DNA of 64,000 nucleotides from Peribacillus simplex (lineage in GTDB: Bacteria > Bacillota > Bacilli > Bacillales > DSM-1321), in NCBI RefSeq assembly GCF_001542915.1, contig NZ_LNNH01000012.1, forward strand, positions 393,582 to 457,581, written 5' to 3'. Positions 1-64,000 of this stretch are shown here, piece by piece. The notes below the pieces were generated by a model that had not been told where the DNA came from, did not search any database, and worked only from the letters and a program-made list of their open reading frames with translations. Position 1 is the first letter of the stretch; every line of letters starts with the position of its first letter. A program made the translations under genes and the position numbers.

Positions 1-419
1 TTTACGATGAACACTTTGATTGTTACCTTTGCCCTTCGGGAGAAACTTTAAAGTACTCAACAACAAATAAAGAGGGCTATCGCGAGTACAAATCGCCCAA
101 ACAAATTTGTGCAACATGCTCATTTTTATCAAGGTGTACGGAAAGCAAAGACCATCAAAAAGTAGTGACACGGCATATCTGGCAAGCATATGTGGAAGAA
201 GCAGATCATCTGCGTCATCATCAAGAGGTAAAACCTATATATGCGAAACGCAAAGAAACGATTGAGCGTGTATTCGCAGATGCAAAAGAAAAGCATGGTA
301 TGCGTTGGACTACTTTAAGGGGACTTAAAAAATTGTCGATGCAGGCGATGCTTACTTTCGCTGCCATGAATGTAAAGAAGATGGCCACTTGGACATGGCA
401 AGGTCCTAAAACGGCTTAA
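1..419 (+). CDS. IS1182-like transposase, C-terminal part (cut by window start)
   Basis: The open frame runs in from the window edge (first full codon at position 3) and ends at 419. The visible part has a Cys-rich stretch (CYLCPSG, then ICATC and a further Cys) followed by an ERVFADAKEKHGMR segment that matches the C-terminal DDE region of IS1182/IS5-superfamily transposases. The glutamate of ERVFADAKE would be the last acidic catalytic residue. Only the 3' end is present, so whether the element is intact cannot be judged. Two strong hairpins follow it directly and look like the element's right end. Confidence 0.85.
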   Translation, partial: YDEHFDCYLCPSGETLKYSTTNKEGYREYKSPKQICATCSFLSRCTESKDHQKVVTRHIWQAYVEEADHLRHHQEVKPIYAKRKETIERVFADAKEKHGMRWTTLRGLKKLSMQAMLTFAAMNVKKMATWTWQGPKTA

Positions 420-477
420 CATAGTGGCTCGAAGAGCCCAAATCTCGTAACCTTTGGTCAAAATTTCAAAGGAATTT

Positions 478-517
478 CAAAAGGGGTTCGGAATTTTTTA
501 ATTCCGAACCCCTTTTG
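478..517. terminator. 17-bp perfect hairpin after the transposase
   Basis: Arms 478-494 and 501-517 are perfectly complementary (core GGGGTTCGGAAT) with a 6-nt loop. The A-rich and T-rich flanks make it usable in both directions. A nearly identical hairpin with the same stem and loop lengths, followed by the same GTCTACAA-CTG tail, lies at 23086-23125. Confidence 0.75.
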
Positions 518-524
518 TCTACAA

Positions 525-566
525 ACTGAAGCACAATCCATAAGCGGATTGTGCTTCAGTTTTGTT
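525..566. terminator. 15-bp perfect hairpin with T-tract
   Basis: Arms 525-539 (ACTGAAGCACAATCC) and 546-560 are perfectly complementary with a 6-nt loop, followed by TTTGTT. It fits a terminator shared by the IS side and the small minus-strand gene ending at 565. It may also be part of the IS right end. Confidence 0.7.
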
Positions 567-765
567 ATTCCGATTTTTCGTTGCCGTTCCCAATAACCTT
601 GATCAGTTCATCAAGCTTCTCATTTCTTTGCTGATCCAATTTAGTTTTGGCATTGATGAATTTTATTATCTTTATAACAAAATAAATACTGAGAATAAGA
701 AGGCCTAGGTATAACAATATTGGTACTATTGCAAAAAGTCCAATTAATCCGCCGGAATGGTCCAA
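565..765 (-). CDS. small membrane protein of unknown function
   Basis: This 66-residue protein starts at a TTG preceded by AGAAGGA at good spacing, which decides the start. Residues 8-35 form one long hydrophobic helix (possibly two tightly packed), followed by a charged, Lys/Glu-rich tail that is probably cytoplasmic. I do not recognise a family. It is monocistronic between the IS end and a divergent small gene. Confidence 0.65.
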   Translation of the reverse strand: MDHSGGLIGLFAIVPILLYLGLLILSIYFVIKIIKFINAKTKLDQQRNEKLDELIKVIGNGNEKSE

Positions 766-906
766 ATGATTTTCCTTCTAATGTAAAATATACCTTCATT
801 ATACAGCGTTTATCTTTCAAAAGGAGATCCTTGCATCTTAATAAGCTTATTCCATTCCCCTTATTTCCCCTCCGTAATATGAATAAGCTTTGATCAATGA
901 CTTTAT

Positions 907-936
907 TTTGCCTTCGAGCTCTTGAAGCAATATAAT
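907..936 (+). promoter_or_regulatory. sigma-A-like promoter for the gene at 967
   Basis: TTTGCC (907-912) and TATAAT (931-936) are 18 bp apart, about 30 bp upstream of the gene's ribosome binding site. The -10 is perfect and the -35 is partial. Confidence 0.5.
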
Positions 937-966
937 AGAACTAGTAATGGTAAAGGGGGAATGCAC

Positions 967-1212
967 ATGAACCAAGGTAGAGATCCTCTCGCTTCATCAC
1001 TGGCAACTCATTTACATATCAGGCTCACTCGTTTGGCAGAAGAAAGGGATATCTCTCTGGAAAGATTATTGGATAAATCCGTCGAATTGCTGCTTGAATA
1101 TATGGAAGATAACGAATTGATCACCGACCATGTCAAGCTAAACAATGTGGAAGCCATTAACAAAAATAAAGAAATCATTCAACATAGCAAGGAAATCTTA
1201 AAAAAAGATTAG
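967..1212 (+). CDS. small ribbon-helix-helix-like protein
   Basis: The frame is open further upstream, but AAAGGGGGA sits 6 nt before the ATG at 967, which fixes an 81-residue product. Residues about 14-48 (HLHIRLTRLAEERDISLERL and the helix after it) look like a CopG/Arc-type beta-helix-helix fold, a DNA-binding or dimerisation unit. The tail is rich in Lys, Asn and Ile. No partner gene (toxin or relaxase) is next to it. The family call is a pattern judgement, not a confirmed match. Confidence 0.6.
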   Translation: MNQGRDPLASSLATHLHIRLTRLAEERDISLERLLDKSVELLLEYMEDNELITDHVKLNNVEAINKNKEIIQHSKEILKKD

Positions 1213-1216
1213 CAAA

Positions 1217-1248
1217 AACACTCAGTCATCACGGTTGGGTGTTTTTTC
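1217..1248 (+). terminator. rho-independent terminator
   Basis: AACACTCA (1217-1224) pairs with TGGGTGTT (1236-1243) and is followed by a T-run, directly after the gene ending at 1212. Confidence 0.7.
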
Positions 1249-1289
1249 TTCTTCAAATGATATCGTCCATTTTTCCTGATTCATAATAA

Positions 1290-1317
1290 AAAAAGGACAG
1301 TCCCTCGGACAGTCCCT
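1290..1317 (-). terminator. possible terminator of the Cys-rich gene
   Basis: Read on the minus strand, a tandem GGACTGTCC repeat that can fold on itself is followed by seven Ts. The stem is short and imperfect. Confidence 0.4.
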
Positions 1318-1358
1318 ACTTCACAACTGCTTTACACAGTTGCTTCACCCAAATATTA

Positions 1359-1475
1359 TTAATACCGGTGTTTGTTTTTGCACTTATTGCATTTGCAGCA
1401 TTTTCTAGGAACCCATACAGTACAAGGGTCATTTTTCTCATAACATTTCTCCACATAACAACAATTTGTCTTCAT
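1359..1475 (-). CDS. cysteine-rich 38-residue protein
   Basis: The ATG at 1475 has a textbook AAGGAGGG seven bases upstream. The frame encodes 38 residues ending in KHRY. Eight are Cys, at 5, 6, 11, 18, 26, 27, 29 and 32, mixed with many Lys; the C-terminal half contains a CCxCxxC pattern. There is no signal peptide or membrane segment. The composition suggests metal binding or disulfide cross-linking, for example a spore-coat or metallothionein-like microprotein, but no family is recognised. A short repeat-rich hairpin with a T-run in the transcript direction lies just downstream. Confidence 0.75.
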   Translation of the reverse strand: MKTNCCYVEKCYEKNDPCTVWVPRKCCKCNKCKNKHRY

Positions 1476-1710
1476 CCTAACACCCTCCTTACTATTGTAT
1501 ATGCTTGGACTGATGGAAGGTGTGGACAAGTAGCCATAATTTAAAAAATCCTTTTTTCGGTACTTGCTGTTTAACCCCTGAAATGGAATGTTATCGCTCT
1601 AACTGTCGTTTCAACCCCAAAATTCAGGATATTTGAACCTAATTGGCAGTATTATCTACGATTTTTCGGATTTATCAATCAATACAGCGGGTTTTATCTG
1701 CGATATTCTG

Positions 1711-2139
1711 TTAGAACAACCGCCTTTTTAAATCGGCAATTTTACTTTCCACCTGCTCGAATGCCTCTTCTCCTTTGTTTAAAAGGTGGTCGGCTTCTTG
1801 GGCTATATTCCCTGCTATACTCAGAAGCGTATTCTCGGCATTGAGCTTGGTGATCATCGCTTCGATTTTCCATTGATAATCATCATAATCGTCATGTATG
1901 ACACCGAACATCACCTGATAAGCGTCCTGACGGGCTTCCTGAAATTTATCCGAGCGCTCCCCTGTCCAGTTTTTTCCTAGCTCGGGAGTTTTTATGTTCC
2001 TGATTTCGTTAAGGCACATACTTTGTTCTTCCATAATTTCGTTTTTCGCCTTTACTAGACGGTCAATTTTTTCATTTATATTAGCCTTTTTACTGGATAT
2101 TGCAGAATGCATTTGACTCAAAATATCTGCATAAACCAT
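1711..2139 (-). CDS. YwqH-like DUF5082 family protein (orphan)
   Basis: The product is 142 residues. The ATG at 2139 is chosen because GAGG lies 8 nt upstream; the in-frame GTG nine bases earlier has no site. The protein is almost all helical and coiled-coil, with a WTGERSDKF segment in the middle, as in the WXG100-like YwqH/DUF5082 proteins. In B. subtilis that family sits directly upstream of a DUF5344 gene and an LXG polymorphic toxin exported by the type VII system. Here no LXG toxin or immunity gene follows: the next feature is the Cys-rich microprotein. It is either a lone survivor of a lost toxin locus or acts by itself. Confidence 0.7.
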   Translation of the reverse strand: MVYADILSQMHSAISSKKANINEKIDRLVKAKNEIMEEQSMCLNEIRNIKTPELGKNWTGERSDKFQEARQDAYQVMFGVIHDDYDDYQWKIEAMITKLNAENTLLSIAGNIAQEADHLLNKGEEAFEQVESKIADLKRRLF

Positions 2140-2299
2140 GAAACTCACCTCGTAAATAGTGTATTTCTTCTATCACCTATATATTTTCCTTATGTAAGAT
2201 TATAAGATATTGAGGTCCAGGAGATAAATAGGGAAAAATATCCAATATCCTATTTTAGCGATATTCATAAGCATTTTATTGCCAATCTTAAACAAAGAT

Positions 2300-2548
2300 T
2301 TATTCAAACTGTCCTTCGTTATACTTGTGCATTAAAACGCTCCGCACGAATTCGCTGCAGCTTCCAGACAAATGTGACCTTTCGGGATGTAACAGATCTC
2401 CATAGGGCACATCACCGACAAACTTTACTTCGCCTTCAAATTTCTTTTCAATTCCAGCATCAAAACCGGATACCTTAACAAAACAAGTATTATGTCCCGT
2501 TTTCATAAAATCGATTATCGTTACATCATGATTATGTTTGTCATTCAT
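2300..2548 (-). CDS. hypothetical protein
   Basis: This 82-residue protein has an ATG preceded by GGAGG at 8 nt. It is soluble, rich in Gly, His and acidic residues, starts with a His-containing MNDKHNHDV stretch, and contains two Cys. There is no signal peptide and no recognised domain. It is a single gene with no obvious partner. Confidence 0.6.
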   Translation of the reverse strand: MNDKHNHDVTIIDFMKTGHNTCFVKVSGFDAGIEKKFEGEVKFVGDVPYGDLLHPERSHLSGSCSEFVRSVLMHKYNEGQFE

Positions 2549-2582
2549 TTCTTATCCTCCAACGCTGAAATTTATCCACCAC

Positions 2583-2666
2583 TCATTTTTTTATAATCTT
2601 ATACATAAAAACACCAACCAAAACGAGTAACGCTACTATCGCTATGGGCATGATTATATTGTTCAT
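2583..2666 (-). CDS. possible 27-residue single-pass membrane peptide
   Basis: An ATG frame encodes MNNIIMP, then an unbroken hydrophobic stretch of about 16 residues, then YKIIKK and a stop. The hydrophobic core with a basic C-terminus resembles many Bacillus small membrane peptides. The ribosome binding site is weak (only a GGTG about 8 nt upstream), so expression is uncertain. Confidence 0.35.
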   Translation of the reverse strand: MNNIIMPIAIVALLVLVGVFMYKIIKK

Positions 2667-2793
2667 GGGATACACCAGCTTTCTACTATGTATTGGCTGC
2701 CATGACATTTCAGCTTGCTTTTTTCATGACATGACCTTCCACTTCTATATAGTTTTATAACCTGCTATAATCTAAGGATTGGAGGTGTGAAAA

Positions 2794-3204
2794 ATGAAAG
2801 AATTCATCGAGATATTAGCAGAAATCGTAAATAATCTTCACGATTTCATCCTGTTTTTTGTGAGTGACACGTTACATTCGAATGCAACGGACAAAGATCT
2901 CCATTTTTGGATCATGGGAATCATCGGTATCATCATCTTTTTGTTCGTATTCATTTTATCGACCATCATTTCCCGGATGCGCTTTGGGATTACAATCCTT
3001 TCTTTTCTATATACTTTTACCGTCATGGTCGTGTTGGTGTTCGCAATTGAAATACAGCAAGCCCTTACCAGCAGGGGAAATATGGAATTTCAAGATGCTG
3101 CAGTAGGCCTTTGGGGCTTTATCGTATTTTTCCTGTTTTTTGCTGTCGCCTCATCGATATTCCTTGTGCTAAAAAAGTTCCTCACGCAATCAAAAACAAG
3201 GTAA
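2794..3204 (+). CDS. membrane protein of unknown function
   Basis: The 136-residue product starts at an ATG with GGAGG 8 nt upstream. Three clear membrane segments are visible (about residues 38-60, 67-87 and 105-127), after an amphipathic N-terminus. A TATAAT box lies upstream without a good -35. No family is recognised. The gene ends inside its own terminator hairpin. Confidence 0.7.
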   Translation: MKEFIEILAEIVNNLHDFILFFVSDTLHSNATDKDLHFWIMGIIGIIIFLFVFILSTIISRMRFGITILSFLYTFTVMVVLVFAIEIQQALTSRGNMEFQDAAVGLWGFIVFFLFFAVASSIFLVLKKFLTQSKTR

Positions 3205-3222
3205 CGAAGTGTCACCTTGTTT
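3194..3222 (+). terminator. rho-independent terminator overlapping the stop codon
   Basis: AAACAAGGT (3194-3202) pairs exactly with ACCTTGTTT (3214-3222). Confidence 0.65.
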
Positions 3223-3278
3223 AGCTTTATCGGCAATTATGTACACCCAAAAACAGGTTTCAGGCGAAATAATCGTGT

Positions 3279-3575
3279 TCATTCCTTCGGTTTAGTTTCA
3301 TTAAATATATCAATACTGAATAAATTAAACGAATCGTCGTCATCAATATGTTCCCGATCGTACCCAGATAGGTCTGGACCATTTTCCCGGCGACGGCGGT
3401 TCACTTCCCGTAATTCCGCTTCTAAAAATTCAGCTTGAGCGTGGGAAAGCTTGATCGTAATTTCATTCTTTTGCTCATCTGCCGCTTTCAAAAGAACATA
3501 ACTATCCGCTGCATTGCGCAAAGTGACATTACTCAATGTTAAGTTCATGTTTGCCAGTTCATATCTTGCCTTCAT
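3279..3575 (-). CDS. hypothetical protein with an acidic/basic tail
   Basis: The 98-residue product has an N-terminal half that reads like beta strands (NLTLSNVTLRN, SYVLLKAADEQ) and a helical second half (AQAEFLEAELREVNRRRREN) ending in an Asp-rich tract (DDDD). GGAGGG lies about 12 nt upstream of the ATG, a long spacing, so the start is somewhat uncertain. No family is recognised. Confidence 0.55.
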   Translation of the reverse strand: MKARYELANMNLTLSNVTLRNAADSYVLLKAADEQKNEITIKLSHAQAEFLEAELREVNRRRRENGPDLSGYDREHIDDDDSFNLFSIDIFNETKPKE

Positions 3576-3723
3576 AACGTAAAAAGACCCTCCACCCTAA
3601 ACTACCAGTTAGATTCATGTATATTAAATATACTCTACTTCAAGCTATTTAACTATACAAATTCTTTGATCGGTCCTTTCCATCTTTTTATAGCAAGGGG
3701 CTTACTTAAAAACAGCCAGCCCT

Positions 3724-3903
3724 TCATTCTCCAAGGTTTGAAATTTGTGCCCGCTGTTCTCTTTTTCCTTCATCTTTTCTCCCCATCACCATATCATCGT
3801 AAGGTGTATACCCGTTAGAAGGCGTTTTTTTTTTGAAAAACATTTTAAAACCAACAAGCCCGACAAGGCCTACTATAGCAATCGGAAATAGCGCAGGCAG
3901 CAT
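3724..3903 (-). CDS. small single-pass membrane protein
   Basis: The ATG at 3903 is preferred over the in-frame GTG at 3912 because GGGGG lies 8 nt upstream of it. The 59-residue product has one N-terminal membrane helix (PALFPIAIVGLVGLVGF), then a KKK stop-transfer and a hydrophilic tail. It is probably anchored with its C-terminus in the cytoplasm. No family is recognised. Confidence 0.6.
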   Translation of the reverse strand: MLPALFPIAIVGLVGLVGFKMFFKKKTPSNGYTPYDDMVMGRKDEGKREQRAQISNLGE

Positions 3904-3955
3904 GCTCTTCACCCCCTATAATACCCATGCATATGAATAATAAATCTTCCTACCG

Positions 3956-4981
3956 TTATAGTTCATTCTCGATCAAGCAAGCTATATCATATGGGCCGCT
4001 GCTTTCATTCGAAGAAATCACGGTTGTGAGGCGGTGGGCTGGATAGACAGCGGAATGGAAACTTACACCAGGGTCATATCCCATAATGTGATATTTGAAT
4101 ATCTCGCCATTTTTCTTGCTGATCCATAGCCCATACCCATAGTAATTGCCTTTAGCGTCCGTCGAAATGTGGGGCTGCAATAATACATGGGTATATTCTC
4201 GATTCAGCAATCGATTGGAAAAGAGACCTTCCCAAAATTTGACCATATCCGCTGCCGTAATGAACGCCCCACCATCCGCCCCGCCTTTGATAGGAAGCGA
4301 ATATACATTCGTTCTCCATGTTCCGTCCGCTTCGTCTATGTACCCGAGTGCCGTGTTTTCAGGCAGACTGTCCAGGGAGAAGTAACCGGAACCTTTCATA
4401 TCACAGGGTTGAAAAATGAATTTATCGATATATTCGGAAAATTCAAGTCGTGACTGTTGCTCTACGATCAACCCTAATAAAATATAACCGGCATTGTTAT
4501 AATGAAATCTTTCCCCTGGCTTGAACATCATCGCCTTATCCTGAAACATTGGCAGGAAATCCGTTAATTTTTTTATATGGTACATCGGATTTTTCTGCCA
4601 TAGCTCTTCGAAGTCCTCCATCACAGCTTCATCAAAGTAATCAGGAATACCGGCAGTATGTGTCAAAAGATGATGGATCGTTATCTGTGGGGGGAAATGT
4701 GGAAACTCGAACGATAGACATTCATTTATTCGCGAGTCCAATGTGAGTAATTCATTTTGAATCAGTTGGCAAATCGCGATCGAGGTGAACAGCTTGCAGC
4801 CAGAAGCGATTCCGAACCTTGTTTCCGTCGTATTCACGATTTCGTCCGATCGATTGGAATAACCGTGTGCCGAACAATAAATTAGCTTATCTTCCGCCTT
4901 CACGCCAATTACACCCGAGAATTCCAGTTCCTTGCTAGTTTCATTAATCAATGTAGATAGTTCCATATTGACGGTGGACAT
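3956..4981 (-). CDS. serine beta-lactamase-like hydrolase (class C / esterase family)
   Basis: The 341-residue protein has the three penicillin-recognising motifs: SGCK at 60-63 with nucleophile Ser60 and base Lys63, YNN at 161-163, and an HIMG motif near the C-terminus in place of the KTG box. The segment HHLLTHTAGI is also typical of the family. No signal peptide is seen, which argues for an intracellular esterase or peptidase rather than a secreted lactamase. The ATG at 4981 has AAGGG 8 nt upstream; the GTG at 4990 does not. It is a single gene, separated from nadE by a terminator. Confidence 0.85.
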   Translation of the reverse strand: MSTVNMELSTLINETSKELEFSGVIGVKAEDKLIYCSAHGYSNRSDEIVNTTETRFGIASGCKLFTSIAICQLIQNELLTLDSRINECLSFEFPHFPPQITIHHLLTHTAGIPDYFDEAVMEDFEELWQKNPMYHIKKLTDFLPMFQDKAMMFKPGERFHYNNAGYILLGLIVEQQSRLEFSEYIDKFIFQPCDMKGSGYFSLDSLPENTALGYIDEADGTWRTNVYSLPIKGGADGGAFITAADMVKFWEGLFSNRLLNREYTHVLLQPHISTDAKGNYYGYGLWISKKNGEIFKYHIMGYDPGVSFHSAVYPAHRLTTVISSNESSGPYDIACLIENEL

Positions 4982-5047
4982 GTAATACACCCTTTTGTCG
5001 GTACATTATTTTTCAATCTTGATGTTTTAGTAAAGGTGTTTGCCTAA

Positions 5048-5084
5048 AAAAATCCCGTATCAAAAAAACAGATGCGGGATTTTT
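5048..5084. terminator. terminator after the NAD operon
   Basis: AAAAATCCCGTATC pairs with GATGCGGGATTTTT around a poly-A loop. It has A/T flanks on both sides and is usable in both directions. Confidence 0.8.
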
Positions 5085-5131
5085 ATATTCATCCAATGAA
5101 GCCGGAGAGGATTCCCGGCTTCATCTAGCCT

Positions 5132-5962
5132 TTATTTCCACCAAGTATCGTAAACGTTAATCGCTTCATTGCGTTTATGTTCGGTTTTAGTATACCATCC
5201 TTCAATGATTTCGGCAGCTTCCGTCCTGATTTCTTTCCCTTCAAGATAATCATCGATCTCGTCGTAGCTAACGCCCAATGCCACCTCATCCGGAATCAGC
5301 GGTTTGTCATCCTCCAAATCGGCAGTTGGAACTTTCGTATATAGGCGCTCAGGAGCACCGACGAATTTCAGGATTTCCTTTCCTTGCCTTTTGTTTAATC
5401 GGTACAATGGGATCAGGTCGGCAGCGCCATCTCCATGTTTCGTGAAGAAACCTGTGATGGCTTCAGCTGCATGGTCTGTTCCAAGCACGACACCTTTATA
5501 TAGACCTGCTAAATCATACTGCACCTTCATCCGTTCGCGTGCCTTGACGTTGCCCCTTAAGAAATGCGATAGTTTTTCGGGCACAGCGTCTTCCACAGCC
5601 TGAACGGATGCATCGACGGCAGCCTTGATGTTGACGGTGACCGTTTGGCTTGGCTTGATGAATTTCAACGCCAGCTGCCTATCATCCTCATCGGCTTGGA
5701 CACCATATGGTAAGCTTACAGCGACAAACTTATATTCATTTCCGTTCGTTTCTTCATTCAGTTCATTGACAGCTGTCTGGGCGATATAACCAGCCAGAGT
5801 CGAATCCTGCCCTCCGGATATTCCAAGTATAAAGCTTTTCAGAAATGTATTTTTCTTCAAATATCCTTTCAGAAGATCCACACTTTTCCTGAATTCAACT
5901 TCAGGATCGATCGTTGGTTGAACTAGCAATTTCGTTACGATTTCTTTTTGTAATGGACGCAT
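5132..5962 (-). CDS. nadE: ammonia-dependent NAD+ synthetase
   Basis: NadE joins ammonia to deamido-NAD+ using ATP, the last step of NAD formation in the cytoplasm. The PP-loop SGGQDS is at residues 49-54, and later motifs ([28 protein letters not shown]) match the ammonia-dependent, glutaminase-free class; at 276 residues it has the size of that class. AGAGGG precedes the ATG. It is the last gene of a four-gene NAD salvage operon, 35 bp downstream of pncB. Confidence 0.96.
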
Positions 5963-5997
5963 TCACATAGACCCTCTTTCTTAGTGAAATTGATTGA

Positions 5998-7467
5998 TCA
6001 TTTCTTAAGCATTCTCTCTACATTTGCTTTAACTTCATCAATATTCCTCATCTTATTATCCCAACAATCCTGGCTAAGGTCCACCGGATATTCTTCAGGA
6101 TTGAGTGCACGAAGGTATTCTGGCCATAGTACTTGGAGATTCTTTTTCGTGAAGGCCTTTATTTCATCAATGGATGGCAAATCATAGATCAAACGGCCGT
6201 CCTTGAAAATATCCTCATGCAGATCAACCGCATCGAAGTCGGTGACGAATTTACTAAGGAAGGTATGGACCGGGTGAAACATTTTTAGTTTTTCTTGATC
6301 CTGCGGCTTTTCATATTCCATGGCCAAATAGTCGCCTTCAGCATGGTGATTCACTTTATTGATGATCCGGTATACCCGCTTCAAGCCGGGTGTCGTCACT
6401 TTTTCAGGGTTTGAAGAAATTTTGATGGTATCTCTCATATTCCCATCTTCGCCCTCTATTGAAACCATTTTATAGACCGCGCCCAACGCTGGCTGGTCAT
6501 AAGCTGTGATCAATTTGGTTCCGATGCCCCAAATGTCAATTCTGGCGCCTTGCTGCTTCAAGTTTATGATCGTGTATTCATCCAAATCATTGGATGCAAC
6601 AATCTTCGCATCATGGAAACCAGCAGCATCGAGCATTCGCCTTGCTTCCTTCGATAGGTAAGCTAAGTCGCCGCTGTCGAGGCGGACGCCGATGAAATTG
6701 ATTTTATTCCCCAGCTCCTTGGCGACCCGGATTGCATTTGGGATGCCTGAGCGCAAAGTGTCATACGTATCGACGAGGAAAACACAATCCTTGTGGGAAA
6801 CGGCATATTTATGGAATGCCGTATATTCATCTTTATAAGCCTGGATCATGGAATGGGCATGCGTTCCTGAAACTGGAATGCCAAACAGTTTACCCGCACG
6901 GACATTGCTTGTGGAATCGAAACCAGCAAGATAGGCGGCTCTCGCTCCCCAAATGGCCGCATCCATTTCTTGTGCCCTTCTTGAACCGAATTCAAGGGCG
7001 GACTCATCACCAATGACTTGTTTAATGCGCGAGGCTTTCGTAGCTACGAGTGTGTGATAGTTCACAATGTTCAGTAAAGCCGTTTCAATCAGCTGGGCTT
7101 CACCAAGAGGTGCTTCCACACGTAAAATCGGTTCATTGCCAAAGACGAGCTCCCCCTCCTTCATGCAGCGAATCGTCCCTGTAAAACTTATGTTTTGCAA
7201 ATAATCCAAATATTCCTCATCATAATGCAGCTCGTTTTTCAAATAGTCGATATCACTTTCAGAGAAGCAGAAGTTTTGCAGGTAATGAACGATTTTTTCA
7301 AGTCCGGCAAAAATCGCATAGCCGCTGTTAAATGGAAGCTTCCTGAAAAATATCTCAAAAACGGCCTTTCGCTCATGAGTTTTATCTTGCCAGTATGTTT
7401 GGGCCATATTAATTTGGTATAGATCGGTGTGTAAGGCGTAACTGTCGTCGTTGTACTTTTTTTCCAT
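5998..7467 (-). CDS. pncB: nicotinate phosphoribosyltransferase
   Basis: PncB converts nicotinate and PRPP to nicotinate mononucleotide. The 489-residue protein starts MEKKYNDDSYALHTDLYQIN as in Bacillus homologues. It carries the GSRRAQ, SGTHAHS, RLDSGDL and ASNDLDE motifs of the family's active site. GGGAGGAA lies 6 nt before the ATG. It sits between pncA, which supplies nicotinate from nicotinamide, and nadE, which finishes NAD synthesis. Confidence 0.95.
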   Translation of the reverse strand: MEKKYNDDSYALHTDLYQINMAQTYWQDKTHERKAVFEIFFRKLPFNSGYAIFAGLEKIVHYLQNFCFSESDIDYLKNELHYDEEYLDYLQNISFTGTIRCMKEGELVFGNEPILRVEAPLGEAQLIETALLNIVNYHTLVATKASRIKQVIGDESALEFGSRRAQEMDAAIWGARAAYLAGFDSTSNVRAGKLFGIPVSGTHAHSMIQAYKDEYTAFHKYAVSHKDCVFLVDTYDTLRSGIPNAIRVAKELGNKINFIGVRLDSGDLAYLSKEARRMLDAAGFHDAKIVASNDLDEYTIINLKQQGARIDIWGIGTKLITAYDQPALGAVYKMVSIEGEDGNMRDTIKISSNPEKVTTPGLKRVYRIINKVNHHAEGDYLAMEYEKPQDQEKLKMFHPVHTFLSKFVTDFDAVDLHEDIFKDGRLIYDLPSIDEIKAFTKKNLQVLWPEYLRALNPEEYPVDLSQDCWDNKMRNIDEVKANVERMLKK

Positions 7468-7524
7468 GGATAGTTCCTCCCAAAAGAGAAGCGTATACTT
7501 CCCTTCTATTCTGTTGCATGTTGG

Positions 7525-8079
7525 CTATGATAGAATGGTTGCGCCAAGAGATCCTTTAAAATGACCAAGCGCCCATTCGTGGCCTTTATCGTTGAACGAA
7601 GCCACTGCATGTTCATATACGAAGATATTGTAGCCTAGATTGTAAGCATCGATTGCCGTGTGCAAAATGCAAATATCTGTGCACACCCCGACTAAATGCA
7701 CTTCGGTGATGTGCCGCTCCCTTAGGCGGATATCAAGTTCCGTTCCTGCAAATGCCGAATAACGTGTTTTATCTATATAATGAACATTACTTCGATTTTT
7801 ATTTGCTTCATATTCTTCTTTTAGCTTCCCATATAAGTCCCTACCCATTGTACCGCTAATATTATGCGGTGGAAACAAATTCGTTTCAGGATGTAAGCGG
7901 TCTCCTTCATCATGCAAGTCAATGGCAAATACGGTATAGTCGCCATTTTTGATGAATTCCTTGGTTATACCGACAAGTACCTCCTCGATATCCTGGCCTG
8001 GTTTCCCGCAGGTCAATGCTCCCTTATCCGCCACAAAGTCATACGTATAATCGATATTGATCAATGCCTTTTTTCCCAT
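7525..8079 (-). CDS. pncA: nicotinamidase (cysteine hydrolase)
   Basis: PncA hydrolyses nicotinamide to nicotinate and ammonia. The catalytic triad of the isochorismatase-like fold is visible: Asp10 (NIDYTYDF), Lys104 (DKTRYSAF) and Cys137 (GVCTDICILHTA). An Asp54-x-His56 pair and His72 are likely metal ligands. The 184-residue length is normal for Bacillus PncA. AAAGGGGGG precedes the ATG. The operon context (regulator, pncB, nadE) supports nicotinamide over other substrates. Confidence 0.93.
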   Translation of the reverse strand: MGKKALINIDYTYDFVADKGALTCGKPGQDIEEVLVGITKEFIKNGDYTVFAIDLHDEGDRLHPETNLFPPHNISGTMGRDLYGKLKEEYEANKNRSNVHYIDKTRYSAFAGTELDIRLRERHITEVHLVGVCTDICILHTAIDAYNLGYNIFVYEHAVASFNDKGHEWALGHFKGSLGATILS

Positions 8080-8096
8080 TACAGGTATTCCCCCCT

Positions 8097-8861
8097 TTAA
8101 TAATAAATGGAGTCCGTGACAACCTCTGCATTAAATCGGTAAAGCTGTGATGGCCGATATGAATTGCGTTTTGTTTTCTTCTGCATGCCTTTTTCATCCA
8201 AGACTTTCTCCAAAAACGGAAGTTTAGGCGCCTTGGCATAAAAAAGCGAATCCGCGCTTATCTTCGCATCATCTCTTGCTGTCAGCAGGACCCGCTGCAA
8301 TTCAGATAGAGTAAACTCTTCTGGCAGGAACTTTTGTGCTATCGTCGTTTGCACCATTTCCTTTTTCAGTAAGTTCATTGCATCATGGATGATCGACTCA
8401 TGGTCAAATGCAAGCTCCAATTGCAAAGCTTCCTGCACCGTGAACAATTCAACCTCCGCTGCATCGTCACTCGCTTTTCTATGATGGAGAAACTCTTCCT
8501 GCACGATGGCATAAAAGGCGTTGGAAATGATCCACCCTCTCGGATCGCGTCCTGGCCGGTCATAAACACCGAAATGCTCGACATGGAATCCCGCTACACC
8601 CGTTTCTTCCTTCAATTCTCGTTTGGCGGCTTCATAGGCCGTCTCCTTGGCATTCACAAAGCCGCCAGGCAACGCCCATTTACCTCCATCAATATTCGGA
8701 TTTCCTTCTTTGTCATTTGTGGCACGTTTGATCAATAATAGCTTCAAAAACATTTCAGGTGGTGCCTTTTCAGCCGTTTTCTTGGTCGTAATCGTAAAGA
8801 TCGCAATATCCGCGGTGTATCCATCCGGAGTAATATACTTCTTTTTTTCATGCTGGTCCAT
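8097..8861 (-). CDS. Nudix hydrolase with C-terminal winged helix (NrtR-like regulator)
   Basis: Residues 10-150 form a Nudix domain with an intact Nudix box at 67-89 (Gly67, Glu73, then RELKEETGV), so catalysis is possible. The C-terminal part (FTLSELQRVLL ... YRPSQLYRF) matches the winged-helix layout of the NrtR family, repressors of NAD genes that sense ADP-ribose. It is first in an operon of NAD salvage genes, and a perfect inverted repeat covers its -10 box. An autoregulating NrtR-type repressor, possibly also an ADP-ribose or NADH pyrophosphatase, is the best reading. The ATG at 8861 is chosen over the GTG at 8873; neither has a strong ribosome site. Confidence 0.85.
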   Translation of the reverse strand: MDQHEKKKYITPDGYTADIAIFTITTKKTAEKAPPEMFLKLLLIKRATNDKEGNPNIDGGKWALPGGFVNAKETAYEAAKRELKEETGVAGFHVEHFGVYDRPGRDPRGWIISNAFYAIVQEEFLHHRKASDDAAEVELFTVQEALQLELAFDHESIIHDAMNLLKKEMVQTTIAQKFLPEEFTLSELQRVLLTARDDAKISADSLFYAKAPKLPFLEKVLDEKGMQKKTKRNSYRPSQLYRFNAEVVTDSIYY

Positions 8862-8900
8862 GGCAACTCTCACTTTCTTTCACTAAGTATGGGACTGAGG

Positions 8901-8928
8901 TAATTAGTAAATCATTAATTACTAATTA
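8901..8928. promoter_or_regulatory. perfect 10-bp inverted repeat, putative NAD-operon operator
   Basis: TAATTAGTAA (8901-8910) and TTACTAATTA (8919-8928) are exact inverse copies around an 8-bp spacer. A TATAAT -10 box for the minus-strand operon lies at 8925-8930, so a protein bound here would block RNA polymerase. The NrtR-like product of the first gene is the obvious candidate. Confidence 0.6.
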
Positions 8929-9015
8929 TAGTACTCCTTCAGCGATCATTTAGCAACTTCAAACGAAAAGAAATTTTCTTATTGTTCAAAAAATCTTTCA
9001 TTTTGGCTTTAACCC

Positions 9016-9059
9016 ACAAAAAAAAGCCCGATCATGATGATGACCGGACTTTTTTTGTG
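9016..9059. terminator. bidirectional terminator after yngE
   Basis: An A-rich left side with AAGCCCGATCATGA pairs with the GACCGGACTT region, ending in TTTTTTT, between yngE and the NAD-operon promoter. Confidence 0.75.
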
Positions 9060-9064
9060 CCTAT

Positions 9065-10594
9065 TTAGACGGGATAGACTCCGTGCTTGCGCGCCGTAAA
9101 CGTCAATTGTTTGCTTCCATACGCCTCAAACCGGACACTCAACTCCGCTCGCAGGTCATTGGGCTGGATGATGCCGTCAACGATCATCTCGGATGCTAAA
9201 CGATAAATATCAATGTCTTCATTATATTCAGTTCGCTTCTGGGCGATGAAGGCGGGCCTTTCTTCCGCTTCCATTGCATTGATTTTATTGGCATAAACGG
9301 CATTGACTGCAGCTTCCGCCCCCATGACGGCGATCAGCGCCGTTGGCAGGGCCAGAACGCAATCCGGTTCAAAAGCGGGGCCGGCCATCGCATATAGCCC
9401 GGCGCCATAAGCCTTACGGACAATGACAGAAATCTTAGGCACCGTGGCCTCACTCATGGCCGATATCATTTTCGCACCATGGCGAATGATGCCTGCCTGC
9501 TCGACCTTCGTCCCAATCATGAATCCAGGAATATCCACAAGGAACAATAGCGGTATATGGAAGGCATCACATAAATTGATGAATTTCGCTGCCTTGTCTG
9601 CTGAATCATGAAACAATACCCCGCCTTTGACACGCGGCTGATTGGCAATGATCCCAATGGACTTCCCATTCAGCCTGGCGAGCCCGGTAATTAATTCGGG
9701 GGCGAAAAGCTTCTTGATTTCACAAAACGACTCCTTGTCTATGACCCGGTCGATCAAATCATACATATTGAAGGGGGCGTTCTGATTTTTCGGAATCAAT
9801 TCCTCCAACGTCTTGTCAAATTGCTCTGGAAGTTCAGGTTTCACAGGTGCAGGCTTTTCCTGATAATTTCCTGGAAAATAGCTTAAGTATTTGCGGGCAA
9901 ACGCGATCGACTCTTCTTCCGATTTCACCAGCACATCTCCGCATCCTGAAACGGAGCAATGCATTTTAGCCCCGCCCATCTCCTCTTCGGTCACCTTTTC
10001 GCCAATGACCATTTCCGCCATTCTCGGTGAACCTAAATACATCGAAGCATTCCCCTCGACCATCACGACAATATCACAAAAAGCTGGGATATATGCCCCT
10101 CCTGCAGCTGAAGGACCGAACAATAGACAGATTTGCGGAACTTTTCCGGATAACTTCACTTGGTTATAAAAAATGCGTCCTGCACCGCGGCGTCCCGGAA
10201 ACATTTCCACTTGATCGGTAATCCTTGCTCCTGCAGAGTCGACCAAGTATAGTAGCGGCAGCAGCAGTTTTTCTGCGGTTTCTTGGATGCGGATGATTTT
10301 CTCGACAGTCCTTGCTCCCCAAGAGCCGGCTTTAACGGTCGAATCATTGGCCATGACACAAACCCTCTGACCATTTATTTTTCCGATTCCTGTAACGACC
10401 CCATCCGCCGGAAGGCCATCATTGGCACAATTGGCAAAGAAGGCGTCCTCTATTTCAACCCCTTCATCAAATAAGAGCTCCAGACGTTCACGTACGAAAA
10501 GCTTTCCTTTTTCAGCATTTTTTTGGTGATATTTTTCTAAACCGCCTTTTTTGATCGTTTCTACCGTTTCCGTTAATTTATCAGTCGTCACCAT
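9065..10594 (-). CDS. yngE: acyl-CoA carboxylase carboxyltransferase subunit (methylcrotonyl-CoA carboxylase type)
   Basis: YngE moves the carboxyl group from biotin to the acyl-CoA. The 509-residue protein has both crotonase-like halves of the family, with GPSAAGGAYIPAFCD and the RKAYGAGLYAM-type oxyanion loops. GGAGG 7 nt upstream selects the ATG at 10594; the frame extends nine codons further into yngF. With the biotin carboxylase YngH and carrier YngHB encoded upstream, it would form a methylcrotonyl-CoA carboxylase in leucine breakdown. Propionyl- or geranyl-CoA cannot be excluded from sequence alone. It is the last gene of the operon. Confidence 0.92.
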   Translation of the reverse strand: MVTTDKLTETVETIKKGGLEKYHQKNAEKGKLFVRERLELLFDEGVEIEDAFFANCANDGLPADGVVTGIGKINGQRVCVMANDSTVKAGSWGARTVEKIIRIQETAEKLLLPLLYLVDSAGARITDQVEMFPGRRGAGRIFYNQVKLSGKVPQICLLFGPSAAGGAYIPAFCDIVVMVEGNASMYLGSPRMAEMVIGEKVTEEEMGGAKMHCSVSGCGDVLVKSEEESIAFARKYLSYFPGNYQEKPAPVKPELPEQFDKTLEELIPKNQNAPFNMYDLIDRVIDKESFCEIKKLFAPELITGLARLNGKSIGIIANQPRVKGGVLFHDSADKAAKFINLCDAFHIPLLFLVDIPGFMIGTKVEQAGIIRHGAKMISAMSEATVPKISVIVRKAYGAGLYAMAGPAFEPDCVLALPTALIAVMGAEAAVNAVYANKINAMEAEERPAFIAQKRTEYNEDIDIYRLASEMIVDGIIQPNDLRAELSVRFEAYGSKQLTFTARKHGVYPV

Positions 10595-10617
10595 CGATTT
10601 TCCTCCTTCATTCGAGC

Positions 10618-11400
10618 TCACTGCCCCATAAATACCGGTTTGCGTTTTTCCTTGAATGCTGCCAGGCCCTCCAGTCGGTCACGGCTTTTTAGAGTTGTCT
10701 GATAGCAGTCTTTTTCAATTTGCAGTCCGTTTTCGAGGGTTGTATCCACCCCTTGATTCATCGCCGCTTTTGCCGCCCTGAGCGCTAATGGAGCGTTGCG
10801 GGCAATTTCGGCTGCCAGCTTTTTCGCTTCATCCATCAATTGTTGGGCAGGATATAGATGACTGATGATTTTCAGTTCATGTGCCGTTTTTGCATCAAGA
10901 CGCTTTGCCGTATATATAAGCTCTTTTGCCGTCGCCATTCCGACTATTCGGGGCAGGCGCTGAGTACCGCCTCCCCCAGGAATGATACCTAATGACGTTT
11001 CCGTCAGTCCCATCTTTGCCGTTTCCGAGGCAAGGCGTATGTCACAAGCCAGCGCAAGCTCCAAACCGCCGCCAAAGGCCGAGCCGTTAATGGCAGCAAG
11101 GACCGGGACTGGCAGGTTCTCCAAGGCTGTGATCGTATCGCCGATCAGCTTCACCGTCTCCTTGACTTCATCCTCATTCATCCCTGCCCGTTCCTTTAGA
11201 TCCGCACCTGCACAAAATGCCTTTTCACCGGATCCGGTTACTATGACTGCTCGTAAATCGGCTGCCGATTTCAATTCATTCAGGCCCTCAAGTAGATTAT
11301 GAAGCAATTCCGTCGATAAAGCATTGGCAGCATCAGGCCGATTTAATGTGACGATGGCGATACCCTTATCATCACGGCTTATGTCAATCAACGAAGTCAT
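10618..11400 (-). CDS. yngF: enoyl-CoA hydratase / methylglutaconyl-CoA hydratase
   Basis: This 260-residue crotonase-fold enzyme has the two oxyanion-hole loops (AFCAGADLKE and INGSAFGGGLELALACDIR) and the GIIPGGGGTQRLPR motif carrying one of the catalytic glutamate positions. In the leucine route it would hydrate 3-methylglutaconyl-CoA to HMG-CoA, between the carboxylase and the HMG-CoA lyase. GGAGGG precedes the ATG, and yngG ends 19 bp upstream. Confidence 0.92.
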   Translation of the reverse strand: MTSLIDISRDDKGIAIVTLNRPDAANALSTELLHNLLEGLNELKSAADLRAVIVTGSGEKAFCAGADLKERAGMNEDEVKETVKLIGDTITALENLPVPVLAAINGSAFGGGLELALACDIRLASETAKMGLTETSLGIIPGGGGTQRLPRIVGMATAKELIYTAKRLDAKTAHELKIISHLYPAQQLMDEAKKLAAEIARNAPLALRAAKAAMNQGVDTTLENGLQIEKDCYQTTLKSRDRLEGLAAFKEKRKPVFMGQ

Positions 11401-11419
11401 CCGTTACCCTCCTATCGTC

Positions 11420-12319
11420 TTATTGCGCGTTATATACAGCCATCTGATGGCTAGGCAAAGGTTTCTCCAAACAGCTTTGCATCATCGAGGCTGCCTTGAT
11501 TAGTTTTTCTTGATTGATTCCTGTTTGGATCCCCATATTATGTAGCATATGGACCAGGTCATCCGTAGCAACATTGCCGCTCGCACCTGGTGCATATGGA
11601 CAGCCGCCCAAACCACCGAGTGAAGAATCGAAGGTGTCGACTCCATACTGCAGCGCTTGGAGGACATTGGCCAATGCCATGCCCCTTGTATCATGGAAAT
11701 GAAGGGCAATTCGGCTGAGATCATATCTTTTCACGGCATTTTCAAGGAACGAGGCAACCTGTCTTGGCGAGGCAACCCCTATCGTATCTCCCAGTGACAC
11801 TTCACTGATTCCGTAGTCAAACAATTGGTCACACACCCGGAAGACTTGTTCCATTGATACCTCCCCTTCATATGGACAGCCGAAAACGGTTGACACATAC
11901 CCCCTGACCGTTTTTCCGCTATTTGCTGCTCCATCGATGACCTTCTTCAATATTGGAAGGGTATCGGAAATCGATTTATTGATGTTTTTAAGATTATGGG
12001 TTTCACTTGATGACATGAAAACTGAAATTTCATCAATTTCCCCCTCAAGCGCCGCCTCAAGCCCCCTTTCATTCGGGACGAGTGCGGCATAGGTGATATC
12101 AGGATTTCGCTTTATACCCTTTGCCACCTGGACGGCATCGCTCAATTGGGGAATCCACTTCGGGTGTACAAAGGATGTCACTTCTATATAAGAAAGACCT
12201 GTCTCAGAGAGCTGATCGATCCAATCAATTTTGTTTTGCGTTGGTATGATGACTTGTTCATTTTGCAGACCGTCCCGCGGACCGACTTCCTTAATCGTCA
12301 CTTTTTCAGGCCAATTCAT
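11420..12319 (-). CDS. yngG: hydroxymethylglutaryl-CoA lyase
   Basis: The enzyme splits HMG-CoA into acetoacetate and acetyl-CoA. The 299-residue TIM-barrel protein starts with KEVGPRDGLQNE and carries the catalytic loop GGLGGCPYAPGASGN, whose Cys is essential in the family, plus HFHDTRGMA for the metal. AAGGAGGAA precedes the ATG. It is the step after yngF in leucine degradation. Confidence 0.95.
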   Translation of the reverse strand: MNWPEKVTIKEVGPRDGLQNEQVIIPTQNKIDWIDQLSETGLSYIEVTSFVHPKWIPQLSDAVQVAKGIKRNPDITYAALVPNERGLEAALEGEIDEISVFMSSSETHNLKNINKSISDTLPILKKVIDGAANSGKTVRGYVSTVFGCPYEGEVSMEQVFRVCDQLFDYGISEVSLGDTIGVASPRQVASFLENAVKRYDLSRIALHFHDTRGMALANVLQALQYGVDTFDSSLGGLGGCPYAPGASGNVATDDLVHMLHNMGIQTGINQEKLIKAASMMQSCLEKPLPSHQMAVYNAQ

Positions 12320-12331
12320 TTTATTCCTCCT

Positions 12332-12544
12332 TTATTCGATGACGGCCAATACGTCACCCTCATTGACGAAATCCCCCTCATTCACTTTAAGTTCTTTAAT
12401 GGTGCCCGCTCCCTCTGCCGCAATCGGGATTTCCATTTTCATTGATTCCAAAATGACGATATCCTCCCCGTCCGTTACACTTTGCCCCTCATTCGCTACG
12501 ATTTTCCATACGCTTCCTGCCATGCTCGCTTTTAATTCTGCCAT
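12332..12544 (-). CDS. yngHB: biotin carboxyl carrier protein
   Basis: This 70-residue biotinyl domain stands alone as a protein. The biotin attachment motif ESMKME places the modified lysine at residue 36. It carries carboxybiotin between YngH and YngE. AGGAGG precedes the ATG. B. subtilis has the same separate small gene in this operon. Confidence 0.94.
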   Translation of the reverse strand: MAELKASMAGSVWKIVANEGQSVTDGEDIVILESMKMEIPIAAEGAGTIKELKVNEGDFVNEGDVLAVIE

Positions 12545-12584
12545 CCTTCATTCCTCCTGATCATATATGTTTTTATGTCACGTT

Positions 12585-13937
12585 TTATACGGTTAGTTTT
12601 TTAATATATTTATCTATGAAATCGGTAGTCGTATCTCCTTTGGCAAAAGCGTCATGAGAGATGATTTGCAAAAGCAAGGGAAGGTTCGATTTAATGCCTT
12701 CTATTTTATAAGTATCCAATGCTTCTCTTAACCTCTCGATGGCTTTATCCCTCGAATCACCGCTCACGACCAATTTGGCAATCATCGGGTCATAAAAATG
12801 CGACACGACGGAGGTGCCGTGAACCGCCATTTCATGACGGATTCCATCGCCTTCAGGAAGGTTCAGGCTTGTAATCGTCCCTGGTGCCGGATAAAATGTT
12901 TTCGGATCTTCGGCATATATGCGCACTTCAATGGAATGTCCATGCTTTTTAATGTCAGCTTGCGTGAAATCCAGTTTTTTGCCGGATGCAATGTTAATTT
13001 GCTGTTCAACCAAATCCAATCCGGTAATTTCTTCCGTGACAGGATGCTCAACCTGAAGGCGCGTATTCATTTCTAGAAAATAGAAATTTTTATCTCCATC
13101 AACCAAAAATTCAAGCGTGCCTGCATTGCTATAGCCGATCGACTTTACCGCCTTAACGGCAGCCAACCCCATTTTATTCCTTGTCTCTTCGTCCAGGAAA
13201 GATGAAGGTGCCTCCTCCACGACCTTTTGGTGGCGCCTTTGAACGGAACATTCCCTTTCCCACAAGTAAACGGCATTGCCAAAAGTATCCGCCAAAACTT
13301 GAATTTCGATATGACGCGGCTTTTCAATTAATTTTTCAATGAACATATCTCCATTGCCAAAAAACAATTGGGCACGTTTTTGATTTCCTTCAAATGCTTT
13401 CGAAAGCTCATCTTCATTGGAAACGGCCTGCATGCCGATCCCTCCGCCACCCGCTGCCGCCTTCAGCATGACGGGATAACCAATCCTTTCGGCAACGGCT
13501 GCCGCTTCAGCAGCATCGATCAATGGTCGGGAAAAACCCGGAACCAACGGAAGACCCGCTTGCTCCATCTTTTTCCGAGCCTCTACTTTATTACCCATTT
13601 GCTGGATCACTTCCGGTTTCGGACCAATGAATTGTAAACCAGCTTCTTCACATGAACGCGCGAAATCTGCATTTTCACTCAAAAATCCATATCCCGGATG
13701 AATCGCATCCACTCCGGTATTTTTAGCGATTTCCAAAATCTTGTTGACGTTTAAATAGCTTTCCTGAACTCTCGAGCCGCCCAATGAATGAGATTCATCC
13801 GCTAAGCCTACAAATGGCGCATCGGCATCAGCTTCCGAATGGACCGCAACCGTGCTTATGCCCATTTTCTTGCATGTACGAATAATGCGTGATGCAATTT
13901 CCCCTCTGTTTGCGATAAGAATTTTTCCGATCATCAT
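12585..13937 (-). CDS. yngH: biotin carboxylase subunit
   Basis: The ATP-grasp enzyme carboxylates the biotin on YngHB using bicarbonate and ATP. Its 450 residues include the N-terminal KILIANRGEIA, the glycine-rich AAAGGGGIGM ATP loop, the RRHQKVVEEAPS motif and the EMNTRLQVEHPVTE catalytic segment. Size and layout match single biotin carboxylase subunits (AccC type). AAGGAG precedes a double ATG. The neighbouring acyl-CoA genes argue for a methylcrotonyl-CoA rather than acetyl-CoA complex. Confidence 0.94.
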   Translation of the reverse strand: MMIGKILIANRGEIASRIIRTCKKMGISTVAVHSEADADAPFVGLADESHSLGGSRVQESYLNVNKILEIAKNTGVDAIHPGYGFLSENADFARSCEEAGLQFIGPKPEVIQQMGNKVEARKKMEQAGLPLVPGFSRPLIDAAEAAAVAERIGYPVMLKAAAGGGGIGMQAVSNEDELSKAFEGNQKRAQLFFGNGDMFIEKLIEKPRHIEIQVLADTFGNAVYLWERECSVQRRHQKVVEEAPSSFLDEETRNKMGLAAVKAVKSIGYSNAGTLEFLVDGDKNFYFLEMNTRLQVEHPVTEEITGLDLVEQQINIASGKKLDFTQADIKKHGHSIEVRIYAEDPKTFYPAPGTITSLNLPEGDGIRHEMAVHGTSVVSHFYDPMIAKLVVSGDSRDKAIERLREALDTYKIEGIKSNLPLLLQIISHDAFAKGDTTTDFIDKYIKKLTV

Positions 13938-13946
13938 ATCATCTCC

Positions 13947-15593
13947 TTAATTAGTGCGTCCCGTTAGCAGGTCAAGCGTTTGTTGACGCAGCCTATACTT
14001 TTGAATTTTTCCTGATGCGGTCATTGGATAAGCTTCCGTGAAATGGATGTGCCGCGGAATTTTATGAAACGATATTTTCCCTTTGCAATAATCTGCCACT
14101 TCCTGCTCCGTCAAAGTTTCCCCCGGCTTCAAGATGATCCATGCCGCCACTTCTTCCCCATACTTTTGATCAGGGACGCCAAGCACCTGGACATCGACTA
14201 TGGCAGGATGCTGATAGAGGAATTCCTCTATTTCACGCGGATATATATTTTCACCGCCGCGAATGATCATGTCTTTCAGCCTGCCTGTTATTTTGCAGTA
14301 GCCATTTTCATCCATGACCGCTAAATCTCCCGTATGAAGCCAGCCTTCCCCGTCTATTGCGAGCTCCGTAGCTTCAGGGTTGTTATAATATCCCTTCATT
14401 ACATGATATCCCCTTGAACAAAGTTCCCCTTGCATACCCGATTGGACCTCTTCTCCTGTGGCCGGATCGACAATCTTGACTTCCACTTTCGGCAGGGCCC
14501 TTCCCACTGAAGAAACACGAAGTTCAATCGGGTCATCCGTTCTGGTCATGGTAATCCCAGGAGACGATTCCGTTTGCCCGTAAGTGATCGTAATTTCGGA
14601 AATCCCCATCTTGTTGACCACGCTTTTCATGACCTCGATCGGACAGGTCGAGCCTGCCATGATACCAGTACGTAAAGAACGTAAATTGTATTGGTCGAAG
14701 TCATCAAGATTAAGTTCCGATATGAACATGGTCGGAACGCCGTGAAGCCCCGTGCATTTTTCTGCCTCCACCGTCTGGAGGACCGTTCGGGGATTGAATT
14801 CCACAAGAGGAACCATCGTCGCCCCAACAGAAACGGAAGCCATCGAGCCGAGGGAACAGCCGAAACAATGAAACAGCGGGACAGGGATGCAAAGCCTGTC
14901 ATCCTTTGTAAGCTTCATGCATGCAGCGACATTCAATCCATTGTTGACCAGGTTTGAATGCGTTAACATCACGCCTTTTGGAAATCCTGTCGTCCCTGAT
15001 GTGTATTGCATATTGATAACATCATCGGGAGTCAATTCCCCCATCCTTCCGTCAAGGGACTCCTCCGAAATGGAGCGGCTTCCGTCCATGACTTCATCCC
15101 ATGAAAATGTGCCCGGGTACCGTGTTTCCCCTAGAACGATGATGTTTTTCAATTTTGGCAGTTTCTTAGACTGCAACTTTCCTGGTTTTGCAGTTTTCAA
15201 TTCAGGTACAATTTCATAAAGCGTATCCATATACGAATGGTCCTTGTACTGCTCCATCAGGATCATCGTCGTCGAATCAGATTGCTTGAGCAGATACTCC
15301 AGTTCACTCGTACGGTAATTCGTATTGACCGTAACCAATACCCCGCCCATTTTCGCTGTGGAAAATTGAGAAATGAGCCATTCCGGCTTGTTGGTCGCCC
15401 AGATGGCGATATGCTCCCCTTTTTTAATATCGAGTGACATAAACCCCCTGGCTGCCTTCCTGCAAATTTTTTCAAATTCGCTGTACGTATGGCGAAAGCC
15501 TAGTTCATGGTACACCACCGCTTCATTCTCACCATATCGCCCTGCGGTCATTTCAAGCAGTTTTCCGATCGTAACATCTAGCAAATCAGACAT
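13947..15593 (-). CDS. yngI: AMP-binding acyl-CoA synthetase
   Basis: This ANL-family ligase activates a carboxylic acid to its CoA thioester through an acyl-AMP. The AMP loop MQYTSGTTGFPKGV, the GWLHTGDLAVMDENGY motif and the GRLKDMIIRGGENIYPRE hinge are intact, and the C-terminal lysine lies in TASGKIQKYRLR. The frame is open about 30 codons further upstream, but AGGAGG six bases before the second of two ATGs fixes the start and gives 548 residues, the length of B. subtilis YngI. In this operon acetoacetate or a branched short acid is the likely substrate. Confidence 0.92.
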   Translation of the reverse strand: MSDLLDVTIGKLLEMTAGRYGENEAVVYHELGFRHTYSEFEKICRKAARGFMSLDIKKGEHIAIWATNKPEWLISQFSTAKMGGVLVTVNTNYRTSELEYLLKQSDSTTMILMEQYKDHSYMDTLYEIVPELKTAKPGKLQSKKLPKLKNIIVLGETRYPGTFSWDEVMDGSRSISEESLDGRMGELTPDDVINMQYTSGTTGFPKGVMLTHSNLVNNGLNVAACMKLTKDDRLCIPVPLFHCFGCSLGSMASVSVGATMVPLVEFNPRTVLQTVEAEKCTGLHGVPTMFISELNLDDFDQYNLRSLRTGIMAGSTCPIEVMKSVVNKMGISEITITYGQTESSPGITMTRTDDPIELRVSSVGRALPKVEVKIVDPATGEEVQSGMQGELCSRGYHVMKGYYNNPEATELAIDGEGWLHTGDLAVMDENGYCKITGRLKDMIIRGGENIYPREIEEFLYQHPAIVDVQVLGVPDQKYGEEVAAWIILKPGETLTEQEVADYCKGKISFHKIPRHIHFTEAYPMTASGKIQKYRLRQQTLDLLTGRTN

Positions 15594-15706
15594 CATATTC
15601 CTCCTATCGAATAAAGGTAAGAATGAACGCTCTTTGCTGTATAGATAATATCTGCCATCACCCAAAATGAATCCAACCATCATGGTTCATCTGCGTCACT
15701 TACATA

Positions 15707-16849
15707 TCAGCACCCTAATTGCCTGGCGATCACGATTCTTTGAATTTCAGATGTGCCCTCACCGATTTCCAACAGCTTGGCATCCCTTAAATAACGTTCC
15801 ACTTCGTACTCCCTCATATAACCTGAACCGCCATGGATTTGAATCGCTTGATTACTGGCCCTGAATGCGGTTTCACTTGCAAACAGCTTGGCGTAGGCCG
15901 CTTCCTTTGCAAACGGTTTTTTCATGTCTTTTAACCAAGCTGCCTTATGGACCATATTCCTTGCCAATTCAATTTCCATGGCCATGTCTGCAAGCTTGAA
16001 CTGAATCGCCTGGAAACTTGAAATCGATTTCCCGAATTGAATGCGCTCCTTTGAAAAAGCCAAAGCCTTATCGAAGGCTGCCTGGGCAATGCCCACTGCC
16101 AAAGCTGCAATCGAAATCCTTCCGCCATCCAGCGTGAATAAAAACTGTTTGAACCCTTTCTCTGGATCACCCAATAAGTTCTTCTTCGGAACGCGGACAT
16201 TATCAAGGATGATTTCACATGTATTGGAAGCACGGACACCCATTTTTTCATAATTGCTATTAATCGTAAGCCCTTTCGTATCGGTTGGCACGATGAATGC
16301 CGAGATGATGTTCTTGCCCCTTGCATCCTTGCCCGATACTGCAGTAACGGTGATGGTTCTTGAATAGCTGGCATTTGTGATCCACGTTTTCTCACCATTT
16401 ATTACATATTCATCACCATCCAATTTGGCAGTCGTTCTCGTACCGCCTGCATCGGAGCCTGCATTCGGCTCTGTCAATCCAAAGGCTGCCAGAGTCTCGC
16501 CGGTCGTGATTGGAACGAGATATTTTTGCTTCTGTTCCTCGGTACCGAAATAATAAAGCGGACTTGCTCCGAGTGAAACGGCAGCTGCATAGCTTAATCC
16601 GGTTCCACCGCAAGCCTTGCCGATTTCTTCAACTGCGATGGCATAGGAAATCGTATCGCCGCCCGAACCGCCATATTCTTCAGGAAAAGGAATGCCTAGT
16701 AACCCGAGTTTACCCATTTTTTTGAAAACATCCTCTGCGAACATTGACTTGGCGTCCAATTCAATGGCAATTGGCTTGATTTCCTTTTCGGCAAATTCCC
16801 GAACCATTTCCTTAATCATTTGCTGCTCTTTCGTAAGTGAGAAATCCAT
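15707..16849 (-). CDS. yngJ: acyl-CoA dehydrogenase (isovaleryl-CoA type)
   Basis: This FAD enzyme makes the alpha,beta-double bond in acyl-CoA. The 380-residue protein has the family signatures [14 protein letters not shown] (FAD and substrate loop), NAS-type linker, [19 protein letters not shown] and the C-terminal [13 protein letters not shown] with the usual catalytic-loop glutamate. As first gene of the leucine operon it probably acts on isovaleryl-CoA and passes electrons to ETF, which is not encoded here. GGGGAAG precedes the ATG. An 18-bp palindrome sits in its promoter. Confidence 0.93.
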
Positions 16850-16867
16850 TTGTCACTTCCCCTTCCT

Positions 16868-16896
16868 ATTTAAGACCGACTAGTTGGTCTGTGCAA
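16868..16896 (-). promoter_or_regulatory. yngJ promoter with operator palindrome filling the spacer
   Basis: Read on the minus strand, TTGCAC (16896-16891) and TTAAAT (16873-16868) lie 17 bp apart. The near-perfect 18-bp palindrome AGACCGACTAGTTGGTCT (16873-16890, one mismatched pair) covers the spacer. This is a typical position for a TetR-family operator, and a TetR gene lies just upstream. The leader to the ATG would be short. Confidence 0.6.
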
Positions 16897-16967
16897 ATCA
16901 CCTTTTCGCTTTATTCCATAATCTATGCGATATGGGGTAAAGATGGCTGGGAGCTTTCCTTTTCCAT

Positions 16968-17540
16968 TTACTTATCCGTCAATAATGCATGAAGGATTAA
17001 ATCGATATATATCTCTCCGATTTCATCGATCGTTTTTCCGCCGTCCCTTTTGTACCATTTGTAGGACCAGTTAACCATCCCCAGGATCGACATACCGGTG
17101 ATTTCTACCGGCAATTCGCTGCGGAACACGCCTTTTTCAATTCCTTCCTCGATGACGGAAAATATAATTTCTTTATACATCTTTCGCTTTTTCATAATGG
17201 CTTCCACATATGGCGGTTTTAAGTAAATGCTTTCTTGATAGAATACTGAAATGTGCGGTTGATACAGGTCAAACACTTTTACGAATGATTGAATGATCTT
17301 TTTCATTTTTTCGGCTGGATGTGTACTTGCTGATATGGCTTCCTGTGCATTTGTTAATACATATGAAATAAAATAATCATGAATGACAAATAAAAGCTCA
17401 TCTTTGGAAGAGAAATGGTGATAAAAACCACCCTTGCTTGTTCCGCATGCCTTAACGATTTCGTTAACGGAGACACCATGGTAGCCATGCTGTTCGAAGA
17501 GAGTCAACGATTTTTCTATTATTTTTTCCTTTAACTCCGT
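16968..17540 (-). CDS. TetR family repressor with no normal start codon
   Basis: An N-terminal TetR helix-turn-helix is clear (SVNEIVKACGTSKGGFYHHFSSKDELL), followed by an all-helical ligand domain. The only standard in-frame start is a TTG at 17507 with no ribosome site, and using it would delete the first helix (ELKEKIIEKS). GGAGGTG at 17554-17548 is spaced seven bases from an in-frame ACG at 17540, where an ATG would be expected. I annotate from that codon; it may be a true ACG start or a mutated ATG. Its likely target is the palindrome before yngJ, giving control of acyl-CoA degradation. Confidence 0.75.
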   Translation of the reverse strand, partial: TELKEKIIEKSLTLFEQHGYHGVSVNEIVKACGTSKGGFYHHFSSKDELLFVIHDYFISYVLTNAQEAISASTHPAEKMKKIIQSFVKVFDLYQPHISVFYQESIYLKPPYVEAIMKKRKMYKEIIFSVIEEGIEKGVFRSELPVEITGMSILGMVNWSYKWYKRDGGKTIDEIGEIYIDLILHALLTDK

Positions 17541-17623
17541 AGGTCTGCACCTCCACCTTTGTATCCGCTTACATTTAATCCAGTGGACAATAACCCGTTA
17601 TGTATAAAACTGGATTCATTTCG

Positions 17624-17662
17624 ATTTTACCAAATATTTAAAAATTGTCAATTTTTAAATAT
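17624..17662 (-). promoter_or_regulatory. TetR-gene promoter with 29-bp palindrome over the -35
   Basis: On the minus strand TTGACA (17651-17646) and TAAAAT (17629-17624) are 16 bp apart. ATATTTAAAAATT (17634-17646) and its exact inverse (17650-17662) surround a 3-bp centre, so the palindrome is centred on the -35 box. It differs in sequence from the yngJ palindrome. Confidence 0.55.
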
Positions 17663-17666
17663 AATT

Positions 17667-17695
17667 GAAAAACAGCCCTCAAGATTAAGAGCTGT
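17667..17695 (-). terminator. terminator of the oxidase operon
   Basis: On the minus strand ACAGCTCT pairs with AGGGCTGT, followed by TTTTT, 30 bp after the secreted-protein gene. Confidence 0.75.
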
Positions 17696-17725
17696 CATCT
17701 TCCTTCATTCTATTTTAAATATTTT

Positions 17726-18493
17726 CTATCTCCTTGTTTGCTTGTTTGCCTTGATTTCTTTTACCTTGGCTTTTACAAGTTTCCATTCATTTTCGTACGT
17801 CCATACCGACTGGATTTCCAATAATGGATCACGTTCATCGGCCCCGTTCACTTTTTGGATTCCGATAAGTCGCTTCCTTTTTCCAAAGACTGATTTGATA
17901 TCAAGCGTCGTGTATGGATTCACCAAAAGCTCTGTCGGTTCATTCAGCTTTCCGTCCTGATAAATGCCCAAATCATCGTATTCTTTTTTTCTTGAACGGA
18001 TATCCATCACTACAGGCTTTTGTCCTTCAATACTGATTTTCGCCTTGTATCCGTCCAAAAATTGTGCCGTTACAGGCACGGATGGAGGCATGTCCAGTTC
18101 ATGTACTTTTCCATCCTTGAATGTATAGGCACGGCTTGTGATCAAACGATCCTTGCCTTCCATCAATACCGTGACCAATATGTCCTGCAGTCCATCATTA
18201 TTCAAGTCCGCTACCTTTAGTTCAGGATCATACCCAGCTTCTAACGGTACGCTGATCGTACGGCGATCGCTTTCGACAATCAACTCAATTTGCTTCAGGA
18301 ACTTGCTTCCCGCTTTATAAGGCAGCCCGTGAACCTGGATGATGTCTATTTTCTGGTCCCCTGTTACATCCCTTTTTGTGGAGATGTAAGTGCCATCAAC
18401 CTGAAAATTCTTATCATGCGCTTCAACCGCCTGATAGCTCACAAAGAGTGAAAGAACTAAAACCGCATATTTTAGCAAATCTAACTTTTTCAT
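17726..18493 (-). CDS. secreted protein with FG-GAP-like calcium motif
   Basis: The 255-residue product has a signal peptide (KKLDLLKYAVLVLSLFVSYQAVEA, probable cleavage after AHA-like residues near 26). It contains DVTGDQKIDIIQV and ADLNNDGLQDILV, Asp/Asn-rich calcium-binding loops as in VCBS/FG-GAP repeats. The remainder is beta-rich. GAGAGG 8 nt upstream selects the ATG at 18493. It follows the bd oxidase subunit II by 29 bp and is probably co-transcribed. A role outside the membrane linked to the oxidase is possible but unproven. Confidence 0.7.
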   Translation of the reverse strand: MKKLDLLKYAVLVLSLFVSYQAVEAHDKNFQVDGTYISTKRDVTGDQKIDIIQVHGLPYKAGSKFLKQIELIVESDRRTISVPLEAGYDPELKVADLNNDGLQDILVTVLMEGKDRLITSRAYTFKDGKVHELDMPPSVPVTAQFLDGYKAKISIEGQKPVVMDIRSRKKEYDDLGIYQDGKLNEPTELLVNPYTTLDIKSVFGKRKRLIGIQKVNGADERDPLLEIQSVWTYENEWKLVKAKVKEIKANKQTRR

Positions 18494-18522
18494 CGTGATA
18501 ACCTCTCTTTTCAAAGGATGGA

Positions 18523-19569
18523 CTAATTGGTCATTTGTCGTCGTTTGAACTTACGGCGCTGGTCCTTCATGAAGATCGACCAGAAATAGTAGAAACCTGG
18601 AACCAATATTGCAAAGCCTACGATGTAAGTGGCAAACACTGCCCTGAAGGATGCAGGGTCGGTAAAGCCTGAATGGATCGTGACATTTGGATATATGATG
18701 TAAGGTAAATGGGCAAGGCCATACACATAGCTGCCGATCAAATATTGAATGATGATCGCAATGACGGCGAGACGCGGCATCCCTTTGACCTCACGTTTAG
18801 AAAAATAGGGAAGATAAAGCGCTATCCCCGCTAAGACAAAAAAGACTAGCGAAACAAGTAATAATGATGATTTTTTCATCATTTCTACATAAATCCAGTT
18901 CGCTTCGTTTTTTAATGTAACCATTACCAGCAAGGCCATGACTAGCATTAGCGGTCCGGTTATCATCGCATCCCTGCGATAGATTTTGTAAGCTTTCATT
19001 TCATCCGCTTGCTTTGAGTAGTCGGATAGGAGTAAGGAAGATAAAAAAAGTGTACTGAATACACCGAACAACAAGAAGGCATATTCATTGGGGCTCGTGA
19101 AAAGCTTCGTTAAATTCAGCTCTTCATTCCCCTTCACCCCTTCGACAAACCCTAGATGTGTGATAGGCAAGACACTGATCAAAAGGCCGGGGATGATCAA
19201 GCCCGTAATCCCTGAAATATACGTCAGCACTTTTTCATATTTGTCTACGCTATGGGAGAAAACCAAGAAAGCACTCCTGATACAAAGCAAAACCAATATC
19301 AGGCTTGCTGGAACGATTAAGGCCACTCCAATTGGGAAAACCGCACCTGGGAATAAGCTGTAGATTGCAATGACAAGTCCGACGACAAATGTATTGGTCA
19401 CTTCCCAAGTTGGCGATAAATAGCTGTTCGCTATCTTCGTAGCGTTCGTTTCTTCCTTTTTAATGTAAGTCATCGCCCAGAAACCAGCACCAAAATCCAT
19501 CGAGGCCATGATGGCATAAAGAAAAATAAAGCCCCAAACCAACGTAATTGCAAGAAGAGCATCGCTCAT
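18523..19569 (-). CDS. cydB: cytochrome bd-type quinol oxidase subunit II
   Basis: The 348-residue membrane protein has about nine hydrophobic helices and the N-terminal WGFIFLYAIMASMDFGAGFW segment of CydB proteins. It forms the heterodimer with subunit I, encoded 14 bp upstream. GGAGG 7 nt before the ATG at 19569 sets the start. The pair resembles B. subtilis YthB/YthA more than CydB/CydA by length. No cydCD transporter genes are next to it. Confidence 0.9.
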   Translation of the reverse strand: MSDALLAITLVWGFIFLYAIMASMDFGAGFWAMTYIKKEETNATKIANSYLSPTWEVTNTFVVGLVIAIYSLFPGAVFPIGVALIVPASLILVLLCIRSAFLVFSHSVDKYEKVLTYISGITGLIIPGLLISVLPITHLGFVEGVKGNEELNLTKLFTSPNEYAFLLFGVFSTLFLSSLLLSDYSKQADEMKAYKIYRRDAMITGPLMLVMALLVMVTLKNEANWIYVEMMKKSSLLLVSLVFFVLAGIALYLPYFSKREVKGMPRLAVIAIIIQYLIGSYVYGLAHLPYIIYPNVTIHSGFTDPASFRAVFATYIVGFAILVPGFYYFWSIFMKDQRRKFKRRQMTN

Positions 19570-19583
19570 TTGCCTTCCTCCTT

Positions 19584-20945
19584 TCATGAATTGGAATCAA
19601 AGAGCCTCACATCTTTTTGTTCGGCTTTATATATATCCTCACTTATCGGATTTCGTTTGAAATAGTACAGCAATGTAAACACGACTGACACGCACAACAC
19701 GATATATACGATAATGAACATCGTGAATAAAAATCCAAGATTCTCATAGGTTGTGACGGAGTCCGCAGTGGTAAGCATCCTGTATATCGTCCAGGGCTGC
19801 CTGCCTGTACAAGCATAAATCCAGCCACATTCGATAGAAATCACCGAAAACGGACCCGCCGCCACAAATAACCAGAGAATCCACTTTGGATAGGTTTCCT
19901 TTTTCAACCACTTACTCCAAACCAAAGCAAACAGAGATAAAGCGATTAAACCTGAACCAATGAGCACCATCGCATTGAATAAAATATGGACATAAAGAGG
20001 CGGCCAATACTCCTCAGGGAAATCGTTCAAGCCCCTTACGACCGTATCGAAACTATTGCCTGATAAAAAGCTTAAGAGCCAAGGAAATTCAATCCCATAC
20101 TTCACTTCCTGGGCTTCCCGATCGGTATAACCGAATAAGGTAAGACCAGCGTGGTCCGTGGTTTCGAACAAGCCTTCGGCAGCCGCTAATTTCTCTGGCT
20201 GCTCGCGGTACAAATGCTGTGTGGTCGCATGTCCGTTGAGCGCTGTCAAAAAAGAAAAAACCAAACCCAAGACGATGCTAAGCTTCAGCGCTTTTTGGTG
20301 AAAATTAAATTCTGTGGTTCCGAATTTGTTCTTCAACATTTTATACGCAGCAACTGCCGCTACGACAAAAGCACCTGTTGTATATGCCGTAAGCGCCGTA
20401 TGCCCTGCTGTCACCAAGAAGCTTGGATTGAAAAAAGCCGCCCAAGGATCCACATCGACTATTTCCCCATTTTCAAACCGGAAGCCGGCGGGCGTTCCTT
20501 CAAATGCATGCACATTTGAAATCAATACAGCCGATGCCAATGCTCCGAATGCGACAAAAAACAAACTCACGATTCGTGCCCATGGCTTGATTTTTTCAGC
20601 TGCATACACATAAATGGACATGAACAATGCCTCAACCATGAATGCATAAATCTCGATTTGGAACGGAAGCGCCATCACTCGACCAATCACTTCCATGAAT
20701 CCAGGCCATAAAAGGGATAGCTGCACACCAGCAATCGTACCTGTGGGGATTCCGACTCCAAGGAGCACCCCTAATGTTTTCGTCCATCGTTTGGCCATGA
20801 CAACATACTGTAGGTCCTTTGTTTTTTGATACATCAATTCCGCGGCCAACATCATCATCGGCAACCCGACGCCTATCGTCGCAAATATGATATGTACTGC
20901 CATATTCGTCCCGAACATTGCACGGGCCATTTGTAAATGATCCAT
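19584..20945 (-). CDS. cydA: cytochrome bd-type quinol oxidase subunit I (YthA-like)
   Basis: The 453-residue protein has heme-ligand candidates His18 (NMAVHIIFATIGVG), His182 (TAGHTALTAY) and Met326 (LFNAMVLIG), and glutamates 98 and 105 in a membrane helix. The usual GWxxxExGRQPW motif reads GWIYACTGRQPW (374-385), so Cys379 stands where E. coli has Glu445, a heme b595 ligand. This and the length suggest a YthA-type subfamily rather than classic CydA. AAGGAAG before the ATG at 20945 sets the start; the open frame continues 25 codons upstream. It reduces oxygen using quinol at the membrane. Confidence 0.9.
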   Translation of the reverse strand: MDHLQMARAMFGTNMAVHIIFATIGVGLPMMMLAAELMYQKTKDLQYVVMAKRWTKTLGVLLGVGIPTGTIAGVQLSLLWPGFMEVIGRVMALPFQIEIYAFMVEALFMSIYVYAAEKIKPWARIVSLFFVAFGALASAVLISNVHAFEGTPAGFRFENGEIVDVDPWAAFFNPSFLVTAGHTALTAYTTGAFVVAAVAAYKMLKNKFGTTEFNFHQKALKLSIVLGLVFSFLTALNGHATTQHLYREQPEKLAAAEGLFETTDHAGLTLFGYTDREAQEVKYGIEFPWLLSFLSGNSFDTVVRGLNDFPEEYWPPLYVHILFNAMVLIGSGLIALSLFALVWSKWLKKETYPKWILWLFVAAGPFSVISIECGWIYACTGRQPWTIYRMLTTADSVTTYENLGFLFTMFIIVYIVLCVSVVFTLLYYFKRNPISEDIYKAEQKDVRLFDSNS

Positions 20946-21277
20946 ACTTTCTTCCTTTCTAACCTTTGTCTCTTGGTAGTATCTCCGCAGGAAAGGAAAA
21001 TATTTAATAAAATCCCACAAACTAAGTTTTCATGGGATCCATTAATATAGTTGCTTAGCTGAAAGGTTTTTTGAGGAACTAATGAAATGAATATTCTGGC
21101 GAGGTTTCTGTTGATATATATTCAGTATCTTTACGGACCCTTTTTATTGACTAGTGGAATGATTTTTGTTGATGAAGGAACCAATTAATCAATAATCTTC
21201 ATAAATGGTGAACCTTTTAGAATATGATAGAGTAAATCCCCGATTAGGAATGTTTAATCAGAGAGGAGAGTTTTTTT
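20946..21277. other. intergenic region between the divergent oxidase and amine-oxidase genes
   Basis: This AT-rich stretch must hold both promoters. A TTGACT and several TATGAT-like boxes are present but no pair is convincing, and I see no long palindrome or gene. Confidence 0.5.
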
Positions 21278-22759
21278 TTGGCCTTTTCCAACGACCCGCT
21301 TTCACCCGATCAGATGCTCGCTGTCATTAAAAATGGACTGGGACCTTCCTTTACTCCAAAAAAGATCATCATCGTTGGAGCCGGCATTTCTGGATTAGTT
21401 GCCGCTTCCCTTTTAAAGGAAGCAGGACATGAGGTAACAATATTGGAAGCAAGCGGAAGGCTCGGCGGGCGCATATTGACTATGAGGGCGCCATTTCTAG
21501 ATGATGCCTATCTTGAGGCTGGTGCCATGCGCATCCCGAATTATCACTATTTAGTCGCTGAATATATTAAAAAATACCAATTACGGACCCTCTCTTTTGC
21601 CAATACGACTCCAAATGACCCCATTTATGTAAATGGCATCAAGACGACGGCTGCCATATACCAACAAGATCCGGATATACTGAAATATCCGGTAGCACCA
21701 CGTGAAAGAGGGAAAACAGCTGAAGAATTGCTTAATTTGGCAATTAAGCCGGTGACTGACTTCATCAATCAAGACCCTGTCAATAATTGGAGCATCGTCA
21801 TTAGAGACTTCGATAAATACTCCATGAGCTTCTTTTTGCAATACAATCCAGTAGGGATCAGCCTTTCCACGGGGGCGATTGAAAGCATAAAGGTCCTTTT
21901 AGGCTTGGAGGGCTTCCCCGAGCTGTCTTTTCCTGCGATCCTTCGCGAGTTAATGCCGCTCTTTAATCCGGATATCAATTTCTATGCAATCGAGGGCGGC
22001 AACGATCGGCTCCCCTATGCATTTCTACCGGAATTGAAGGAAAATCTGAATTTTAATTATCAGGTGACAAAAATCATCCAACAAAATAATCAGGTCACCA
22101 TTGATTCTAAACATACTCAAAGCAACAGGCCTTTAACGGTCACCGGAGATCTTGCCATCGTGACGATCCCACTTCAATTATTGTCCTTTATCGAAATTGA
22201 GCCCCGGAATTCCTTTTCGCATAATAAGTGGAAGGCTATCAGGGAACTTCATTACGCTGCATCGACAAAAATCGGTCTTCAATTCAGGCAGCGGTTTTGG
22301 GAGCGGGAAGGGATATTCGGCGGTAAATTGTCGACCGACCTTCCCATCAGGTTTGCTTATTACCCTAACAGCATGTTTAATCAAAGTGAATCCGGCCTTC
22401 TCTTGGCCAGCTATACGTGGGAAGATGACGCCACGTTATGGGATATTCTTCCTGAACAAGACCGAATCCAAAATGCGTTGAAGAATCTGGAAAAAGTGCA
22501 TGGAAAACAAGTATACGATCAGTTTTTAACCGGTGCTTCCTATAGCTGGACTTTGAACCAGTATGCATATGGGGCTTTCTCCATGTTTAAGCCTGGTCAG
22601 GAAACAGACCTGTTCCCCTACATCCCCACCCCTGAAGGCAGGGTCCACTTCGCAGGGGAGCATACCTCAACGTCCCCAGCCTGGATCGAAGGAGGAATCC
22701 AATCGGGGATACGGGTTGCACATGAAGTTACGAACCTGCCAAGAACATATAACCTATGA
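21278..22759 (+). CDS. flavin-containing amine oxidase (L-amino acid / monoamine oxidase family)
   Basis: The 493-residue protein begins at a TTG preceded by AGAGGAGAG at 7-8 nt. The FAD-binding GAGISG motif is at 34-39, followed by LEASGRLGGRI. Near the C-terminus GRVHFAGEHTSTSPAWIEGG is the second FAD-contact region of the amine oxidase family. It oxidises an amine or amino acid to the imine with hydrogen peroxide release. The substrate is not clear; bacterial L-amino acid oxidases and YobN-like proteins are the nearest types I recognise. No signal peptide, so probably cytoplasmic. It is monocistronic. Confidence 0.88.
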   Translation: MAFSNDPLSPDQMLAVIKNGLGPSFTPKKIIIVGAGISGLVAASLLKEAGHEVTILEASGRLGGRILTMRAPFLDDAYLEAGAMRIPNYHYLVAEYIKKYQLRTLSFANTTPNDPIYVNGIKTTAAIYQQDPDILKYPVAPRERGKTAEELLNLAIKPVTDFINQDPVNNWSIVIRDFDKYSMSFFLQYNPVGISLSTGAIESIKVLLGLEGFPELSFPAILRELMPLFNPDINFYAIEGGNDRLPYAFLPELKENLNFNYQVTKIIQQNNQVTIDSKHTQSNRPLTVTGDLAIVTIPLQLLSFIEIEPRNSFSHNKWKAIRELHYAASTKIGLQFRQRFWEREGIFGGKLSTDLPIRFAYYPNSMFNQSESGLLLASYTWEDDATLWDILPEQDRIQNALKNLEKVHGKQVYDQFLTGASYSWTLNQYAYGAFSMFKPGQETDLFPYIPTPEGRVHFAGEHTSTSPAWIEGGIQSGIRVAHEVTNLPRTYNL

Positions 22760-22974
22760 ACTTGGAAGTGCGCATGCCGCAAGCGTCGCTAAGGCTCAAG
22801 TAGACGCTCTTTTCCTGCAGCAGCCGCGTACACACGCTCCAATCAAATGGACTTTTATTTTTTGATACAACTCTTTTGCCTTAGGTCTTTTTTGATTTAA
22901 AATTTGAGGGGAAGAGGATGCATTCCATGCATGATTCTAATCATCAACTTGAAATGATTGCTATAGAAAGATAG
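22760..22974. other. spacer after the amine oxidase
   Basis: A weak stem (AGCGTC at 22782-22787 with GACGCT at 22803-22808, then CTTTTCC) may terminate the oxidase transcript. Nothing else is recognisable. Confidence 0.35.
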
Positions 22975-23140
22975 GTGCCTCTCAAAAGCTATGGCAAAAG
23001 ATGGAAAGGTCCAAAAATGTCCTATTATAATGGGCTCTTAGTAGTCCTATCTCTTGACTTTAGCCGAAAATCAAAAGGAAATTTTAAAAGGGGGTTCGGA
23101 ATATTTCCATTCCGAACCCCCTTTTGTCTACAATCTGGAA
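22975..23140 (+). mobile_element. remnant of an IS1182-like right end
   Basis: The translated piece KSYGKRWKGPK resembles the extreme C-terminus of the transposase at the window start (KKMATWTWQGPK). It is followed at a similar distance by a 17-bp hairpin with the same core and 6-nt loop and then by GTCTACAATCTG, matching the transposase downstream region. No other part of the element is left. The hairpin now lies just past gerC and could serve as its terminator. Confidence 0.55.
23086..23125. terminator. 17-bp perfect hairpin shared with position 478
   Basis: Arms 23086-23102 and 23109-23125 are perfect complements (core GGGGGTTCGGAAT). T-rich on one side and A-rich on the other, it can terminate the gerC transcript. 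Confidence 0.75.
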
Positions 23141-23172
23141 CCTTCCCTTCAGGAAGGCTTATTTATGAACAA

Positions 23173-24285
23173 TCACTTAATCCCACCTTTTGAGCCAAAG
23201 TCGATGATTTCTAAGTCGATTTGGTAATTGATATCGGCATCACTGAAAATTTTGTCCCAGTTCTCCTTATTTTTCTCCCAATACTCTGGATGCTGATTTT
23301 CCACATAACGGAACAACCCCGCTACCCCCGTTTTATATTGATGCTGCAATTTCCAGACAACCTTTTCGACGTCTCGTGTCACCTTCTCCTCCGCATCACG
23401 TTCGGCTTCTTTTAAATAGCTTTCTTTGAAGGAATTTTCCTTGCCATACCAATCTTCCGAAAGTCTTGCTGTGTATGCTACAGAAATATTGATCGTCAAA
23501 TGATCTCCGTCCAAATCTGTCCTGATTTTCCGGCTTCTCCTCTTGTCCACTTCAACGCTGAAAGGTTTACCATGATGGGCCGTTTCGATTATTCCGCCCT
23601 TCACTGATCCACTCAACCAATTCAGTGATTCGATATCCTTATTATTCATGAGCCCGACCAACTTTGAATCGTTGATCACCCCAGCTCCCTGCAAAATTAA
23701 TTTTCCCCCTTTGATATCAACAGCCTGGATGGCAAAGCTTCCATCTGATTGTAAACTGGAGGAAGCCTGTCCCAATGTTAAAGGGGGGAGGATTTTATTC
23801 GTTCGCTTATCATTATCTTTCAATTCATAGATCACATTAGAAGGAATCTCCCCGTCGTCCGCTCTCTCCAATATTTCCCTCGTCGGTCTTTTCGTTAAAA
23901 AAACAAAGCAGCTTCTTCTTGTATTGTTGTCACGTATCGACTGATTGATGATGGCTTCCATGCGGATTTCCCTTAACACTTCTTCATTGATGAGCAAAAT
24001 TCGTTGATGATTTGTCAAGACCGTATTGGTTAGGAGCAAGGAATCCCGTATTGCCTCATGAAGCGTTTTCGCACTGACGGTAACATTTTTATATTTTAAT
24101 TTAGCTTGATTTTCCTGCAAGCTATAGCCAGGAGGTACGAGAATTTGCTGAGTTAACTTGATTTCGTTTTTGTTCTTACTTAAATCGATTCCCACTCCTA
24201 CCACAAGGGATAAATCCTCGATGTTTTCACTGTCCCAGCAGCCCGAAAGCAATGGTATAAGCAAGAGTACCCATAACCTTTTCAT
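23173..24285 (-). CDS. spore germination receptor C subunit (Ger(x)C lipoprotein)
   Basis: The 370-residue lipoprotein has signal MKRLWVLLLIPLLSGC with the lipobox cysteine at 16, then WDSENIEDLSLVVGVGIDL, the conserved start of GerC proteins. It is anchored on the outer face of the spore inner membrane and forms a germinant receptor with the A and B subunits. The start overlaps the gerB stop as ATGA. It is the last gene of the minus-strand ger operon. Confidence 0.93.
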   Translation of the reverse strand: MKRLWVLLLIPLLSGCWDSENIEDLSLVVGVGIDLSKNKNEIKLTQQILVPPGYSLQENQAKLKYKNVTVSAKTLHEAIRDSLLLTNTVLTNHQRILLINEEVLREIRMEAIINQSIRDNNTRRSCFVFLTKRPTREILERADDGEIPSNVIYELKDNDKRTNKILPPLTLGQASSSLQSDGSFAIQAVDIKGGKLILQGAGVINDSKLVGLMNNKDIESLNWLSGSVKGGIIETAHHGKPFSVEVDKRRSRKIRTDLDGDHLTINISVAYTARLSEDWYGKENSFKESYLKEAERDAEEKVTRDVEKVVWKLQHQYKTGVAGLFRYVENQHPEYWEKNKENWDKIFSDADINYQIDLEIIDFGSKGGIK

Positions 24286-25376
24286 CGGCTTCTTCGACTC
24301 CTTTTCACTTGAACGATCACGAATGTTACAATGGGCAAGCCAATCAATATAACAGGGAAAACATAGCCCAGCATATCGCTCATCTTAAAAATCTGGATTG
24401 TATTTTTCGGAATCTCCGCCAGGATGAACATGACGGGAACGAGAACGATCAGGTTCGTTGTATACGAATTGTTGAAGATTTTCGTCATGCCTTCTGCTGC
24501 AAAATAAGAGTAAATTGCATGGGTACAAAAAAACTGGAGGATCCAGGTGATCAAAAGAAATAGCTCCAAACGCTCGATGAATATTCCCTTCACCTCAAAC
24601 GATTGTATAAATGAAATCGTTGGCCAGGTGACGGCTTTCACTTCCGGTACAGTCAAAGCAGCCACAACCAGAACATATGTAATCACATATAAGATTACGG
24701 GAATGAAAAAACCGAGTAAAACCCCGCTCCTTACCTTTTTTTGATTTTTCACTAAACCAAACAGGAAGATGAAAAGCTCAATTCCAAAAAAGGACAAGGT
24801 ACCGGTGCCCATCCCTTTCATCACGGGCAGGAAGCCTTTGCCAAGGACAGGCTGTATGTTTTTTAAATCGACAATCCTAATACTTAGTAAGTAAATGAAC
24901 AAGACGATGACAATAGTCAACGGCAGAAAGAAGACACACACTTTGGCTATCGCTTTAATTTTCCCTGTCAAGAGATGCACACTTGCTAGAATCAAGGTAA
25001 GAATCACGATCTCTTCCGGGGTATCCTCCAACAGATAAAATCGGACCATTTCACTCATGGCAAGCACTTCGAAACTGGCCACACTTACAAAGTACAGTAC
25101 GACGAGCAAACCGATAACTTTGGAGAGCAACCTTCCGTATGCCTCTTCCATATAGGTATAATAACTTGTAACCTGATGTTTTTTTAACATGGCAACAAGT
25201 AAGCAAATGAACAACCCAATTAGCAGTCCGTTAAGGATCAAGACGATCCATCCATCGGACGAGTGAACTTTTTCGGTTATTGTCCTTGGAAGCGTCAGCA
25301 TCCCAATTCCTAGCATGCTGCATGAAATGATTGCGGCCAATTCTGAACTAATGATTTTGCCATCCAAATGGTTCAA
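24282..25376 (-). CDS. spore germination receptor B subunit (GerAB/GerB permease)
   Basis: The 364-residue protein has about ten membrane helices and the amino-acid-permease-like fold of GerB subunits, which bind the germinant. The start is a TTG at 25376 that overlaps the gerA stop (TTGA) with GGGGGG 8 nt upstream. The frame extends 18 codons further into gerA without a better site. It begins MNHLDGKIISSELAAIISC when read from TTG. Confidence 0.92.
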   Translation of the reverse strand: MNHLDGKIISSELAAIISCSMLGIGMLTLPRTITEKVHSSDGWIVLILNGLLIGLFICLLVAMLKKHQVTSYYTYMEEAYGRLLSKVIGLLVVLYFVSVASFEVLAMSEMVRFYLLEDTPEEIVILTLILASVHLLTGKIKAIAKVCVFFLPLTIVIVLFIYLLSIRIVDLKNIQPVLGKGFLPVMKGMGTGTLSFFGIELFIFLFGLVKNQKKVRSGVLLGFFIPVILYVITYVLVVAALTVPEVKAVTWPTISFIQSFEVKGIFIERLELFLLITWILQFFCTHAIYSYFAAEGMTKIFNNSYTTNLIVLVPVMFILAEIPKNTIQIFKMSDMLGYVFPVILIGLPIVTFVIVQVKRSRRSR

Positions 25377-26803
25377 GAGAGTCGCCCCCCTTTTTTTCGT
25401 TTCGGTAATCTGATGAAAGCATCCTTCCAAGTCTTTTTCCCAATGAAATCGAGCGGTTGAAAATAAGGTTCTTGAAAGCTTGTCAATTTGGACAAATGGC
25501 TGATGACGAGGATAAAGAATAAAGTGGTTCCATATAGACCAAGGACGGCAGAGAAAATCATCGCACCGAATCTTAATGCCCGGAACGCAAGCCCAAAGCT
25601 GTATTGCGGGACTGTAAATGAAGTGATTGTCGTGATGGCAACGATGATCACCATGAGTGAGCTCACGATATTCGCTTGCACGGCTGCCTGTCCGATGATG
25701 ACTCCTCCAACCAATCCAACTGTCTGACCGATCGGGGCTGGGAGACGGATGCCCGCTTCTCGAAGCAGTTCAATCGTCAATTCCATGATGATGGCTTCGA
25801 CAAACGGGGGGAATGGCACATTCTCCCTTGTTCCTGCGATGGTCATCGCCAGTTCTGTCGGCAGCAATCCCGGGTTGAACGATACCAAGGATATATAAAT
25901 CCCAGATAGAAAAACGGTAACAAAAAGCGAAAAATACCGAAGGATCCGCAAGAAAGTGCCCGCTACCCATCTTTCATAATAATCATCGGGAGATTGCAGC
26001 AGCATCGTGATCGTCGTTGGTGCCATTAGCGCAAACGGGGATCCGTCGATCATGATCACCACTCTCCCCTCTTGCAAGGCAGATAAAACTTTATCTGGGC
26101 GCTCCGTATTTTGGATCTGCGGAAATGGGGTAAACGATGTATCTTCGATTAATTCCTCCAGCATCCCTGTATCCTGAAGGTCCGTTTCCTTCACGCCATC
26201 TATCCGTTTATTCACTTCTTTTATTAATCTATCGCTTGCTTTTCCCTCATAATATATCAGCGCCAATTCACGTTTTTCCAACGTCCCTACCTTTTGTTGC
26301 TTGATAATGAGATTGGGATGGCTTGAATATTGCCTGATCAACCCGATATTTTCCTTTAGGCTTTCGATAAAGCCCATCTTCGGGCCCCGTACAACCCTCT
26401 CTGTTGAAGGTTCCGTGAAATTGCGTGTTTTTTCTCTTTCGAGGTTCAAGACATAGCCCTTTGCTATTCCATCTATAAATAAGAGCGTTTTCCCGTCAAA
26501 AATATGCTCCTTGGCTTTTTCATAGGTTTCAATTTCATCGTCCTTTACCGAACAAATCTTGGAAATGACCAATTGCTCGACTGAAACGGAATGGCTCTTT
26601 TCAATCTGGGCAGATGATAAACCAAGGACGATTTCATTGAAGGCTGGATAATCCATCGTCCCATTGACAAATACGAATATTCCGGAGCGATCATAACCGG
26701 GAATGTACAATTCTTTAAAAACCACATCATCCTGCATATCCAATATGGATTTCAATTTTTCCTGGGTTTGATCCAATTTTATATGCAAGGATTTACTTTC
26801 CAT
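25373..26803 (-). CDS. spore germination receptor A subunit (GerA)
   Basis: The 476-residue protein has a soluble N-terminal half of about 270 residues and then membrane helices with the signature IELLREAGIRLPAPIGQTVG. It belongs to the GerA family (GerAA, GerBA, GerKA). AAAGGAG precedes the ATG. It is first of the gerA-B-C operon transcribed leftwards. A second, different gerA lies divergently 225 bp away. Confidence 0.94.
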   Translation of the reverse strand: MESKSLHIKLDQTQEKLKSILDMQDDVVFKELYIPGYDRSGIFVFVNGTMDYPAFNEIVLGLSSAQIEKSHSVSVEQLVISKICSVKDDEIETYEKAKEHIFDGKTLLFIDGIAKGYVLNLEREKTRNFTEPSTERVVRGPKMGFIESLKENIGLIRQYSSHPNLIIKQQKVGTLEKRELALIYYEGKASDRLIKEVNKRIDGVKETDLQDTGMLEELIEDTSFTPFPQIQNTERPDKVLSALQEGRVVIMIDGSPFALMAPTTITMLLQSPDDYYERWVAGTFLRILRYFSLFVTVFLSGIYISLVSFNPGLLPTELAMTIAGTRENVPFPPFVEAIIMELTIELLREAGIRLPAPIGQTVGLVGGVIIGQAAVQANIVSSLMVIIVAITTITSFTVPQYSFGLAFRALRFGAMIFSAVLGLYGTTLFFILVISHLSKLTSFQEPYFQPLDFIGKKTWKDAFIRLPKRKKGGRLS

Positions 26804-27028
26804 TGTGAACTCCTTTGTAAAGTGAGTATATTTTTTTTAGTTTCCTCTTTTTTCAATTTTTTATTCGACTGGAGAATCACTTTCGGGAGGGGCGGGATAG
26901 ATGCTTCCTATTCCTTGCCAGACCGTTTTCTCTTTCGTGAAAATGATTGAACGACAATCTAAAATGGTTAATCTGTCATTTAATTGCAAATGCTAACCAT
27001 CATAAGCTTGAGTTAAGAGGTGAGAACA
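26804..27028. promoter_or_regulatory. divergent promoter region of the two ger operons
   Basis: This short AT-rich spacer must contain both forespore promoters. I could not pick a convincing sigma-G pair on either side. Both downstream ribosome sites (AAAGGAG and AAGAGGTG) are clear. Confidence 0.4.
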
Positions 27029-28555
27029 TTGTTTAACCGCAGGAAATCCAGACAAAGCAGCTCACAACAAAAGGATAACGATGACGGCATCAATAAAAAT
27101 TCCGAAATACGCGAACTATTTATTTCCTTTTCTACATCCTATGATTTTATAAACCATCAAGGCTCATATAATGACGTAGGTTATTGGGTATCGTATTATC
27201 GTTCATTAATTGATGCACAGGAGCTTCACAAAAGTGTACTGTCAGTGATACCAACCTTGGAACAAATCAGTTTGGAGAAATTGAGAGATAGTATTCCAAT
27301 CGAGGACACGCTCATCACCAGTACGAAGATTGTGGTGGAAGAGCGAATCATGAGAGGGCATATCGCGATTAGGCTAGATGCAAACCTTGATGAGTGTTTG
27401 TTAATAAATGTGGTTGCCCAACATGGGCGGCAGGTTGATAAACCGGAACTTGAATTTGGGATCATAAGTCCCCAGGAAGCTTTTGTCGAGGATATCGATA
27501 TCAATCTGAATCTTGTAAGGAAAAGGCTTCCCGTACCAAGCTTGCAGGTGACTGAATTGACCGTGGGCAGCTTATCTAAAACAAAAGTGGCTGTCTTGTC
27601 CATTGATGGCATCGTTGACAATGAAAATGTCGAAACCGTCATCCAGCGCATCAATGAAATAGATTTTGATGAAATCTTGGATGGCTCCCATCTGGCGCAA
27701 ATGCTTTATGATGATACAAGTACATTATTCCCCCTTTTTCTATACACGGAAAGGCCCGACCGCATCGCCAGTGCTTTGGCTGAAGGAAAAGTGGCGATGA
27801 TCGTTGATCGGTCATCTTCCGCCTTGATTGCCCCAACCATTTTGTTGGAGTACTTCATTACGATGGAAGATTATAACATGCCATGGGTGCCAGCATCGGC
27901 ATTTCGTTTATTAAGGATTTTCGCGGTCATTTTTTCGATATTCGCAACGCCGCTATATGTAGCTGTCCTGACTTACCATTATGAACTGATTCCTAAAGAT
28001 CTTTTGGAAACGATCGTCACTTCAAGAAACTTGATCCCCTTCCAGCCTTTGATTGAAGCGTTATTCTTGGAGATCTCGATTGAGTTACTGCGGGAGGCCG
28101 CTGCCAGGCTTCCGACAAAGGTTGGTCAGACATTGGGTATCGTCGGCGGTATCGTAATCGGACAGGCTGCTGTTGTAGCGGGGCTGACGAGTAATATCTT
28201 GTTGATCATCGTTGCCTTGTCCGCTCTGGCATCGTTTGTCACCCCCATTTATAAAATGGGCAATGCCATCCGGTTACTGCGGTTTCCCTTTTTGATCGGG
28301 GCCCAGATCTGGGGGCTGCTCGGAATTACCATTTCGGCCGTGTTCTTAATGACACATCTTATTAAGCTGACATCGATGGGGCACCCGTACCTTGAGCCTA
28401 TCTATCCGTTCCACTTAAAGGATTGGAAAGATAGCTTCGTGCGGCTCCCCTTTAATCTTTTTAAATCGCGACCCATCAATTTACGAACGGAAAATACAGC
28501 GAGGCAATCAAAGCCGAAACAGAAAATCATCAAAAAAAATGATTTTAATGAATGA
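27029..28555 (+). CDS. spore germination receptor A subunit (second GerA)
   Basis: The frame opens at a GTG at 27020, but that codon is part of the AAGAGGTG ribosome site; the TTG at 27029, 6 nt later, is the likely start, giving 508 residues. It has the GerA family layout with IELLREAAARLPTKVGQTLG and a longer Lys-rich C-terminal tail. It is only moderately similar to the divergent GerA, so this is an old paralogue rather than a recent duplication. Confidence 0.92.
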   Translation: MFNRRKSRQSSSQQKDNDDGINKNSEIRELFISFSTSYDFINHQGSYNDVGYWVSYYRSLIDAQELHKSVLSVIPTLEQISLEKLRDSIPIEDTLITSTKIVVEERIMRGHIAIRLDANLDECLLINVVAQHGRQVDKPELEFGIISPQEAFVEDIDINLNLVRKRLPVPSLQVTELTVGSLSKTKVAVLSIDGIVDNENVETVIQRINEIDFDEILDGSHLAQMLYDDTSTLFPLFLYTERPDRIASALAEGKVAMIVDRSSSALIAPTILLEYFITMEDYNMPWVPASAFRLLRIFAVIFSIFATPLYVAVLTYHYELIPKDLLETIVTSRNLIPFQPLIEALFLEISIELLREAAARLPTKVGQTLGIVGGIVIGQAAVVAGLTSNILLIIVALSALASFVTPIYKMGNAIRLLRFPFLIGAQIWGLLGITISAVFLMTHLIKLTSMGHPYLEPIYPFHLKDWKDSFVRLPFNLFKSRPINLRTENTARQSKPKQKIIKKNDFNE

Positions 28556-28573
28556 TCGTAATGAGGAACCTAT

Positions 28574-29665
28574 ATGAACCCAGCTGGTGTTAACGAAAAG
28601 GACAAGGTGCAGCCTTTTTATGTGTTTTTTTTAGTGCATGCCATGCAAACCGGAATTGGTGTGCTCAGCTTCCAACGAGTTTTAGCAAAATCCACTGGTA
28701 CGGATGGCTGGATATCGATAATACTGGCGGGATTGATTGTCCATTTGCTGATATGGGTGATTTATAAGATTTTCAGCATTGTGCCAGGAGATATCCTGAC
28801 TGTCAATTATCAGGCATTCGGGAAATGGATGGGAAACTTCTTCAGCCTGCTTTTCATCCTTTATTTTTTGCTTCTCAGCTTGACGGTCATGATCAGCTAT
28901 ATTCAGGTCATACATGTATGGATGTTTGAAGAGGTTCCTGCCTGGTCTTTTTCGCTGGTCTTCCTGGTCTTGATTTACTATATCAATACTGGAGGCTTCC
29001 GAACGATTACGGGCATAGCCTTTTTAAGCGCCACCATGACCTTTGGGCTTTTATTCTTTCTCTTCTATGCCATGAAATACTCTGAATTCACCAATTTACT
29101 GCCCATTTTCGATCACTCGATTTTGGATATATGGAAAGGAACGAGAAATGTTTCCTTAACCATGATTGGATTTGAACTGATCCTGATGTTCTACCCTTTC
29201 ATCAGGGACGCAAAGTCTTCTCAAAAATACGCTCATGGAGGCGCTTTGTCGACCACATTGACCACCCTGTTCATTTATCTGGTTTCGCTCGTTTTTTATT
29301 CGCAGAAGCAGTTAGTCATGACCATATGGCCGACCCTCTCCATGACAAGCATCGTTGAATTGTCCTTTATTCAACGTTTTGAATATATAGATGTTTCTTG
29401 GTGGGCCATCGTCATCATACCTAATATGACCATCTCCTTATGGGCTGCCAGCAGGGGGTTCAAGCGATTATTCAATGTCCAGCAAAAATATCCATTATGG
29501 GGGATGTCGCTTATTATCCTGATGATCAACATTTTCTTTTTTGATATCGATTCGCTTAATATATTGGCGCGGATCATCAATCCCTACGGCGTGATTTTCC
29601 TTGTTTCCTACCTGCCTCTTCTTTTGGTCATCATCTATATTAAGAAAAAGAGGAATCGTATATGA
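28574..29665 (+). CDS. spore germination receptor B subunit (second GerB)
   Basis: The 363-residue protein has about ten membrane helices. It begins with a short polar tail and then the VFFLVHAMQTGIGVLSFQ segment equivalent to helix 1 of GerB permeases. GAGGAA precedes the ATG. It lies 18 bp after gerA and overlaps gerC by four bases, so A, B and C are translationally linked. Confidence 0.92.
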   Translation: MNPAGVNEKDKVQPFYVFFLVHAMQTGIGVLSFQRVLAKSTGTDGWISIILAGLIVHLLIWVIYKIFSIVPGDILTVNYQAFGKWMGNFFSLLFILYFLLLSLTVMISYIQVIHVWMFEEVPAWSFSLVFLVLIYYINTGGFRTITGIAFLSATMTFGLLFFLFYAMKYSEFTNLLPIFDHSILDIWKGTRNVSLTMIGFELILMFYPFIRDAKSSQKYAHGGALSTTLTTLFIYLVSLVFYSQKQLVMTIWPTLSMTSIVELSFIQRFEYIDVSWWAIVIIPNMTISLWAASRGFKRLFNVQQKYPLWGMSLIILMINIFFFDIDSLNILARIINPYGVIFLVSYLPLLLVIIYIKKKRNRI

Positions 29666-30747
29666 GAAAATTACTTCCTGTCATTTTGGCTTTTGTGATT
29701 CTATGCAGCTGCGCCCAGCCACGAGTGGTTGACGAGGTGAATATGGCCCAGGCCATCGGGTACGATATGATCAAGGATGATAAGGTTGAAGGAATGTTCG
29801 TCATCCCTATCTTTCAACAAGATAAAATGGGTAAATACCAAATCTTATCCGGGACTTCATCAACGACAAGTGATGTGCAGGCTGCCGTTTCAAAAAAAGC
29901 AGATAAAACGGTGCTACTCGGACAGACTCGCATCGTTTTATTCAGTGAAAAAATCGTTCATAAAATCGGGATGACAGAACTGACGGATTATCTTTACCGT
30001 GAGCCCCAGCTCGGTAACAGGGTTCTTCTCGTCATCGTCGAAGGTAAGGTCAAGGATGTCATCCATACAAAACCATCGAATTCAAATGTGAATATCGGAA
30101 TTTTTTTATCGAACCTTATCAATCAGCAAAATGAAACAGGTAACGGACCGGACACCAACCTCCACCTTTTCTTGGGGAATTCCTTGGAAAATGGCGGTGA
30201 TGCCTATCTCCCTATCATAAAAAAACGTGGAAATGACTTGTCTGTTTCCGGTGTCGCCCTGTTTCATGAAAATAAAATTGTCAGCAAAGTGCATTCAAGA
30301 GATATGTTCGTCTTCAAAACTTTAGTCCAATCCCATCGAAGGGGAATATACAAATTCAAATTAGATGATAAGAATAAGAGCGATATTGTAGTGGAAAGTA
30401 TCAGAAGCGGCACGAGTTATCATATATCAGACTCAGAGAGCCATCCATCGATGACGATAAAGCTAAAAATAAAAGGGCAAATTAAAGAGTCGATGAGAAG
30501 TGACAATCTTACCAATCGAAAAATGATCAAAAAAATCGAACAGGATATGGAAGCTGACTTAACGAAGCAGGCCACCAGGCTTATTAAAGATTTTCAGAAA
30601 CGCAACATCGACCCGATTGGCTTAAAGGAAAAATTCCACGCCAAAAATAAAAAAATGACGTATGAGCGATGGAAAAGCATTTATCCGAATATGGACATTC
30701 GTATAGAATCGAAAGCTGACATCCTCCAAACCGGGGTTTCGGAATGA
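29662..30747 (+). CDS. spore germination receptor C subunit (second Ger(x)C lipoprotein)
   Basis: The 361-residue product has signal MRKLLPVILAFVILCSC with the lipobox cysteine at 17, then VVDEVNMAQAIGYDMI as in Ger(x)C proteins. Start and gerB stop overlap as ATGA. It completes the rightward receptor operon and is followed by a strong terminator. Confidence 0.92.
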   Translation: MRKLLPVILAFVILCSCAQPRVVDEVNMAQAIGYDMIKDDKVEGMFVIPIFQQDKMGKYQILSGTSSTTSDVQAAVSKKADKTVLLGQTRIVLFSEKIVHKIGMTELTDYLYREPQLGNRVLLVIVEGKVKDVIHTKPSNSNVNIGIFLSNLINQQNETGNGPDTNLHLFLGNSLENGGDAYLPIIKKRGNDLSVSGVALFHENKIVSKVHSRDMFVFKTLVQSHRRGIYKFKLDDKNKSDIVVESIRSGTSYHISDSESHPSMTIKLKIKGQIKESMRSDNLTNRKMIKKIEQDMEADLTKQATRLIKDFQKRNIDPIGLKEKFHAKNKKMTYERWKSIYPNMDIRIESKADILQTGVSE

Positions 30748-30758
30748 AGACAAGCGCA

Positions 30759-30794
30759 AAAAACGAGACAGGAAGCCATTCCCGTCTCGTTTTT
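30759..30794. terminator. bidirectional terminator between gerC and cysI
   Basis: AAAAACGAGAC (30759-30769) pairs exactly with GTCTCGTTTTT (30784-30794). It serves the two converging operons. Confidence 0.85.
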
Positions 30795-30804
30795 GTTGTA
30801 AGGA

Positions 30805-32523
30805 TCAATCATGAAAATTCGTACCATCCGTCACTTCTTTAACGATTCCGGCCCGGATGACAAAGTCACCGAAATGCTCTCCTTCCGTCCGTTCTTTTGC
30901 AAATCGTGAAAGCAGGACCTGCAGCTCGTTCAAAATCTCTGCTTCCCCGATATTTTCACGGTACATCTTGCTTAGCCGGCTCCCATCGAATGCGGCACCG
31001 AGATACATATTGTACTTGCCAGGCGCTTTTCCGATAAAACCGATTTCTCCAAGTGCATGACGGGCACAGCCATTCGGGCAGCCGGTCATTCGTATCGTGA
31101 TTTCTTCTTCCCTCAATCCGTTTTCATCAACGATGGACTCCACTTTATCAAGCAAAACCGGCAAATAACGCTCCGCTTCCGCCATTGCCAGTCCGCATGT
31201 CGGAAGTGATACACAAGCTATCGCGCTTCGGCGGAGGGCTGAATGGTTTGCCCCATCCGTCAATCCATATTCGGCAAGCAAACCATTGATTTTTTTCTTT
31301 TCCTGACTTGATACATTGGCAATGATCAGGTTTTGGTTGGAAGTCAGCCGAAAGTCACCTGTATGAATTTTCGCGATCTCACGTAAACCTGTCATCAGTT
31401 TGTACTCATTCCGATCCGCGATGCGGCCACCTTCGACAAACAAGGTAAAATGCCACTTCCCTCGTAAACCTTTCACCCAGCCGTAACGATCACCATTATT
31501 ATCAAAATGATAAGACCCCGCCTCGTCCAACTGCCAACCCAGGCGATTTTCCAGTTCATTCTTTACCGTCTCGAGCCCAAGGCGGTCAACGGTATATTTG
31601 AAACGGGCATTTTTCCTTACGGAACGGTTTCCGTAATCACGCTGAATCGTAATGACTTTTTCCGCCACTTCAAGGATCTGGTCAGGTTTACAAAAGCCAA
31701 TTACTTTAGCTAGCTGGGGATATGTCGATTTATCACCGTGGGTCATTCCCATACCGCCCCCGATCGCCACATTGAATCCAACGAGTTTTCCGTTTTCAAC
31801 AATTGCTATGAAGCCCAGATCCTGGGAGTATACATCTATATCATTCGATGGAGGAACAGCAATGCCTATTTTAAACTTCCTTGGCAAATAAAGCGGTCCG
31901 TACATCGGTTCGATATCTTCCAATTCAGGGGTGCCTACAACTTTTTCTTCATCCAGCCATATTTCATGGTACGCCCTTGTCCGTGGCAATAAATAATCAC
32001 TCAATTGTTTCGACCATTCATATACTTCGGAATGGATTTCAGATTGGAAGGGGATCGAATTGCACATGACGTTCCGATTGACATCACCGCATGCAGCGAT
32101 GGTGTCGAGCATGGACGCATGAATCTCCTGAATCGTTTTTTTCATATTCCATTTCAATATGCCATGCATCTGAAAGGTCTGTCTTGTCGTCAATTTCAAG
32201 GTACCGTTTCCATATTTGTGGGCAAGATCATCCATGACCAGCCATTGTGAAGGCAACGCGACCCCGCCCGGCATGCGCACACGCAACATGAACTGATAGG
32301 CTGGCTCAAGCTTTTGCTTTTGGCGTTCATTCCGCAGATCGCGGTCATCCTGCAAATAGCTGCCATGATGTTTCATCAGGCGATTATCATCATCCGGAAT
32401 GCCGGCGCTAATGCGATCTTGCATCACCTCTTCGAGTGTACCGCGCAAATAGTTGCTTCTTTCTTTTATTTGCTCAACATCACTCGGCAGTCCTTCAGGT
32501 GCTTTCAATAGTCGGTTCACCAT
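30805..32523 (-). CDS. cysI: sulfite reductase (NADPH) hemoprotein beta subunit
   Basis: CysI reduces sulfite to sulfide with siroheme and a 4Fe-4S cluster. The 572-residue protein carries the cluster ligands in [15 protein letters not shown] (C-x5-C) and [10 protein letters not shown] (C-x3-C), and RQTFQMHG and NVMCNS typical of the sulfite/nitrite reductase fold. AAGGAG precedes the ATG. It is co-transcribed with cysJ, 27 bp upstream. Confidence 0.95.
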
Positions 32524-32550
32524 GTTGTTATCTCCTTTTCATCAATAGTT

Positions 32551-34365
32551 TCAGTACACATCACGTTGATAGCGTTTATTCTGTTGCATATCATCCAGGT
32601 AGGCCTGCGCATCGGCATGACTCATCCGACCTTCTTTTTCAATGATTCCAATCAACGTATGGTGGACGTCATGTGCCATGTTTTTCTCATCGCCGCAAAT
32701 GTATATCGCCGCACCCTCCTGCAGCCAACGAAATAATTCATCGCTATGCTCGAGCATCCGGTTTTGTACATACACTTTTTCATCCGTATCCCGCGAAAAG
32801 GCCACATCCATCTTTGTCAATGCTCCAGTTTCCAACCACTTTTGCCATTCCGTCTGATAAAGGAAATCCGTCACGAAATGCTGATCACCGAAAAAGAGCC
32901 ATGTTTTCCCGCTTGCTTCCGTTTCTTCGCGCTCCTGAATGAACGATCTGAAGGGCGCAACGCCCGTACCCGGTCCAATCATGATTATTGGTGTATTCCC
33001 ATCAACGGGCTGCTTGAAGTTTTGATTATGCTGAATGTATACGGGCAGCTTATCTCCTGGCTGTAATCGCTCGGCACATAAAATGGAGCAAACGCCCTTT
33101 CTTTCCCGCCCATGACTTTCATAGCGGACAGCTCCGATTGTCAAATGCACTTCATCCGGATAAGCGGACAAGCTATTTGCAATGGAATAAAGGCGGGCTG
33201 GCATTTTTCTGAGAATGGAAACGAATTCTTGTGCCGACCCGCCCCATGAGCCAAAATCACGGATAACATCAAGCAAATCCCTGCCTTTGCGATATTCCTT
33301 TAGTTTTGCTTCATTTTCAGGTGATACAAGCGCCTTTAACTCCTCACTACCTGAAATCGCAGCCGCCTGCTCAAGCAGTGACTTAGTTAAAACGGTTATG
33401 TCAAAGTTGGAGATGAGCGCTTCCCTGAACGGCTGGAGGTCTCCCTGCTTGTTGACCTTCACCATTTCTTCTGGATCCCAATCGAGTTCATGAAGGAGCA
33501 TATCCACTAAAGCTGAATCATTCTGCGGATAAATACCAAGGCTGTCGCCAGGTTGAAATGTAATTCCAGAGCCTTCAAGCGACAACTCGACATGACGCGT
33601 CTCCTTATTGGAGCCTCGGCCGTTCAAGTTGATATTTTCCAGCACTTCCGCCTTGAACGGATTCGTCCTCGAATATGTAGTTTCAGCCGTTTGTGCCAAC
33701 GGTTCAATAACGGGTGAAACAGTATTGCCTTGCACCTTGCTTAAACTGGAAATGACGCCTTCGAGCCATTCGGCAGCCGGCTCATCATAATCAAGATCGC
33801 AGTCCATCCGCGGAAAAATCCTCGTGCCGCCAAGCTCTTCCAATCGCTTATCGAATTGTTTTCCCGTTTCACAAAAAAATTCATACGAGCTGTCACCAAG
33901 CGCCAATACAGAGAAGCGGAGATCATCAAGCCTTGATGCCCGTCTGCCATGAAGAAACTCGTGGAAGGATATCGTGTTATCTGGCGGATCACCCTCACCA
34001 TGTGTGCTAACGATTATTAGAAGATTCTCGACTTTTTTTAAATTATTCACCTTATAATCGCTCATGGATGATACCGTTACTTGAAAGTCTTTACCCTTGA
34101 GCGTTCTTGCGGCATTCTCGGCCACCCCTTGTGCATTGCCGGTCTGTGAACCATATAGGATGGTAACTTCTTTTGATATTTTCTGGGCATCGGTTTGAGC
34201 TGCCGTCACCGGTTCAGCGACTGTATCTGGAATGGAAACTGACAGAGACGCAGCCAAATAACCGCTCAGCCAAACTTTTTGGTTTACTGTCAAGCCAGGC
34301 AGGAGATTGTTAAGAAGCTCTGCCTGTTCCTGATTAAAAGGACTGTTACTTACCTGAAGTTGCAC
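32551..34365 (-). CDS. cysJ: sulfite reductase (NADPH) flavoprotein alpha subunit
   Basis: CysJ carries electrons from NADPH through FAD and FMN to CysI. The 604-residue protein has an N-terminal leader, a flavodoxin domain (LYGSQTGNAQGVAENA, near 70-210) and an FAD/NADPH reductase half (RLYSIANS, GPGTGVAPFRSFIQER). The start is read as the GTG at 34365, preceded by AGGTGG, because B. subtilis CysJ begins with the matching MQLQV; the open frame reaches three codons further. It faces cysL divergently. Confidence 0.95.
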   Translation of the reverse strand: MQLQVSNSPFNQEQAELLNNLLPGLTVNQKVWLSGYLAASLSVSIPDTVAEPVTAAQTDAQKISKEVTILYGSQTGNAQGVAENAARTLKGKDFQVTVSSMSDYKVNNLKKVENLLIIVSTHGEGDPPDNTISFHEFLHGRRASRLDDLRFSVLALGDSSYEFFCETGKQFDKRLEELGGTRIFPRMDCDLDYDEPAAEWLEGVISSLSKVQGNTVSPVIEPLAQTAETTYSRTNPFKAEVLENINLNGRGSNKETRHVELSLEGSGITFQPGDSLGIYPQNDSALVDMLLHELDWDPEEMVKVNKQGDLQPFREALISNFDITVLTKSLLEQAAAISGSEELKALVSPENEAKLKEYRKGRDLLDVIRDFGSWGGSAQEFVSILRKMPARLYSIANSLSAYPDEVHLTIGAVRYESHGRERKGVCSILCAERLQPGDKLPVYIQHNQNFKQPVDGNTPIIMIGPGTGVAPFRSFIQEREETEASGKTWLFFGDQHFVTDFLYQTEWQKWLETGALTKMDVAFSRDTDEKVYVQNRMLEHSDELFRWLQEGAAIYICGDEKNMAHDVHHTLIGIIEKEGRMSHADAQAYLDDMQQNKRYQRDVY

Positions 34366-34695
34366 GATTTCCACCTCACAAAGGAATATAAACTTATTTT
34401 AGTAGATTCTTATTTTCATTCACTCCATGAAATGAATTAACTCTTTTACTCCTATCGATCAAGTCGGTTTTAAATGCAAAAAAATTTAGAAAGTTCAGTT
34501 CATACATGGAGGGAACTGGAATCGATAGGTTGCTGCCAAATGAACAATTGACGTAAATAAGGAAAATAGCCTGCTTTACCTATACTATTGTTAAAATAAG
34601 TTCTTCATAATACTTTACCTGAGTGCTCATCATTAGTAAAATATATATAATTTATTGCTACTATTAAGAATATTAATAATAGAGGGAGTATTCCG
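34366..34695. promoter_or_regulatory. cysJI/cysL divergent control region
   Basis: This AT-rich spacer holds both promoters. TATATAAT near 34648 is a candidate cysL -10 without a good -35. An ATAAG-n4-TCATAAT stretch near 34596 is a plausible LysR-type half-palindrome. No coding frame is seen. Confidence 0.4.
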
Positions 34696-35604
34696 ATGTA
34701 TTATGATGCTTTAAAAACTTTTGTGACGCTTGTGGAAGTCAAGAATTTTACAAAAACTGCAGAAATTCTCCTTATGTCACAACCAAGTGTTAGTTTGCAC
34801 GTAAAGAAATTGGAAGAAGAGTTCCAAACGAAATTATTTCTTCGTTCACCTAAATTTTTAAAAGTCACCTTAACGGGCGAAATTCTCTACGAACGTGCTA
34901 AACAAATGATTACCATCTATGAACAGACCATCCAAGACATTCAGGAACATGATAGGTCGATCAAAGGAGAGTTAAAAATTGGCGCAAGTTTTACGATTGG
35001 AGAATACATACTGCCATCACTGCTCATTGACCTTCAGAAGGATTATCCTGAACTTGAGCTTCAAGTTGTCATTGGAAACACGGAAGAAATCGTTAAGGCC
35101 GTTCGGTTATATAAAGTCGATATTGGTTTGATCGAAGGTCAAACCAATGAAAAAGAGCTCTCCGTACACCCGTTTATGCAAGATGAGTTATTCGTCGTTT
35201 CATCGAACGACCATGAGCTCGCATGCAAAACTGAGGTGGAAATTGCCGACCTGCATGACCAAGCATGGGTAACAAGGGAAGTCGGATCCGGCACGCGGGA
35301 ATACCTTAACCATGTGATACGTTCAAATGGCCTGAAAATTAAATCGATGCTTACCATCAGCAGCAATCAAGGAATCAAGGAAACATTAATCAAACATGGA
35401 GGAGGTCTTGCCCTCCTCTCCCGAAGTGTCATAGAGCGCGATGTCCAAACCAAAATCCTTTCCACTATACCCTTGAAGAATGAATCCTTTAATAGGACGC
35501 TTTCCTATGTTTATTCTCCCATCATGGAAGATAAAAAGAATGTGAAGACCTTTATTAGGGAATTAAACCGAAAATGGCCTTTGAAAACGAGATCGGTTGA
35601 TTAA
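34696..35604 (+). CDS. cysL: LysR family activator of sulfite reductase genes
   Basis: The 302-residue protein starts MYYDALKTFVTLVEVKNFTK with a winged helix-turn-helix (TAEILLMSQPSVSLHVKKLE) and a periplasmic-binding-like effector domain. Divergent placement to cysJI is the arrangement of B. subtilis CysL, which activates that operon. GAGGGAG precedes the ATG. Confidence 0.9.
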   Translation: MYYDALKTFVTLVEVKNFTKTAEILLMSQPSVSLHVKKLEEEFQTKLFLRSPKFLKVTLTGEILYERAKQMITIYEQTIQDIQEHDRSIKGELKIGASFTIGEYILPSLLIDLQKDYPELELQVVIGNTEEIVKAVRLYKVDIGLIEGQTNEKELSVHPFMQDELFVVSSNDHELACKTEVEIADLHDQAWVTREVGSGTREYLNHVIRSNGLKIKSMLTISSNQGIKETLIKHGGGLALLSRSVIERDVQTKILSTIPLKNESFNRTLSYVYSPIMEDKKNVKTFIRELNRKWPLKTRSVD

Positions 35605-35633
35605 TAGCATCATTCCTTCATTCTCCCTAACTC

Positions 35634-35677
35634 TATAAAAGGCCATGGCAGGAGCATTTCTTCCATGGCCTTTTATA
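35634..35677 (+). terminator. 15-bp perfect terminator after cysL
   Basis: TATAAAAGGCCATGG (35634-35648) pairs exactly with 35663-35677, ending in TTTTATA. Works in both directions. Confidence 0.85.
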
Positions 35678-35796
35678 GGATGCTTACCTAAACGGTGAAT
35701 CGTGAATGACACCTTTCGCCTTACGTTTGGCTATTCTTCATTATGTATGTGCAAACCGCCCCGGTCCTGAACGGTTTTATGAATACAGGATTCCCT

Positions 35797-36713
35797 TCAC
35801 CCTTCATACCGTTCCAGTAATTCAATGAACATTTGTATGTGGATGTTATATTTTGCATATCGGCCTTTTCCATTTAAAAAATTTCCTGTCTATATGACCG
35901 GATACCCCATTTCCACAAGCATCGCCCGTTTCTCATCCATGGCGTCCGCGGAAAAACCAATATGGTGGACTGCCTCTCCTAATGTGTCAAGATGTTCCCT
36001 CCATGTACTGGACGATTCGTCGGACCCGATCCATTCAAACTGGATTAAGGGCGTAACGATGAACGTATATCTTGCTTTCCCTTCAGTTGGTTGGCCTTTT
36101 TTAACTCACATTCGATATGTCGGCTGGTCCCGAATCGATGATGTCCTATTTTCCGATTCCCAACAACTTGCGGTCTGCTTCTGAAGCCGCATCCGAATCT
36201 CTTACAACAAACTTTCTACCTTATTTGTCCCTTATGGCGGCTGAATAGTTACCTCTTCATCGTTTTTCCAAGAAGTTTTCCGAGGCTCGGCACTCTCGAG
36301 CATTTCTACCAGCGTTTTGAGATCAGCTTGTGTATTTACATATACATCGTCGGTCACTTAAGTTGAATTCATCCGTTTGCCAAGCTGGATTTCCACCTTC
36401 ATCCATGACGGGAACTCTCTTTTGAATAAAATCCACTTCTAAAGCGATATGCTGAATTCCTCCCCTGCTTCATCGAGAAACTCCCGGATCGTTCCTGGAT
36501 TTTCATCCGGTTCAATCAGCACAAATTGGACGGTTGGTAAATGCCCATTTAGATCTTGACTCCGTTGGCACACCCTTATAAATCACTTTTGAAACCGTAC
36601 TGTCACCTGTCAAAAATGGTTCTGCCTTTTTTGTGCCACGCGGTTTGGAAAATGATAGATTGCAAGCCACGATATCTTTCACAACCAATCTTTCCCAATA
36701 GTGCTTCAGCCAT
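35797..36713 (-). pseudogene. decayed tandem VOC (glyoxalase/dioxygenase-like) gene
   Basis: On the minus strand an ATG at 36713 with AAGGGGAA before it opens a frame that breaks almost at once. Homologous pieces then appear in different frames: QFVLIEPDENPGTIREFLDE, GIQHIALEVDF, then RKLLGIG, and LIQFEWIGSDESSSTWREHL with AVHHIGFSADAMDEKR and FIELLERYEG. These are the repeating elements of VOC metalloenzymes, apparently two modules. At least three frameshifts and several stops are present, so no full product can be made. It sits at the tail of the dioxygenase operon, 39 bp after the SDR gene. Confidence 0.7.
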
Positions 36714-36751
36714 TTGATTCCCCTTCTCTTAAACGTTATTCGATCATGAAC

Positions 36752-37540
36752 TCAGCCTAGTCCACGAACTGACAATCCACCATCGCTGGAAATGACCTCA
36801 CCAGTAATTGCACGCGCTTCGTCCGATGCCAGGAGGACATAAGCTGCTACATGATCTTCGGGCATCTGGGCCAGCTGAAGCGGGTTTCTTTTTTTAATGC
36901 TGCTGGCTTTCGTATCATTGTCAACGATTTTCACGAATGGACGCAGTGGCGGAATGACCGACAATGCCGTCAGTGTGCCACCAGGAGCCACTGCATTTAC
37001 CCGGATATTCGGAGCGAGTTCGAATGCAAGCTGGCGCATCAAGCCGATTTGGGCGTGCTTGCTTGCTGTGTACCAAACACCGCCGCCATCAGGATAGAAG
37101 CTTGCACCAGAAACGGTGAAAATGATGTTGCCGTTCGTTTTTTGAAGTTCCGCAAGTGCAGCCTTTGCTCCGAAGAAAGAGCCTTTGACATTAATATCAA
37201 GCAAAAAATCATAAGCTTCGGCCAGGGCATCCGGAGTGACATCGGCAAATTTCGCAAACCCATCGAAGACACCTGCATTCGCAATGAAAACATCAAGCTT
37301 GCCAAATTGCTCGACGGTGGCTTGCACCGCTTTTTCATTGTCTTCATATTTACTTACATCTCCTTGGTTGATGAGAATGTCTTCCCCAAACTCCTCTTTC
37401 ATTTTCTTCAGCGTTTCCACGGAGCGTCCAATGATGCTGACCTTTGCCCCTTCTTGTATGAATCGTCGCGTGACAGCTTCGCCTATGCCCGAATTGCCCC
37501 CGGTAACGAGCGCCACTTTGTCCTTTAACGCCATTGCCAT
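36752..37540 (-). CDS. SDR dehydrogenase, cis-dihydrodiol dehydrogenase-like
   Basis: The 262-residue short-chain dehydrogenase has the cofactor loop TGGNSGIGEA, NAG motif (IANAGVFDG), and an active site YTASK after a TVSGAS serine region. The closest type I recognise is the BphB/HcaB cis-2,3-dihydrodiol dehydrogenase group, which rearomatises the product of a ring dioxygenase to a catechol. It lies directly after the dioxygenase alpha and beta genes, which supports that role. AAGGGGG precedes the ATG. Confidence 0.85.
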   Translation of the reverse strand: MAMALKDKVALVTGGNSGIGEAVTRRFIQEGAKVSIIGRSVETLKKMKEEFGEDILINQGDVSKYEDNEKAVQATVEQFGKLDVFIANAGVFDGFAKFADVTPDALAEAYDFLLDINVKGSFFGAKAALAELQKTNGNIIFTVSGASFYPDGGGVWYTASKHAQIGLMRQLAFELAPNIRVNAVAPGGTLTALSVIPPLRPFVKIVDNDTKASSIKKRNPLQLAQMPEDHVAAYVLLASDEARAITGEVISSDGGLSVRGLG

Positions 37541-37561
37541 TATGAATCCCCCTTCAATCAG

Positions 37562-38071
37562 TTATATGAAAATTGCAAGATTCCTAGTATTTATCGTTGT
37601 TTGGTCAACAATGAAAATCCGCTTGGAAAGCTTCCAGTTACCTTCTTCGAAGATGAATTCATCATTGCGTTCCCCAGAAATCAAATCATGTTTAATATCG
37701 GTGCTGCGGCTGCGATAGATGAGCAGATAGCTTTTCACGACAGCTTTTTCACCTTCTACATAGTCTTTTACGCGTACATTGGAGACAAATCGCCGTGTTC
37801 TCGATGGCGGTATCTCAGCCCAGGCATAATCCGTTTTCAAGCGATCCACACGCAGCTTCAGCAGCTCGATGTCATCATTGAATGTGAACATGTCAGTGGA
37901 ATAATCCGGACGTTCCACTCCTTCCTTGTTGATACGTACAGGCATTTGATAGCGAAGGCTGCGGTGCATAAGATCGAACCAATGATCAAATTCTATATCA
38001 TCCAGCAATTGTGCTTCATCATATAACCATTGCTCAAATTGGCACTTAACCAGCATTTCTTCCATGTTCAT
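37562..38071 (-). CDS. ring-hydroxylating dioxygenase beta subunit
   Basis: The 169-residue protein has the cone-shaped SnoaL/NTF2-like fold signature of dioxygenase small subunits (FEQWLYDEAQLLDDIEFDHW, RYQMPVRI, TRRFVSNVRV, SYLLIYRSR). It has no cofactor and stabilises the alpha3beta3 hexamer. GGAGGAAGG precedes the ATG, 21 bp after the alpha subunit. Confidence 0.92.
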   Translation of the reverse strand: MNMEEMLVKCQFEQWLYDEAQLLDDIEFDHWFDLMHRSLRYQMPVRINKEGVERPDYSTDMFTFNDDIELLKLRVDRLKTDYAWAEIPPSRTRRFVSNVRVKDYVEGEKAVVKSYLLIYRSRSTDIKHDLISGERNDEFIFEEGNWKLSKRIFIVDQTTINTRNLAIFI

Positions 38072-38092
38072 TTCCCTTCCTCCTCCCTCTTA

Positions 38093-39394
38093 TCATTTCG
38101 TCATCAATTCCAGCCAGTATTTGTAGAAATTCCGCTGGCTCGCTTCCGTGAATTTATCATCATAAGCAACCCCGGGTCCTACGAATTCAACAGGTTCCCG
38201 GTGAAGGCCCATTGTATAGTTATAAGTAAGATTCTTAAGGAAAGGCATCGGGCCTTGAGCGGCTTCCGTGATATCCGTAAACACCTCCGTATCATCTTGT
38301 TCAAAAATACCGGAGGGGCTGAACGTCAGGATAAAAGAATCCCTTGAACGGTCCTTCCAATCTTGTGAGGCGTTTTTTTCAACGAGCATCCAAGCGATCA
38401 CTTCCATCTTATTGTGACCGATCGGCCGCCACATTCGGACAGAGGTGTTTGAGATGAACTGGTCTTTGATTTTTGTATGGGAAATTAAAAAAGACAGGTT
38501 CGGGAAAACGTTTCCAATCATGTTCTTCAAGTTCGATAATACTCCGTATTGTTCTACAGACAAATTGCTTTTAAATTCTGCCTTCAATTCTTCAGGGAAT
38601 GCAAAGTCCGGATTGGGCGTTCCCAAGTTAAGGCCATGTCCATTTTCGGTATGGATTTGGAAACCGCGCTTCGAATAAGTTGCACTCGGCACCATCCCCA
38701 GTTTTGCTATCGAACCGTGTGTAACCATCGTGTGATAGGAATCACCAACGAAATTATCGGACCCCACCTTCCAATTGGAACTCACGACAAATCGTTGAGG
38801 GACTCCGATCACTTCCATTTCTGCCCGGCCGACAAGGATATCCAAATACCATCTGATATCTCCGAGAAAATCTTCAAGCGGCTCTGCATCCTCATTCCAG
38901 GTCCCGAACAAAAGGCCCTTGTAAGATTCAAGTTTGACTTTGTGCAAACCCATCGTTGTGCGGTCAAGCGTCCCGCCGTAAATGTCCTTTTGCAGCGGAA
39001 CCCCCACAAGCTCACCTGTGTTCTTGAAATTAAATCCATGATAAGGACATGTAAACATCGACTTGTTCCCTTTATCAGCCCGGCAAAGCTTCATTCCACG
39101 GTGCGTGCACATATTATAAAATGCCCGTATTTCCCCTTCACCATCACGAGTGATGATCAGTGAGTAACCAGCAAGTTCACGGGTCATGAAGTCTCCTTTG
39201 TTGGGAACTTCAGATTCATGGCCGACAAAAACCCAGGTTTTCAAAAACACTTTTTCGTGTTCGATTTCATACACCTTTGGATCGCCAAGGAGATAGGCAG
39301 GTATAACTCCTTCCTCTGGTTTGACCGTATCGTATAAATGGTTTACCACTTGCCGCTTGGACATTTCTTCCAATGGTTTATCCGTTTTAATCAT
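38093..39394 (-). CDS. Rieske ring-hydroxylating dioxygenase alpha subunit
   Basis: The catalytic subunit of an aromatic dioxygenase. The Rieske cluster ligands are Cys96, His98, Cys116 and His119 (CTHRG ... CPYHG). The mononuclear iron ligands His221 and His226 lie in GDSYHTMVTH, with bridging Asp218. AAAGGAGAG before the ATG at 39394 gives 433 residues; the frame runs 20 codons further upstream. The substrate is unknown: the pocket could take a benzoate, phenylpropionate or biaryl type compound. No ferredoxin or reductase gene is in the cluster, so electrons must come from elsewhere. Confidence 0.93.
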   Translation of the reverse strand: MIKTDKPLEEMSKRQVVNHLYDTVKPEEGVIPAYLLGDPKVYEIEHEKVFLKTWVFVGHESEVPNKGDFMTRELAGYSLIITRDGEGEIRAFYNMCTHRGMKLCRADKGNKSMFTCPYHGFNFKNTGELVGVPLQKDIYGGTLDRTTMGLHKVKLESYKGLLFGTWNEDAEPLEDFLGDIRWYLDILVGRAEMEVIGVPQRFVVSSNWKVGSDNFVGDSYHTMVTHGSIAKLGMVPSATYSKRGFQIHTENGHGLNLGTPNPDFAFPEELKAEFKSNLSVEQYGVLSNLKNMIGNVFPNLSFLISHTKIKDQFISNTSVRMWRPIGHNKMEVIAWMLVEKNASQDWKDRSRDSFILTFSPSGIFEQDDTEVFTDITEAAQGPMPFLKNLTYNYTMGLHREPVEFVGPGVAYDDKFTEASQRNFYKYWLELMTK

Positions 39395-39435
39395 ACTTTT
39401 TCTCTCCTTTCGATAGGCTTTCAGTCCATTTTTCA

Positions 39436-40221
39436 TTATCCGATTTGAACGCATTTTTCGTTGTTTTGCAGCGTCGCCAAAACACTTAGTGCCGCAAGAT
39501 AACTGGTTTTCGGATTATTGGGCAACGGTTCGTTTTCCACTTCAAGCTTCAGTTTCCCGAACGAGCCAGTCGCTTCGATCAAATGAATGTTTTTCACCAC
39601 ATTGGGATCGGCAATGATTTTCACTTTCGTACGCTCTGATCCAAGTCCGGCCAAAGACAAAACGATCGCAACATTGATATTTCTCGGAAACTGCTTGATG
39701 GCCTCTGCAGCAGAACCAACAAATAACACTTTTTCGTTTGCCAATGATGAACATGCCGGCAATGCGCTTGGCGGTTTTCTCGTGGTGATGGAGACGGTTT
39801 CAAGTCCATTCATGGCATTTGCCGATTTAAGGATATCAAGACCTCCGATCGCACCTGACGGAAGGAAAAGCTGAACGTTATTCATTTGGCAAAGCTTGTT
39901 CGCGTTTTCGGCAAAATCAGGATCAGCCATCGCCCCGATACTGCTTAGCAAAAGGTCCTTGCCGCTTTTCAGCACATTCAATCCGTAATCCTTCGCAGCT
40001 TCAACCGTCGCTGCTTCAATGATTAAATCGACATCCGATTTCAGGATTGCATCGACATCCCCATACGCCTTTGCCTTGAATTCATCAGATAGTGGGGCAG
40101 CGATTTCTTCACGGCGTGCATAGATCGCAACGATTTTGCTGCCGGGAAGAAGTCCGTCTTCATTTATTGCTTGAAGCAGAAATTTCCCGATATTTCCGCA
40201 TCCGATTAAACCCAATCTCAT
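39436..40221 (-). CDS. L-aspartate dehydrogenase-like NAD(P)-dependent enzyme
   Basis: The 261-residue protein has a Rossmann start LGLIGCGNIGKFLLQAI and the family's LPSGAIGGLDILKSA and ITTRKPPSALP motifs, as in aspartate dehydrogenases (DUF108/NadX-like). That enzyme interconverts aspartate and iminoaspartate or oxaloacetate plus ammonia. No nadA or nadB is near, and it is embedded in an aromatic-degradation operon. It may handle an amino or imino intermediate of that pathway rather than feed NAD synthesis. Confidence 0.85.
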   Translation of the reverse strand: MRLGLIGCGNIGKFLLQAINEDGLLPGSKIVAIYARREEIAAPLSDEFKAKAYGDVDAILKSDVDLIIEAATVEAAKDYGLNVLKSGKDLLLSSIGAMADPDFAENANKLCQMNNVQLFLPSGAIGGLDILKSANAMNGLETVSITTRKPPSALPACSSLANEKVLFVGSAAEAIKQFPRNINVAIVLSLAGLGSERTKVKIIADPNVVKNIHLIEATGSFGKLKLEVENEPLPNNPKTSYLAALSVLATLQNNEKCVQIG

Positions 40222-40237
40222 GTCATTTCATCCTTCC

Positions 40238-41683
40238 TCAATCAGCAAACCCGTAAGAGTCTGCAAAGAATTCAAGTCCGCAATGTTTTGTTTCCCGGGA
40301 GACACCGCTTTCTTTTAAGCCAGGGAAATCAAGGGCCAAATCACTGAACACCGTATGATTGTTATGAAAGACCGCTCCAGCTTCCAGGCGATCTGCCAAT
40401 TTAATGGCTACTTCCACGTTCTCTGTCCAAACGGATGCACGCAGGCCAAACTCACTGTCATTCGCAAGCCTTATGGCTTCTTCCTCTTCATTGAAGGGGA
40501 TGATGGGGATGATCGGTCCGAATTGCTCGACCCGTACCAATTCGCTCTGCTGATTGACGCCTGTTACAAGGGACGGGAGCATATAGTAGCCAGCATCCCA
40601 CGTTTCCGGATTGAGTTGAATGCCAGTCGTGATGATGTTTCCGCCTGCATTGGCCGTACGCTCGATCAAGCCTTGCACGAAATCGAATTGTGCCTTATTA
40701 TTCAACGGTCCCATGGTTACGTCAGGCTGAATGCCATCACCGACCACCACCCTGCTAAACTCTTTGGTTAGCTTTCCAACAACCTCATCATGTCGTGATG
40801 AATGGACATACACTCGCTTAACCGCAGAACATACTTGGCCGGAAGCCCGTAAAATCCCCATTCTCAAACGTTGGATCGCCGCTTCATCCAAATTGGCATC
40901 TTCCATGATTAACGCCGGATCATTCCCTCCGAGTTCCATATATACGTTCTGCAGCTTCGGCGCCGATTTCTTCATGATTTCCTTTCCGGTTTCTGTACTC
41001 CCGACGAATGCCACTGTCCGGACACGGGAATCGGAACAAACCAAATCCCCAATCACTTTTCCTGAACCTGTCACTATATTGATGACTCCCGGGGGAAAAT
41101 GTTCAGCCACGACTTTTAAGCAGGTCATGATCGTCAGCGGGCAATTCGTGGCAGGTTTCACGATAACGGCATTGCCTGCCAAAACAGCAGGTATCACCCG
41201 TTTGAAGGTTAATATCATCGGGGAATTCCATGGCGTGATAATGGCCGTGACCCCTCTCGCCCTTCTTCTGATTTGGACTTTTTGTTTACCTGCAACCTCT
41301 TCTGGTTTCCACCAATTCAGCAGCTCTGCTGCACAGCCCCTCATGACTTCCACACACCGTACCAAGTCTTTTTTAGCTTCAACAAGTGTTTTGCCATTTT
41401 CCCGTACAAACATTGTAACATTTTCCTCGATAATTTTTTCCAATTCAACCGCAGCAGCATTCATCCGGTCAGCCCGGTCGCTCACATCCGAGCGTGACCA
41501 TGTATCAAAGGCCTTTTCTGCCACTTCAATTGCTTCATTCACGGTGTCCCCAGAACATATTGCCACTTGCCCTACAACTTCAGAAGTGTTTGCAGGATTG
41601 ATTACCCCCACTTTTTCCCCTTGTTCTATCCATGCTCCATCAATTAGGCATTTACCTGAAACAAATGGGTATGTCGAAATCAT
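40238..41683 (-). CDS. NAD(P)-dependent aldehyde dehydrogenase
   Basis: The 481-residue enzyme has the catalytic glutamate in ELGGNDPAL, catalytic cysteine in ASGQVCSAVKR, and the cofactor segment TPWNSPMIL. It oxidises an aldehyde to the acid. The ATG at 41683, with GGGGG 8 nt upstream, is preferred over two ATGs 15-18 bases earlier that have none. Directly downstream of a ThDP decarboxylase-like gene, it could oxidise the aldehyde that enzyme releases. Confidence 0.9.
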   Translation of the reverse strand: MISTYPFVSGKCLIDGAWIEQGEKVGVINPANTSEVVGQVAICSGDTVNEAIEVAEKAFDTWSRSDVSDRADRMNAAAVELEKIIEENVTMFVRENGKTLVEAKKDLVRCVEVMRGCAAELLNWWKPEEVAGKQKVQIRRRARGVTAIITPWNSPMILTFKRVIPAVLAGNAVIVKPATNCPLTIMTCLKVVAEHFPPGVINIVTGSGKVIGDLVCSDSRVRTVAFVGSTETGKEIMKKSAPKLQNVYMELGGNDPALIMEDANLDEAAIQRLRMGILRASGQVCSAVKRVYVHSSRHDEVVGKLTKEFSRVVVGDGIQPDVTMGPLNNKAQFDFVQGLIERTANAGGNIITTGIQLNPETWDAGYYMLPSLVTGVNQQSELVRVEQFGPIIPIIPFNEEEEAIRLANDSEFGLRASVWTENVEVAIKLADRLEAGAVFHNNHTVFSDLALDFPGLKESGVSRETKHCGLEFFADSYGFAD

Positions 41684-41697
41684 TCTAAGGTCCCCCA

Positions 41698-43386
41698 TCA
41701 TAATTTTTTTGGTTTAAAGGCTTCGGCAGCACCAGGAGGACCGCCAAAAGGCTTGGCCATTGGCCCCACGGCTTCCATATCAACGACGATCATAGAGGGC
41801 TTGCGTCTTTCTTTCGCTTTTTTCAATTCGGATACGAATTCATCTCCTGAGCCGATTCGAACCGCAGCAAAATGCATCGCTTCAGCCAGTTGCACAAAAT
41901 CAGGGCTCAATAAATCCACAGCTACCTGTCTTCCATACGCAGCAGATTGAATATTGCGAAGTACCCCATAACCAGAGTCATCAAACAATACGATGATGAT
42001 TGGCAAATTTTCTTCCGCTGCCGTAACCATTTCCCCGATATTGACCATGAACCCCCCATCTCCTGCCATGAGAACGACGGTTTTATCTTGACAGCCCATT
42101 TGTGCCCCGATCGCCGTTGGAAGCCCTTGACCGATTCCGCCCCCTGATGCATGAATGGATGTCCTCGGTTCATGGATTTCAAACAGCCGGCTGCCCCATA
42201 CGTTTGCCTGAACCGTTACATCACGGACCAAAATGGTGTCTTGAGGCAATATTTCCCTCATCCCGACGACAAATTGTTCATAAGGGCCAAGGGTGAGACG
42301 GAGTTGAGCGCGCACTTCATCACGAAGAGTAAGGACTTCTTGTAAATAAGAAGGAGCCGGGTGCACTGATTTTTCCTCAAGCTTATGAATGATCGCTGCC
42401 AGCATATCTTTTGCATCACCAACCAAACCTAGCGTGGCTTTATAGTTTCGGTTGATTGCCTGCCAATCTGCATCAATCGCTATATGAGCTTTGGGGACCG
42501 GCACCTTCCAGTTGGAGGTTTCATTTCCCCTGAATCTTACGCCTACGCTAATCAATAGATCGGCATTCCTCAAAAACTCTTTCGTTTGTTCATAGGCAGC
42601 AAAATGCCCTATGCACTGTTCATGGTTTTCAGGGATCGAACCTTTTCCTGATTGACTGGTTATGACTGCTGCGCCCAAAAGCTCGGCTAATTTTTGCAGC
42701 TCTTGCGAAGCGTTGGCGCTTATGACCCCGCCTCCGGACCATATCACCGGCCGCCGTGCTTTTGCGATTTGTTCCATAACCCGTTCAGGAATAATGGCTG
42801 CCGTTTTCGTTTCAAACTCTGGAGCCTGAAGCTTATCGGCTGAAAGATCATCGATGATGGCCGATTGGTAATCGATGGGGATTTCCAATGTAACCGGTCC
42901 GGCTGGAGCCGTCAATGCTTCGGTTATTGCCTGCCTTACGACTGCTCCAGCTTGGGAGGGGTTCCTAAGCCTTACTGCATTTTTGCAGGCACCGTCCATC
43001 ATGGCCAGCTGGTCCTTGCACTCATGTATGTATCCTTTGCCTGTTCCAAGGTAAGCGGAAGCGACCTCCCCCGTAAGGTGAAGAAGCGGTACCCCCGCAG
43101 CCCATGCCTCCACCAATGAACCCGCGGCATTACCAGCTCCTGTACCTGTACTGGTAATCACAACGCCCAATTTCCCCGTTGCACGAGCATATCCATCGGC
43201 CATGTTGACCGCTCCGCTCTCTCCGCGTGAACAAACGAGTTTAATCGTTCCATCTCTAAGAATCGCATCATAAATCGGCATATTGTGAATGCTGACGATA
43301 CCAAAGGCTACCTCAACACCTGCATGAACCAGCTCCTTCACGATGGAATCGGAAGTCGTAAACTCCAGTTCTTCTATTATATTCAT
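41698..43386 (-). CDS. thiamine diphosphate-dependent enzyme (acetolactate synthase / benzoylformate decarboxylase family)
   Basis: The 562-residue protein has three domains: N-terminal pyrimidine-binding part with the catalytic glutamate in SRGESGAVNMADGYAR, central domain, and C-terminal diphosphate part with GDGGFMVNIGEMVTA and DDSGYGVLRN (the GDG...N motif). Such enzymes decarboxylate or ligate 2-oxo acids. In an aromatic cluster with an aldehyde dehydrogenase, a benzoylformate- or phenylpyruvate-type decarboxylase is reasonable. Acetolactate synthase proper is unlikely because no small subunit or ilv gene is near. Confidence 0.87.
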   Translation of the reverse strand: MNIIEELEFTTSDSIVKELVHAGVEVAFGIVSIHNMPIYDAILRDGTIKLVCSRGESGAVNMADGYARATGKLGVVITSTGTGAGNAAGSLVEAWAAGVPLLHLTGEVASAYLGTGKGYIHECKDQLAMMDGACKNAVRLRNPSQAGAVVRQAITEALTAPAGPVTLEIPIDYQSAIIDDLSADKLQAPEFETKTAAIIPERVMEQIAKARRPVIWSGGGVISANASQELQKLAELLGAAVITSQSGKGSIPENHEQCIGHFAAYEQTKEFLRNADLLISVGVRFRGNETSNWKVPVPKAHIAIDADWQAINRNYKATLGLVGDAKDMLAAIIHKLEEKSVHPAPSYLQEVLTLRDEVRAQLRLTLGPYEQFVVGMREILPQDTILVRDVTVQANVWGSRLFEIHEPRTSIHASGGGIGQGLPTAIGAQMGCQDKTVVLMAGDGGFMVNIGEMVTAAEENLPIIIVLFDDSGYGVLRNIQSAAYGRQVAVDLLSPDFVQLAEAMHFAAVRIGSGDEFVSELKKAKERRKPSMIVVDMEAVGPMAKPFGGPPGAAEAFKPKKL

Positions 43387-43413
43387 CGCGTAATCCTACC
43401 TTTTCAGTAATAT

Positions 43414-44205
43414 TTAAAGTGCCTTTCCAATCGCTCCTGCCGTTTCAATCGTTGAACCCGCCACATAACTTGCTTTTTCCGAAGCAAGGAAAACGATGAC
43501 ACTGGCGACTTCCTCCGCTTCACCTACACGCCCGAGCGGGATATTCCTCTTGTTCGCAAGATCTTTGTAATACTCGTCCGCATCCATATGCGGTGCATTT
43601 TTCATTCTTCTCCGCTCCCACTGATCGGTCCGAATCAATCCGAGACTTACAGAATTCACCAATATATTGTCAAAGGCCAGTTCCTGGGACAGCGTTTTGC
43701 TTAAATTCAAGAGACCAGCCCTTGCCGCTGCAGTCGCCACCATGTGACGCTCCGGTTCTTTAGCTAGCGTTGCATTAATATTGATGATCCGTCCTCCGCC
43801 TCTTTTGACAAGGTGCGGGTGCGAAGCGCGAACGGCATATATGATTGCAAAAAACTTTAATTGAATCTGTTCATCCCACTGTTCATCCGTTATGTCAAAA
43901 AAATGACCCATCACGCTTTGCCCGGCGGCATTCACCAATATATCGATCCCGCCGAACCTTTTTGCCGTTCCATCAATGAAGGAATCCACTTCCGTTCTTG
44001 AGGTGACATTACAAATTGATGCAAAAATATCTTCTTCATCAGCTAGTGAGAGCAAATGACGTTGAGCATTATCCATACGCTCCTTGCTTCTGCCGCATAT
44101 AGCCACCTTCGCGCCTTCAGCTAAAAACATTTCTGCTGTTTTCAAACCAACGCCCGATGTGCCGCCCATGATGACAGCCACTTTTCCTTGCAGGCCCAAA
44201 TCCAT
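43414..44205 (-). CDS. SDR family protein lacking the Tyr-Lys catalytic pair
   Basis: The 263-residue protein has a clear SDR cofactor loop (MGGTSGVGLKTA), NAAG motif (LVNAAGQSVMG) and C-terminal SxxG region. Where SDRs have YxxxK it reads T158-AAA-R162 (HMVATAAARAGLLNL), and the catalytic serine position is Ala145. It therefore cannot use the standard mechanism. Neighbouring sequence is well kept, so this is a conserved variant rather than decay. AAGGAG precedes the ATG. Its reaction is unknown. Confidence 0.85.
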   Translation of the reverse strand: MDLGLQGKVAVIMGGTSGVGLKTAEMFLAEGAKVAICGRSKERMDNAQRHLLSLADEEDIFASICNVTSRTEVDSFIDGTAKRFGGIDILVNAAGQSVMGHFFDITDEQWDEQIQLKFFAIIYAVRASHPHLVKRGGGRIININATLAKEPERHMVATAAARAGLLNLSKTLSQELAFDNILVNSVSLGLIRTDQWERRRMKNAPHMDADEYYKDLANKRNIPLGRVGEAEEVASVIVFLASEKASYVAGSTIETAGAIGKAL

Positions 44206-44299
44206 CTTGTCACTCCTTTTCGAAACCCTCTTCTTTAGAAATTACCCTGCCCTAATCTTCTTGTGCCTTAAGGATACGGGAGGAGATTAGAAATCCCTC

Positions 44300-45235
44300 T
44301 CATTTTTCCGACATGATGGATTCACTTGTGGAAGCATCCACCCAGCCCAAATCAGGTTCTCCGCCCATCGCCTTGCGCGCTTCAGGTTTCGGCGGACCTG
44401 CAATACCCCATTGATCCATTAAATGCGGGACACGTTTCCAAACACGCGCTCGCCATTCCGCCTCATCCTCAATCGTTTCCAGGTAGCATGTATACTCCAT
44501 GACAAAACCGCCCGGGTCCTGGAAGTAACAGAAAATATTGTCACCCGGTCCGTGACGTCCAGGCCCCCAAAGCTCGGAAAGTCCGGCTTTCCGAACATTG
44601 CTTATTCCGCGCATCAGCTCATCCACGGAATCAACCTCATAGGCAATATGGTTTACGGAAGCATGGCCTTCTTGATTGAAAGCAATGGAATGATGCTTCC
44701 TGTTGCACCTTAGAAAAGACATTTGATGCTCGCTCCAATCGGTAACTTTAAAACCAAGGATATCCGTATAAAACTTTACGATCATATCCAAATCCCTCGT
44801 GTTCATGACAACATGATTCAGTTTCACTGGATCCACATTCTTCTTGTTCCAAATTGAGGTTTGAACCTCGACCCAAGCTGAAAGCTCGATCACCCGGTTT
44901 TCCGGATCAACGAAGCGTAATCCATAACCTGCACCCGCTTCATCCAAATATCCCGGTTGATCGATGATTCGAACACCCTTCGATTGTAAAATTCCCGCCG
45001 CCCGATCCACGGCATTTTTATCAACCATCCCGAATGAAATGTGGTGCAGGCCACGCTGCTCTCCCTTATGAAGACTTAAAATATGATGTTCTGGGCCAGC
45101 ACCACGGAAATAAACGGTGTTCTCTTCAGGGGCCGGCACCCTGTCCAAGCCCCAAACCTTTTCATAAAACGCTGCTTGTTCATCAAAGTTCGGCGTGATC
45201 ATGCCAATATGGCGTAAATGGGTAATTCCAAGCAT
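44300..45235 (-). CDS. VOC family extradiol-type dioxygenase
   Basis: The 311-residue protein has two VOC modules: HLRHIGMITPNFDEQAAFYE at the start, and LNHVVMNTRDLDMIVKFYTD near residue 140. The second module holds the metal site His (LNHVV), His (VNHIAYEV) and Glu (FVMEYTC), as in type I extradiol catechol dioxygenases. It would open a catechol ring made by the Rieske enzyme and dehydrogenase. GGGAGGGAG precedes the ATG. It is the first gene of the long minus-strand operon. Confidence 0.88.
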   Translation of the reverse strand: MLGITHLRHIGMITPNFDEQAAFYEKVWGLDRVPAPEENTVYFRGAGPEHHILSLHKGEQRGLHHISFGMVDKNAVDRAAGILQSKGVRIIDQPGYLDEAGAGYGLRFVDPENRVIELSAWVEVQTSIWNKKNVDPVKLNHVVMNTRDLDMIVKFYTDILGFKVTDWSEHQMSFLRCNRKHHSIAFNQEGHASVNHIAYEVDSVDELMRGISNVRKAGLSELWGPGRHGPGDNIFCYFQDPGGFVMEYTCYLETIEDEAEWRARVWKRVPHLMDQWGIAGPPKPEARKAMGGEPDLGWVDASTSESIMSEK

Positions 45236-45304
45236 CTTTTTCTCCCTCCCATAAAAATAGATTACTTTTTAACAGAATGCATGGACCGGAAATAACAAGA
45301 TAAT

Positions 45305-45350
45305 CGAAAAGGGCGCCCGATTAATTTTCATAATGCAGGTGCCCTTTTCG
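45305..45350. terminator. hairpin between cupin and dioxygenase genes
   Basis: CGAAAAGGGC (45305-45314) pairs exactly with GCCCTTTTCG (45341-45350) across a 26-nt loop. There is no clean T-run in the minus direction, so it may only attenuate. Confidence 0.5.
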
Positions 45351-45359
45351 TGTAAATGA

Positions 45360-45893
45360 TCAGTCTTTAATGATGGCCTCTCTTTCTTTCGAGCGTTGTT
45401 TCCGAAGTTCCTCAAGCTCGCTTCCCTCAGGGTATGTCGGCAGGTTAGGTTTCACCGCCCCAAGCATGACAAGCATCCGAGCTTCAACATCCCCGTCATT
45501 CCTGATTCCCCGATAAACTCCTGGAGGACTGCTTATGCAATCTCTGGCATTTAACTTGATCTCATGCACTTCACTGTAACTATCTTCCTGGATCAAGGCC
45601 GTAACTTCCCCCTCAAGGATGAAGAATACTTCTTCAACATCATCGTGAAGGTGCAAAGGCCCGATGCAACCGGGCGGAAGCACCATCGTACTGAGGGTGA
45701 AGTGTTCACCTGCAATGACATTTGTGTCATTATTCGCAGTGGCACCACGTCCGATATATCTCATCTGTGCACGCTTATATGCCGGATCGATTTCTTCCTG
45801 GAACTTCAGGACGTTCCAATCGAGCGTCCGATCCTTCAGCCTTGCAACATATTTTTTTTCGAAATCCTTCACTGAAAAAGTCTCTTTTGTCAT
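45360..45893 (-). CDS. cupin protein with altered second motif
   Basis: The 177-residue protein has cupin motif 1 intact (PLHLHDDVEEVFFILEG, two His and a Glu). Motif 2 reads PPGVYRGIRN, so the usual metal-binding His is replaced by Arg. It could still bind metal with three ligands or act as a sensor or isomerase. AAAGGAGGA precedes the ATG. A TTGACA-17-TAGTAT promoter and a palindrome precede it, so it is under separate regulated control within the aromatic cluster. Confidence 0.82.
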   Translation of the reverse strand: MTKETFSVKDFEKKYVARLKDRTLDWNVLKFQEEIDPAYKRAQMRYIGRGATANNDTNVIAGEHFTLSTMVLPPGCIGPLHLHDDVEEVFFILEGEVTALIQEDSYSEVHEIKLNARDCISSPPGVYRGIRNDGDVEARMLVMLGAVKPNLPTYPEGSELEELRKQRSKEREAIIKD

Positions 45894-45920
45894 TATTAAA
45901 ATCCTCCTTTTATGCGTTTA

Positions 45921-45938
45921 TGTTTCATTGGCAAAACA
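45921..45938. promoter_or_regulatory. putative IclR operator (cupin promoter)
   Basis: On the minus strand the sequence TGTTTTGCCAATGAAACA lies 19 bp after the -10. It matches the site at 48297-48314 at 14 of 18 positions and has TGTTT/AAACA outer arms. Confidence 0.55.
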
Positions 45939-45957
45939 ATGTTTCATTTATAAATTA

Positions 45958-45986
45958 ATACTAAAACGAATCCCATTCATTGTCAA
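45958..45986 (-). promoter_or_regulatory. sigma-A promoter of the cupin gene
   Basis: On the minus strand TTGACA (45986-45981) and TAGTAT (45963-45958) are 17 bp apart. Confidence 0.7.
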
Positions 45987-46152
45987 TTAATTTTTGGAAT
46001 ATTAAAAACATTTTACATTACCTGCGCGATTGGCACTTTTTTTGCTTACTAGGGCAGAATCTGTCTTTTTTCCACAAAAAAATGTGGACACCCAAGTTTT
46101 AGGAATCCACATTTTTATAATGGTTGATACATTTTTGATCGTATACATCTCT

Positions 46153-46968
46153 TCAGACATCTTCATGTTGAAATGGCTTTGCTCCACTATATCCCATGTA
46201 CACGGATAACTGCCGGGAAATTTCCAGCAGTTTCGGCAGGGCGATTTTATCGATGAAGTCTGCCTGATAAGCCGATTCTGTCGCCACGACATTCAAGGCA
46301 GCCAGTACCTTACCATTCCTATCAAAAATAGGTGCAGCTACAGAACGGATGCCGGGGTGGAATTCCCCGCTTGTCATCGAGTAACCATTTTGGCGAATCG
46401 CCTCCAGTTGCTTCATGAATTCCCCAGGAGTAGTAAGTGTTTTGTCCGTATAAGGTGTAAGGTTCGATATTTTGATCATTTGCATAAGCATTTCTTTCGG
46501 TTGATAAGCCAAAAGTAATTTCCCATTCGCCACCGCATGTGCAGGCAGCCGCAAGCCGATGTTCACATTGACAGCGGAAACGCCTCTGATCGGAGCACTG
46601 CCAACATAAACGACTTCCTGTCCATCCAAAATGGAAAGATGGCAGGAGGCTCCTATTTCATCACGCAGTGCCTCCATATATGGTTGGACAATTTCCTGGA
46701 ATTTCAGGCTATTCAAATAACTGAATCCCAATTCCAGCACTTTTGGGGTTAAACTATACCGTTTTGTATGTTCGTCCTGTGATAGGTAGCCAATATTTTG
46801 TAACGTAAATAATAACCGGTATGGAACCGTTCTGCTCACACCCAGTTGTTTTGCAATTTCCGAAAGAGACAAATTCGGCTGTGATTCATTGAATAGCTTA
46901 ATGATCTCCAGCCCTCTCACCAATGAATTAGCACTATATTTCTCTTTTTCTTTTTCTTCGCTTACCAT
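46153..46968 (-). CDS. IclR family transcriptional regulator
   Basis: The 271-residue protein has an N-terminal winged helix-turn-helix (LSLSEIAKQLGVSRTVPYRLL) and the IclR effector domain (GLRLPAHAVANGKLLLA, GVSAVNVNI, VAAPIFDRNGKVLAALN). IclR proteins often control aromatic-acid pathways and bind the pathway substrate. It sits in the middle of the cluster between hydrolase and cupin. GGAGGAA precedes the ATG. A short palindrome GTTTTT-CCA-AAAAAC (47007-47021) lies in its own upstream region. Confidence 0.92.
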   Translation of the reverse strand: MVSEEKEKEKYSANSLVRGLEIIKLFNESQPNLSLSEIAKQLGVSRTVPYRLLFTLQNIGYLSQDEHTKRYSLTPKVLELGFSYLNSLKFQEIVQPYMEALRDEIGASCHLSILDGQEVVYVGSAPIRGVSAVNVNIGLRLPAHAVANGKLLLAYQPKEMLMQMIKISNLTPYTDKTLTTPGEFMKQLEAIRQNGYSMTSGEFHPGIRSVAAPIFDRNGKVLAALNVVATESAYQADFIDKIALPKLLEISRQLSVYMGYSGAKPFQHEDV

Positions 46969-47041
46969 TCGCGTATTCCTCCAGTTGTATATTCATCTCA
47001 TTTCTCGTTTTTCCAAAAAACCACAATCTTCAAGTCACTTA

Positions 47042-47848
47042 TTATGTATGGTCTGCCAAGTGCCGCTTCAAAAAATCGGTAACAATTTCATTAAATGTTA
47101 CCGGATCTTCCTGATAGCATAAATGGCCGGTATTCGGGACGATGGCCAATTCGGAATGGGGAATCAACTCATGAAAAACCTTTGATTCACTAACAGGCGT
47201 GACCAGATCCAATTCACCACAAATGACTAAGGTCGGAACGGATATGGATGAAAGCAATTCCATTTGGTTTACATTCGATAAAGCGTACGATACGGACCGG
47301 TATCCAGCTGGGCGTACTTGCGACATGATCCGTTCCGCTTCCTTGACTACCCCGGAAGAAGCATTTGACGATAAGAGCGCCTTCACTCTTTTCCTCGCAA
47401 GTTCCTCCGGCCTTAACGTATTAATCGAATGTAATCTATTCTGAAGTTTCCGTTTATTTTCCTCAGAGCTTACCCCGGCCGCTCCCCGCGTCGCATCCGC
47501 TATGATCAGCGCCTCAACCATCTTCGGAAACCTGCTTGTAAAATCGAGCGCAATGGCCGATCCCATCGAATGGCCGAGCAGGTACACCGATGGCAAACCT
47601 AGACTCTCAAGAAATTCCTTCAACACATCCGCAAACTGCGAAAAATCCTGAAATTCTTCCTCTGGATCAGAACTTTCACCGTAACCTGGCGCATCCCAGG
47701 CAATTACCCTGAAATCTTCCTTCAACTGACTGAGCTGTTGCTTCCATGACTGTGAATTGTTTCCTAAGCCATGCAAAATGACGAGCGCCTTTCCATCTCC
47801 CGATTCCAGATAGTGAATCGAGTGTTTTTCCAAGTGCCTGATAGACAT
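47042..47848 (-). CDS. alpha/beta hydrolase (meta-cleavage-product hydrolase-like)
   Basis: The 268-residue enzyme has the oxyanion HGLGNN, nucleophile elbow LGHSMGS, acidic residue in GELDLVTP and catalytic His in NTGHLCYQE. In an aromatic cluster with an extradiol dioxygenase, hydrolysis of a ring-cleavage product (BphD/MhpC type) is the likely job, though general esterase activity cannot be excluded. GGGAGG before the ATG at 47848 sets the start over an in-frame codon 15 bases upstream. Confidence 0.87.
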   Translation of the reverse strand: MSIRHLEKHSIHYLESGDGKALVILHGLGNNSQSWKQQLSQLKEDFRVIAWDAPGYGESSDPEEEFQDFSQFADVLKEFLESLGLPSVYLLGHSMGSAIALDFTSRFPKMVEALIIADATRGAAGVSSEENKRKLQNRLHSINTLRPEELARKRVKALLSSNASSGVVKEAERIMSQVRPAGYRSVSYALSNVNQMELLSSISVPTLVICGELDLVTPVSESKVFHELIPHSELAIVPNTGHLCYQEDPVTFNEIVTDFLKRHLADHT

Positions 47849-48251
47849 TTTTAAACCTCCCAATCCTTTTTATTATCACGAATGAATAGATTAATTGCTT
47901 ATTTGTTAATTAAAGCATATTTACGAATATAAAACTATTTGGGTGATTCAGTCCTTTCGGCATTTTGCAATGACCAAAGCACTGCTTGATCAAGACTTAT
48001 CACCTTCCAAATATATCTAAGTTTGAAAATAAAAACAAACGTAAAATTTCATAATTCGGTAGAGAAGCGGGTTTCTTGAAGCGGAAACCTCTTAATAAGC
48101 GAGAGCCAAATTCTTCATCATTACCACTTGCATTTTCCCAATCATCTTGCTTATCCTCTTTTTCCCGGTTTGATTAGTTGTTTTTTACTGTCATTCTCAC
48201 CTGACAGTCCGGAACTATTTTCTAAAAATATAAAATTATCAAAATATTAAA

Positions 48252-48280
48252 TTGACAATCAATTCTATTTATTTTATCGT
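48252..48280 (+). promoter_or_regulatory. sigma-A-like promoter of the MFS importer
   Basis: TTGACA (48252-48257) and TATCGT (48275-48280) are 17 bp apart. The leader to the start codon is about 170 nt. Confidence 0.55.
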
Positions 48281-48296
48281 TAAGAAAGTGAAACGT

Positions 48297-48314
48297 TGTT
48301 TTGCTTACAAAACA
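48297..48314. promoter_or_regulatory. putative IclR operator (MFS promoter)
   Basis: TGTTTTGCTTACAAAACA has perfect 7-bp arms and begins 16 bp after the -10. The matching site before the cupin gene sits at nearly the same place relative to its promoter. Confidence 0.6.
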
Positions 48315-48459
48315 TCACCCAGAAAAGTCACCTTTAGTTTCATTAAAGAAAGGCGGGATGCGGCGGATAAGGGGGACAATCCAAACCAAGATCCGACATT
48401 CACTTATTCTTGATGGTAAGTGTTTTAAGTCATGCTAAAATCGACAAGGAGATGGTGTT

Positions 48460-49749
48460 GTGTTAAATGGGAAAAAAAGATGGTTGTACATTGCCGTTCC
48501 AATTTTTTTCTTTTGGTTTTTCGGACAAATAGATAAGGTTGGCATTTCCATCATTCAAACAGATCCAGAATTCTTGAATGCACTCGGTATGACAGGTGAT
48601 GATAAAAATGCAAAAATCGGTCTTCTTTCTTTCGTATTCACGATTGCCTATGGAGTTTCAAACCTTTTTTGGGGATTCATCATCGATAAACTGGGGGCCC
48701 GAAAAACCGCCATTGCCGGTTTATTCATATGGACACTTACCATGATCACGTCAGGCCTTGCCAATTCGTATGAAGTGTTCCTGATTAGCAGGATCATACT
48801 CGGATTCGGGGAAGGCATGATGATTCCCGTATCGGGGAAATTCATTTCCAGCTGGTTTCATAAACGTGAATTAGGAAGGGCCCAGTCCTCCTGGCTTACT
48901 GGCAACTATTTAGGGCCAGCGATAGGGGCCATTATATTGGTGCTTGTTATCTCTTTACTTCACTGGCAAGCTGCTTTCTTCATGCTCGCAGCATTCAACT
49001 TATTCATCAACATCCCGATGTTCATTTTCATGACGAGAAATACCCCGGAGGAGCACCCCCGGTTAAGTAAAGAAGAATTGGCTTTCATTCGCCAGCAGGA
49101 TGAGGAAGACAAGAACGGCGAACCATCCGAGGCTAAAAATTTCGCCAAAGATCATCGCTTCTGGATCGTCTGGTTCGGTATGCTTGTCTGTTCATTCCTG
49201 TTTTTCGGAATAAGTATTTGGCTTCCTACTTATCTTATAGAAGCAAAAGGCTTCGAAAAGGAAGGAATGTCGAGCATCACTTCCCTTTCCTGGTTATTTG
49301 CGCTTGGTTTTGTCCTGGCATGCGGATTTCTAGCAGACAAGACGCGGCGTCCCAGCTTGATGGCCTCGCTTCTATTTGCGATGACGGCTATCTTTTTGAC
49401 AGTGGCCGTCTTCATTGGAAATCCAATTCTGGCAGGGCTATGCATGGGACTGGCAATGGGTGCCCAAGGCGGAGTGTTCCATCTGAGCAATATGCTCATG
49501 GTTAAATATTCAACGCCAGAAACGGCCGGGCGTGCCGCTGGCTTGCTTGGATTCACCAATATCATGGGCGGCTTCTCCAGTTATATCATGGGCTGGCTGC
49601 GCGATCTTTCCGGCGGGGACTTCAGTACATCGATTGCCATGCTGATTTTTGCAGCCCTCTTAGGCCTGGCCGCTTATATATTCTCCATTAAGAGAGAGGC
49701 AGCCGAACTTCAGGGAGCGCCATTTTCCGTTCAAAAAGTCCAGGCATGA
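48460..49749 (+). CDS. MFS transporter of the anion:cation symporter type (aromatic acid importer candidate)
   Basis: The 429-residue protein has 12 membrane helices with the DKLGARK loop between helices 2 and 3. It fits the ACS subfamily, which imports organic acids with protons or cations. AAGGAG 8 nt before the GTG at 48460 sets the start. Divergent from the catabolic genes and sharing the operator motif, it probably imports the pathway substrate, likely an aromatic or related carboxylate. Confidence 0.87.
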   Translation: MLNGKKRWLYIAVPIFFFWFFGQIDKVGISIIQTDPEFLNALGMTGDDKNAKIGLLSFVFTIAYGVSNLFWGFIIDKLGARKTAIAGLFIWTLTMITSGLANSYEVFLISRIILGFGEGMMIPVSGKFISSWFHKRELGRAQSSWLTGNYLGPAIGAIILVLVISLLHWQAAFFMLAAFNLFINIPMFIFMTRNTPEEHPRLSKEELAFIRQQDEEDKNGEPSEAKNFAKDHRFWIVWFGMLVCSFLFFGISIWLPTYLIEAKGFEKEGMSSITSLSWLFALGFVLACGFLADKTRRPSLMASLLFAMTAIFLTVAVFIGNPILAGLCMGLAMGAQGGVFHLSNMLMVKYSTPETAGRAAGLLGFTNIMGGFSSYIMGWLRDLSGGDFSTSIAMLIFAALLGLAAYIFSIKREAAELQGAPFSVQKVQA

Positions 49750-49801
49750 TGTTCATTTAGTCATTACCCCTTACACCTCAATGATTGCCGTTCATAAACA
49801 A

Positions 49802-49835
49802 AAAGGTTTCGGGATGATTTCATTCCGAAACCTTT
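49802..49835 (+). terminator. terminator of the MFS gene
   Basis: AAAGGTTTCGG (49802-49812) pairs exactly with CCGAAACCTTT (49825-49835). Confidence 0.75.
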
Positions 49836-50279
49836 ATACCTTCCTTATGTATTTCTTCTTCAAGGCAATGTTTCCTTACGAACGATGATAGACTCCCATT
49901 CCCTCATACTCTCACTCTTACATATGCAAGATCATTTCCCATCAACCTATTACAAAGTGGATTCGAAAAGATGCGCCGCTCATCAAGGGCGGACCGCCCT
50001 TGATGAGCGGGTGACTGCAGTGAAATGAAACGGTCAATAACTAAATTCTCTCCATATAACTTGGAGAGGAGGAAGAAGCAATCTCAGTGCAAATCCTTAA
50101 TAACTACGGGTAAATGCTTATTTTTCACCGGCCATGGCTTCTTTCGGCAAAGTTCGAATTTAACCGCTCTTATATTTGTATAAAAATGTCGATAGTTAAA
50201 ATATTCAAAAAATGATAATTACTTGAATTACCGTGTTATATTGTTAATGAAAAAAATACTTGTCAAGTAAGGTGAGTGT
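49836..50279. other. gene-free spacer
   Basis: Apart from the palindrome at 49976 and the smaller hairpin at 50048, I see no gene. Promoter-like AT-rich sequence precedes the small gene at 50280. Confidence 0.5.
49976..50010. repeat. 35-bp palindrome with 17-bp perfect arms
   Basis: CCGCTCATCAAGGGCGG (49976-49992) and its exact inverse (49994-50010) flank a single base. It is GC-rich in an AT-rich 500-bp spacer without a gene, followed by a second hairpin (CTCTCCA with TGGAGAG, 50048-50068). No T-run follows, so it is not a plain terminator. Confidence 0.7.
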
Positions 50280-50462
50280 GTGACTATAGAAGTTTTAATC
50301 CTCCATTACATTCAGGAAAAACGCCGGAAGCCCAATCATGCCAATGAATTGTTAGACTATATTCAAAATGAATATGTCAACGGTAAGCTGTCTATCTTAC
50401 AATATCGAAGTCTCTGTCAGGATTTATACATTAGAGGAGCAAGCCCCACAACCTCTGGGTGA
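50280..50462 (+). CDS. YppF-like small protein
   Basis: The 60-residue protein starts at a GTG with AAGGTG 5 nt upstream. The pattern NHANELLDYIQNEYVNGKLS followed by YRSLCQDLYIRGA resembles the YppF family of Bacillus, small soluble helical proteins of unknown function. It is monocistronic. The match is from memory of the family pattern. Confidence 0.65.
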   Translation: MTIEVLILHYIQEKRRKPNHANELLDYIQNEYVNGKLSILQYRSLCQDLYIRGASPTTSG

Positions 50463-50570
50463 AACGAAGAAAGTTCGGGATGAATCTTATTCCAATCTCC
50501 TATGTCATCCAAGCCGGCCATATCCATTCGTTTGCTTCACTTAGCCTTTGGAACCTTAATACAAAATGAA

Positions 50571-50613
50571 AACCCCCGGTGATATGTCACCCCTTGACAC
50601 ATCACGGGGGTAA
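50571..50613 (-). terminator. strong terminator of the sugar-acid operon
   Basis: CCCCCGGTGATATGTCA pairs with TGACACATCACGGGGG. On the minus strand it ends in TTTT, 40 bp after gntP. Confidence 0.85.
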
Positions 50614-50653
50614 AGAATTGTTATCTATCCACTACATTTGTCCCTCATATTGC

Positions 50654-51979
50654 CTAAACAAATAGATCCAAGATCAATACAAGACCGAAAGCCACAAAGG
50701 AAAGTAAGGTTTCCATGACTGTCCATGTTTTGAACGTTTCTTTTACGGTTAACCCCATATATTCCTTGACCAACCAGAAGCCTGCATCATTGACATGGGA
50801 AAACATAAGTGAACCTGCGCCCGTGGCAATGACGAGTAATTCCAAATTGACACCCGTCATATTGGCAACGACTGGTGAAACGATTCCTGCTGCTGTGGTC
50901 AAAGCGACCGTTGCAGAGCCTGTGGCAATCCGGATCAATCCAGCCACTAGAAATGCAAGCACGAGTGGTGATAATGATATTTGTTCAGACATGGATGCAA
51001 TGGCGGTTCCCACGCCACTATCGATTAAGATCTGCTTGAAGCCACCCCCCGCTCCAATTATTAAAATAATGGAAGCCAAAGGCAATAAGCATTCTTCCGT
51101 TAATTTTTTAATGAGCGATTTATCCATTCCCTGCCTAAAGCCCAAGAAATAGTAAGCTGCAAAACAAGAGATTAATAGGGCAATGACCGGACTTCCGATA
51201 AATAACAAGCATTTTTCCATGGAAGCCGGTATTGGCAGATAAGGAGCCAACACCGTCAAGACCATAAGCAATACAGGCAAGAGGATGATAAAGAACGAAA
51301 CTCCTGTGCCTGGCAAGGCATTTGCCTTCGTTTCCACCCGGATCAATTCCGGTTCCCCAACTGGAACTACCCGTTTTTGAATCCATTTCGCAAACAAAGG
51401 ACCGGCAAGTACAGCTGTCGGGAATGCTATGATCAATGAGTAAAGAAGTACGTGCCCCATGTTAGCATTATAAATCCCGATTGCCGTCATCGCACCCGGA
51501 TGCGGGGGTACAAGCCCATGTACGATCGATAAACCAGCAAGTACTGGAATTCCGATTAATAGTATATTCACTTTAGTCGATTTCCGTATGGAAATGACCA
51601 AAGGGAGCAATATGACCAAGCCCACTTCGAAAAATACCGGTATCCCGATGATGAAGCCTGACAACAGCATCGCCCATGGCAATTTCTTCACACCAAATCT
51701 ATGAATGAAGAAGTCGGCTACCTGCATGCCAGCTCCTGAGTCGGACATCATCTTCCCTAGAATCGTCCCTAATGCCAAAATGCCTATAAGGTGTCCCAGG
51801 ACTGCACCGACGCCCGTTTCGTAAGCGCCTACAATCTTGTCCATAGGAAGACCGGAAAAAACAGCTAAGAATAAACTGGCTACAGTCAAACTTATGAATG
51901 CATGCCATTTCCACCATGATACCCCCAAAATAACAATGACGATCGCTATCAGCGTAATTCCTAATAAATATAGCTCCAT
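50654..51979 (-). CDS. GntP family gluconate/sugar-acid permease
   Basis: The 441-residue membrane protein has 12 or more helices and GntP motifs (LALGTILGKMMSDSGAGMQV, IGIPVFFEVGLVILLP, GLVPPHPGAMTAIGIY, SHVNDAGFWLVKEY). It imports an unphosphorylated sugar acid with protons. As last gene of an operon with glucosaminate-type enzymes, D-glucosaminate, its N-acyl form or a related acid is the probable cargo rather than gluconate. The ribosome site is weak (GGGCGGG). Confidence 0.92.
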   Translation of the reverse strand: MELYLLGITLIAIVIVILGVSWWKWHAFISLTVASLFLAVFSGLPMDKIVGAYETGVGAVLGHLIGILALGTILGKMMSDSGAGMQVADFFIHRFGVKKLPWAMLLSGFIIGIPVFFEVGLVILLPLVISIRKSTKVNILLIGIPVLAGLSIVHGLVPPHPGAMTAIGIYNANMGHVLLYSLIIAFPTAVLAGPLFAKWIQKRVVPVGEPELIRVETKANALPGTGVSFFIILLPVLLMVLTVLAPYLPIPASMEKCLLFIGSPVIALLISCFAAYYFLGFRQGMDKSLIKKLTEECLLPLASIILIIGAGGGFKQILIDSGVGTAIASMSEQISLSPLVLAFLVAGLIRIATGSATVALTTAAGIVSPVVANMTGVNLELLVIATGAGSLMFSHVNDAGFWLVKEYMGLTVKETFKTWTVMETLLSFVAFGLVLILDLFV

Positions 51980-52021
51980 ATGCTCTACCCGCCCTTAAGA
52001 AATCGCTTACATTCAAAGCGA

Positions 52022-52050
52022 TACAATAAATCGAAAATCGAATTATTGTA
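52022..52050. promoter_or_regulatory. imperfect 29-bp inverted repeat at the gntR/gntP junction
   Basis: TACAATAAATCGA and TCGAATTATTGTA are near-inverse arms with a 3-nt AAA centre, overlapping the gntR stop. A transcript hairpin that tunes gntP expression, or a regulator site, are both possible. Confidence 0.45.
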
Positions 52051-52765
52051 CCGGCTCATTATATGTAACGATATAATTCTGTTTCGCCGTGTTGTAAAAT
52101 CCTTCACTATATTCCATGACCTTTCCGTCCCTGTCACTTGAAATCCGAATCCTTTTTAGAACAGCACTATTGGGTTCGATTTTCAGTGCTTCACATATAT
52201 GGTCCGGTGGGATGGTAACGCCAAATTCGTCCCTGAAAGTTTCAAGCTGGACGTTATGATCCTCTAAAAAACGGTACAAGGAATTGATTTGGACCTCTTC
52301 CAACTCATCTTGGTCCAAATCCAGGGAAACGTAATGCGTAAAGTAAATATAAGGCTCATTGTCCAACAAATAGATTCGTTCAATGTTTATGCAATGATCG
52401 CCGAATAAAGAATGCAGGTTAGAATCAGCAGGAAGTTCAACATGACTGATGTTCAACATTTTTTTGAAAATGAAATGCCCTTCCTCCACCAATAATTCCG
52501 TGAAACGCTTCCCTTTGGAAAGCTTGACAATCGAACCATTCGCTATGACTCTAGTGCCTTTTCCGCTTTTCTTTTCGACATATCCCTCTTGCACAAGTTC
52601 TTTAATCGCATTGCGGACAGTAACCTTACTTACCTTAAATTCTTCTTCCAGCAGAGGCTCGGAGGGGATGTTCGTGTCAATGGCATAAACACCATGTAAA
52701 ATACGATCCTTCAATATTTCTTTAATTTGTAAATACATAGGTCCATTTTTCCTGTTCACTCTCAT
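52043..52765 (-). CDS. GntR family regulator with UTRA domain
   Basis: The 240-residue protein has an N-terminal GntR winged helix (MYLQIKEILKDRILHGVY ... SKVTVRNAIKELVQEGYVEK) and a C-terminal UTRA effector domain (ERIYLLDNEPYIYFTHYVSL). UTRA domains bind small sugars or sugar phosphates. Inside the operon, it most likely represses it until the substrate or its phosphate appears. GGAG precedes the ATG. Confidence 0.92.
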   Translation of the reverse strand: MRVNRKNGPMYLQIKEILKDRILHGVYAIDTNIPSEPLLEEEFKVSKVTVRNAIKELVQEGYVEKKSGKGTRVIANGSIVKLSKGKRFTELLVEEGHFIFKKMLNISHVELPADSNLHSLFGDHCINIERIYLLDNEPYIYFTHYVSLDLDQDELEEVQINSLYRFLEDHNVQLETFRDEFGVTIPPDHICEALKIEPNSAVLKRIRISSDRDGKVMEYSEGFYNTAKQNYIVTYNEPVQ

Positions 52766-52782
52766 CCCACATCTCCTGCCTT

Positions 52783-53796
52783 TTATCTCATTATATCTTC
52801 CATTTTACCTTCCATGGCTGACAGGATCTCCATTTCAGTTGCCAAAGGAGTATCACCAACGACCGTACACGCAAGCATTCCTGAAACAGCTGCAAACAAA
52901 ACTGTCTTTTCCGGGGAAAAGCCTGTCAATTCTCCATGGAGGATTCCGCTCGTATATGCATCGCCTGAACCTATTCTATCATAAACCGAAAATGATAGGT
53001 TATCTGAAAAGTGAAATGTTTGCCCCTTGTACAGGTATCCACGTAAAGTATGGGTAGTATCACTATTGATTGAACGATGTGTCCCCGCTATTGACCGGAT
53101 ATTGTATTTTTTGGCCACTTCAGGCACCAACTCCCTAAGCTGTCCATCCCGATGTGGAGATTTGGACTTCATCCCTAAAATATACATGGCGTCTTTTTCA
53201 TTCATCATGACAATATCCGCCAATGAAAGCATTTCTTCATAATGAGGCTTGGCAGCTGCATACCCTCCCTCCCATAAGGAAGGGCGGTAATTGCAATCGA
53301 AACAGACCGTACCGCCTTTTTCTTTTACTTTTCTCGCCAGCACCTTCATGCTTTCCCGTACATTATCCGCCATGGCAAGTGTGATCCCGCAAAAATGAAT
53401 GATATCTGCCTTTTCTGCAATCAGTCCCAAATCATAATCGGATAGCGAAGCAGTATTGAAACTGCTTTCGAGCCGATTTGAGTAGGTAACCCGGCTTGCA
53501 CGTTGCCCAAAGCCGTTTTCCAGAAAGTACATCCCCAAATACTTACCGCCTCTGGAAATGAAATCCCGTTCAATGCCTAAGTGCTGCAAGGAAACCACCG
53601 CAGAATCCCCAAGGGGATTATCCGGTAATTTTGTCACCAGGAAACCATCATGCCCAAGTTTGGTCATCGCAGAAGCAACGTTTACCCCCGTGCCTGAAAA
53701 GGAGTATTGCAGCGTGTTGGCTTGTGATAATAGGGCATGTCCCGGTACCTGCAAGCGCATCATCACTTCCCCGAATGCCACGATCCGTTTACGCAT
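52783..53796 (-). CDS. PfkB family sugar kinase, 2-dehydro-3-deoxygluconate kinase-like
   Basis: The 337-residue ribokinase-fold enzyme has RIVAFGEVMMRL at the start, substrate-binding GTGVNVASAMTKLG, and the catalytic DRIGSGDAYTSGILHG with Asp as base. In this operon it would phosphorylate 2-keto-3-deoxygluconate for the aldolase encoded just upstream. It overlaps the aldolase end; the ATG at 53796 has only a weak ribosome site, suggesting translational coupling. Confidence 0.88.
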   Translation of the reverse strand: MRKRIVAFGEVMMRLQVPGHALLSQANTLQYSFSGTGVNVASAMTKLGHDGFLVTKLPDNPLGDSAVVSLQHLGIERDFISRGGKYLGMYFLENGFGQRASRVTYSNRLESSFNTASLSDYDLGLIAEKADIIHFCGITLAMADNVRESMKVLARKVKEKGGTVCFDCNYRPSLWEGGYAAAKPHYEEMLSLADIVMMNEKDAMYILGMKSKSPHRDGQLRELVPEVAKKYNIRSIAGTHRSINSDTTHTLRGYLYKGQTFHFSDNLSFSVYDRIGSGDAYTSGILHGELTGFSPEKTVLFAAVSGMLACTVVGDTPLATEMEILSAMEGKMEDIMR

Positions 53797-54544
53797 ATTT
53801 TTCAACCAATTTTTTTGTCATGGCCAATAATTTCCTTACATCCTCCTCATTCGTTTTGCCGGTTTCTTGATCAATGATGGAAGAATAAACATGGGGAATG
53901 ATTTTAGGCACTTTTGCTTCCAAAGCTATTTCCAGAATGGTTTCGAAATTCTCCAAGTCGATTCCACCAGTCGGTTCTAAAGCAAAGCCCTCTTCACCGC
54001 AAGCTTTGGCCACTGCACGGTACTCCTCTTCATGCTTCAGGCCCTTCATCGGGAAGTATTTCAATGCATTACCTCCCATATCCCGGACCAAGGCAATGGC
54101 CGCTTTGATCGGTACAATGGCAGTTTCACTTGCACCTGCACTAACAGGGCCGGTGGAAATATTCACATAGCCGACTTTGCCAGTTGGAGAAACCAACGAA
54201 TTTATCCAGCTATCCTTTTCGCCCAAATTTGCCCTTGTCGCTCCCACACTCGGGAAAACCTGATTAATATGGCTGCCAGGATAATATTTTGCAATTTCTG
54301 CAACAACTGCCGCCTGCCTATTATCACCAGCGCCAAGGCCGATTGAAACGGCCTCATCAATGGCATCGCCATACTCCTGCATTGCAGCCACTCCCGCTTC
54401 AACGGTTGGATAATCCTTGGAAAGCACCCCCACCAAGACATGGCCTTCCGCTGCGTTGAACACCTCCACTGCATTTTCTACACTATCGGCAAGTACATTA
54501 AGCGCCACTCGATCATTCAAAAAGCGTTCGTTTATGTTAGTCAT
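53789..54544 (-). CDS. DgaF-like 2-dehydro-3-deoxyphosphogluconate aldolase
   Basis: This 251-residue TIM-barrel protein (MTNINERFLNDRVALNVLAD, GHVLVGVLSKDYP, NALKYFPMKGL, FALEPTGGIDLENF) matches the KDGP aldolase type of the Salmonella DgaF group. The lysine of KYFPMKG is the likely Schiff-base residue. It would split KDPG to pyruvate and glyceraldehyde 3-phosphate. Its ATG overlaps the dgaE-like stop, with GGAGGG upstream. Confidence 0.87.
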   Translation of the reverse strand: MTNINERFLNDRVALNVLADSVENAVEVFNAAEGHVLVGVLSKDYPTVEAGVAAMQEYGDAIDEAVSIGLGAGDNRQAAVVAEIAKYYPGSHINQVFPSVGATRANLGEKDSWINSLVSPTGKVGYVNISTGPVSAGASETAIVPIKAAIALVRDMGGNALKYFPMKGLKHEEEYRAVAKACGEEGFALEPTGGIDLENFETILEIALEAKVPKIIPHVYSSIIDQETGKTNEEDVRKLLAMTKKLVEKYA

Positions 54545-55650
54545 CCTTGATTCCCTCCTAAAATGGTTCTTAACTGTGCTTCAATGACATGAATGTCATC
54601 ACCTTGCAATGGACGCGGATCGATATCGAAAAAGCCTTGACGTACACCATAATCACGCGTGTAAATGGCAATATTTCCATTTTTCAGCTGCTCGTTCACT
54701 TCCTTTGCCGTTGTTTCCGTAATCAAAGGATCAATGGAGATACGAGCTCTATAGATGGCTCTACCTGCCTCATCTTGAACAATCGTTACTTTTACGCCAT
54801 CAATGGATTCCAGGGATGCAAGAACTTGTAAACTAGCTTTTTCTTGTCCGCTATTGTCCGCTTTGACAAAATACTCATCCAATGCCTGAAGCAACCCAAA
54901 GGTTGTTTCTTTACCAACTTTCATACTCCTGCCGTTACATTGCAATTGTACCTTCAACCACCCGATATATTTTTGTTTCCCAGCAACAATACCCGATGTT
55001 GGTCCTTCAATCGCTTTTGAACCACTGTAAATGGCTAAATCGGAGACTTGTACATATTTCTTCAAGTCTTCCTCCGCTGCAGCATCGACAATCAAAGGAA
55101 TATTATAAGTTTTTGCCACTTCCCAGGCTTCTTCTATCGAAATCATATTCTTCTGAACGGCATGATGGGATTTCACGTATAAGATCGCGGACGTATTATC
55201 ATTAATGGCGTCGGCAATATGTTCTGCCTTGCCTTCGTTTGCATATCCCACTTCAACCAATTTTCCGCCACCAAGGTAAATCATCGTTTCGACTGGCGCT
55301 CCATACTGAACATTGTGTCCTTTCAGCATGATGACTTCATTCTTTTGAATGTGATCTTGATGAAGTCTTTCACTTTTCCTTCTATTTCCTTCAGTGACGA
55401 TTGCCGCCACTGAAAGGGCGATTCCGCTGGAAGCTGAGTTTACGACGACCGCTGCTTCTGATTGAAGTAAATTCGCTATATGCTGTCCTGACTTTTCGAC
55501 TAATTCAGAGATTTCAACATAATTTTGTCCACCTGTTTTCATCGCATCCATCACTGTGTCAGTCGGAGCAGAAACACCAAGTATACTCATTCTTCCGCTA
55601 GCATTAATGACTCTTTTCAAACCGTATTTAGCATTCATTGAACTCTCCAT
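54541..55650 (-). CDS. DgaE-like glucosaminate ammonia-lyase (SelA-like PLP enzyme)
   Basis: The 369-residue fold-type I PLP enzyme has the cofactor lysine in YSGSKAIEGPTSG and INASGRMSILGVSAP at the N-terminus. It resembles SelA but is the DgaE type, which turns D-glucosaminate 6-phosphate into KDPG and ammonia. Here import is by a GntP permease, so the substrate is probably the free acid, giving KDG for the downstream kinase. The start at 55650 with GGAG 9 nt upstream overlaps the amidohydrolase end. Confidence 0.85.
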   Translation of the reverse strand: MESSMNAKYGLKRVINASGRMSILGVSAPTDTVMDAMKTGGQNYVEISELVEKSGQHIANLLQSEAAVVVNSASSGIALSVAAIVTEGNRRKSERLHQDHIQKNEVIMLKGHNVQYGAPVETMIYLGGGKLVEVGYANEGKAEHIADAINDNTSAILYVKSHHAVQKNMISIEEAWEVAKTYNIPLIVDAAAEEDLKKYVQVSDLAIYSGSKAIEGPTSGIVAGKQKYIGWLKVQLQCNGRSMKVGKETTFGLLQALDEYFVKADNSGQEKASLQVLASLESIDGVKVTIVQDEAGRAIYRARISIDPLITETTAKEVNEQLKNGNIAIYTRDYGVRQGFFDIDPRPLQGDDIHVIEAQLRTILGGNQG

Positions 55651-56737
55651 TAATAACCACTCCTTTTACGACCACTCTTTTTTCCGCCATCCTTTTTTCG
55701 CCTTCGGAATCCTGCAGAAGGGTAGACTCATCCTCAAGGGAAAATAGAGTCAGATTCCCCATATCCCCAACTGAAATCCTTCCTAGCTCTGGCTTATGCA
55801 GCCACACTGCTGCATTGACCGTAACTGCATCTATTACCTCTTTTAAGGGGTATCCCAGATACAAGAATTTAGTAAGCACATTTGCCATACTATAAACAGG
55901 TCCATTTAATCGATTTCCCCGATATATATCTGTACTGATCGTATTGAAACGAATATCCCTCTTTTTCGCCATTTCTGCAGTTGGAAAAGAAAAGCTTGCT
56001 GTTCCATGACCAACATCCAGATGAACCCCCCGTTCAATCGCTTTATTGAACTCAGGTAGGGGCTCTCCTTTTTCATCAAATAAATTATTGGCTTTACCAT
56101 TTAAGTAGTGCGTAATAATATCTTTTTCCTCTAATAAATTAAGGACGTCTCTAATATCAGGCGGCCCTGAACCGATATGGACCATTAAAGGCAATCCAGT
56201 ATCGGCAGAGAATTTCCTAGCGATCTTTAATGGTTCGATCCCATTCGGACCAACCACACTCTTACTAATTCTGGCTTTAAGTCCAACGACAAAATCACCA
56301 TACTGTGAGATTGCCTTTTTTAATTCCGTTTCATCAAGCCATGAAGTATCCGATAACTCATCGATCCTTTTCAAACCAATCCGCGAAATATTCAGAAAGG
56401 CGAAAACATTCGTTTTGGATTTTTCACAACTGTTAACTAAATCAGATATCCTATCTGCCCCAGTACTTCCTGCATCAACGATCGTTGTTACACCTGTTTT
56501 ACAGCCAATCTCATCAACATCATCACCATAAGGGTCTAATTCAGGAAAGGCATGTACATGCATATCAATCCAGCCGCTGGAAACAAAAACCTTATTCTCG
56601 TAATCAATCATTTCAGCTCCAGTTGCACTTGCAGTCCCTGCCAGAGTGATTTCCTTAATCACCCCATTTTCCAAGATGATATCTGCTCCGTTACCATCTA
56701 GCATCCTTACATTTTTCAGTATTAACCTACTTGTCAT
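55628..56737 (-). CDS. amidohydrolase/deacetylase family metallo-hydrolase
   Basis: The 369-residue TIM-barrel hydrolase has metal ligands in DMHVHAFPE (HxH), a candidate bridging lysine in VGLKARISKS, His in MVHIGSG and in HLDVGHG, and Asp in STDIYRG. The family (EF_0837/AHA_3915 type) is often found beside DgaE/DgaF-like genes. It may remove an N-acyl group, for example from N-acetylglucosaminate, to supply the ammonia-lyase. It is the first gene; the ATG at 56737 with AAGGATG upstream is chosen over that at 56746. Confidence 0.82.
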   Translation of the reverse strand: MTSRLILKNVRMLDGNGADIILENGVIKEITLAGTASATGAEMIDYENKVFVSSGWIDMHVHAFPELDPYGDDVDEIGCKTGVTTIVDAGSTGADRISDLVNSCEKSKTNVFAFLNISRIGLKRIDELSDTSWLDETELKKAISQYGDFVVGLKARISKSVVGPNGIEPLKIARKFSADTGLPLMVHIGSGPPDIRDVLNLLEEKDIITHYLNGKANNLFDEKGEPLPEFNKAIERGVHLDVGHGTASFSFPTAEMAKKRDIRFNTISTDIYRGNRLNGPVYSMANVLTKFLYLGYPLKEVIDAVTVNAAVWLHKPELGRISVGDMGNLTLFSLEDESTLLQDSEGEKRMAEKRVVVKGVVINGEFNEC

Positions 56738-56783
56738 TTCCCTCATCCTTTTTAAGAACGTCCTATTGATTGTAAGTAAAATT

Positions 56784-56797
56784 CGTAAACGGTTACA
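56784..56797 (-). promoter_or_regulatory. cre-like site (CcpA)
   Basis: On the minus strand TGTAACCGTTTACG fits the cre consensus TGWAANCGNTNWCA at all but about one position. It is downstream of the operon promoter, in the leader, where CcpA can block elongation. Confidence 0.65.
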
Positions 56798-56806
56798 ATG
56801 GAATAT

Positions 56807-56825
56807 GAGAATTCATGATATTCTC
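56807..56825. promoter_or_regulatory. inverted repeat, putative GntR operator
   Basis: GAGAAT and ATTCTC are exact inverse 6-bp arms with a 7-bp spacer, about 12 bp past the -10. Confidence 0.45.
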
Positions 56826-56836
56826 TTTACAAAAAT

Positions 56837-56865
56837 AGATTAACATATTTCCCTGAACTAATCAA
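56837..56865 (-). promoter_or_regulatory. sigma-A-like promoter of the sugar-acid operon
   Basis: On the minus strand TTGATT (56865-56860) and TAATCT (56842-56837) are 17 bp apart, upstream of both the inverted repeat and the cre-like site. Confidence 0.6.
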
Positions 56866-57004
56866 TATAACGTTATAATGTTTAAATGCACCTTCATAAG
56901 TTTTGCTTATATAAAGTGATTTTTCATGGCTCGTTAAGCATTAACAATCAATATTTTTTATCTTTTCTTCTTTATTTACGACACTATATGGGTCTATGTT
57001 GTAG

Positions 57005-57229
57005 ATGGAAAATACATTTCGATCAGCTATCATTGATGGAGACATCCTGATGATAAAACATGGACATAAAGAGTAATTATTAGCAATCATGGCTACTAAT
57101 GCCCATTTAGGAAAAATGATAACGGCACACCAAAAGGGAACAACCTGGTCAAGCATTGTAAGTACGCTTGTGTTTGCAGATGGCCCAACTGTAGCACTTG
57201 CATCGGCACTCGTCGCCAGTCCTAATGGT
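57005..57229 (+). pseudogene. broken small reading frame, unrecognised
   Basis: One frame reads MENTFRSAIIDGDILMIKHG, then HKE and a TAA stop, and continues in the same frame as LLAIMATNAHLGKMITAHQK through to LASALVASPNG and a stop. The composition is protein-like on both sides of the single internal stop. There is no ribosome site at either ATG. It may be the remains of a gene I cannot identify. The rest of the 56900-57400 spacer shows nothing. Confidence 0.3.
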
Positions 57230-57403
57230 TAAATAGCAGCATATCATTCCAGAAAACGCGCTTACGGTCTATGCGAGGGGTAAAAAGCCAGATTTATCAA
57301 AAAACCTTTTATTTATTACACTGAATCCAACCTTTCCTTTAGAAGCCCCGATTTGTCGTGGAAACTGATACAAGCATTCCTCCCAAATAGAATGCAAGAA
57401 AAA

Positions 57404-57438
57404 AACCAAACATGCTGCTTCCATAGCATGCTTGGTTT
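57404..57438. terminator. terminator of the acyl-CoA synthetase gene
   Basis: AACCAAACATGCT pairs with AGCATGCTTGGTT (one wobble pair). T-rich on the minus strand. Confidence 0.8.
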
Positions 57439-57449
57439 TACTTTAGACA

Positions 57450-59042
57450 TTAATTCACCTTTTTTGTTCCTTTCCAATGGATTTCCCTCAGACGGTACTT
57501 TTGGAGTTTGCCTGTTGCGGTTTTCGGAAGGTCTTCAACGAATTCAACCGTTGTAGGCGCTTTAAAATGAGCCATTCGCGAGCGGCAAAAGGTAATGATC
57601 TCGCTTTCCGTCACAAGGGCGTTATCTTTCAGGACTAGTATTGCCTTTGGCGTTTCACCCCAGTTATCATGAGGTACGGCAATGACCGCTGCCTCCAATA
57701 CATCAGGATGCTTATATAAAATCCCTTCAATTTCAGTTGAGGAAATATTTTCACCACCGGATATGATCAAATCCTTAGCCCTGTCCTGAATTTCAATATA
57801 TCCGTCAGGATGGGTCACGGCCAGATCACCTGTATAAAACCAGCCGTCCCTGATCGCTTCTGCCGTCTTCTCCGAATCTTTATAATATCCTTCCATCACG
57901 ACATTGCCACGTGTAATGATTTCCCCTAACTCCGTTCCATCCCAGGCAACTTCTGCCCCGTCTTGATTGACGACCATCGTCTCCCCATTAAAAACCAATT
58001 CAATGCCTTGTCTTGCTTTTATCATCGCTTGTTCGTCCGCTGATTTGGCGTCATATTCACCTTTCCATTCATTATATAGGATGAAAGGGGATGTTTCCGT
58101 CAGTCCATATACGTGGATCATATTCAAGCCAAGGATCTCCTCTGCTTTATGTATGAGGGCGGCTGATGGCGGGGCTCCCGCCGTTGCCATGCGCGGACGC
58201 ACCTTGATATCGGTTTCCTTTGCCCCAGGTTCATTCACCAGCATATTGACGACTGTCGGTGCGCCGCATAATAATGTAATTTTGCATTTTGAGAATAATT
58301 CAAGAATTTTTGGGGGACCCACTTTTCTTAAACATACATGGGTCCCCCCAGTGGCCGTAATCGCCCATACGCCTCCCCAGCCGTTGGCATGAAACATCGG
58401 TAGGGTATGGAGGTACACATCATCATGCTTCAATGTTAGGTGATAAATGAAATTGGCCGCATTCAGGTAATTGCCGCGATGGGTCAACATGACTCCCTTT
58501 GGTTTTGAGGTCGTGCCACTCGTGTAATTTATCGTCAATAGCTGATTTTCATCAATATCTGCCACGGGCAGGCGATTTCCGTCATTCACATGCTTTAAGA
58601 AATCCTCATAGTTTATTCCGGCCAAATCTGTTTCATGGCCATCTACAGGAACAATAATGATCGTCTCCATTGATAGGTTCGTAACGATTGTCTCGATCGG
58701 TGCTGCAAATTCTGCATCGACTATTAACATTTTTGCATCACTATGCTTGATGATATACTCCAAATCTTCAGCAGAAAGCCTGTAATTCAGGGGCACCATT
58801 ACCGCACCCAATTGACAGATCCCATAAAAACATTCCAGCATATGATGCGTATTCGGCAGCATCACGGCAATATGATCTCCTTTTTCAATTCCTGAAACGT
58901 GAAGTGCCAGGGAAAGCCGATCGACACGCTGTCCGAATTCCATGTAGGTAAACTCTTTCTTTCCATCTATGACAGCCACTTTATGAGGATAATATTTCAC
59001 GGCCCTGCGCTTCCAATCCATTGGGGTCAATGGTGAAATCAT
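57450..59042 (-). CDS. fatty-acyl-CoA synthetase (AMP-binding)
   Basis: The 530-residue ANL ligase has the AMP loop NYTSGTTSKPKGV, the GWFYTGDLAVTHPDGY motif, the hinge DRAKDLIISGGENISS and the C-terminal lysine in TATGKLQKYRLR. It activates a fatty or aromatic acid to acyl-CoA. GAAGGAG 9 nt upstream selects the ATG at 59042. It is a single gene, distinct from yngI, and lies 9 kb from the aromatic cluster, so a medium- or long-chain fatty acid role is as likely. Confidence 0.88.
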   Translation of the reverse strand: MISPLTPMDWKRRAVKYYPHKVAVIDGKKEFTYMEFGQRVDRLSLALHVSGIEKGDHIAVMLPNTHHMLECFYGICQLGAVMVPLNYRLSAEDLEYIIKHSDAKMLIVDAEFAAPIETIVTNLSMETIIIVPVDGHETDLAGINYEDFLKHVNDGNRLPVADIDENQLLTINYTSGTTSKPKGVMLTHRGNYLNAANFIYHLTLKHDDVYLHTLPMFHANGWGGVWAITATGGTHVCLRKVGPPKILELFSKCKITLLCGAPTVVNMLVNEPGAKETDIKVRPRMATAGAPPSAALIHKAEEILGLNMIHVYGLTETSPFILYNEWKGEYDAKSADEQAMIKARQGIELVFNGETMVVNQDGAEVAWDGTELGEIITRGNVVMEGYYKDSEKTAEAIRDGWFYTGDLAVTHPDGYIEIQDRAKDLIISGGENISSTEIEGILYKHPDVLEAAVIAVPHDNWGETPKAILVLKDNALVTESEIITFCRSRMAHFKAPTTVEFVEDLPKTATGKLQKYRLREIHWKGTKKVN

Positions 59043-59280
59043 TAAAACCAGCTCCTTCATCCGATAGTATCACTGACCGTTCGCCGCATCATGAGTCACG
59101 TAAAAAACATGGAATCTTCTGATTCATATTCTATTTCGGATTGGCATATCCTCCTTAGTTCGAGGGAGAATTCATGAAAACTGTAAGGAATTTCAATTTA
59201 AATACATTCAATATTCAGATTATTAACCTTGTAAAGCAGCACCCACTTTTCATAGCACTGCTGTCTTTATTGGAAGATCT

Positions 59281-59724
59281 TTACTGTTCCTCTATACAAG
59301 ATGACACATGGTCGGTCAGCTTTCCGACAATTTGTTTTAGCCTCACCGTTTCCTCTTCATTCAAAACGCCATAAAAGTCGTTAAAAATTTTGGTGAAACA
59401 CCGGTTTATGGAATGATAGGTTTCTTTCCCGATTTCGGTGGCTTGGATGTAAACGACTCGCCGATCATCCTCACTGTGGCATCTTTCAATCAAATTCTTC
59501 CGTTCAAGCCTGTCAATCAGCGCCGTCCCGGCTGCAGGCTTGATGTTTAAATGATTCGATATGTATTTTACAGCCAAGGATTCATTTAAGACAATTAGCT
59601 GCAATGCGCGATACTGGACGGATGTTAAATCGTATTTTACCAATGACGGTTCGATCAATTCCTGGGAGAGCCTGCTTAACTCCTTGATTTCTATATGCAA
59701 ATCATACAATTCACTTGGATTCAT
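59281..59724 (-). CDS. MarR family regulator
   Basis: The 147-residue protein has the MarR winged-helix core (VKYISNHLNIKPAAGTALIDRLERKNLIER with the wing EDDRRVVYIQATEIG). It is divergent from an MFS efflux pump, the usual arrangement for a repressor of drug export that also represses itself. AAAGGA 9 nt upstream selects the ATG at 59724. Confidence 0.92.
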   Translation of the reverse strand: MNPSELYDLHIEIKELSRLSQELIEPSLVKYDLTSVQYRALQLIVLNESLAVKYISNHLNIKPAAGTALIDRLERKNLIERCHSEDDRRVVYIQATEIGKETYHSINRCFTKIFNDFYGVLNEEETVRLKQIVGKLTDHVSSCIEEQ

Positions 59725-59743
59725 GTTTGACAATCCTTTCTTA

Positions 59744-59771
59744 TTGACAACTATCTATCTTAAACTATAAC
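59744..59771 (+). promoter_or_regulatory. promoter of the MFS efflux gene
   Basis: TTGACA (59744-59749) and TATAAC (59766-59771), 16 bp apart, lie in the MarR/MFS divergent spacer. Confidence 0.5.
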
Positions 59772-59792
59772 ATAATTAACGTATCGAAAAAT

Positions 59793-59816
59793 TAACCATG
59801 CGAATTAAAATGGTTA
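59793..59816. promoter_or_regulatory. inverted repeat, putative MarR operator
   Basis: TAACCAT (59793-59799) and ATGGTTA (59810-59816) are exact inverse arms with a 10-bp spacer in the leader of the MFS gene. Confidence 0.45.
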
Positions 59817-59845
59817 CTGATTTTAAAGAGAGAGAGAGGCTGCCC

Positions 59846-61030
59846 ATGTCAGCAGAACAAAGAAAAAAGATCATAATCCTTATGATCAATATGTTTATAG
59901 CAATAGGAAGTTTCGGCATCATCATTCCTATTTTACCAGCGTACCTCGCTTCCATTGATCAAGGGGGAACCGCCGCTGGTCTTATGATTGCCATTTTCGC
60001 GGGGGCACAGCTTATTTTTTCCCCAATTGCCGGAAAATGGACCGACCTATACGGCCGCAGGAAAATGATCATATACGGACTGGTTGGATTGACATTATCG
60101 ATGTTCATTTTTTTCGCCGTCAATTCGATTTGGTTATTATATGCTTCCCGTGTCATCGGCGGGATCGGAGCAGCCTTGCTTATTCCCGCAATTTTCGCTT
60201 ATGTGGCGGACATCACCACATTCGATCAACGCGCAAAGGGCAATAGCTTAGTTTCTGCAGCCATGTCCCTGGGCATTGTCATCGGTCCAGGAATCGGAGG
60301 GTTTTTAGCGGACTTTGGCTTGAAGTTTCCCTTTTTAATTTCTGCCCTTGTATCACTTTCAGCCGTGGTATTTTCGATTTTCGTTTTAAAAGAAAGTGAA
60401 ACGGCACAGATTGCCTCTGCTCCGGAGAGCAATGACTCAATGGTTCGCAAGATTGCCTTATCTGTAAAAATGCCCTATTTCATTCCTCTTATCATTACAC
60501 TTGTAATGAGTTTTGGTTTAATGGCATACGAATCCGTAATTGGTCTTTATCTTGACAATCAATTCGATTCCAGTCCAAAGGATATCGCCGTCATGGTTAC
60601 AGCGACCGGTATCGTCAGTGTAATCGTCCAGCTATTTGTCGTCGACCGGATTGTTCGCCGTTTCGGGGAAGTCAATGTGCTGAACATTTTTATCAGTGTA
60701 GCGGCCATCGGTTTCCTTCTATCCCTTTTCGCTTCAAGTTACCTGACTTTCTTTTTAATCTCACTTATCATCTTCCTATCCACATCCATCTTGCGTCCTG
60801 TACTCAATACATTGATTTCGAAAATGGCTGGAAACGAGCAGGGCTTTGCGATGGGAATGAATAATGCGTATATGAGCATTGGAAATGTCCTTGGACCCAC
60901 TCTTGCCGGATTAATGTATGATATCCATATTACCTATCCGTTCATGTTGGGACTTTTCCTCTTGATCATTACTTTATTGATCACCATGGCTTGGAACAAA
61001 CGCTCTCATCATGCGAAGGCATTATCGTAG
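59846..61030 (+). CDS. MFS multidrug efflux transporter
   Basis: The 394-residue protein has 12 helices, the A-motif loop GKWTDLYGRRKMI between helices 2 and 3, and the C-motif GIVIGPGIGGFLAD in helix 5, which marks drug:proton antiporters of the Bmr/Blt/NorA type. AGAGAGG 6 nt before the ATG at 59846 sets the start; the frame extends 16 codons upstream. Control by the divergent MarR gene is likely. Confidence 0.9.
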   Translation: MSAEQRKKIIILMINMFIAIGSFGIIIPILPAYLASIDQGGTAAGLMIAIFAGAQLIFSPIAGKWTDLYGRRKMIIYGLVGLTLSMFIFFAVNSIWLLYASRVIGGIGAALLIPAIFAYVADITTFDQRAKGNSLVSAAMSLGIVIGPGIGGFLADFGLKFPFLISALVSLSAVVFSIFVLKESETAQIASAPESNDSMVRKIALSVKMPYFIPLIITLVMSFGLMAYESVIGLYLDNQFDSSPKDIAVMVTATGIVSVIVQLFVVDRIVRRFGEVNVLNIFISVAAIGFLLSLFASSYLTFFLISLIIFLSTSILRPVLNTLISKMAGNEQGFAMGMNNAYMSIGNVLGPTLAGLMYDIHITYPFMLGLFLLIITLLITMAWNKRSHHAKALS

Positions 61031-61054
61031 ATTTGAAGAAAATATCCATGCCTA

Positions 61055-61085
61055 ATACCCCGAATTTGCATTCGGGGTATTTTTG
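61055..61085 (+). terminator. terminator of the efflux gene
   Basis: ATACCCCGAAT and ATTCGGGGTAT are exact arms with a 4-nt loop, followed by TTTTT. Confidence 0.85.
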
Positions 61086-61183
61086 GCATGTGAAGCCGGA
61101 AAAAGTGGCCGCATCTCCTAAATTGAAAGAAAACACGGACAGCTATCATCCGCTTCTTTTGCCTCGGTTGTGGACGAAATGTC

Positions 61184-62227
61184 TCAATTAATATATACGA
61201 CTTTCTTGCTTTTACTGCTTTCAAAGGCCGCATCAATGATTCGAATAACCGCCAGTCCCTCTTGAGCCGTGACGGGAGCTTTTTTCCCGATCAGGATACT
61301 GTCGGCAATTTCCTTGTAAAAGTTTAAATAAGAGCCATGTATGGTTTGGATCGTTTCATGTTTCACGTTTTCGCCTTCGATCGTAACCAGTTGGCCATAG
61401 TTTTCAGGGACATCGGCACCCCAGGAGCTATCCAGCGGTTTTTTGCCCTCGCTTAAGGCCTGCTCCTGGCCATCAATACCATATTTGATGAATGACCCTT
61501 TATTGCCATGTACCTGAAACCTCGGTCCATTAACCGGAACGATCGAGCCAGAATGCAGAATGACCCTCAGCTTTTCATATCCTAATAGGACATGAAAATA
61601 ATCATCCGTTTCCGCATCCTCCTTTTGGGCAAATACATCTGCAGAAACGAATTGTGGCAATCCGAACAAATGCAGGGCTTGATCTATTAGATGTGAGCCT
61701 AAATCATAAAGCGTTCCTGATCCGGGGCCTGGCTTCTCCCTCCATCTATCCCTGACAGCCGGCCTGAATCGATCATAATGAACCTGGTATGTATTGATAT
61801 CACCAAGCACGCCATCATCCAATAATTTTTTGACCGTCAAGAAATCATTATCCCATCTCCGGTTATGGTAGACACTTAAAAGTAGATGTTCTTCCTCGGC
61901 AATCTTGATGAGGTCCGCTGCCTCCCAAGTTTTCACTACCATCGGTTTCTCCAAGATGACATGCTTTCCGGCTAATAAGCTTTGTTTGGCCATTTCATAA
62001 TGCAATCCGCTCGGTGTCGTGATAACCACCAAATCGATTGATTCATCTTCGAGAATGTCCTCCAAGCTGCCGACCACTTCCACGTCCTTCAAGTCTTGTC
62101 GGACCTTTTCCTTTTGGGAGCTGACCACTTTCGCTATATGAAATTGCTCTAAAACACTTAATAAAGGTGCGTGAAATGTTGCACCTGACAATCCATACCC
62201 AACGATTCCCACTTTAATTTTTCCCAT
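61184..62227 (-). CDS. Gfo/Idh/MocA oxidoreductase, IolW-like scyllo-inositol dehydrogenase
   Basis: The 347-residue protein has a Rossmann start KVGIVGYGLSGATFHAPLL, the EKPM motif with its catalytic lysine, and a C-terminal beta-sheet domain with GTLYDLGSHLIDQAL. By length and sequence it resembles B. subtilis YvaA/IolW, which reduces scyllo-inosose with NADPH. No other inositol gene is next to it, so the substrate is inferred. The ribosome site is weak (GGATAGG). Confidence 0.82.
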   Translation of the reverse strand: MGKIKVGIVGYGLSGATFHAPLLSVLEQFHIAKVVSSQKEKVRQDLKDVEVVGSLEDILEDESIDLVVITTPSGLHYEMAKQSLLAGKHVILEKPMVVKTWEAADLIKIAEEEHLLLSVYHNRRWDNDFLTVKKLLDDGVLGDINTYQVHYDRFRPAVRDRWREKPGPGSGTLYDLGSHLIDQALHLFGLPQFVSADVFAQKEDAETDDYFHVLLGYEKLRVILHSGSIVPVNGPRFQVHGNKGSFIKYGIDGQEQALSEGKKPLDSSWGADVPENYGQLVTIEGENVKHETIQTIHGSYLNFYKEIADSILIGKKAPVTAQEGLAVIRIIDAAFESSKSKKVVYIN

Positions 62228-62280
62228 TACCTATCCACTCACTTTCTTTATCCTTAAAAAGAGTTACACCAGACCCGGAA

Positions 62281-62712
62281 TTATTTCACTTCTTCATTCG
62301 GATATGTTTCTCTCAAAAACTTTACAGACTGATTTATGAATTCTTTCAATACATCAAGCTCGATATCTGCTACTTTATTGATGTACACACAGCCTTTTCC
62401 AGCGGTGTGCTTTCCAAATGAACGCAACAGTTCCTCCCTTTGGTTCTCTTCCAGGGAAAAGTATAAACTGATCTTTGCTTTTCGAGGTGAAAAGCCGACA
62501 AGGGGGGCATCTCCTTCGTGACCGGATTCATATTTGTAATGATAGCTTCCGAATCCTATGATGCTCGGTCCCCACATCTTGGCTTCAAACCCTGTCGTTT
62601 CCATAAAAACATTTAATAGTTCGTATGCGTCTTCACGCTTTTTCGGATTATCGACATTCTCGATGAACTCAATGACACTGGAATCCGTTTCTTTTGTTTT
62701 TGGTTGATACAA
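62281..62712 (-). CDS. DUF1801 family protein
   Basis: The 143-residue protein contains the DUF1801 pattern (MWGPSIIGFGSYHYKYESG and VGFSPRKAKISLYF, then HTAGKGCVYI). Its function is unknown; the fold is shared by YdhG-like proteins. GGGAGG 8 nt upstream selects the TTG at 62712 over a TTG 39 bases earlier that has no site. It lies upstream of the iolW-like gene on the same strand, 53 bp away. Confidence 0.8.
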   Translation of the reverse strand: MYQPKTKETDSSVIEFIENVDNPKKREDAYELLNVFMETTGFEAKMWGPSIIGFGSYHYKYESGHEGDAPLVGFSPRKAKISLYFSLEENQREELLRSFGKHTAGKGCVYINKVADIELDVLKEFINQSVKFLRETYPNEEVK

Positions 62713-63140
62713 GGTCGGTACCTCCCTTATACTGACAATCTTAAAATCCAAAGCTATGGCGGAATCGAGTTTACATTTTATGTAGGCTGCTAGAGTTAAA
62801 ACAGAATGCTATACGAGGCAAATGAATGGAAACGGTTCTATACATCAGGTTATCATAATGACAAAACCCCTTCCTTACTAATTCTCCTCCCTTACATGCA
62901 ATTCCTTTTTTTCAGACCCTTACTCCATTATAGAACATTTATTCTTTTTATTCTAATCTCTAAAAAGCCCAAATCAGGTTTCCTCACGATTGAAAATAGC
63001 CTCTTCCCCATATATTCCTCATAAAACCTCTACGATCAGAAAATCTGTGTACACTTCATTCTGATCGTAGAATAACCACCCTAGCGCCATCCAAAAACCG
63101 CCAGCTTCATCCATGCAATTCCATCAGGCAACTCCATGGG
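62713..63140. other. gene-free spacer with an inverted repeat
   Basis: No supported gene is seen on either strand. CTACGATCAGA (63030-63040) and its exact inverse (63060-63070) form an 11-bp stem with a 19-nt loop about 70 bp after the PTS gene. It may terminate that transcript although the T-run is poor. Confidence 0.5.
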
Positions 63141-64000
63141 CTATCTCTTTCGGATCTTTTCGATTTCTTCAGCTATGAATTGTACCTGAGGCCCGACAAT
63201 GACTTGTATGCTTTGGGGACCGACAACATTGATTCCGGCAATGCCAGTCGATTTGATTTTGCTTTGATCGACCGCTTCCATATCCTCCACTTCAACTCGT
63301 AACCGGGTAACGCAGTTATCGACAGAAACTACATTGGCGTCCCCACCCAGCCCCTCGTAAATAGCTGAAGCGATCCTGAAAAATTTCCATTCATTCTCGT
63401 TGTACTCGATCGCCCCACTGTCCGCTTGGGCCTCTTCTTCTCCATCCCGTTCTTCTCGGTCATCTTCTCTGCCAGGGGTCATTAAATTGAACTTGGCGAT
63501 TAAAAAGCGAAATAAGAAATAGTAGATGACAGCAAAAGCAAGGCCTTGAAGGAGCAGCATATAAGGTTCATTTGCCAGTGGCAATCTTGAGCTTAAAACG
63601 AAATCAATAAATCCTGCGCTAAATCCAAATCCTGCTGTCCAGTGGAACGTTGCGGCAATCGCCAATGAAATTCCGGTTAATAAGGCGTGCACCACAAATA
63701 GGCCAGGCGCAACGAACATGAAGGCAAATTCCAATGGTTCTGTAACTCCAGTAAAAAACGATGCGAATCCTGCGGCAAGCATCAAGGAAGCCACTTGTTT
63801 CTTTTTCTTGGAATTAGCCGAATGGTACATCGCAAGCGCCGCTGCGGGCAAGCCGAACATCATGACGGGAAAGAAGCCGGCTTGGTACATGCCTGTCGTC
63901 CCCTTTGTCCCTGTCCCCGCCCAGAAATTGCCGATATCGTTAAGTCCGATCACATCAAACCAAAATACGGAGTTTAACGCATGATGCAGTCCTGTTGGAA
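63141..64000 (-). CDS. PTS IICB transporter, N-acetylglucosamine/glucose type (5' end outside window)
   Basis: The frame is open to the window edge, so only the C-terminal 286 residues are seen. The IIC part has TGLHHALNSVFWFDVIGLND and FTGVTEPLEFAFMFVAPGLF, typical of the glucose/GlcNAc family. A charged linker follows, then a IIB domain with the phosphorylated cysteine in SVDNCVTRLRVEV. No IIA domain follows, so the phosphate would come from a separate IIA. LNSVFWFD and DIGNFW suggest a GlcNAc-type (NagP) protein. Confidence 0.88.
   Translation of the reverse strand, partial: PTGLHHALNSVFWFDVIGLNDIGNFWAGTGTKGTTGMYQAGFFPVMMFGLPAAALAMYHSANSKKKKQVASLMLAAGFASFFTGVTEPLEFAFMFVAPGLFVVHALLTGISLAIAATFHWTAGFGFSAGFIDFVLSSRLPLANEPYMLLLQGLAFAVIYYFLFRFLIAKFNLMTPGREDDREERDGEEEAQADSGAIEYNENEWKFFRIASAIYEGLGGDANVVSVDNCVTRLRVEVEDMEAVDQSKIKSTGIAGINVVGPQSIQVIVGPQVQFIAEEIEKIRKR

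Follow-up and report, generated by a model that had tools for sequence, protein, structure and literature searches.

The 64,000-nucleotide stretch of the Peribacillus simplex genome analysed here (the window) raises the question of how a group of genes for NAD salvage is controlled, and whether the Nudix protein encoded at its head is the regulator. Four genes on the minus strand, where all features described below are located, form the operon nrtR-pncA-pncB-nadE (8861-5132). The first gene, nrtR (8097..8861), encodes a protein with a Nudix domain bearing an intact Nudix box and an NrtR winged helix. Its product has 254 residues from an ATG, or 258 from the GTG at 8873 given as the start in the list of open reading frames; the ATG is the more likely start, because the relative L008 has AAGGAG-CTGCC-ATG at this place. 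It is followed by pncA (7525..8079), a nicotinamidase of isochorismatase fold that matches the solved nicotinamidase 3o90 (E 8e-64) and exceeds the cut-off of no NCBIfam equivalog; by pncB (5998..7467), a nicotinate phosphoribosyltransferase (NF006697, 928.7 bits against a cut-off of 776); and by nadE (5132..5962), an NAD synthetase (NF001979, 404.2 bits against 250). The order of a Nudix/winged-helix gene ahead of pncA, pncB and nadE, as well as the domains, had been proposed in the initial annotation and are confirmed. The operon serves to recycle vitamin B3 into NAD and is very probably switched off by the repressor encoded in its own first gene. Two possible terminators frame it: an inverted repeat with 17-nt arms, 88% complementary and with A/T-rich ends, located 3' of nadE (5045..5087), and an inverted repeat between the upstream gene, which ends at 9065, and nrtR (9019..9056). 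Neither is listed by a terminator scan, which performed at chance level.

The regulator is of the NrtR type, based on three features: (i) an N-terminal Nudix domain (PF00293, 64.2 bits against 21.1, E 1.5e-17); (ii) a C-terminal NrtR winged helix (NrtR_WHD, PF21906), which passes its cut-off narrowly with 27.9 bits against 27; (iii) a fold match over the full length of the protein. The predicted structure (mean pLDDT 80.4) matches the Shewanella NrtR entries 3gz5 and 3gz6, the latter being a DNA complex, and BtAraR 5bs6 across both domains (236-251 alignment columns, TM by query 0.61-0.66, rmsd 3.7-5.0, E 1e-13 to 4e-16). The 3H domain PF02829 was not found in this protein. The Pfam model AraR_C, representing the arabinose branch, is also passed (26.7 against 23.8), and the NCBIfam model of the ADPR responsive repressor, NF050029, is matched with 99.4 bits against a cut-off of 400, so that this model does not settle the effector.

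Upstream of nrtR, a predicted operator TAATTAGTAA-TTAATGAT-TTACTAATTA (8901..8928) has been identified, an inverted repeat conserved together with nrtR, in which TAATTAGTAA-n8-TTACTAATTA forms a perfect 10-8-10 palindrome. The only -35-like element nearby is TTGCTA (8951..8956), a weak match to the consensus. Two candidates for the -10 box are tied under our own scoring: TACTAT (8928..8933), with a 17-nt spacer to TTGCTA and abutting the palindrome, and TATAAT (8925-8930), overlapping the palindrome at 20 nt from TTGCTA. Two diverged relatives favour the former, L022 with TTGCAA-17-TATGAT and L023 with TTGAAA-17-TAGGAT. The initial annotation had described a perfect 10-bp repeat over a TATAAT -10 box; the repeat and the overlap are borne out, but the true -10 may be TACTAT abutting the palindrome. 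A consensus promoter scan, with a count of 10 against 8.8 expected by chance, lists neither a proposed -10 nor the proposed -35.

The perfect palindrome occurs once in the 5.1-Mb genome. It is the sole match in the window at up to three mismatches, and none of 100 shuffles contains a match. A 28-mer scan of the whole genome at the same tolerance returned one further site, at exactly three mismatches, the same number as the reversed control pattern; by eye, the reading frames beside it resemble ATP-synthase genes, not NAD genes. No wider NrtR regulon was found in this genome by the 28-mer search at up to three mismatches. A search with the 22-mer core at up to three mismatches is uninformative, as it gave 292 sites, fewer than the 1110 of the reversed control; the neighbours of the best lesser core site (L042, one mismatch), the only one inspected, have no apparent link to NAD when judged by eye. 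With one mismatch allowed, the reversed control yields 0-3 sites per genome, and the additional sites of G015, G009 and G002 are thus at chance level.

The distribution of the palindrome follows that of nrtR. Among 21 close orthologous operons, including that of the window, the core arms AATTAGTA-n10-TACTAATT are perfect in 20, and 7 of 8 core-arm positions pair in the remaining one; absence upstream of orthologous operons, named in the initial annotation as a refutation of the proposed circuit, is not what is seen. The nrtR site is the sole site within one mismatch in 20 of these 21 genomes, the other having one extra. Ten genomes of the genus lack a full nrtR. In eight of them no site was found before pncA/pncB or an alternative first gene (260 bases examined in five, 3-4 kb in three); G014 has a degenerate site, and G026 an intact site next to a fragment of nrtR at a distance of 35 kb from pncB. 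This phylogenetic evidence supports the palindrome as the putative NrtR operator.

The wider comparison covers the best 80 of at least 567 confirmed loci, none of which was dropped from the counts, and therefore leans towards close relatives. Against dinucleotide shuffles, a palindrome of the same design is present in 47 of the 80 at p≤0.01; 56 pass p≤0.05 and 24 fail, although some of the latter seem, on visual inspection, to carry a variant of the element. Other Bacillales repeatedly have a related element whose half-site is shifted (AATTAACA). In the same best 80, pncA is near 64 loci, pncB near 69 and nadE near 43; pncA and/or pncB are near 71, at L112 and L128 only as homologues with 25-41% identity. 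The other nine carry pnuC and/or nadR-type genes, identified by Pfam for L122, L149 and L160 and by eye from N-termini for the rest. The two classes of operator half-site suggest a shift in specificity that could be mapped. Residue 209 of the winged helix is R in 50 of 53 ATTAACA-type proteins, assigned by a 7-base rule prone to chance, and in none of 15 AATTAGTA-type proteins, 13 of the 81 rows with neither or both half-site types being uncounted; this association is not significant, because it follows phylogeny and comprises only two independent pairs on supported branches.

Several other readings of the site have to be weighed. A role of the palindrome as a leader RNA hairpin is hardly credible: its fold of -10.6 kcal/mol pairs both arms, but the z-score is only -1.86, with 9 of 200 shuffles folding equally well, and the upstream arm, overlapping or abutting the -10 box, would be mostly untranscribed. 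An Rfam search of 4900-9200 gave two matches, which score far under the respective gathering thresholds and do not cover the palindrome. In view of the weak z-score and the lack of an Rfam match at this place, both the hairpin and the riboswitch readings were rejected. It is also very improbable that nrtR-pncA-pncB-nadE is controlled mainly by NiaR (YrxA, the B. subtilis niacin repressor) instead of NrtR. NiaR is encoded in the P. simplex genome as a separate gene (PF02829; HTH_11 and 3H domains) adjoining nadB-nadC-nadA-like genes, and pncA and pncB are among the NiaR targets listed in an excerpt of PMC7713382. The promoter palindrome, however, tracks nrtR, whereas NiaR was found in each of the 61 genomes searched, whether or not they carry nrtR. 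The same result bears on the earlier idea of an alternative circuit replacing the B. subtilis repressor, which does not hold: NiaR is present beside nadBCA, and NrtR is therefore an added, parallel circuit and not a substitute. Overlapping distributions of NiaR and NrtR have been described for Lactobacillales (PMC3616900, in excerpt).

The Nudix protein might instead be only an ADP-ribose pyrophosphatase co-expressed with the salvage genes, another factor binding the palindrome. The intact Nudix box agrees with such a role, as do the labels of homologues on plasmid records, which are mostly NUDIX hydrolase or NUDIX domain-containing protein. We nevertheless consider it improbable, given a winged helix above the Pfam cut-off, a full-length fold match that includes the DNA complex 3gz6, and a site whose distribution follows nrtR, none being found ahead of pncA/pncB in 8 of 10 genomes without a full nrtR.

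There is high confidence, by contrast with these alternatives, in autorepression of nrtR-pncA-pncB-nadE by its first product, with ADP-ribose as the presumed releasing signal and NiaR running the de novo genes in parallel. By analogy with the family, an NrtR-type dimer would bind the palindrome, around the -10 box and the transcription start, and block RNA polymerase. When NAD is consumed, ADP-ribose would bind the Nudix domain and NrtR would leave the DNA; nicotinamide, the other product of NAD breakdown, would then be recycled by PncA, PncB and NadE. The targets of NiaR here, the de novo genes, are likewise those expected from its family. Several observations count against this model: 24 of 80 wider loci (best of at least 567) fail the operator test at p≤0.05, NF050029 is below its cut-off, AraR_C is above its own, the Corynebacterium relative NdnR reportedly responds to NAD, and the promoter is not picked up by the consensus scan.

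The catalytic site of the regulator deserves separate attention. The window protein conforms to the Nudix box pattern GX5EX7REUXEEXGU. In the set taken with the best 80 of at least 567 loci, all 81 Bacillales proteins have E73, R81, E85 and E86, and 76 have E82; all five residues are kept in 76 of 81, including each of the 72 without pnuC/nadR linkage, and the five proteins with catalytic loss are all among the nine pnuC/nadR-linked ones. For comparison, eleven plasmid-borne homologues were picked by hand from search matches. Six of eight hand-picked homologues from outside Bacilli are degenerate at these positions and two are intact, so the trait is not confined to the Bacillales group. The Nudix signature is called impaired in NAD-controlling NrtRs (PMC4666351, in excerpt); such impairment, usual but not strictly defining, is not seen in the intact box of the window protein.

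These residues raise the possibility, already aired in the initial annotation and held tentatively, that the Bacillales NrtR is a bifunctional enzyme-repressor, as an addition to autorepression: ADP-ribose would lift repression and then be hydrolysed by the repressor itself, destroying its own inducer, resetting the operon and giving a self-timed pulse of NAD salvage. Conservation in 72 of 72 proteins outside the pnuC/nadR linkage and degeneration in six of the eight hand-picked outside homologues fit this proposal, as does the reported recovery of activity in S. suis NrtR when its motif was restored (excerpt of PMC12735969). An intact motif is, however, no proof of Nudix activity, reversion of the motif did not restore activity in MsNrtR (excerpt of PMC6800001), the residues are kept in two of the eight outside homologues too, and they could be retained for metal-dependent ligand binding. 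If the proposal is true, the descendants without the catalytic step would include many NrtRs from other groups and some of the pnuC/nadR-linked branch, and the Bacillales group would hold states before and after its loss. An origin of the NrtRs from active Nudix enzymes has been proposed (excerpt of PMC6800001), an idea testable in the natural series of intact box, one glutamate lost and nrtR lost.

The presence of nrtR in 83 of 397 sampled genomes of the Bacillales order suggests that a large group of bacilli controls NAD through a second circuit in addition to NiaR, and a likely function emerges for the proteins annotated plainly as NUDIX in most plasmid records seen. Among the papers listed by searches of an open-licence library, none describes a Bacillales NrtR; the one Bacillaceae genome paper found to use the name mentions an NrtR site predicted weakly by antiSMASH in Priestia megaterium (PMC11960082, in excerpt), and the Bacillales collection of RegPrecise 3.0 comprises 134 regulogs (PMC3840689, in excerpt).

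Compared with known systems, NiaR likewise regulates NAD genes and coexists with NrtR, but differs in its HTH_11 and 3H domains and in its published effector, niacin (excerpt of PMC7713382). The AraR/XylR branch of the NrtR family in Bacteroidetes has the same two-domain layout, and AraR_C matches the window protein; this branch controls pentose use (PMC4666351, in excerpt), whereas the window operon contains only the regulator and NAD salvage genes, without pentose genes. Streptococcal NrtR is reported to repress pncB and pnuC and to be released by ADP-ribose (excerpt of PMC12735969), while the Corynebacterium relative NdnR is reported to respond to NAD instead (excerpts of PMC4666351 and PMC6800001). 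The streptococcal pnuC-nadR arrangement resembles the nine of 80 Bacillales loci (best of at least 567) in which pnuC and/or nadR-type genes take the place of pncA/pncB; the window operon is of the pncA-pncB-nadE type. With the Shewanella, Synechocystis, mycobacterial and streptococcal NrtRs the window protein shares a Nudix domain followed by a winged helix, the 3gz5/3gz6 fold, a palindromic predicted operator at an NAD-gene promoter and the location of its own gene in the operon. Its predicted operator AATTAGTA-n10-TACTAATT is unlike the mycobacterial GTTTTCGA-n7-TCGAAAAC and the streptococcal motif quoted in an excerpt of PMC6800001, and its catalytic residues are intact, in contrast to the impaired members of the literature (PMC4666351, in excerpt). 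The circuit belongs to the known NrtR kind and is unusual mainly for its intact Nudix site.

The NAD salvage operon proposed in the initial annotation, with a Nudix winged-helix protein encoded first, was seen in the window on the minus strand in the order nrtR, pncA, pncB, nadE (8861-5132). It lies between two inverted repeats, possible terminators at its upstream (9019-9056) and far (5045-5087) borders, neither listed in the promoter/terminator scan. The intergenic gaps of 17, 57 and 35 bases fit a single operon. PncA closely resembles nicotinamidases of known structure (3o90, E 8e-64); none of the NCBIfam equivalogs reached cut-off for it. The perfect 10-bp inverted repeat at the promoter is also present: TAATTAGTAA-n8-TTACTAATTA (8901-8928) has perfect arms and occurs once in the window and, below three mismatches, once in the genome. 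Its proposed overlap with the -10 box holds as to position, but TATAAT as that box is uncertain. The candidate pairings are TTGCTA with TACTAT (17 nt) or with TATAAT (20 nt), both absent from the promoter scan. Under either, the palindrome is at the -10 and transcription start, thereby suited to a repressor role.

In the genus, represented by 35 Peribacillus genomes (G000-G034), a strong nrtR match was found in 25. Upstream of these orthologous operons, where the palindrome was to be sought, 21 of the 25 loci carry an operator with AATTAGTA arms (20 perfect, one with 7/8 pairs), whereas in eight of the ten genomes lacking a full nrtR no such operator was seen ahead of pncA or of the gene that takes first place instead, within 260 bases upstream of pncA (five genomes) or a stretch of 3-4 kb (three genomes). 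All ten retain pncB. Regulator and operator are thus largely retained or lost jointly, with two informative remnants: G014 has an operator with one altered arm and no nrtR was found there, and G026 has an intact operator beside a 51-codon nrtR fragment in inverted orientation to that operator, pncB-nadE lying at a distance of 35 kb. In G026 (loci L191, L192) a natural rearrangement has eliminated nrtR and the greater part of pncA; short nrtR fragments are present in G003. The remaining four nrtR genomes, G011 (L025), G019 (L029), G021 (L024) and G027 (L027), carry a more distant NrtR (57-59% identity); this second lineage, whose operator is of the ATTAAC type, may have arisen by gene replacement.

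Other arrangements were observed in the genus. In G005 the place of pncA in the nrtR operon is taken by the gene for a 308-aa protein (L023, 2265-3188) that matches the isochorismatase family only weakly (PF00857, 22.6 bits against a cut-off of 27), and ORFs similar to it by eye precede pncB in G003, G014, G018 and G032. A protein distantly related to the regulator (L032, 320-aa frame; 44% over residues 7-148, 40% over 147-255) occurs in G002, with no adjacent NAD salvage genes within its 3.4-kb locus.

Across the Bacillales, an orthologue at E<=1e-40 occurs in 83 of 397 sampled genomes and 29 of 135 genera; named records among the matches listed are Peribacillus, Domibacillus, Lysinibacillus, Oceanobacillus, Paenibacillus and Cytobacillus. 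Among the best 80 of 567 loci, the neighbours of nrtR include pncA in 64 cases, pncB in 69, nadE in 43 and the complete trio in 37; L112 and L128 contribute only distant pncA and pncB matches (25-41%). Nine loci without pncA/pncB have pnuC and/or nadR-type genes instead (Pfam-checked in three). An operator of the same geometry is supported at p<=0.01 in 47 and at p<=0.05 in 56 of these 80 loci, the other 24 failing at p<=0.05. By a simple rule, the half-sites of 81 sequences (window included) are AATTAGTA in 15, ATTAACA in 53, both in two and neither in 11. A variant element upstream of nrtR, e.g. AGTAATT-n-AATTACA-AATTACT, with an apparent third, tandem half-site, was noted by eye at L093, L094, L098 and L143 (Lysinibacillus, Bacillus sp.). 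An ADP-ribosylglycohydrolase gene (PF03747, 219.9 bits) directly follows nrtR-pnuC-nadR in Cytobacillus praedii (L160, 7068-7910), and on a Prevotella plasmid (L199, 1-1409) one annotated as such lies immediately before the gene of a Nudix-winged-helix protein whose catalytic residues are intact; these enzymes could be a local ADP-ribose source.

The initial annotation regarded the circuit as an alternative to the B. subtilis NAD repressor. The 3H-domain repressor NiaR (YrxA) is, however, present in all 61 genomes searched, including the source genome, and NrtR is therefore an added circuit alongside it. In the source genome NiaR (Pfam) adjoins nifS-type, nadB, nadC and nadA genes, identified by eye; the NiaR targets named in PMC7713382 are nifS, nadBCA and also pncA and pncB. 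NiaR/NrtR overlap has been described earlier in Lactobacillales (PMC3616900).

NrtR has a Nudix domain followed by a winged helix, and in its AlphaFold model (mean pLDDT 80.4) both domains align with Shewanella NrtR (3gz5/3gz6) and BtAraR (5bs6) at rmsd 3.7-5.0; the best-ranked match, 3i9x (Listeria), covers the Nudix part only. The circuit belongs to the known NrtR kind, Bacillales members may have been predicted in print earlier, and by analogy with the family NrtR would function as an autorepressor released by ADP-ribose.

The unusual point is the conserved catalytic site. E73, R81, E85 and E86 are present in 81/81 sequences and E82 in 76. The exactly spaced Nudix signature is found in 56; the 25 exceptions show an insertion between G and E (13), a substitution of E82 (five) or one of the last G (seven). 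All five E82 losses (K or R) fall among the nine pnuC/nadR-linked proteins, four of which keep E82. Among hand-picked plasmid-borne homologues, all three from Bacilli are intact, as are two of eight from outside Bacilli (Leptolyngbya, Prevotella), the other six being degenerate. An intact site is not equivalent to activity. SsNrtR is reported to be inactive in PMC12735969, which adds that a significant number of family members may retain function. The proposal that NrtRs arose by recruitment of an active Nudix enzyme, followed by loss of activity, as outlined in PMC6800001, is testable on the Bacillales branch. In contrast to the NAD-controlling NrtRs, whose Nudix signature is described as impaired in PMC4666351, most of the Bacillales NrtRs compared (76 of 81) have all five catalytic residues intact.
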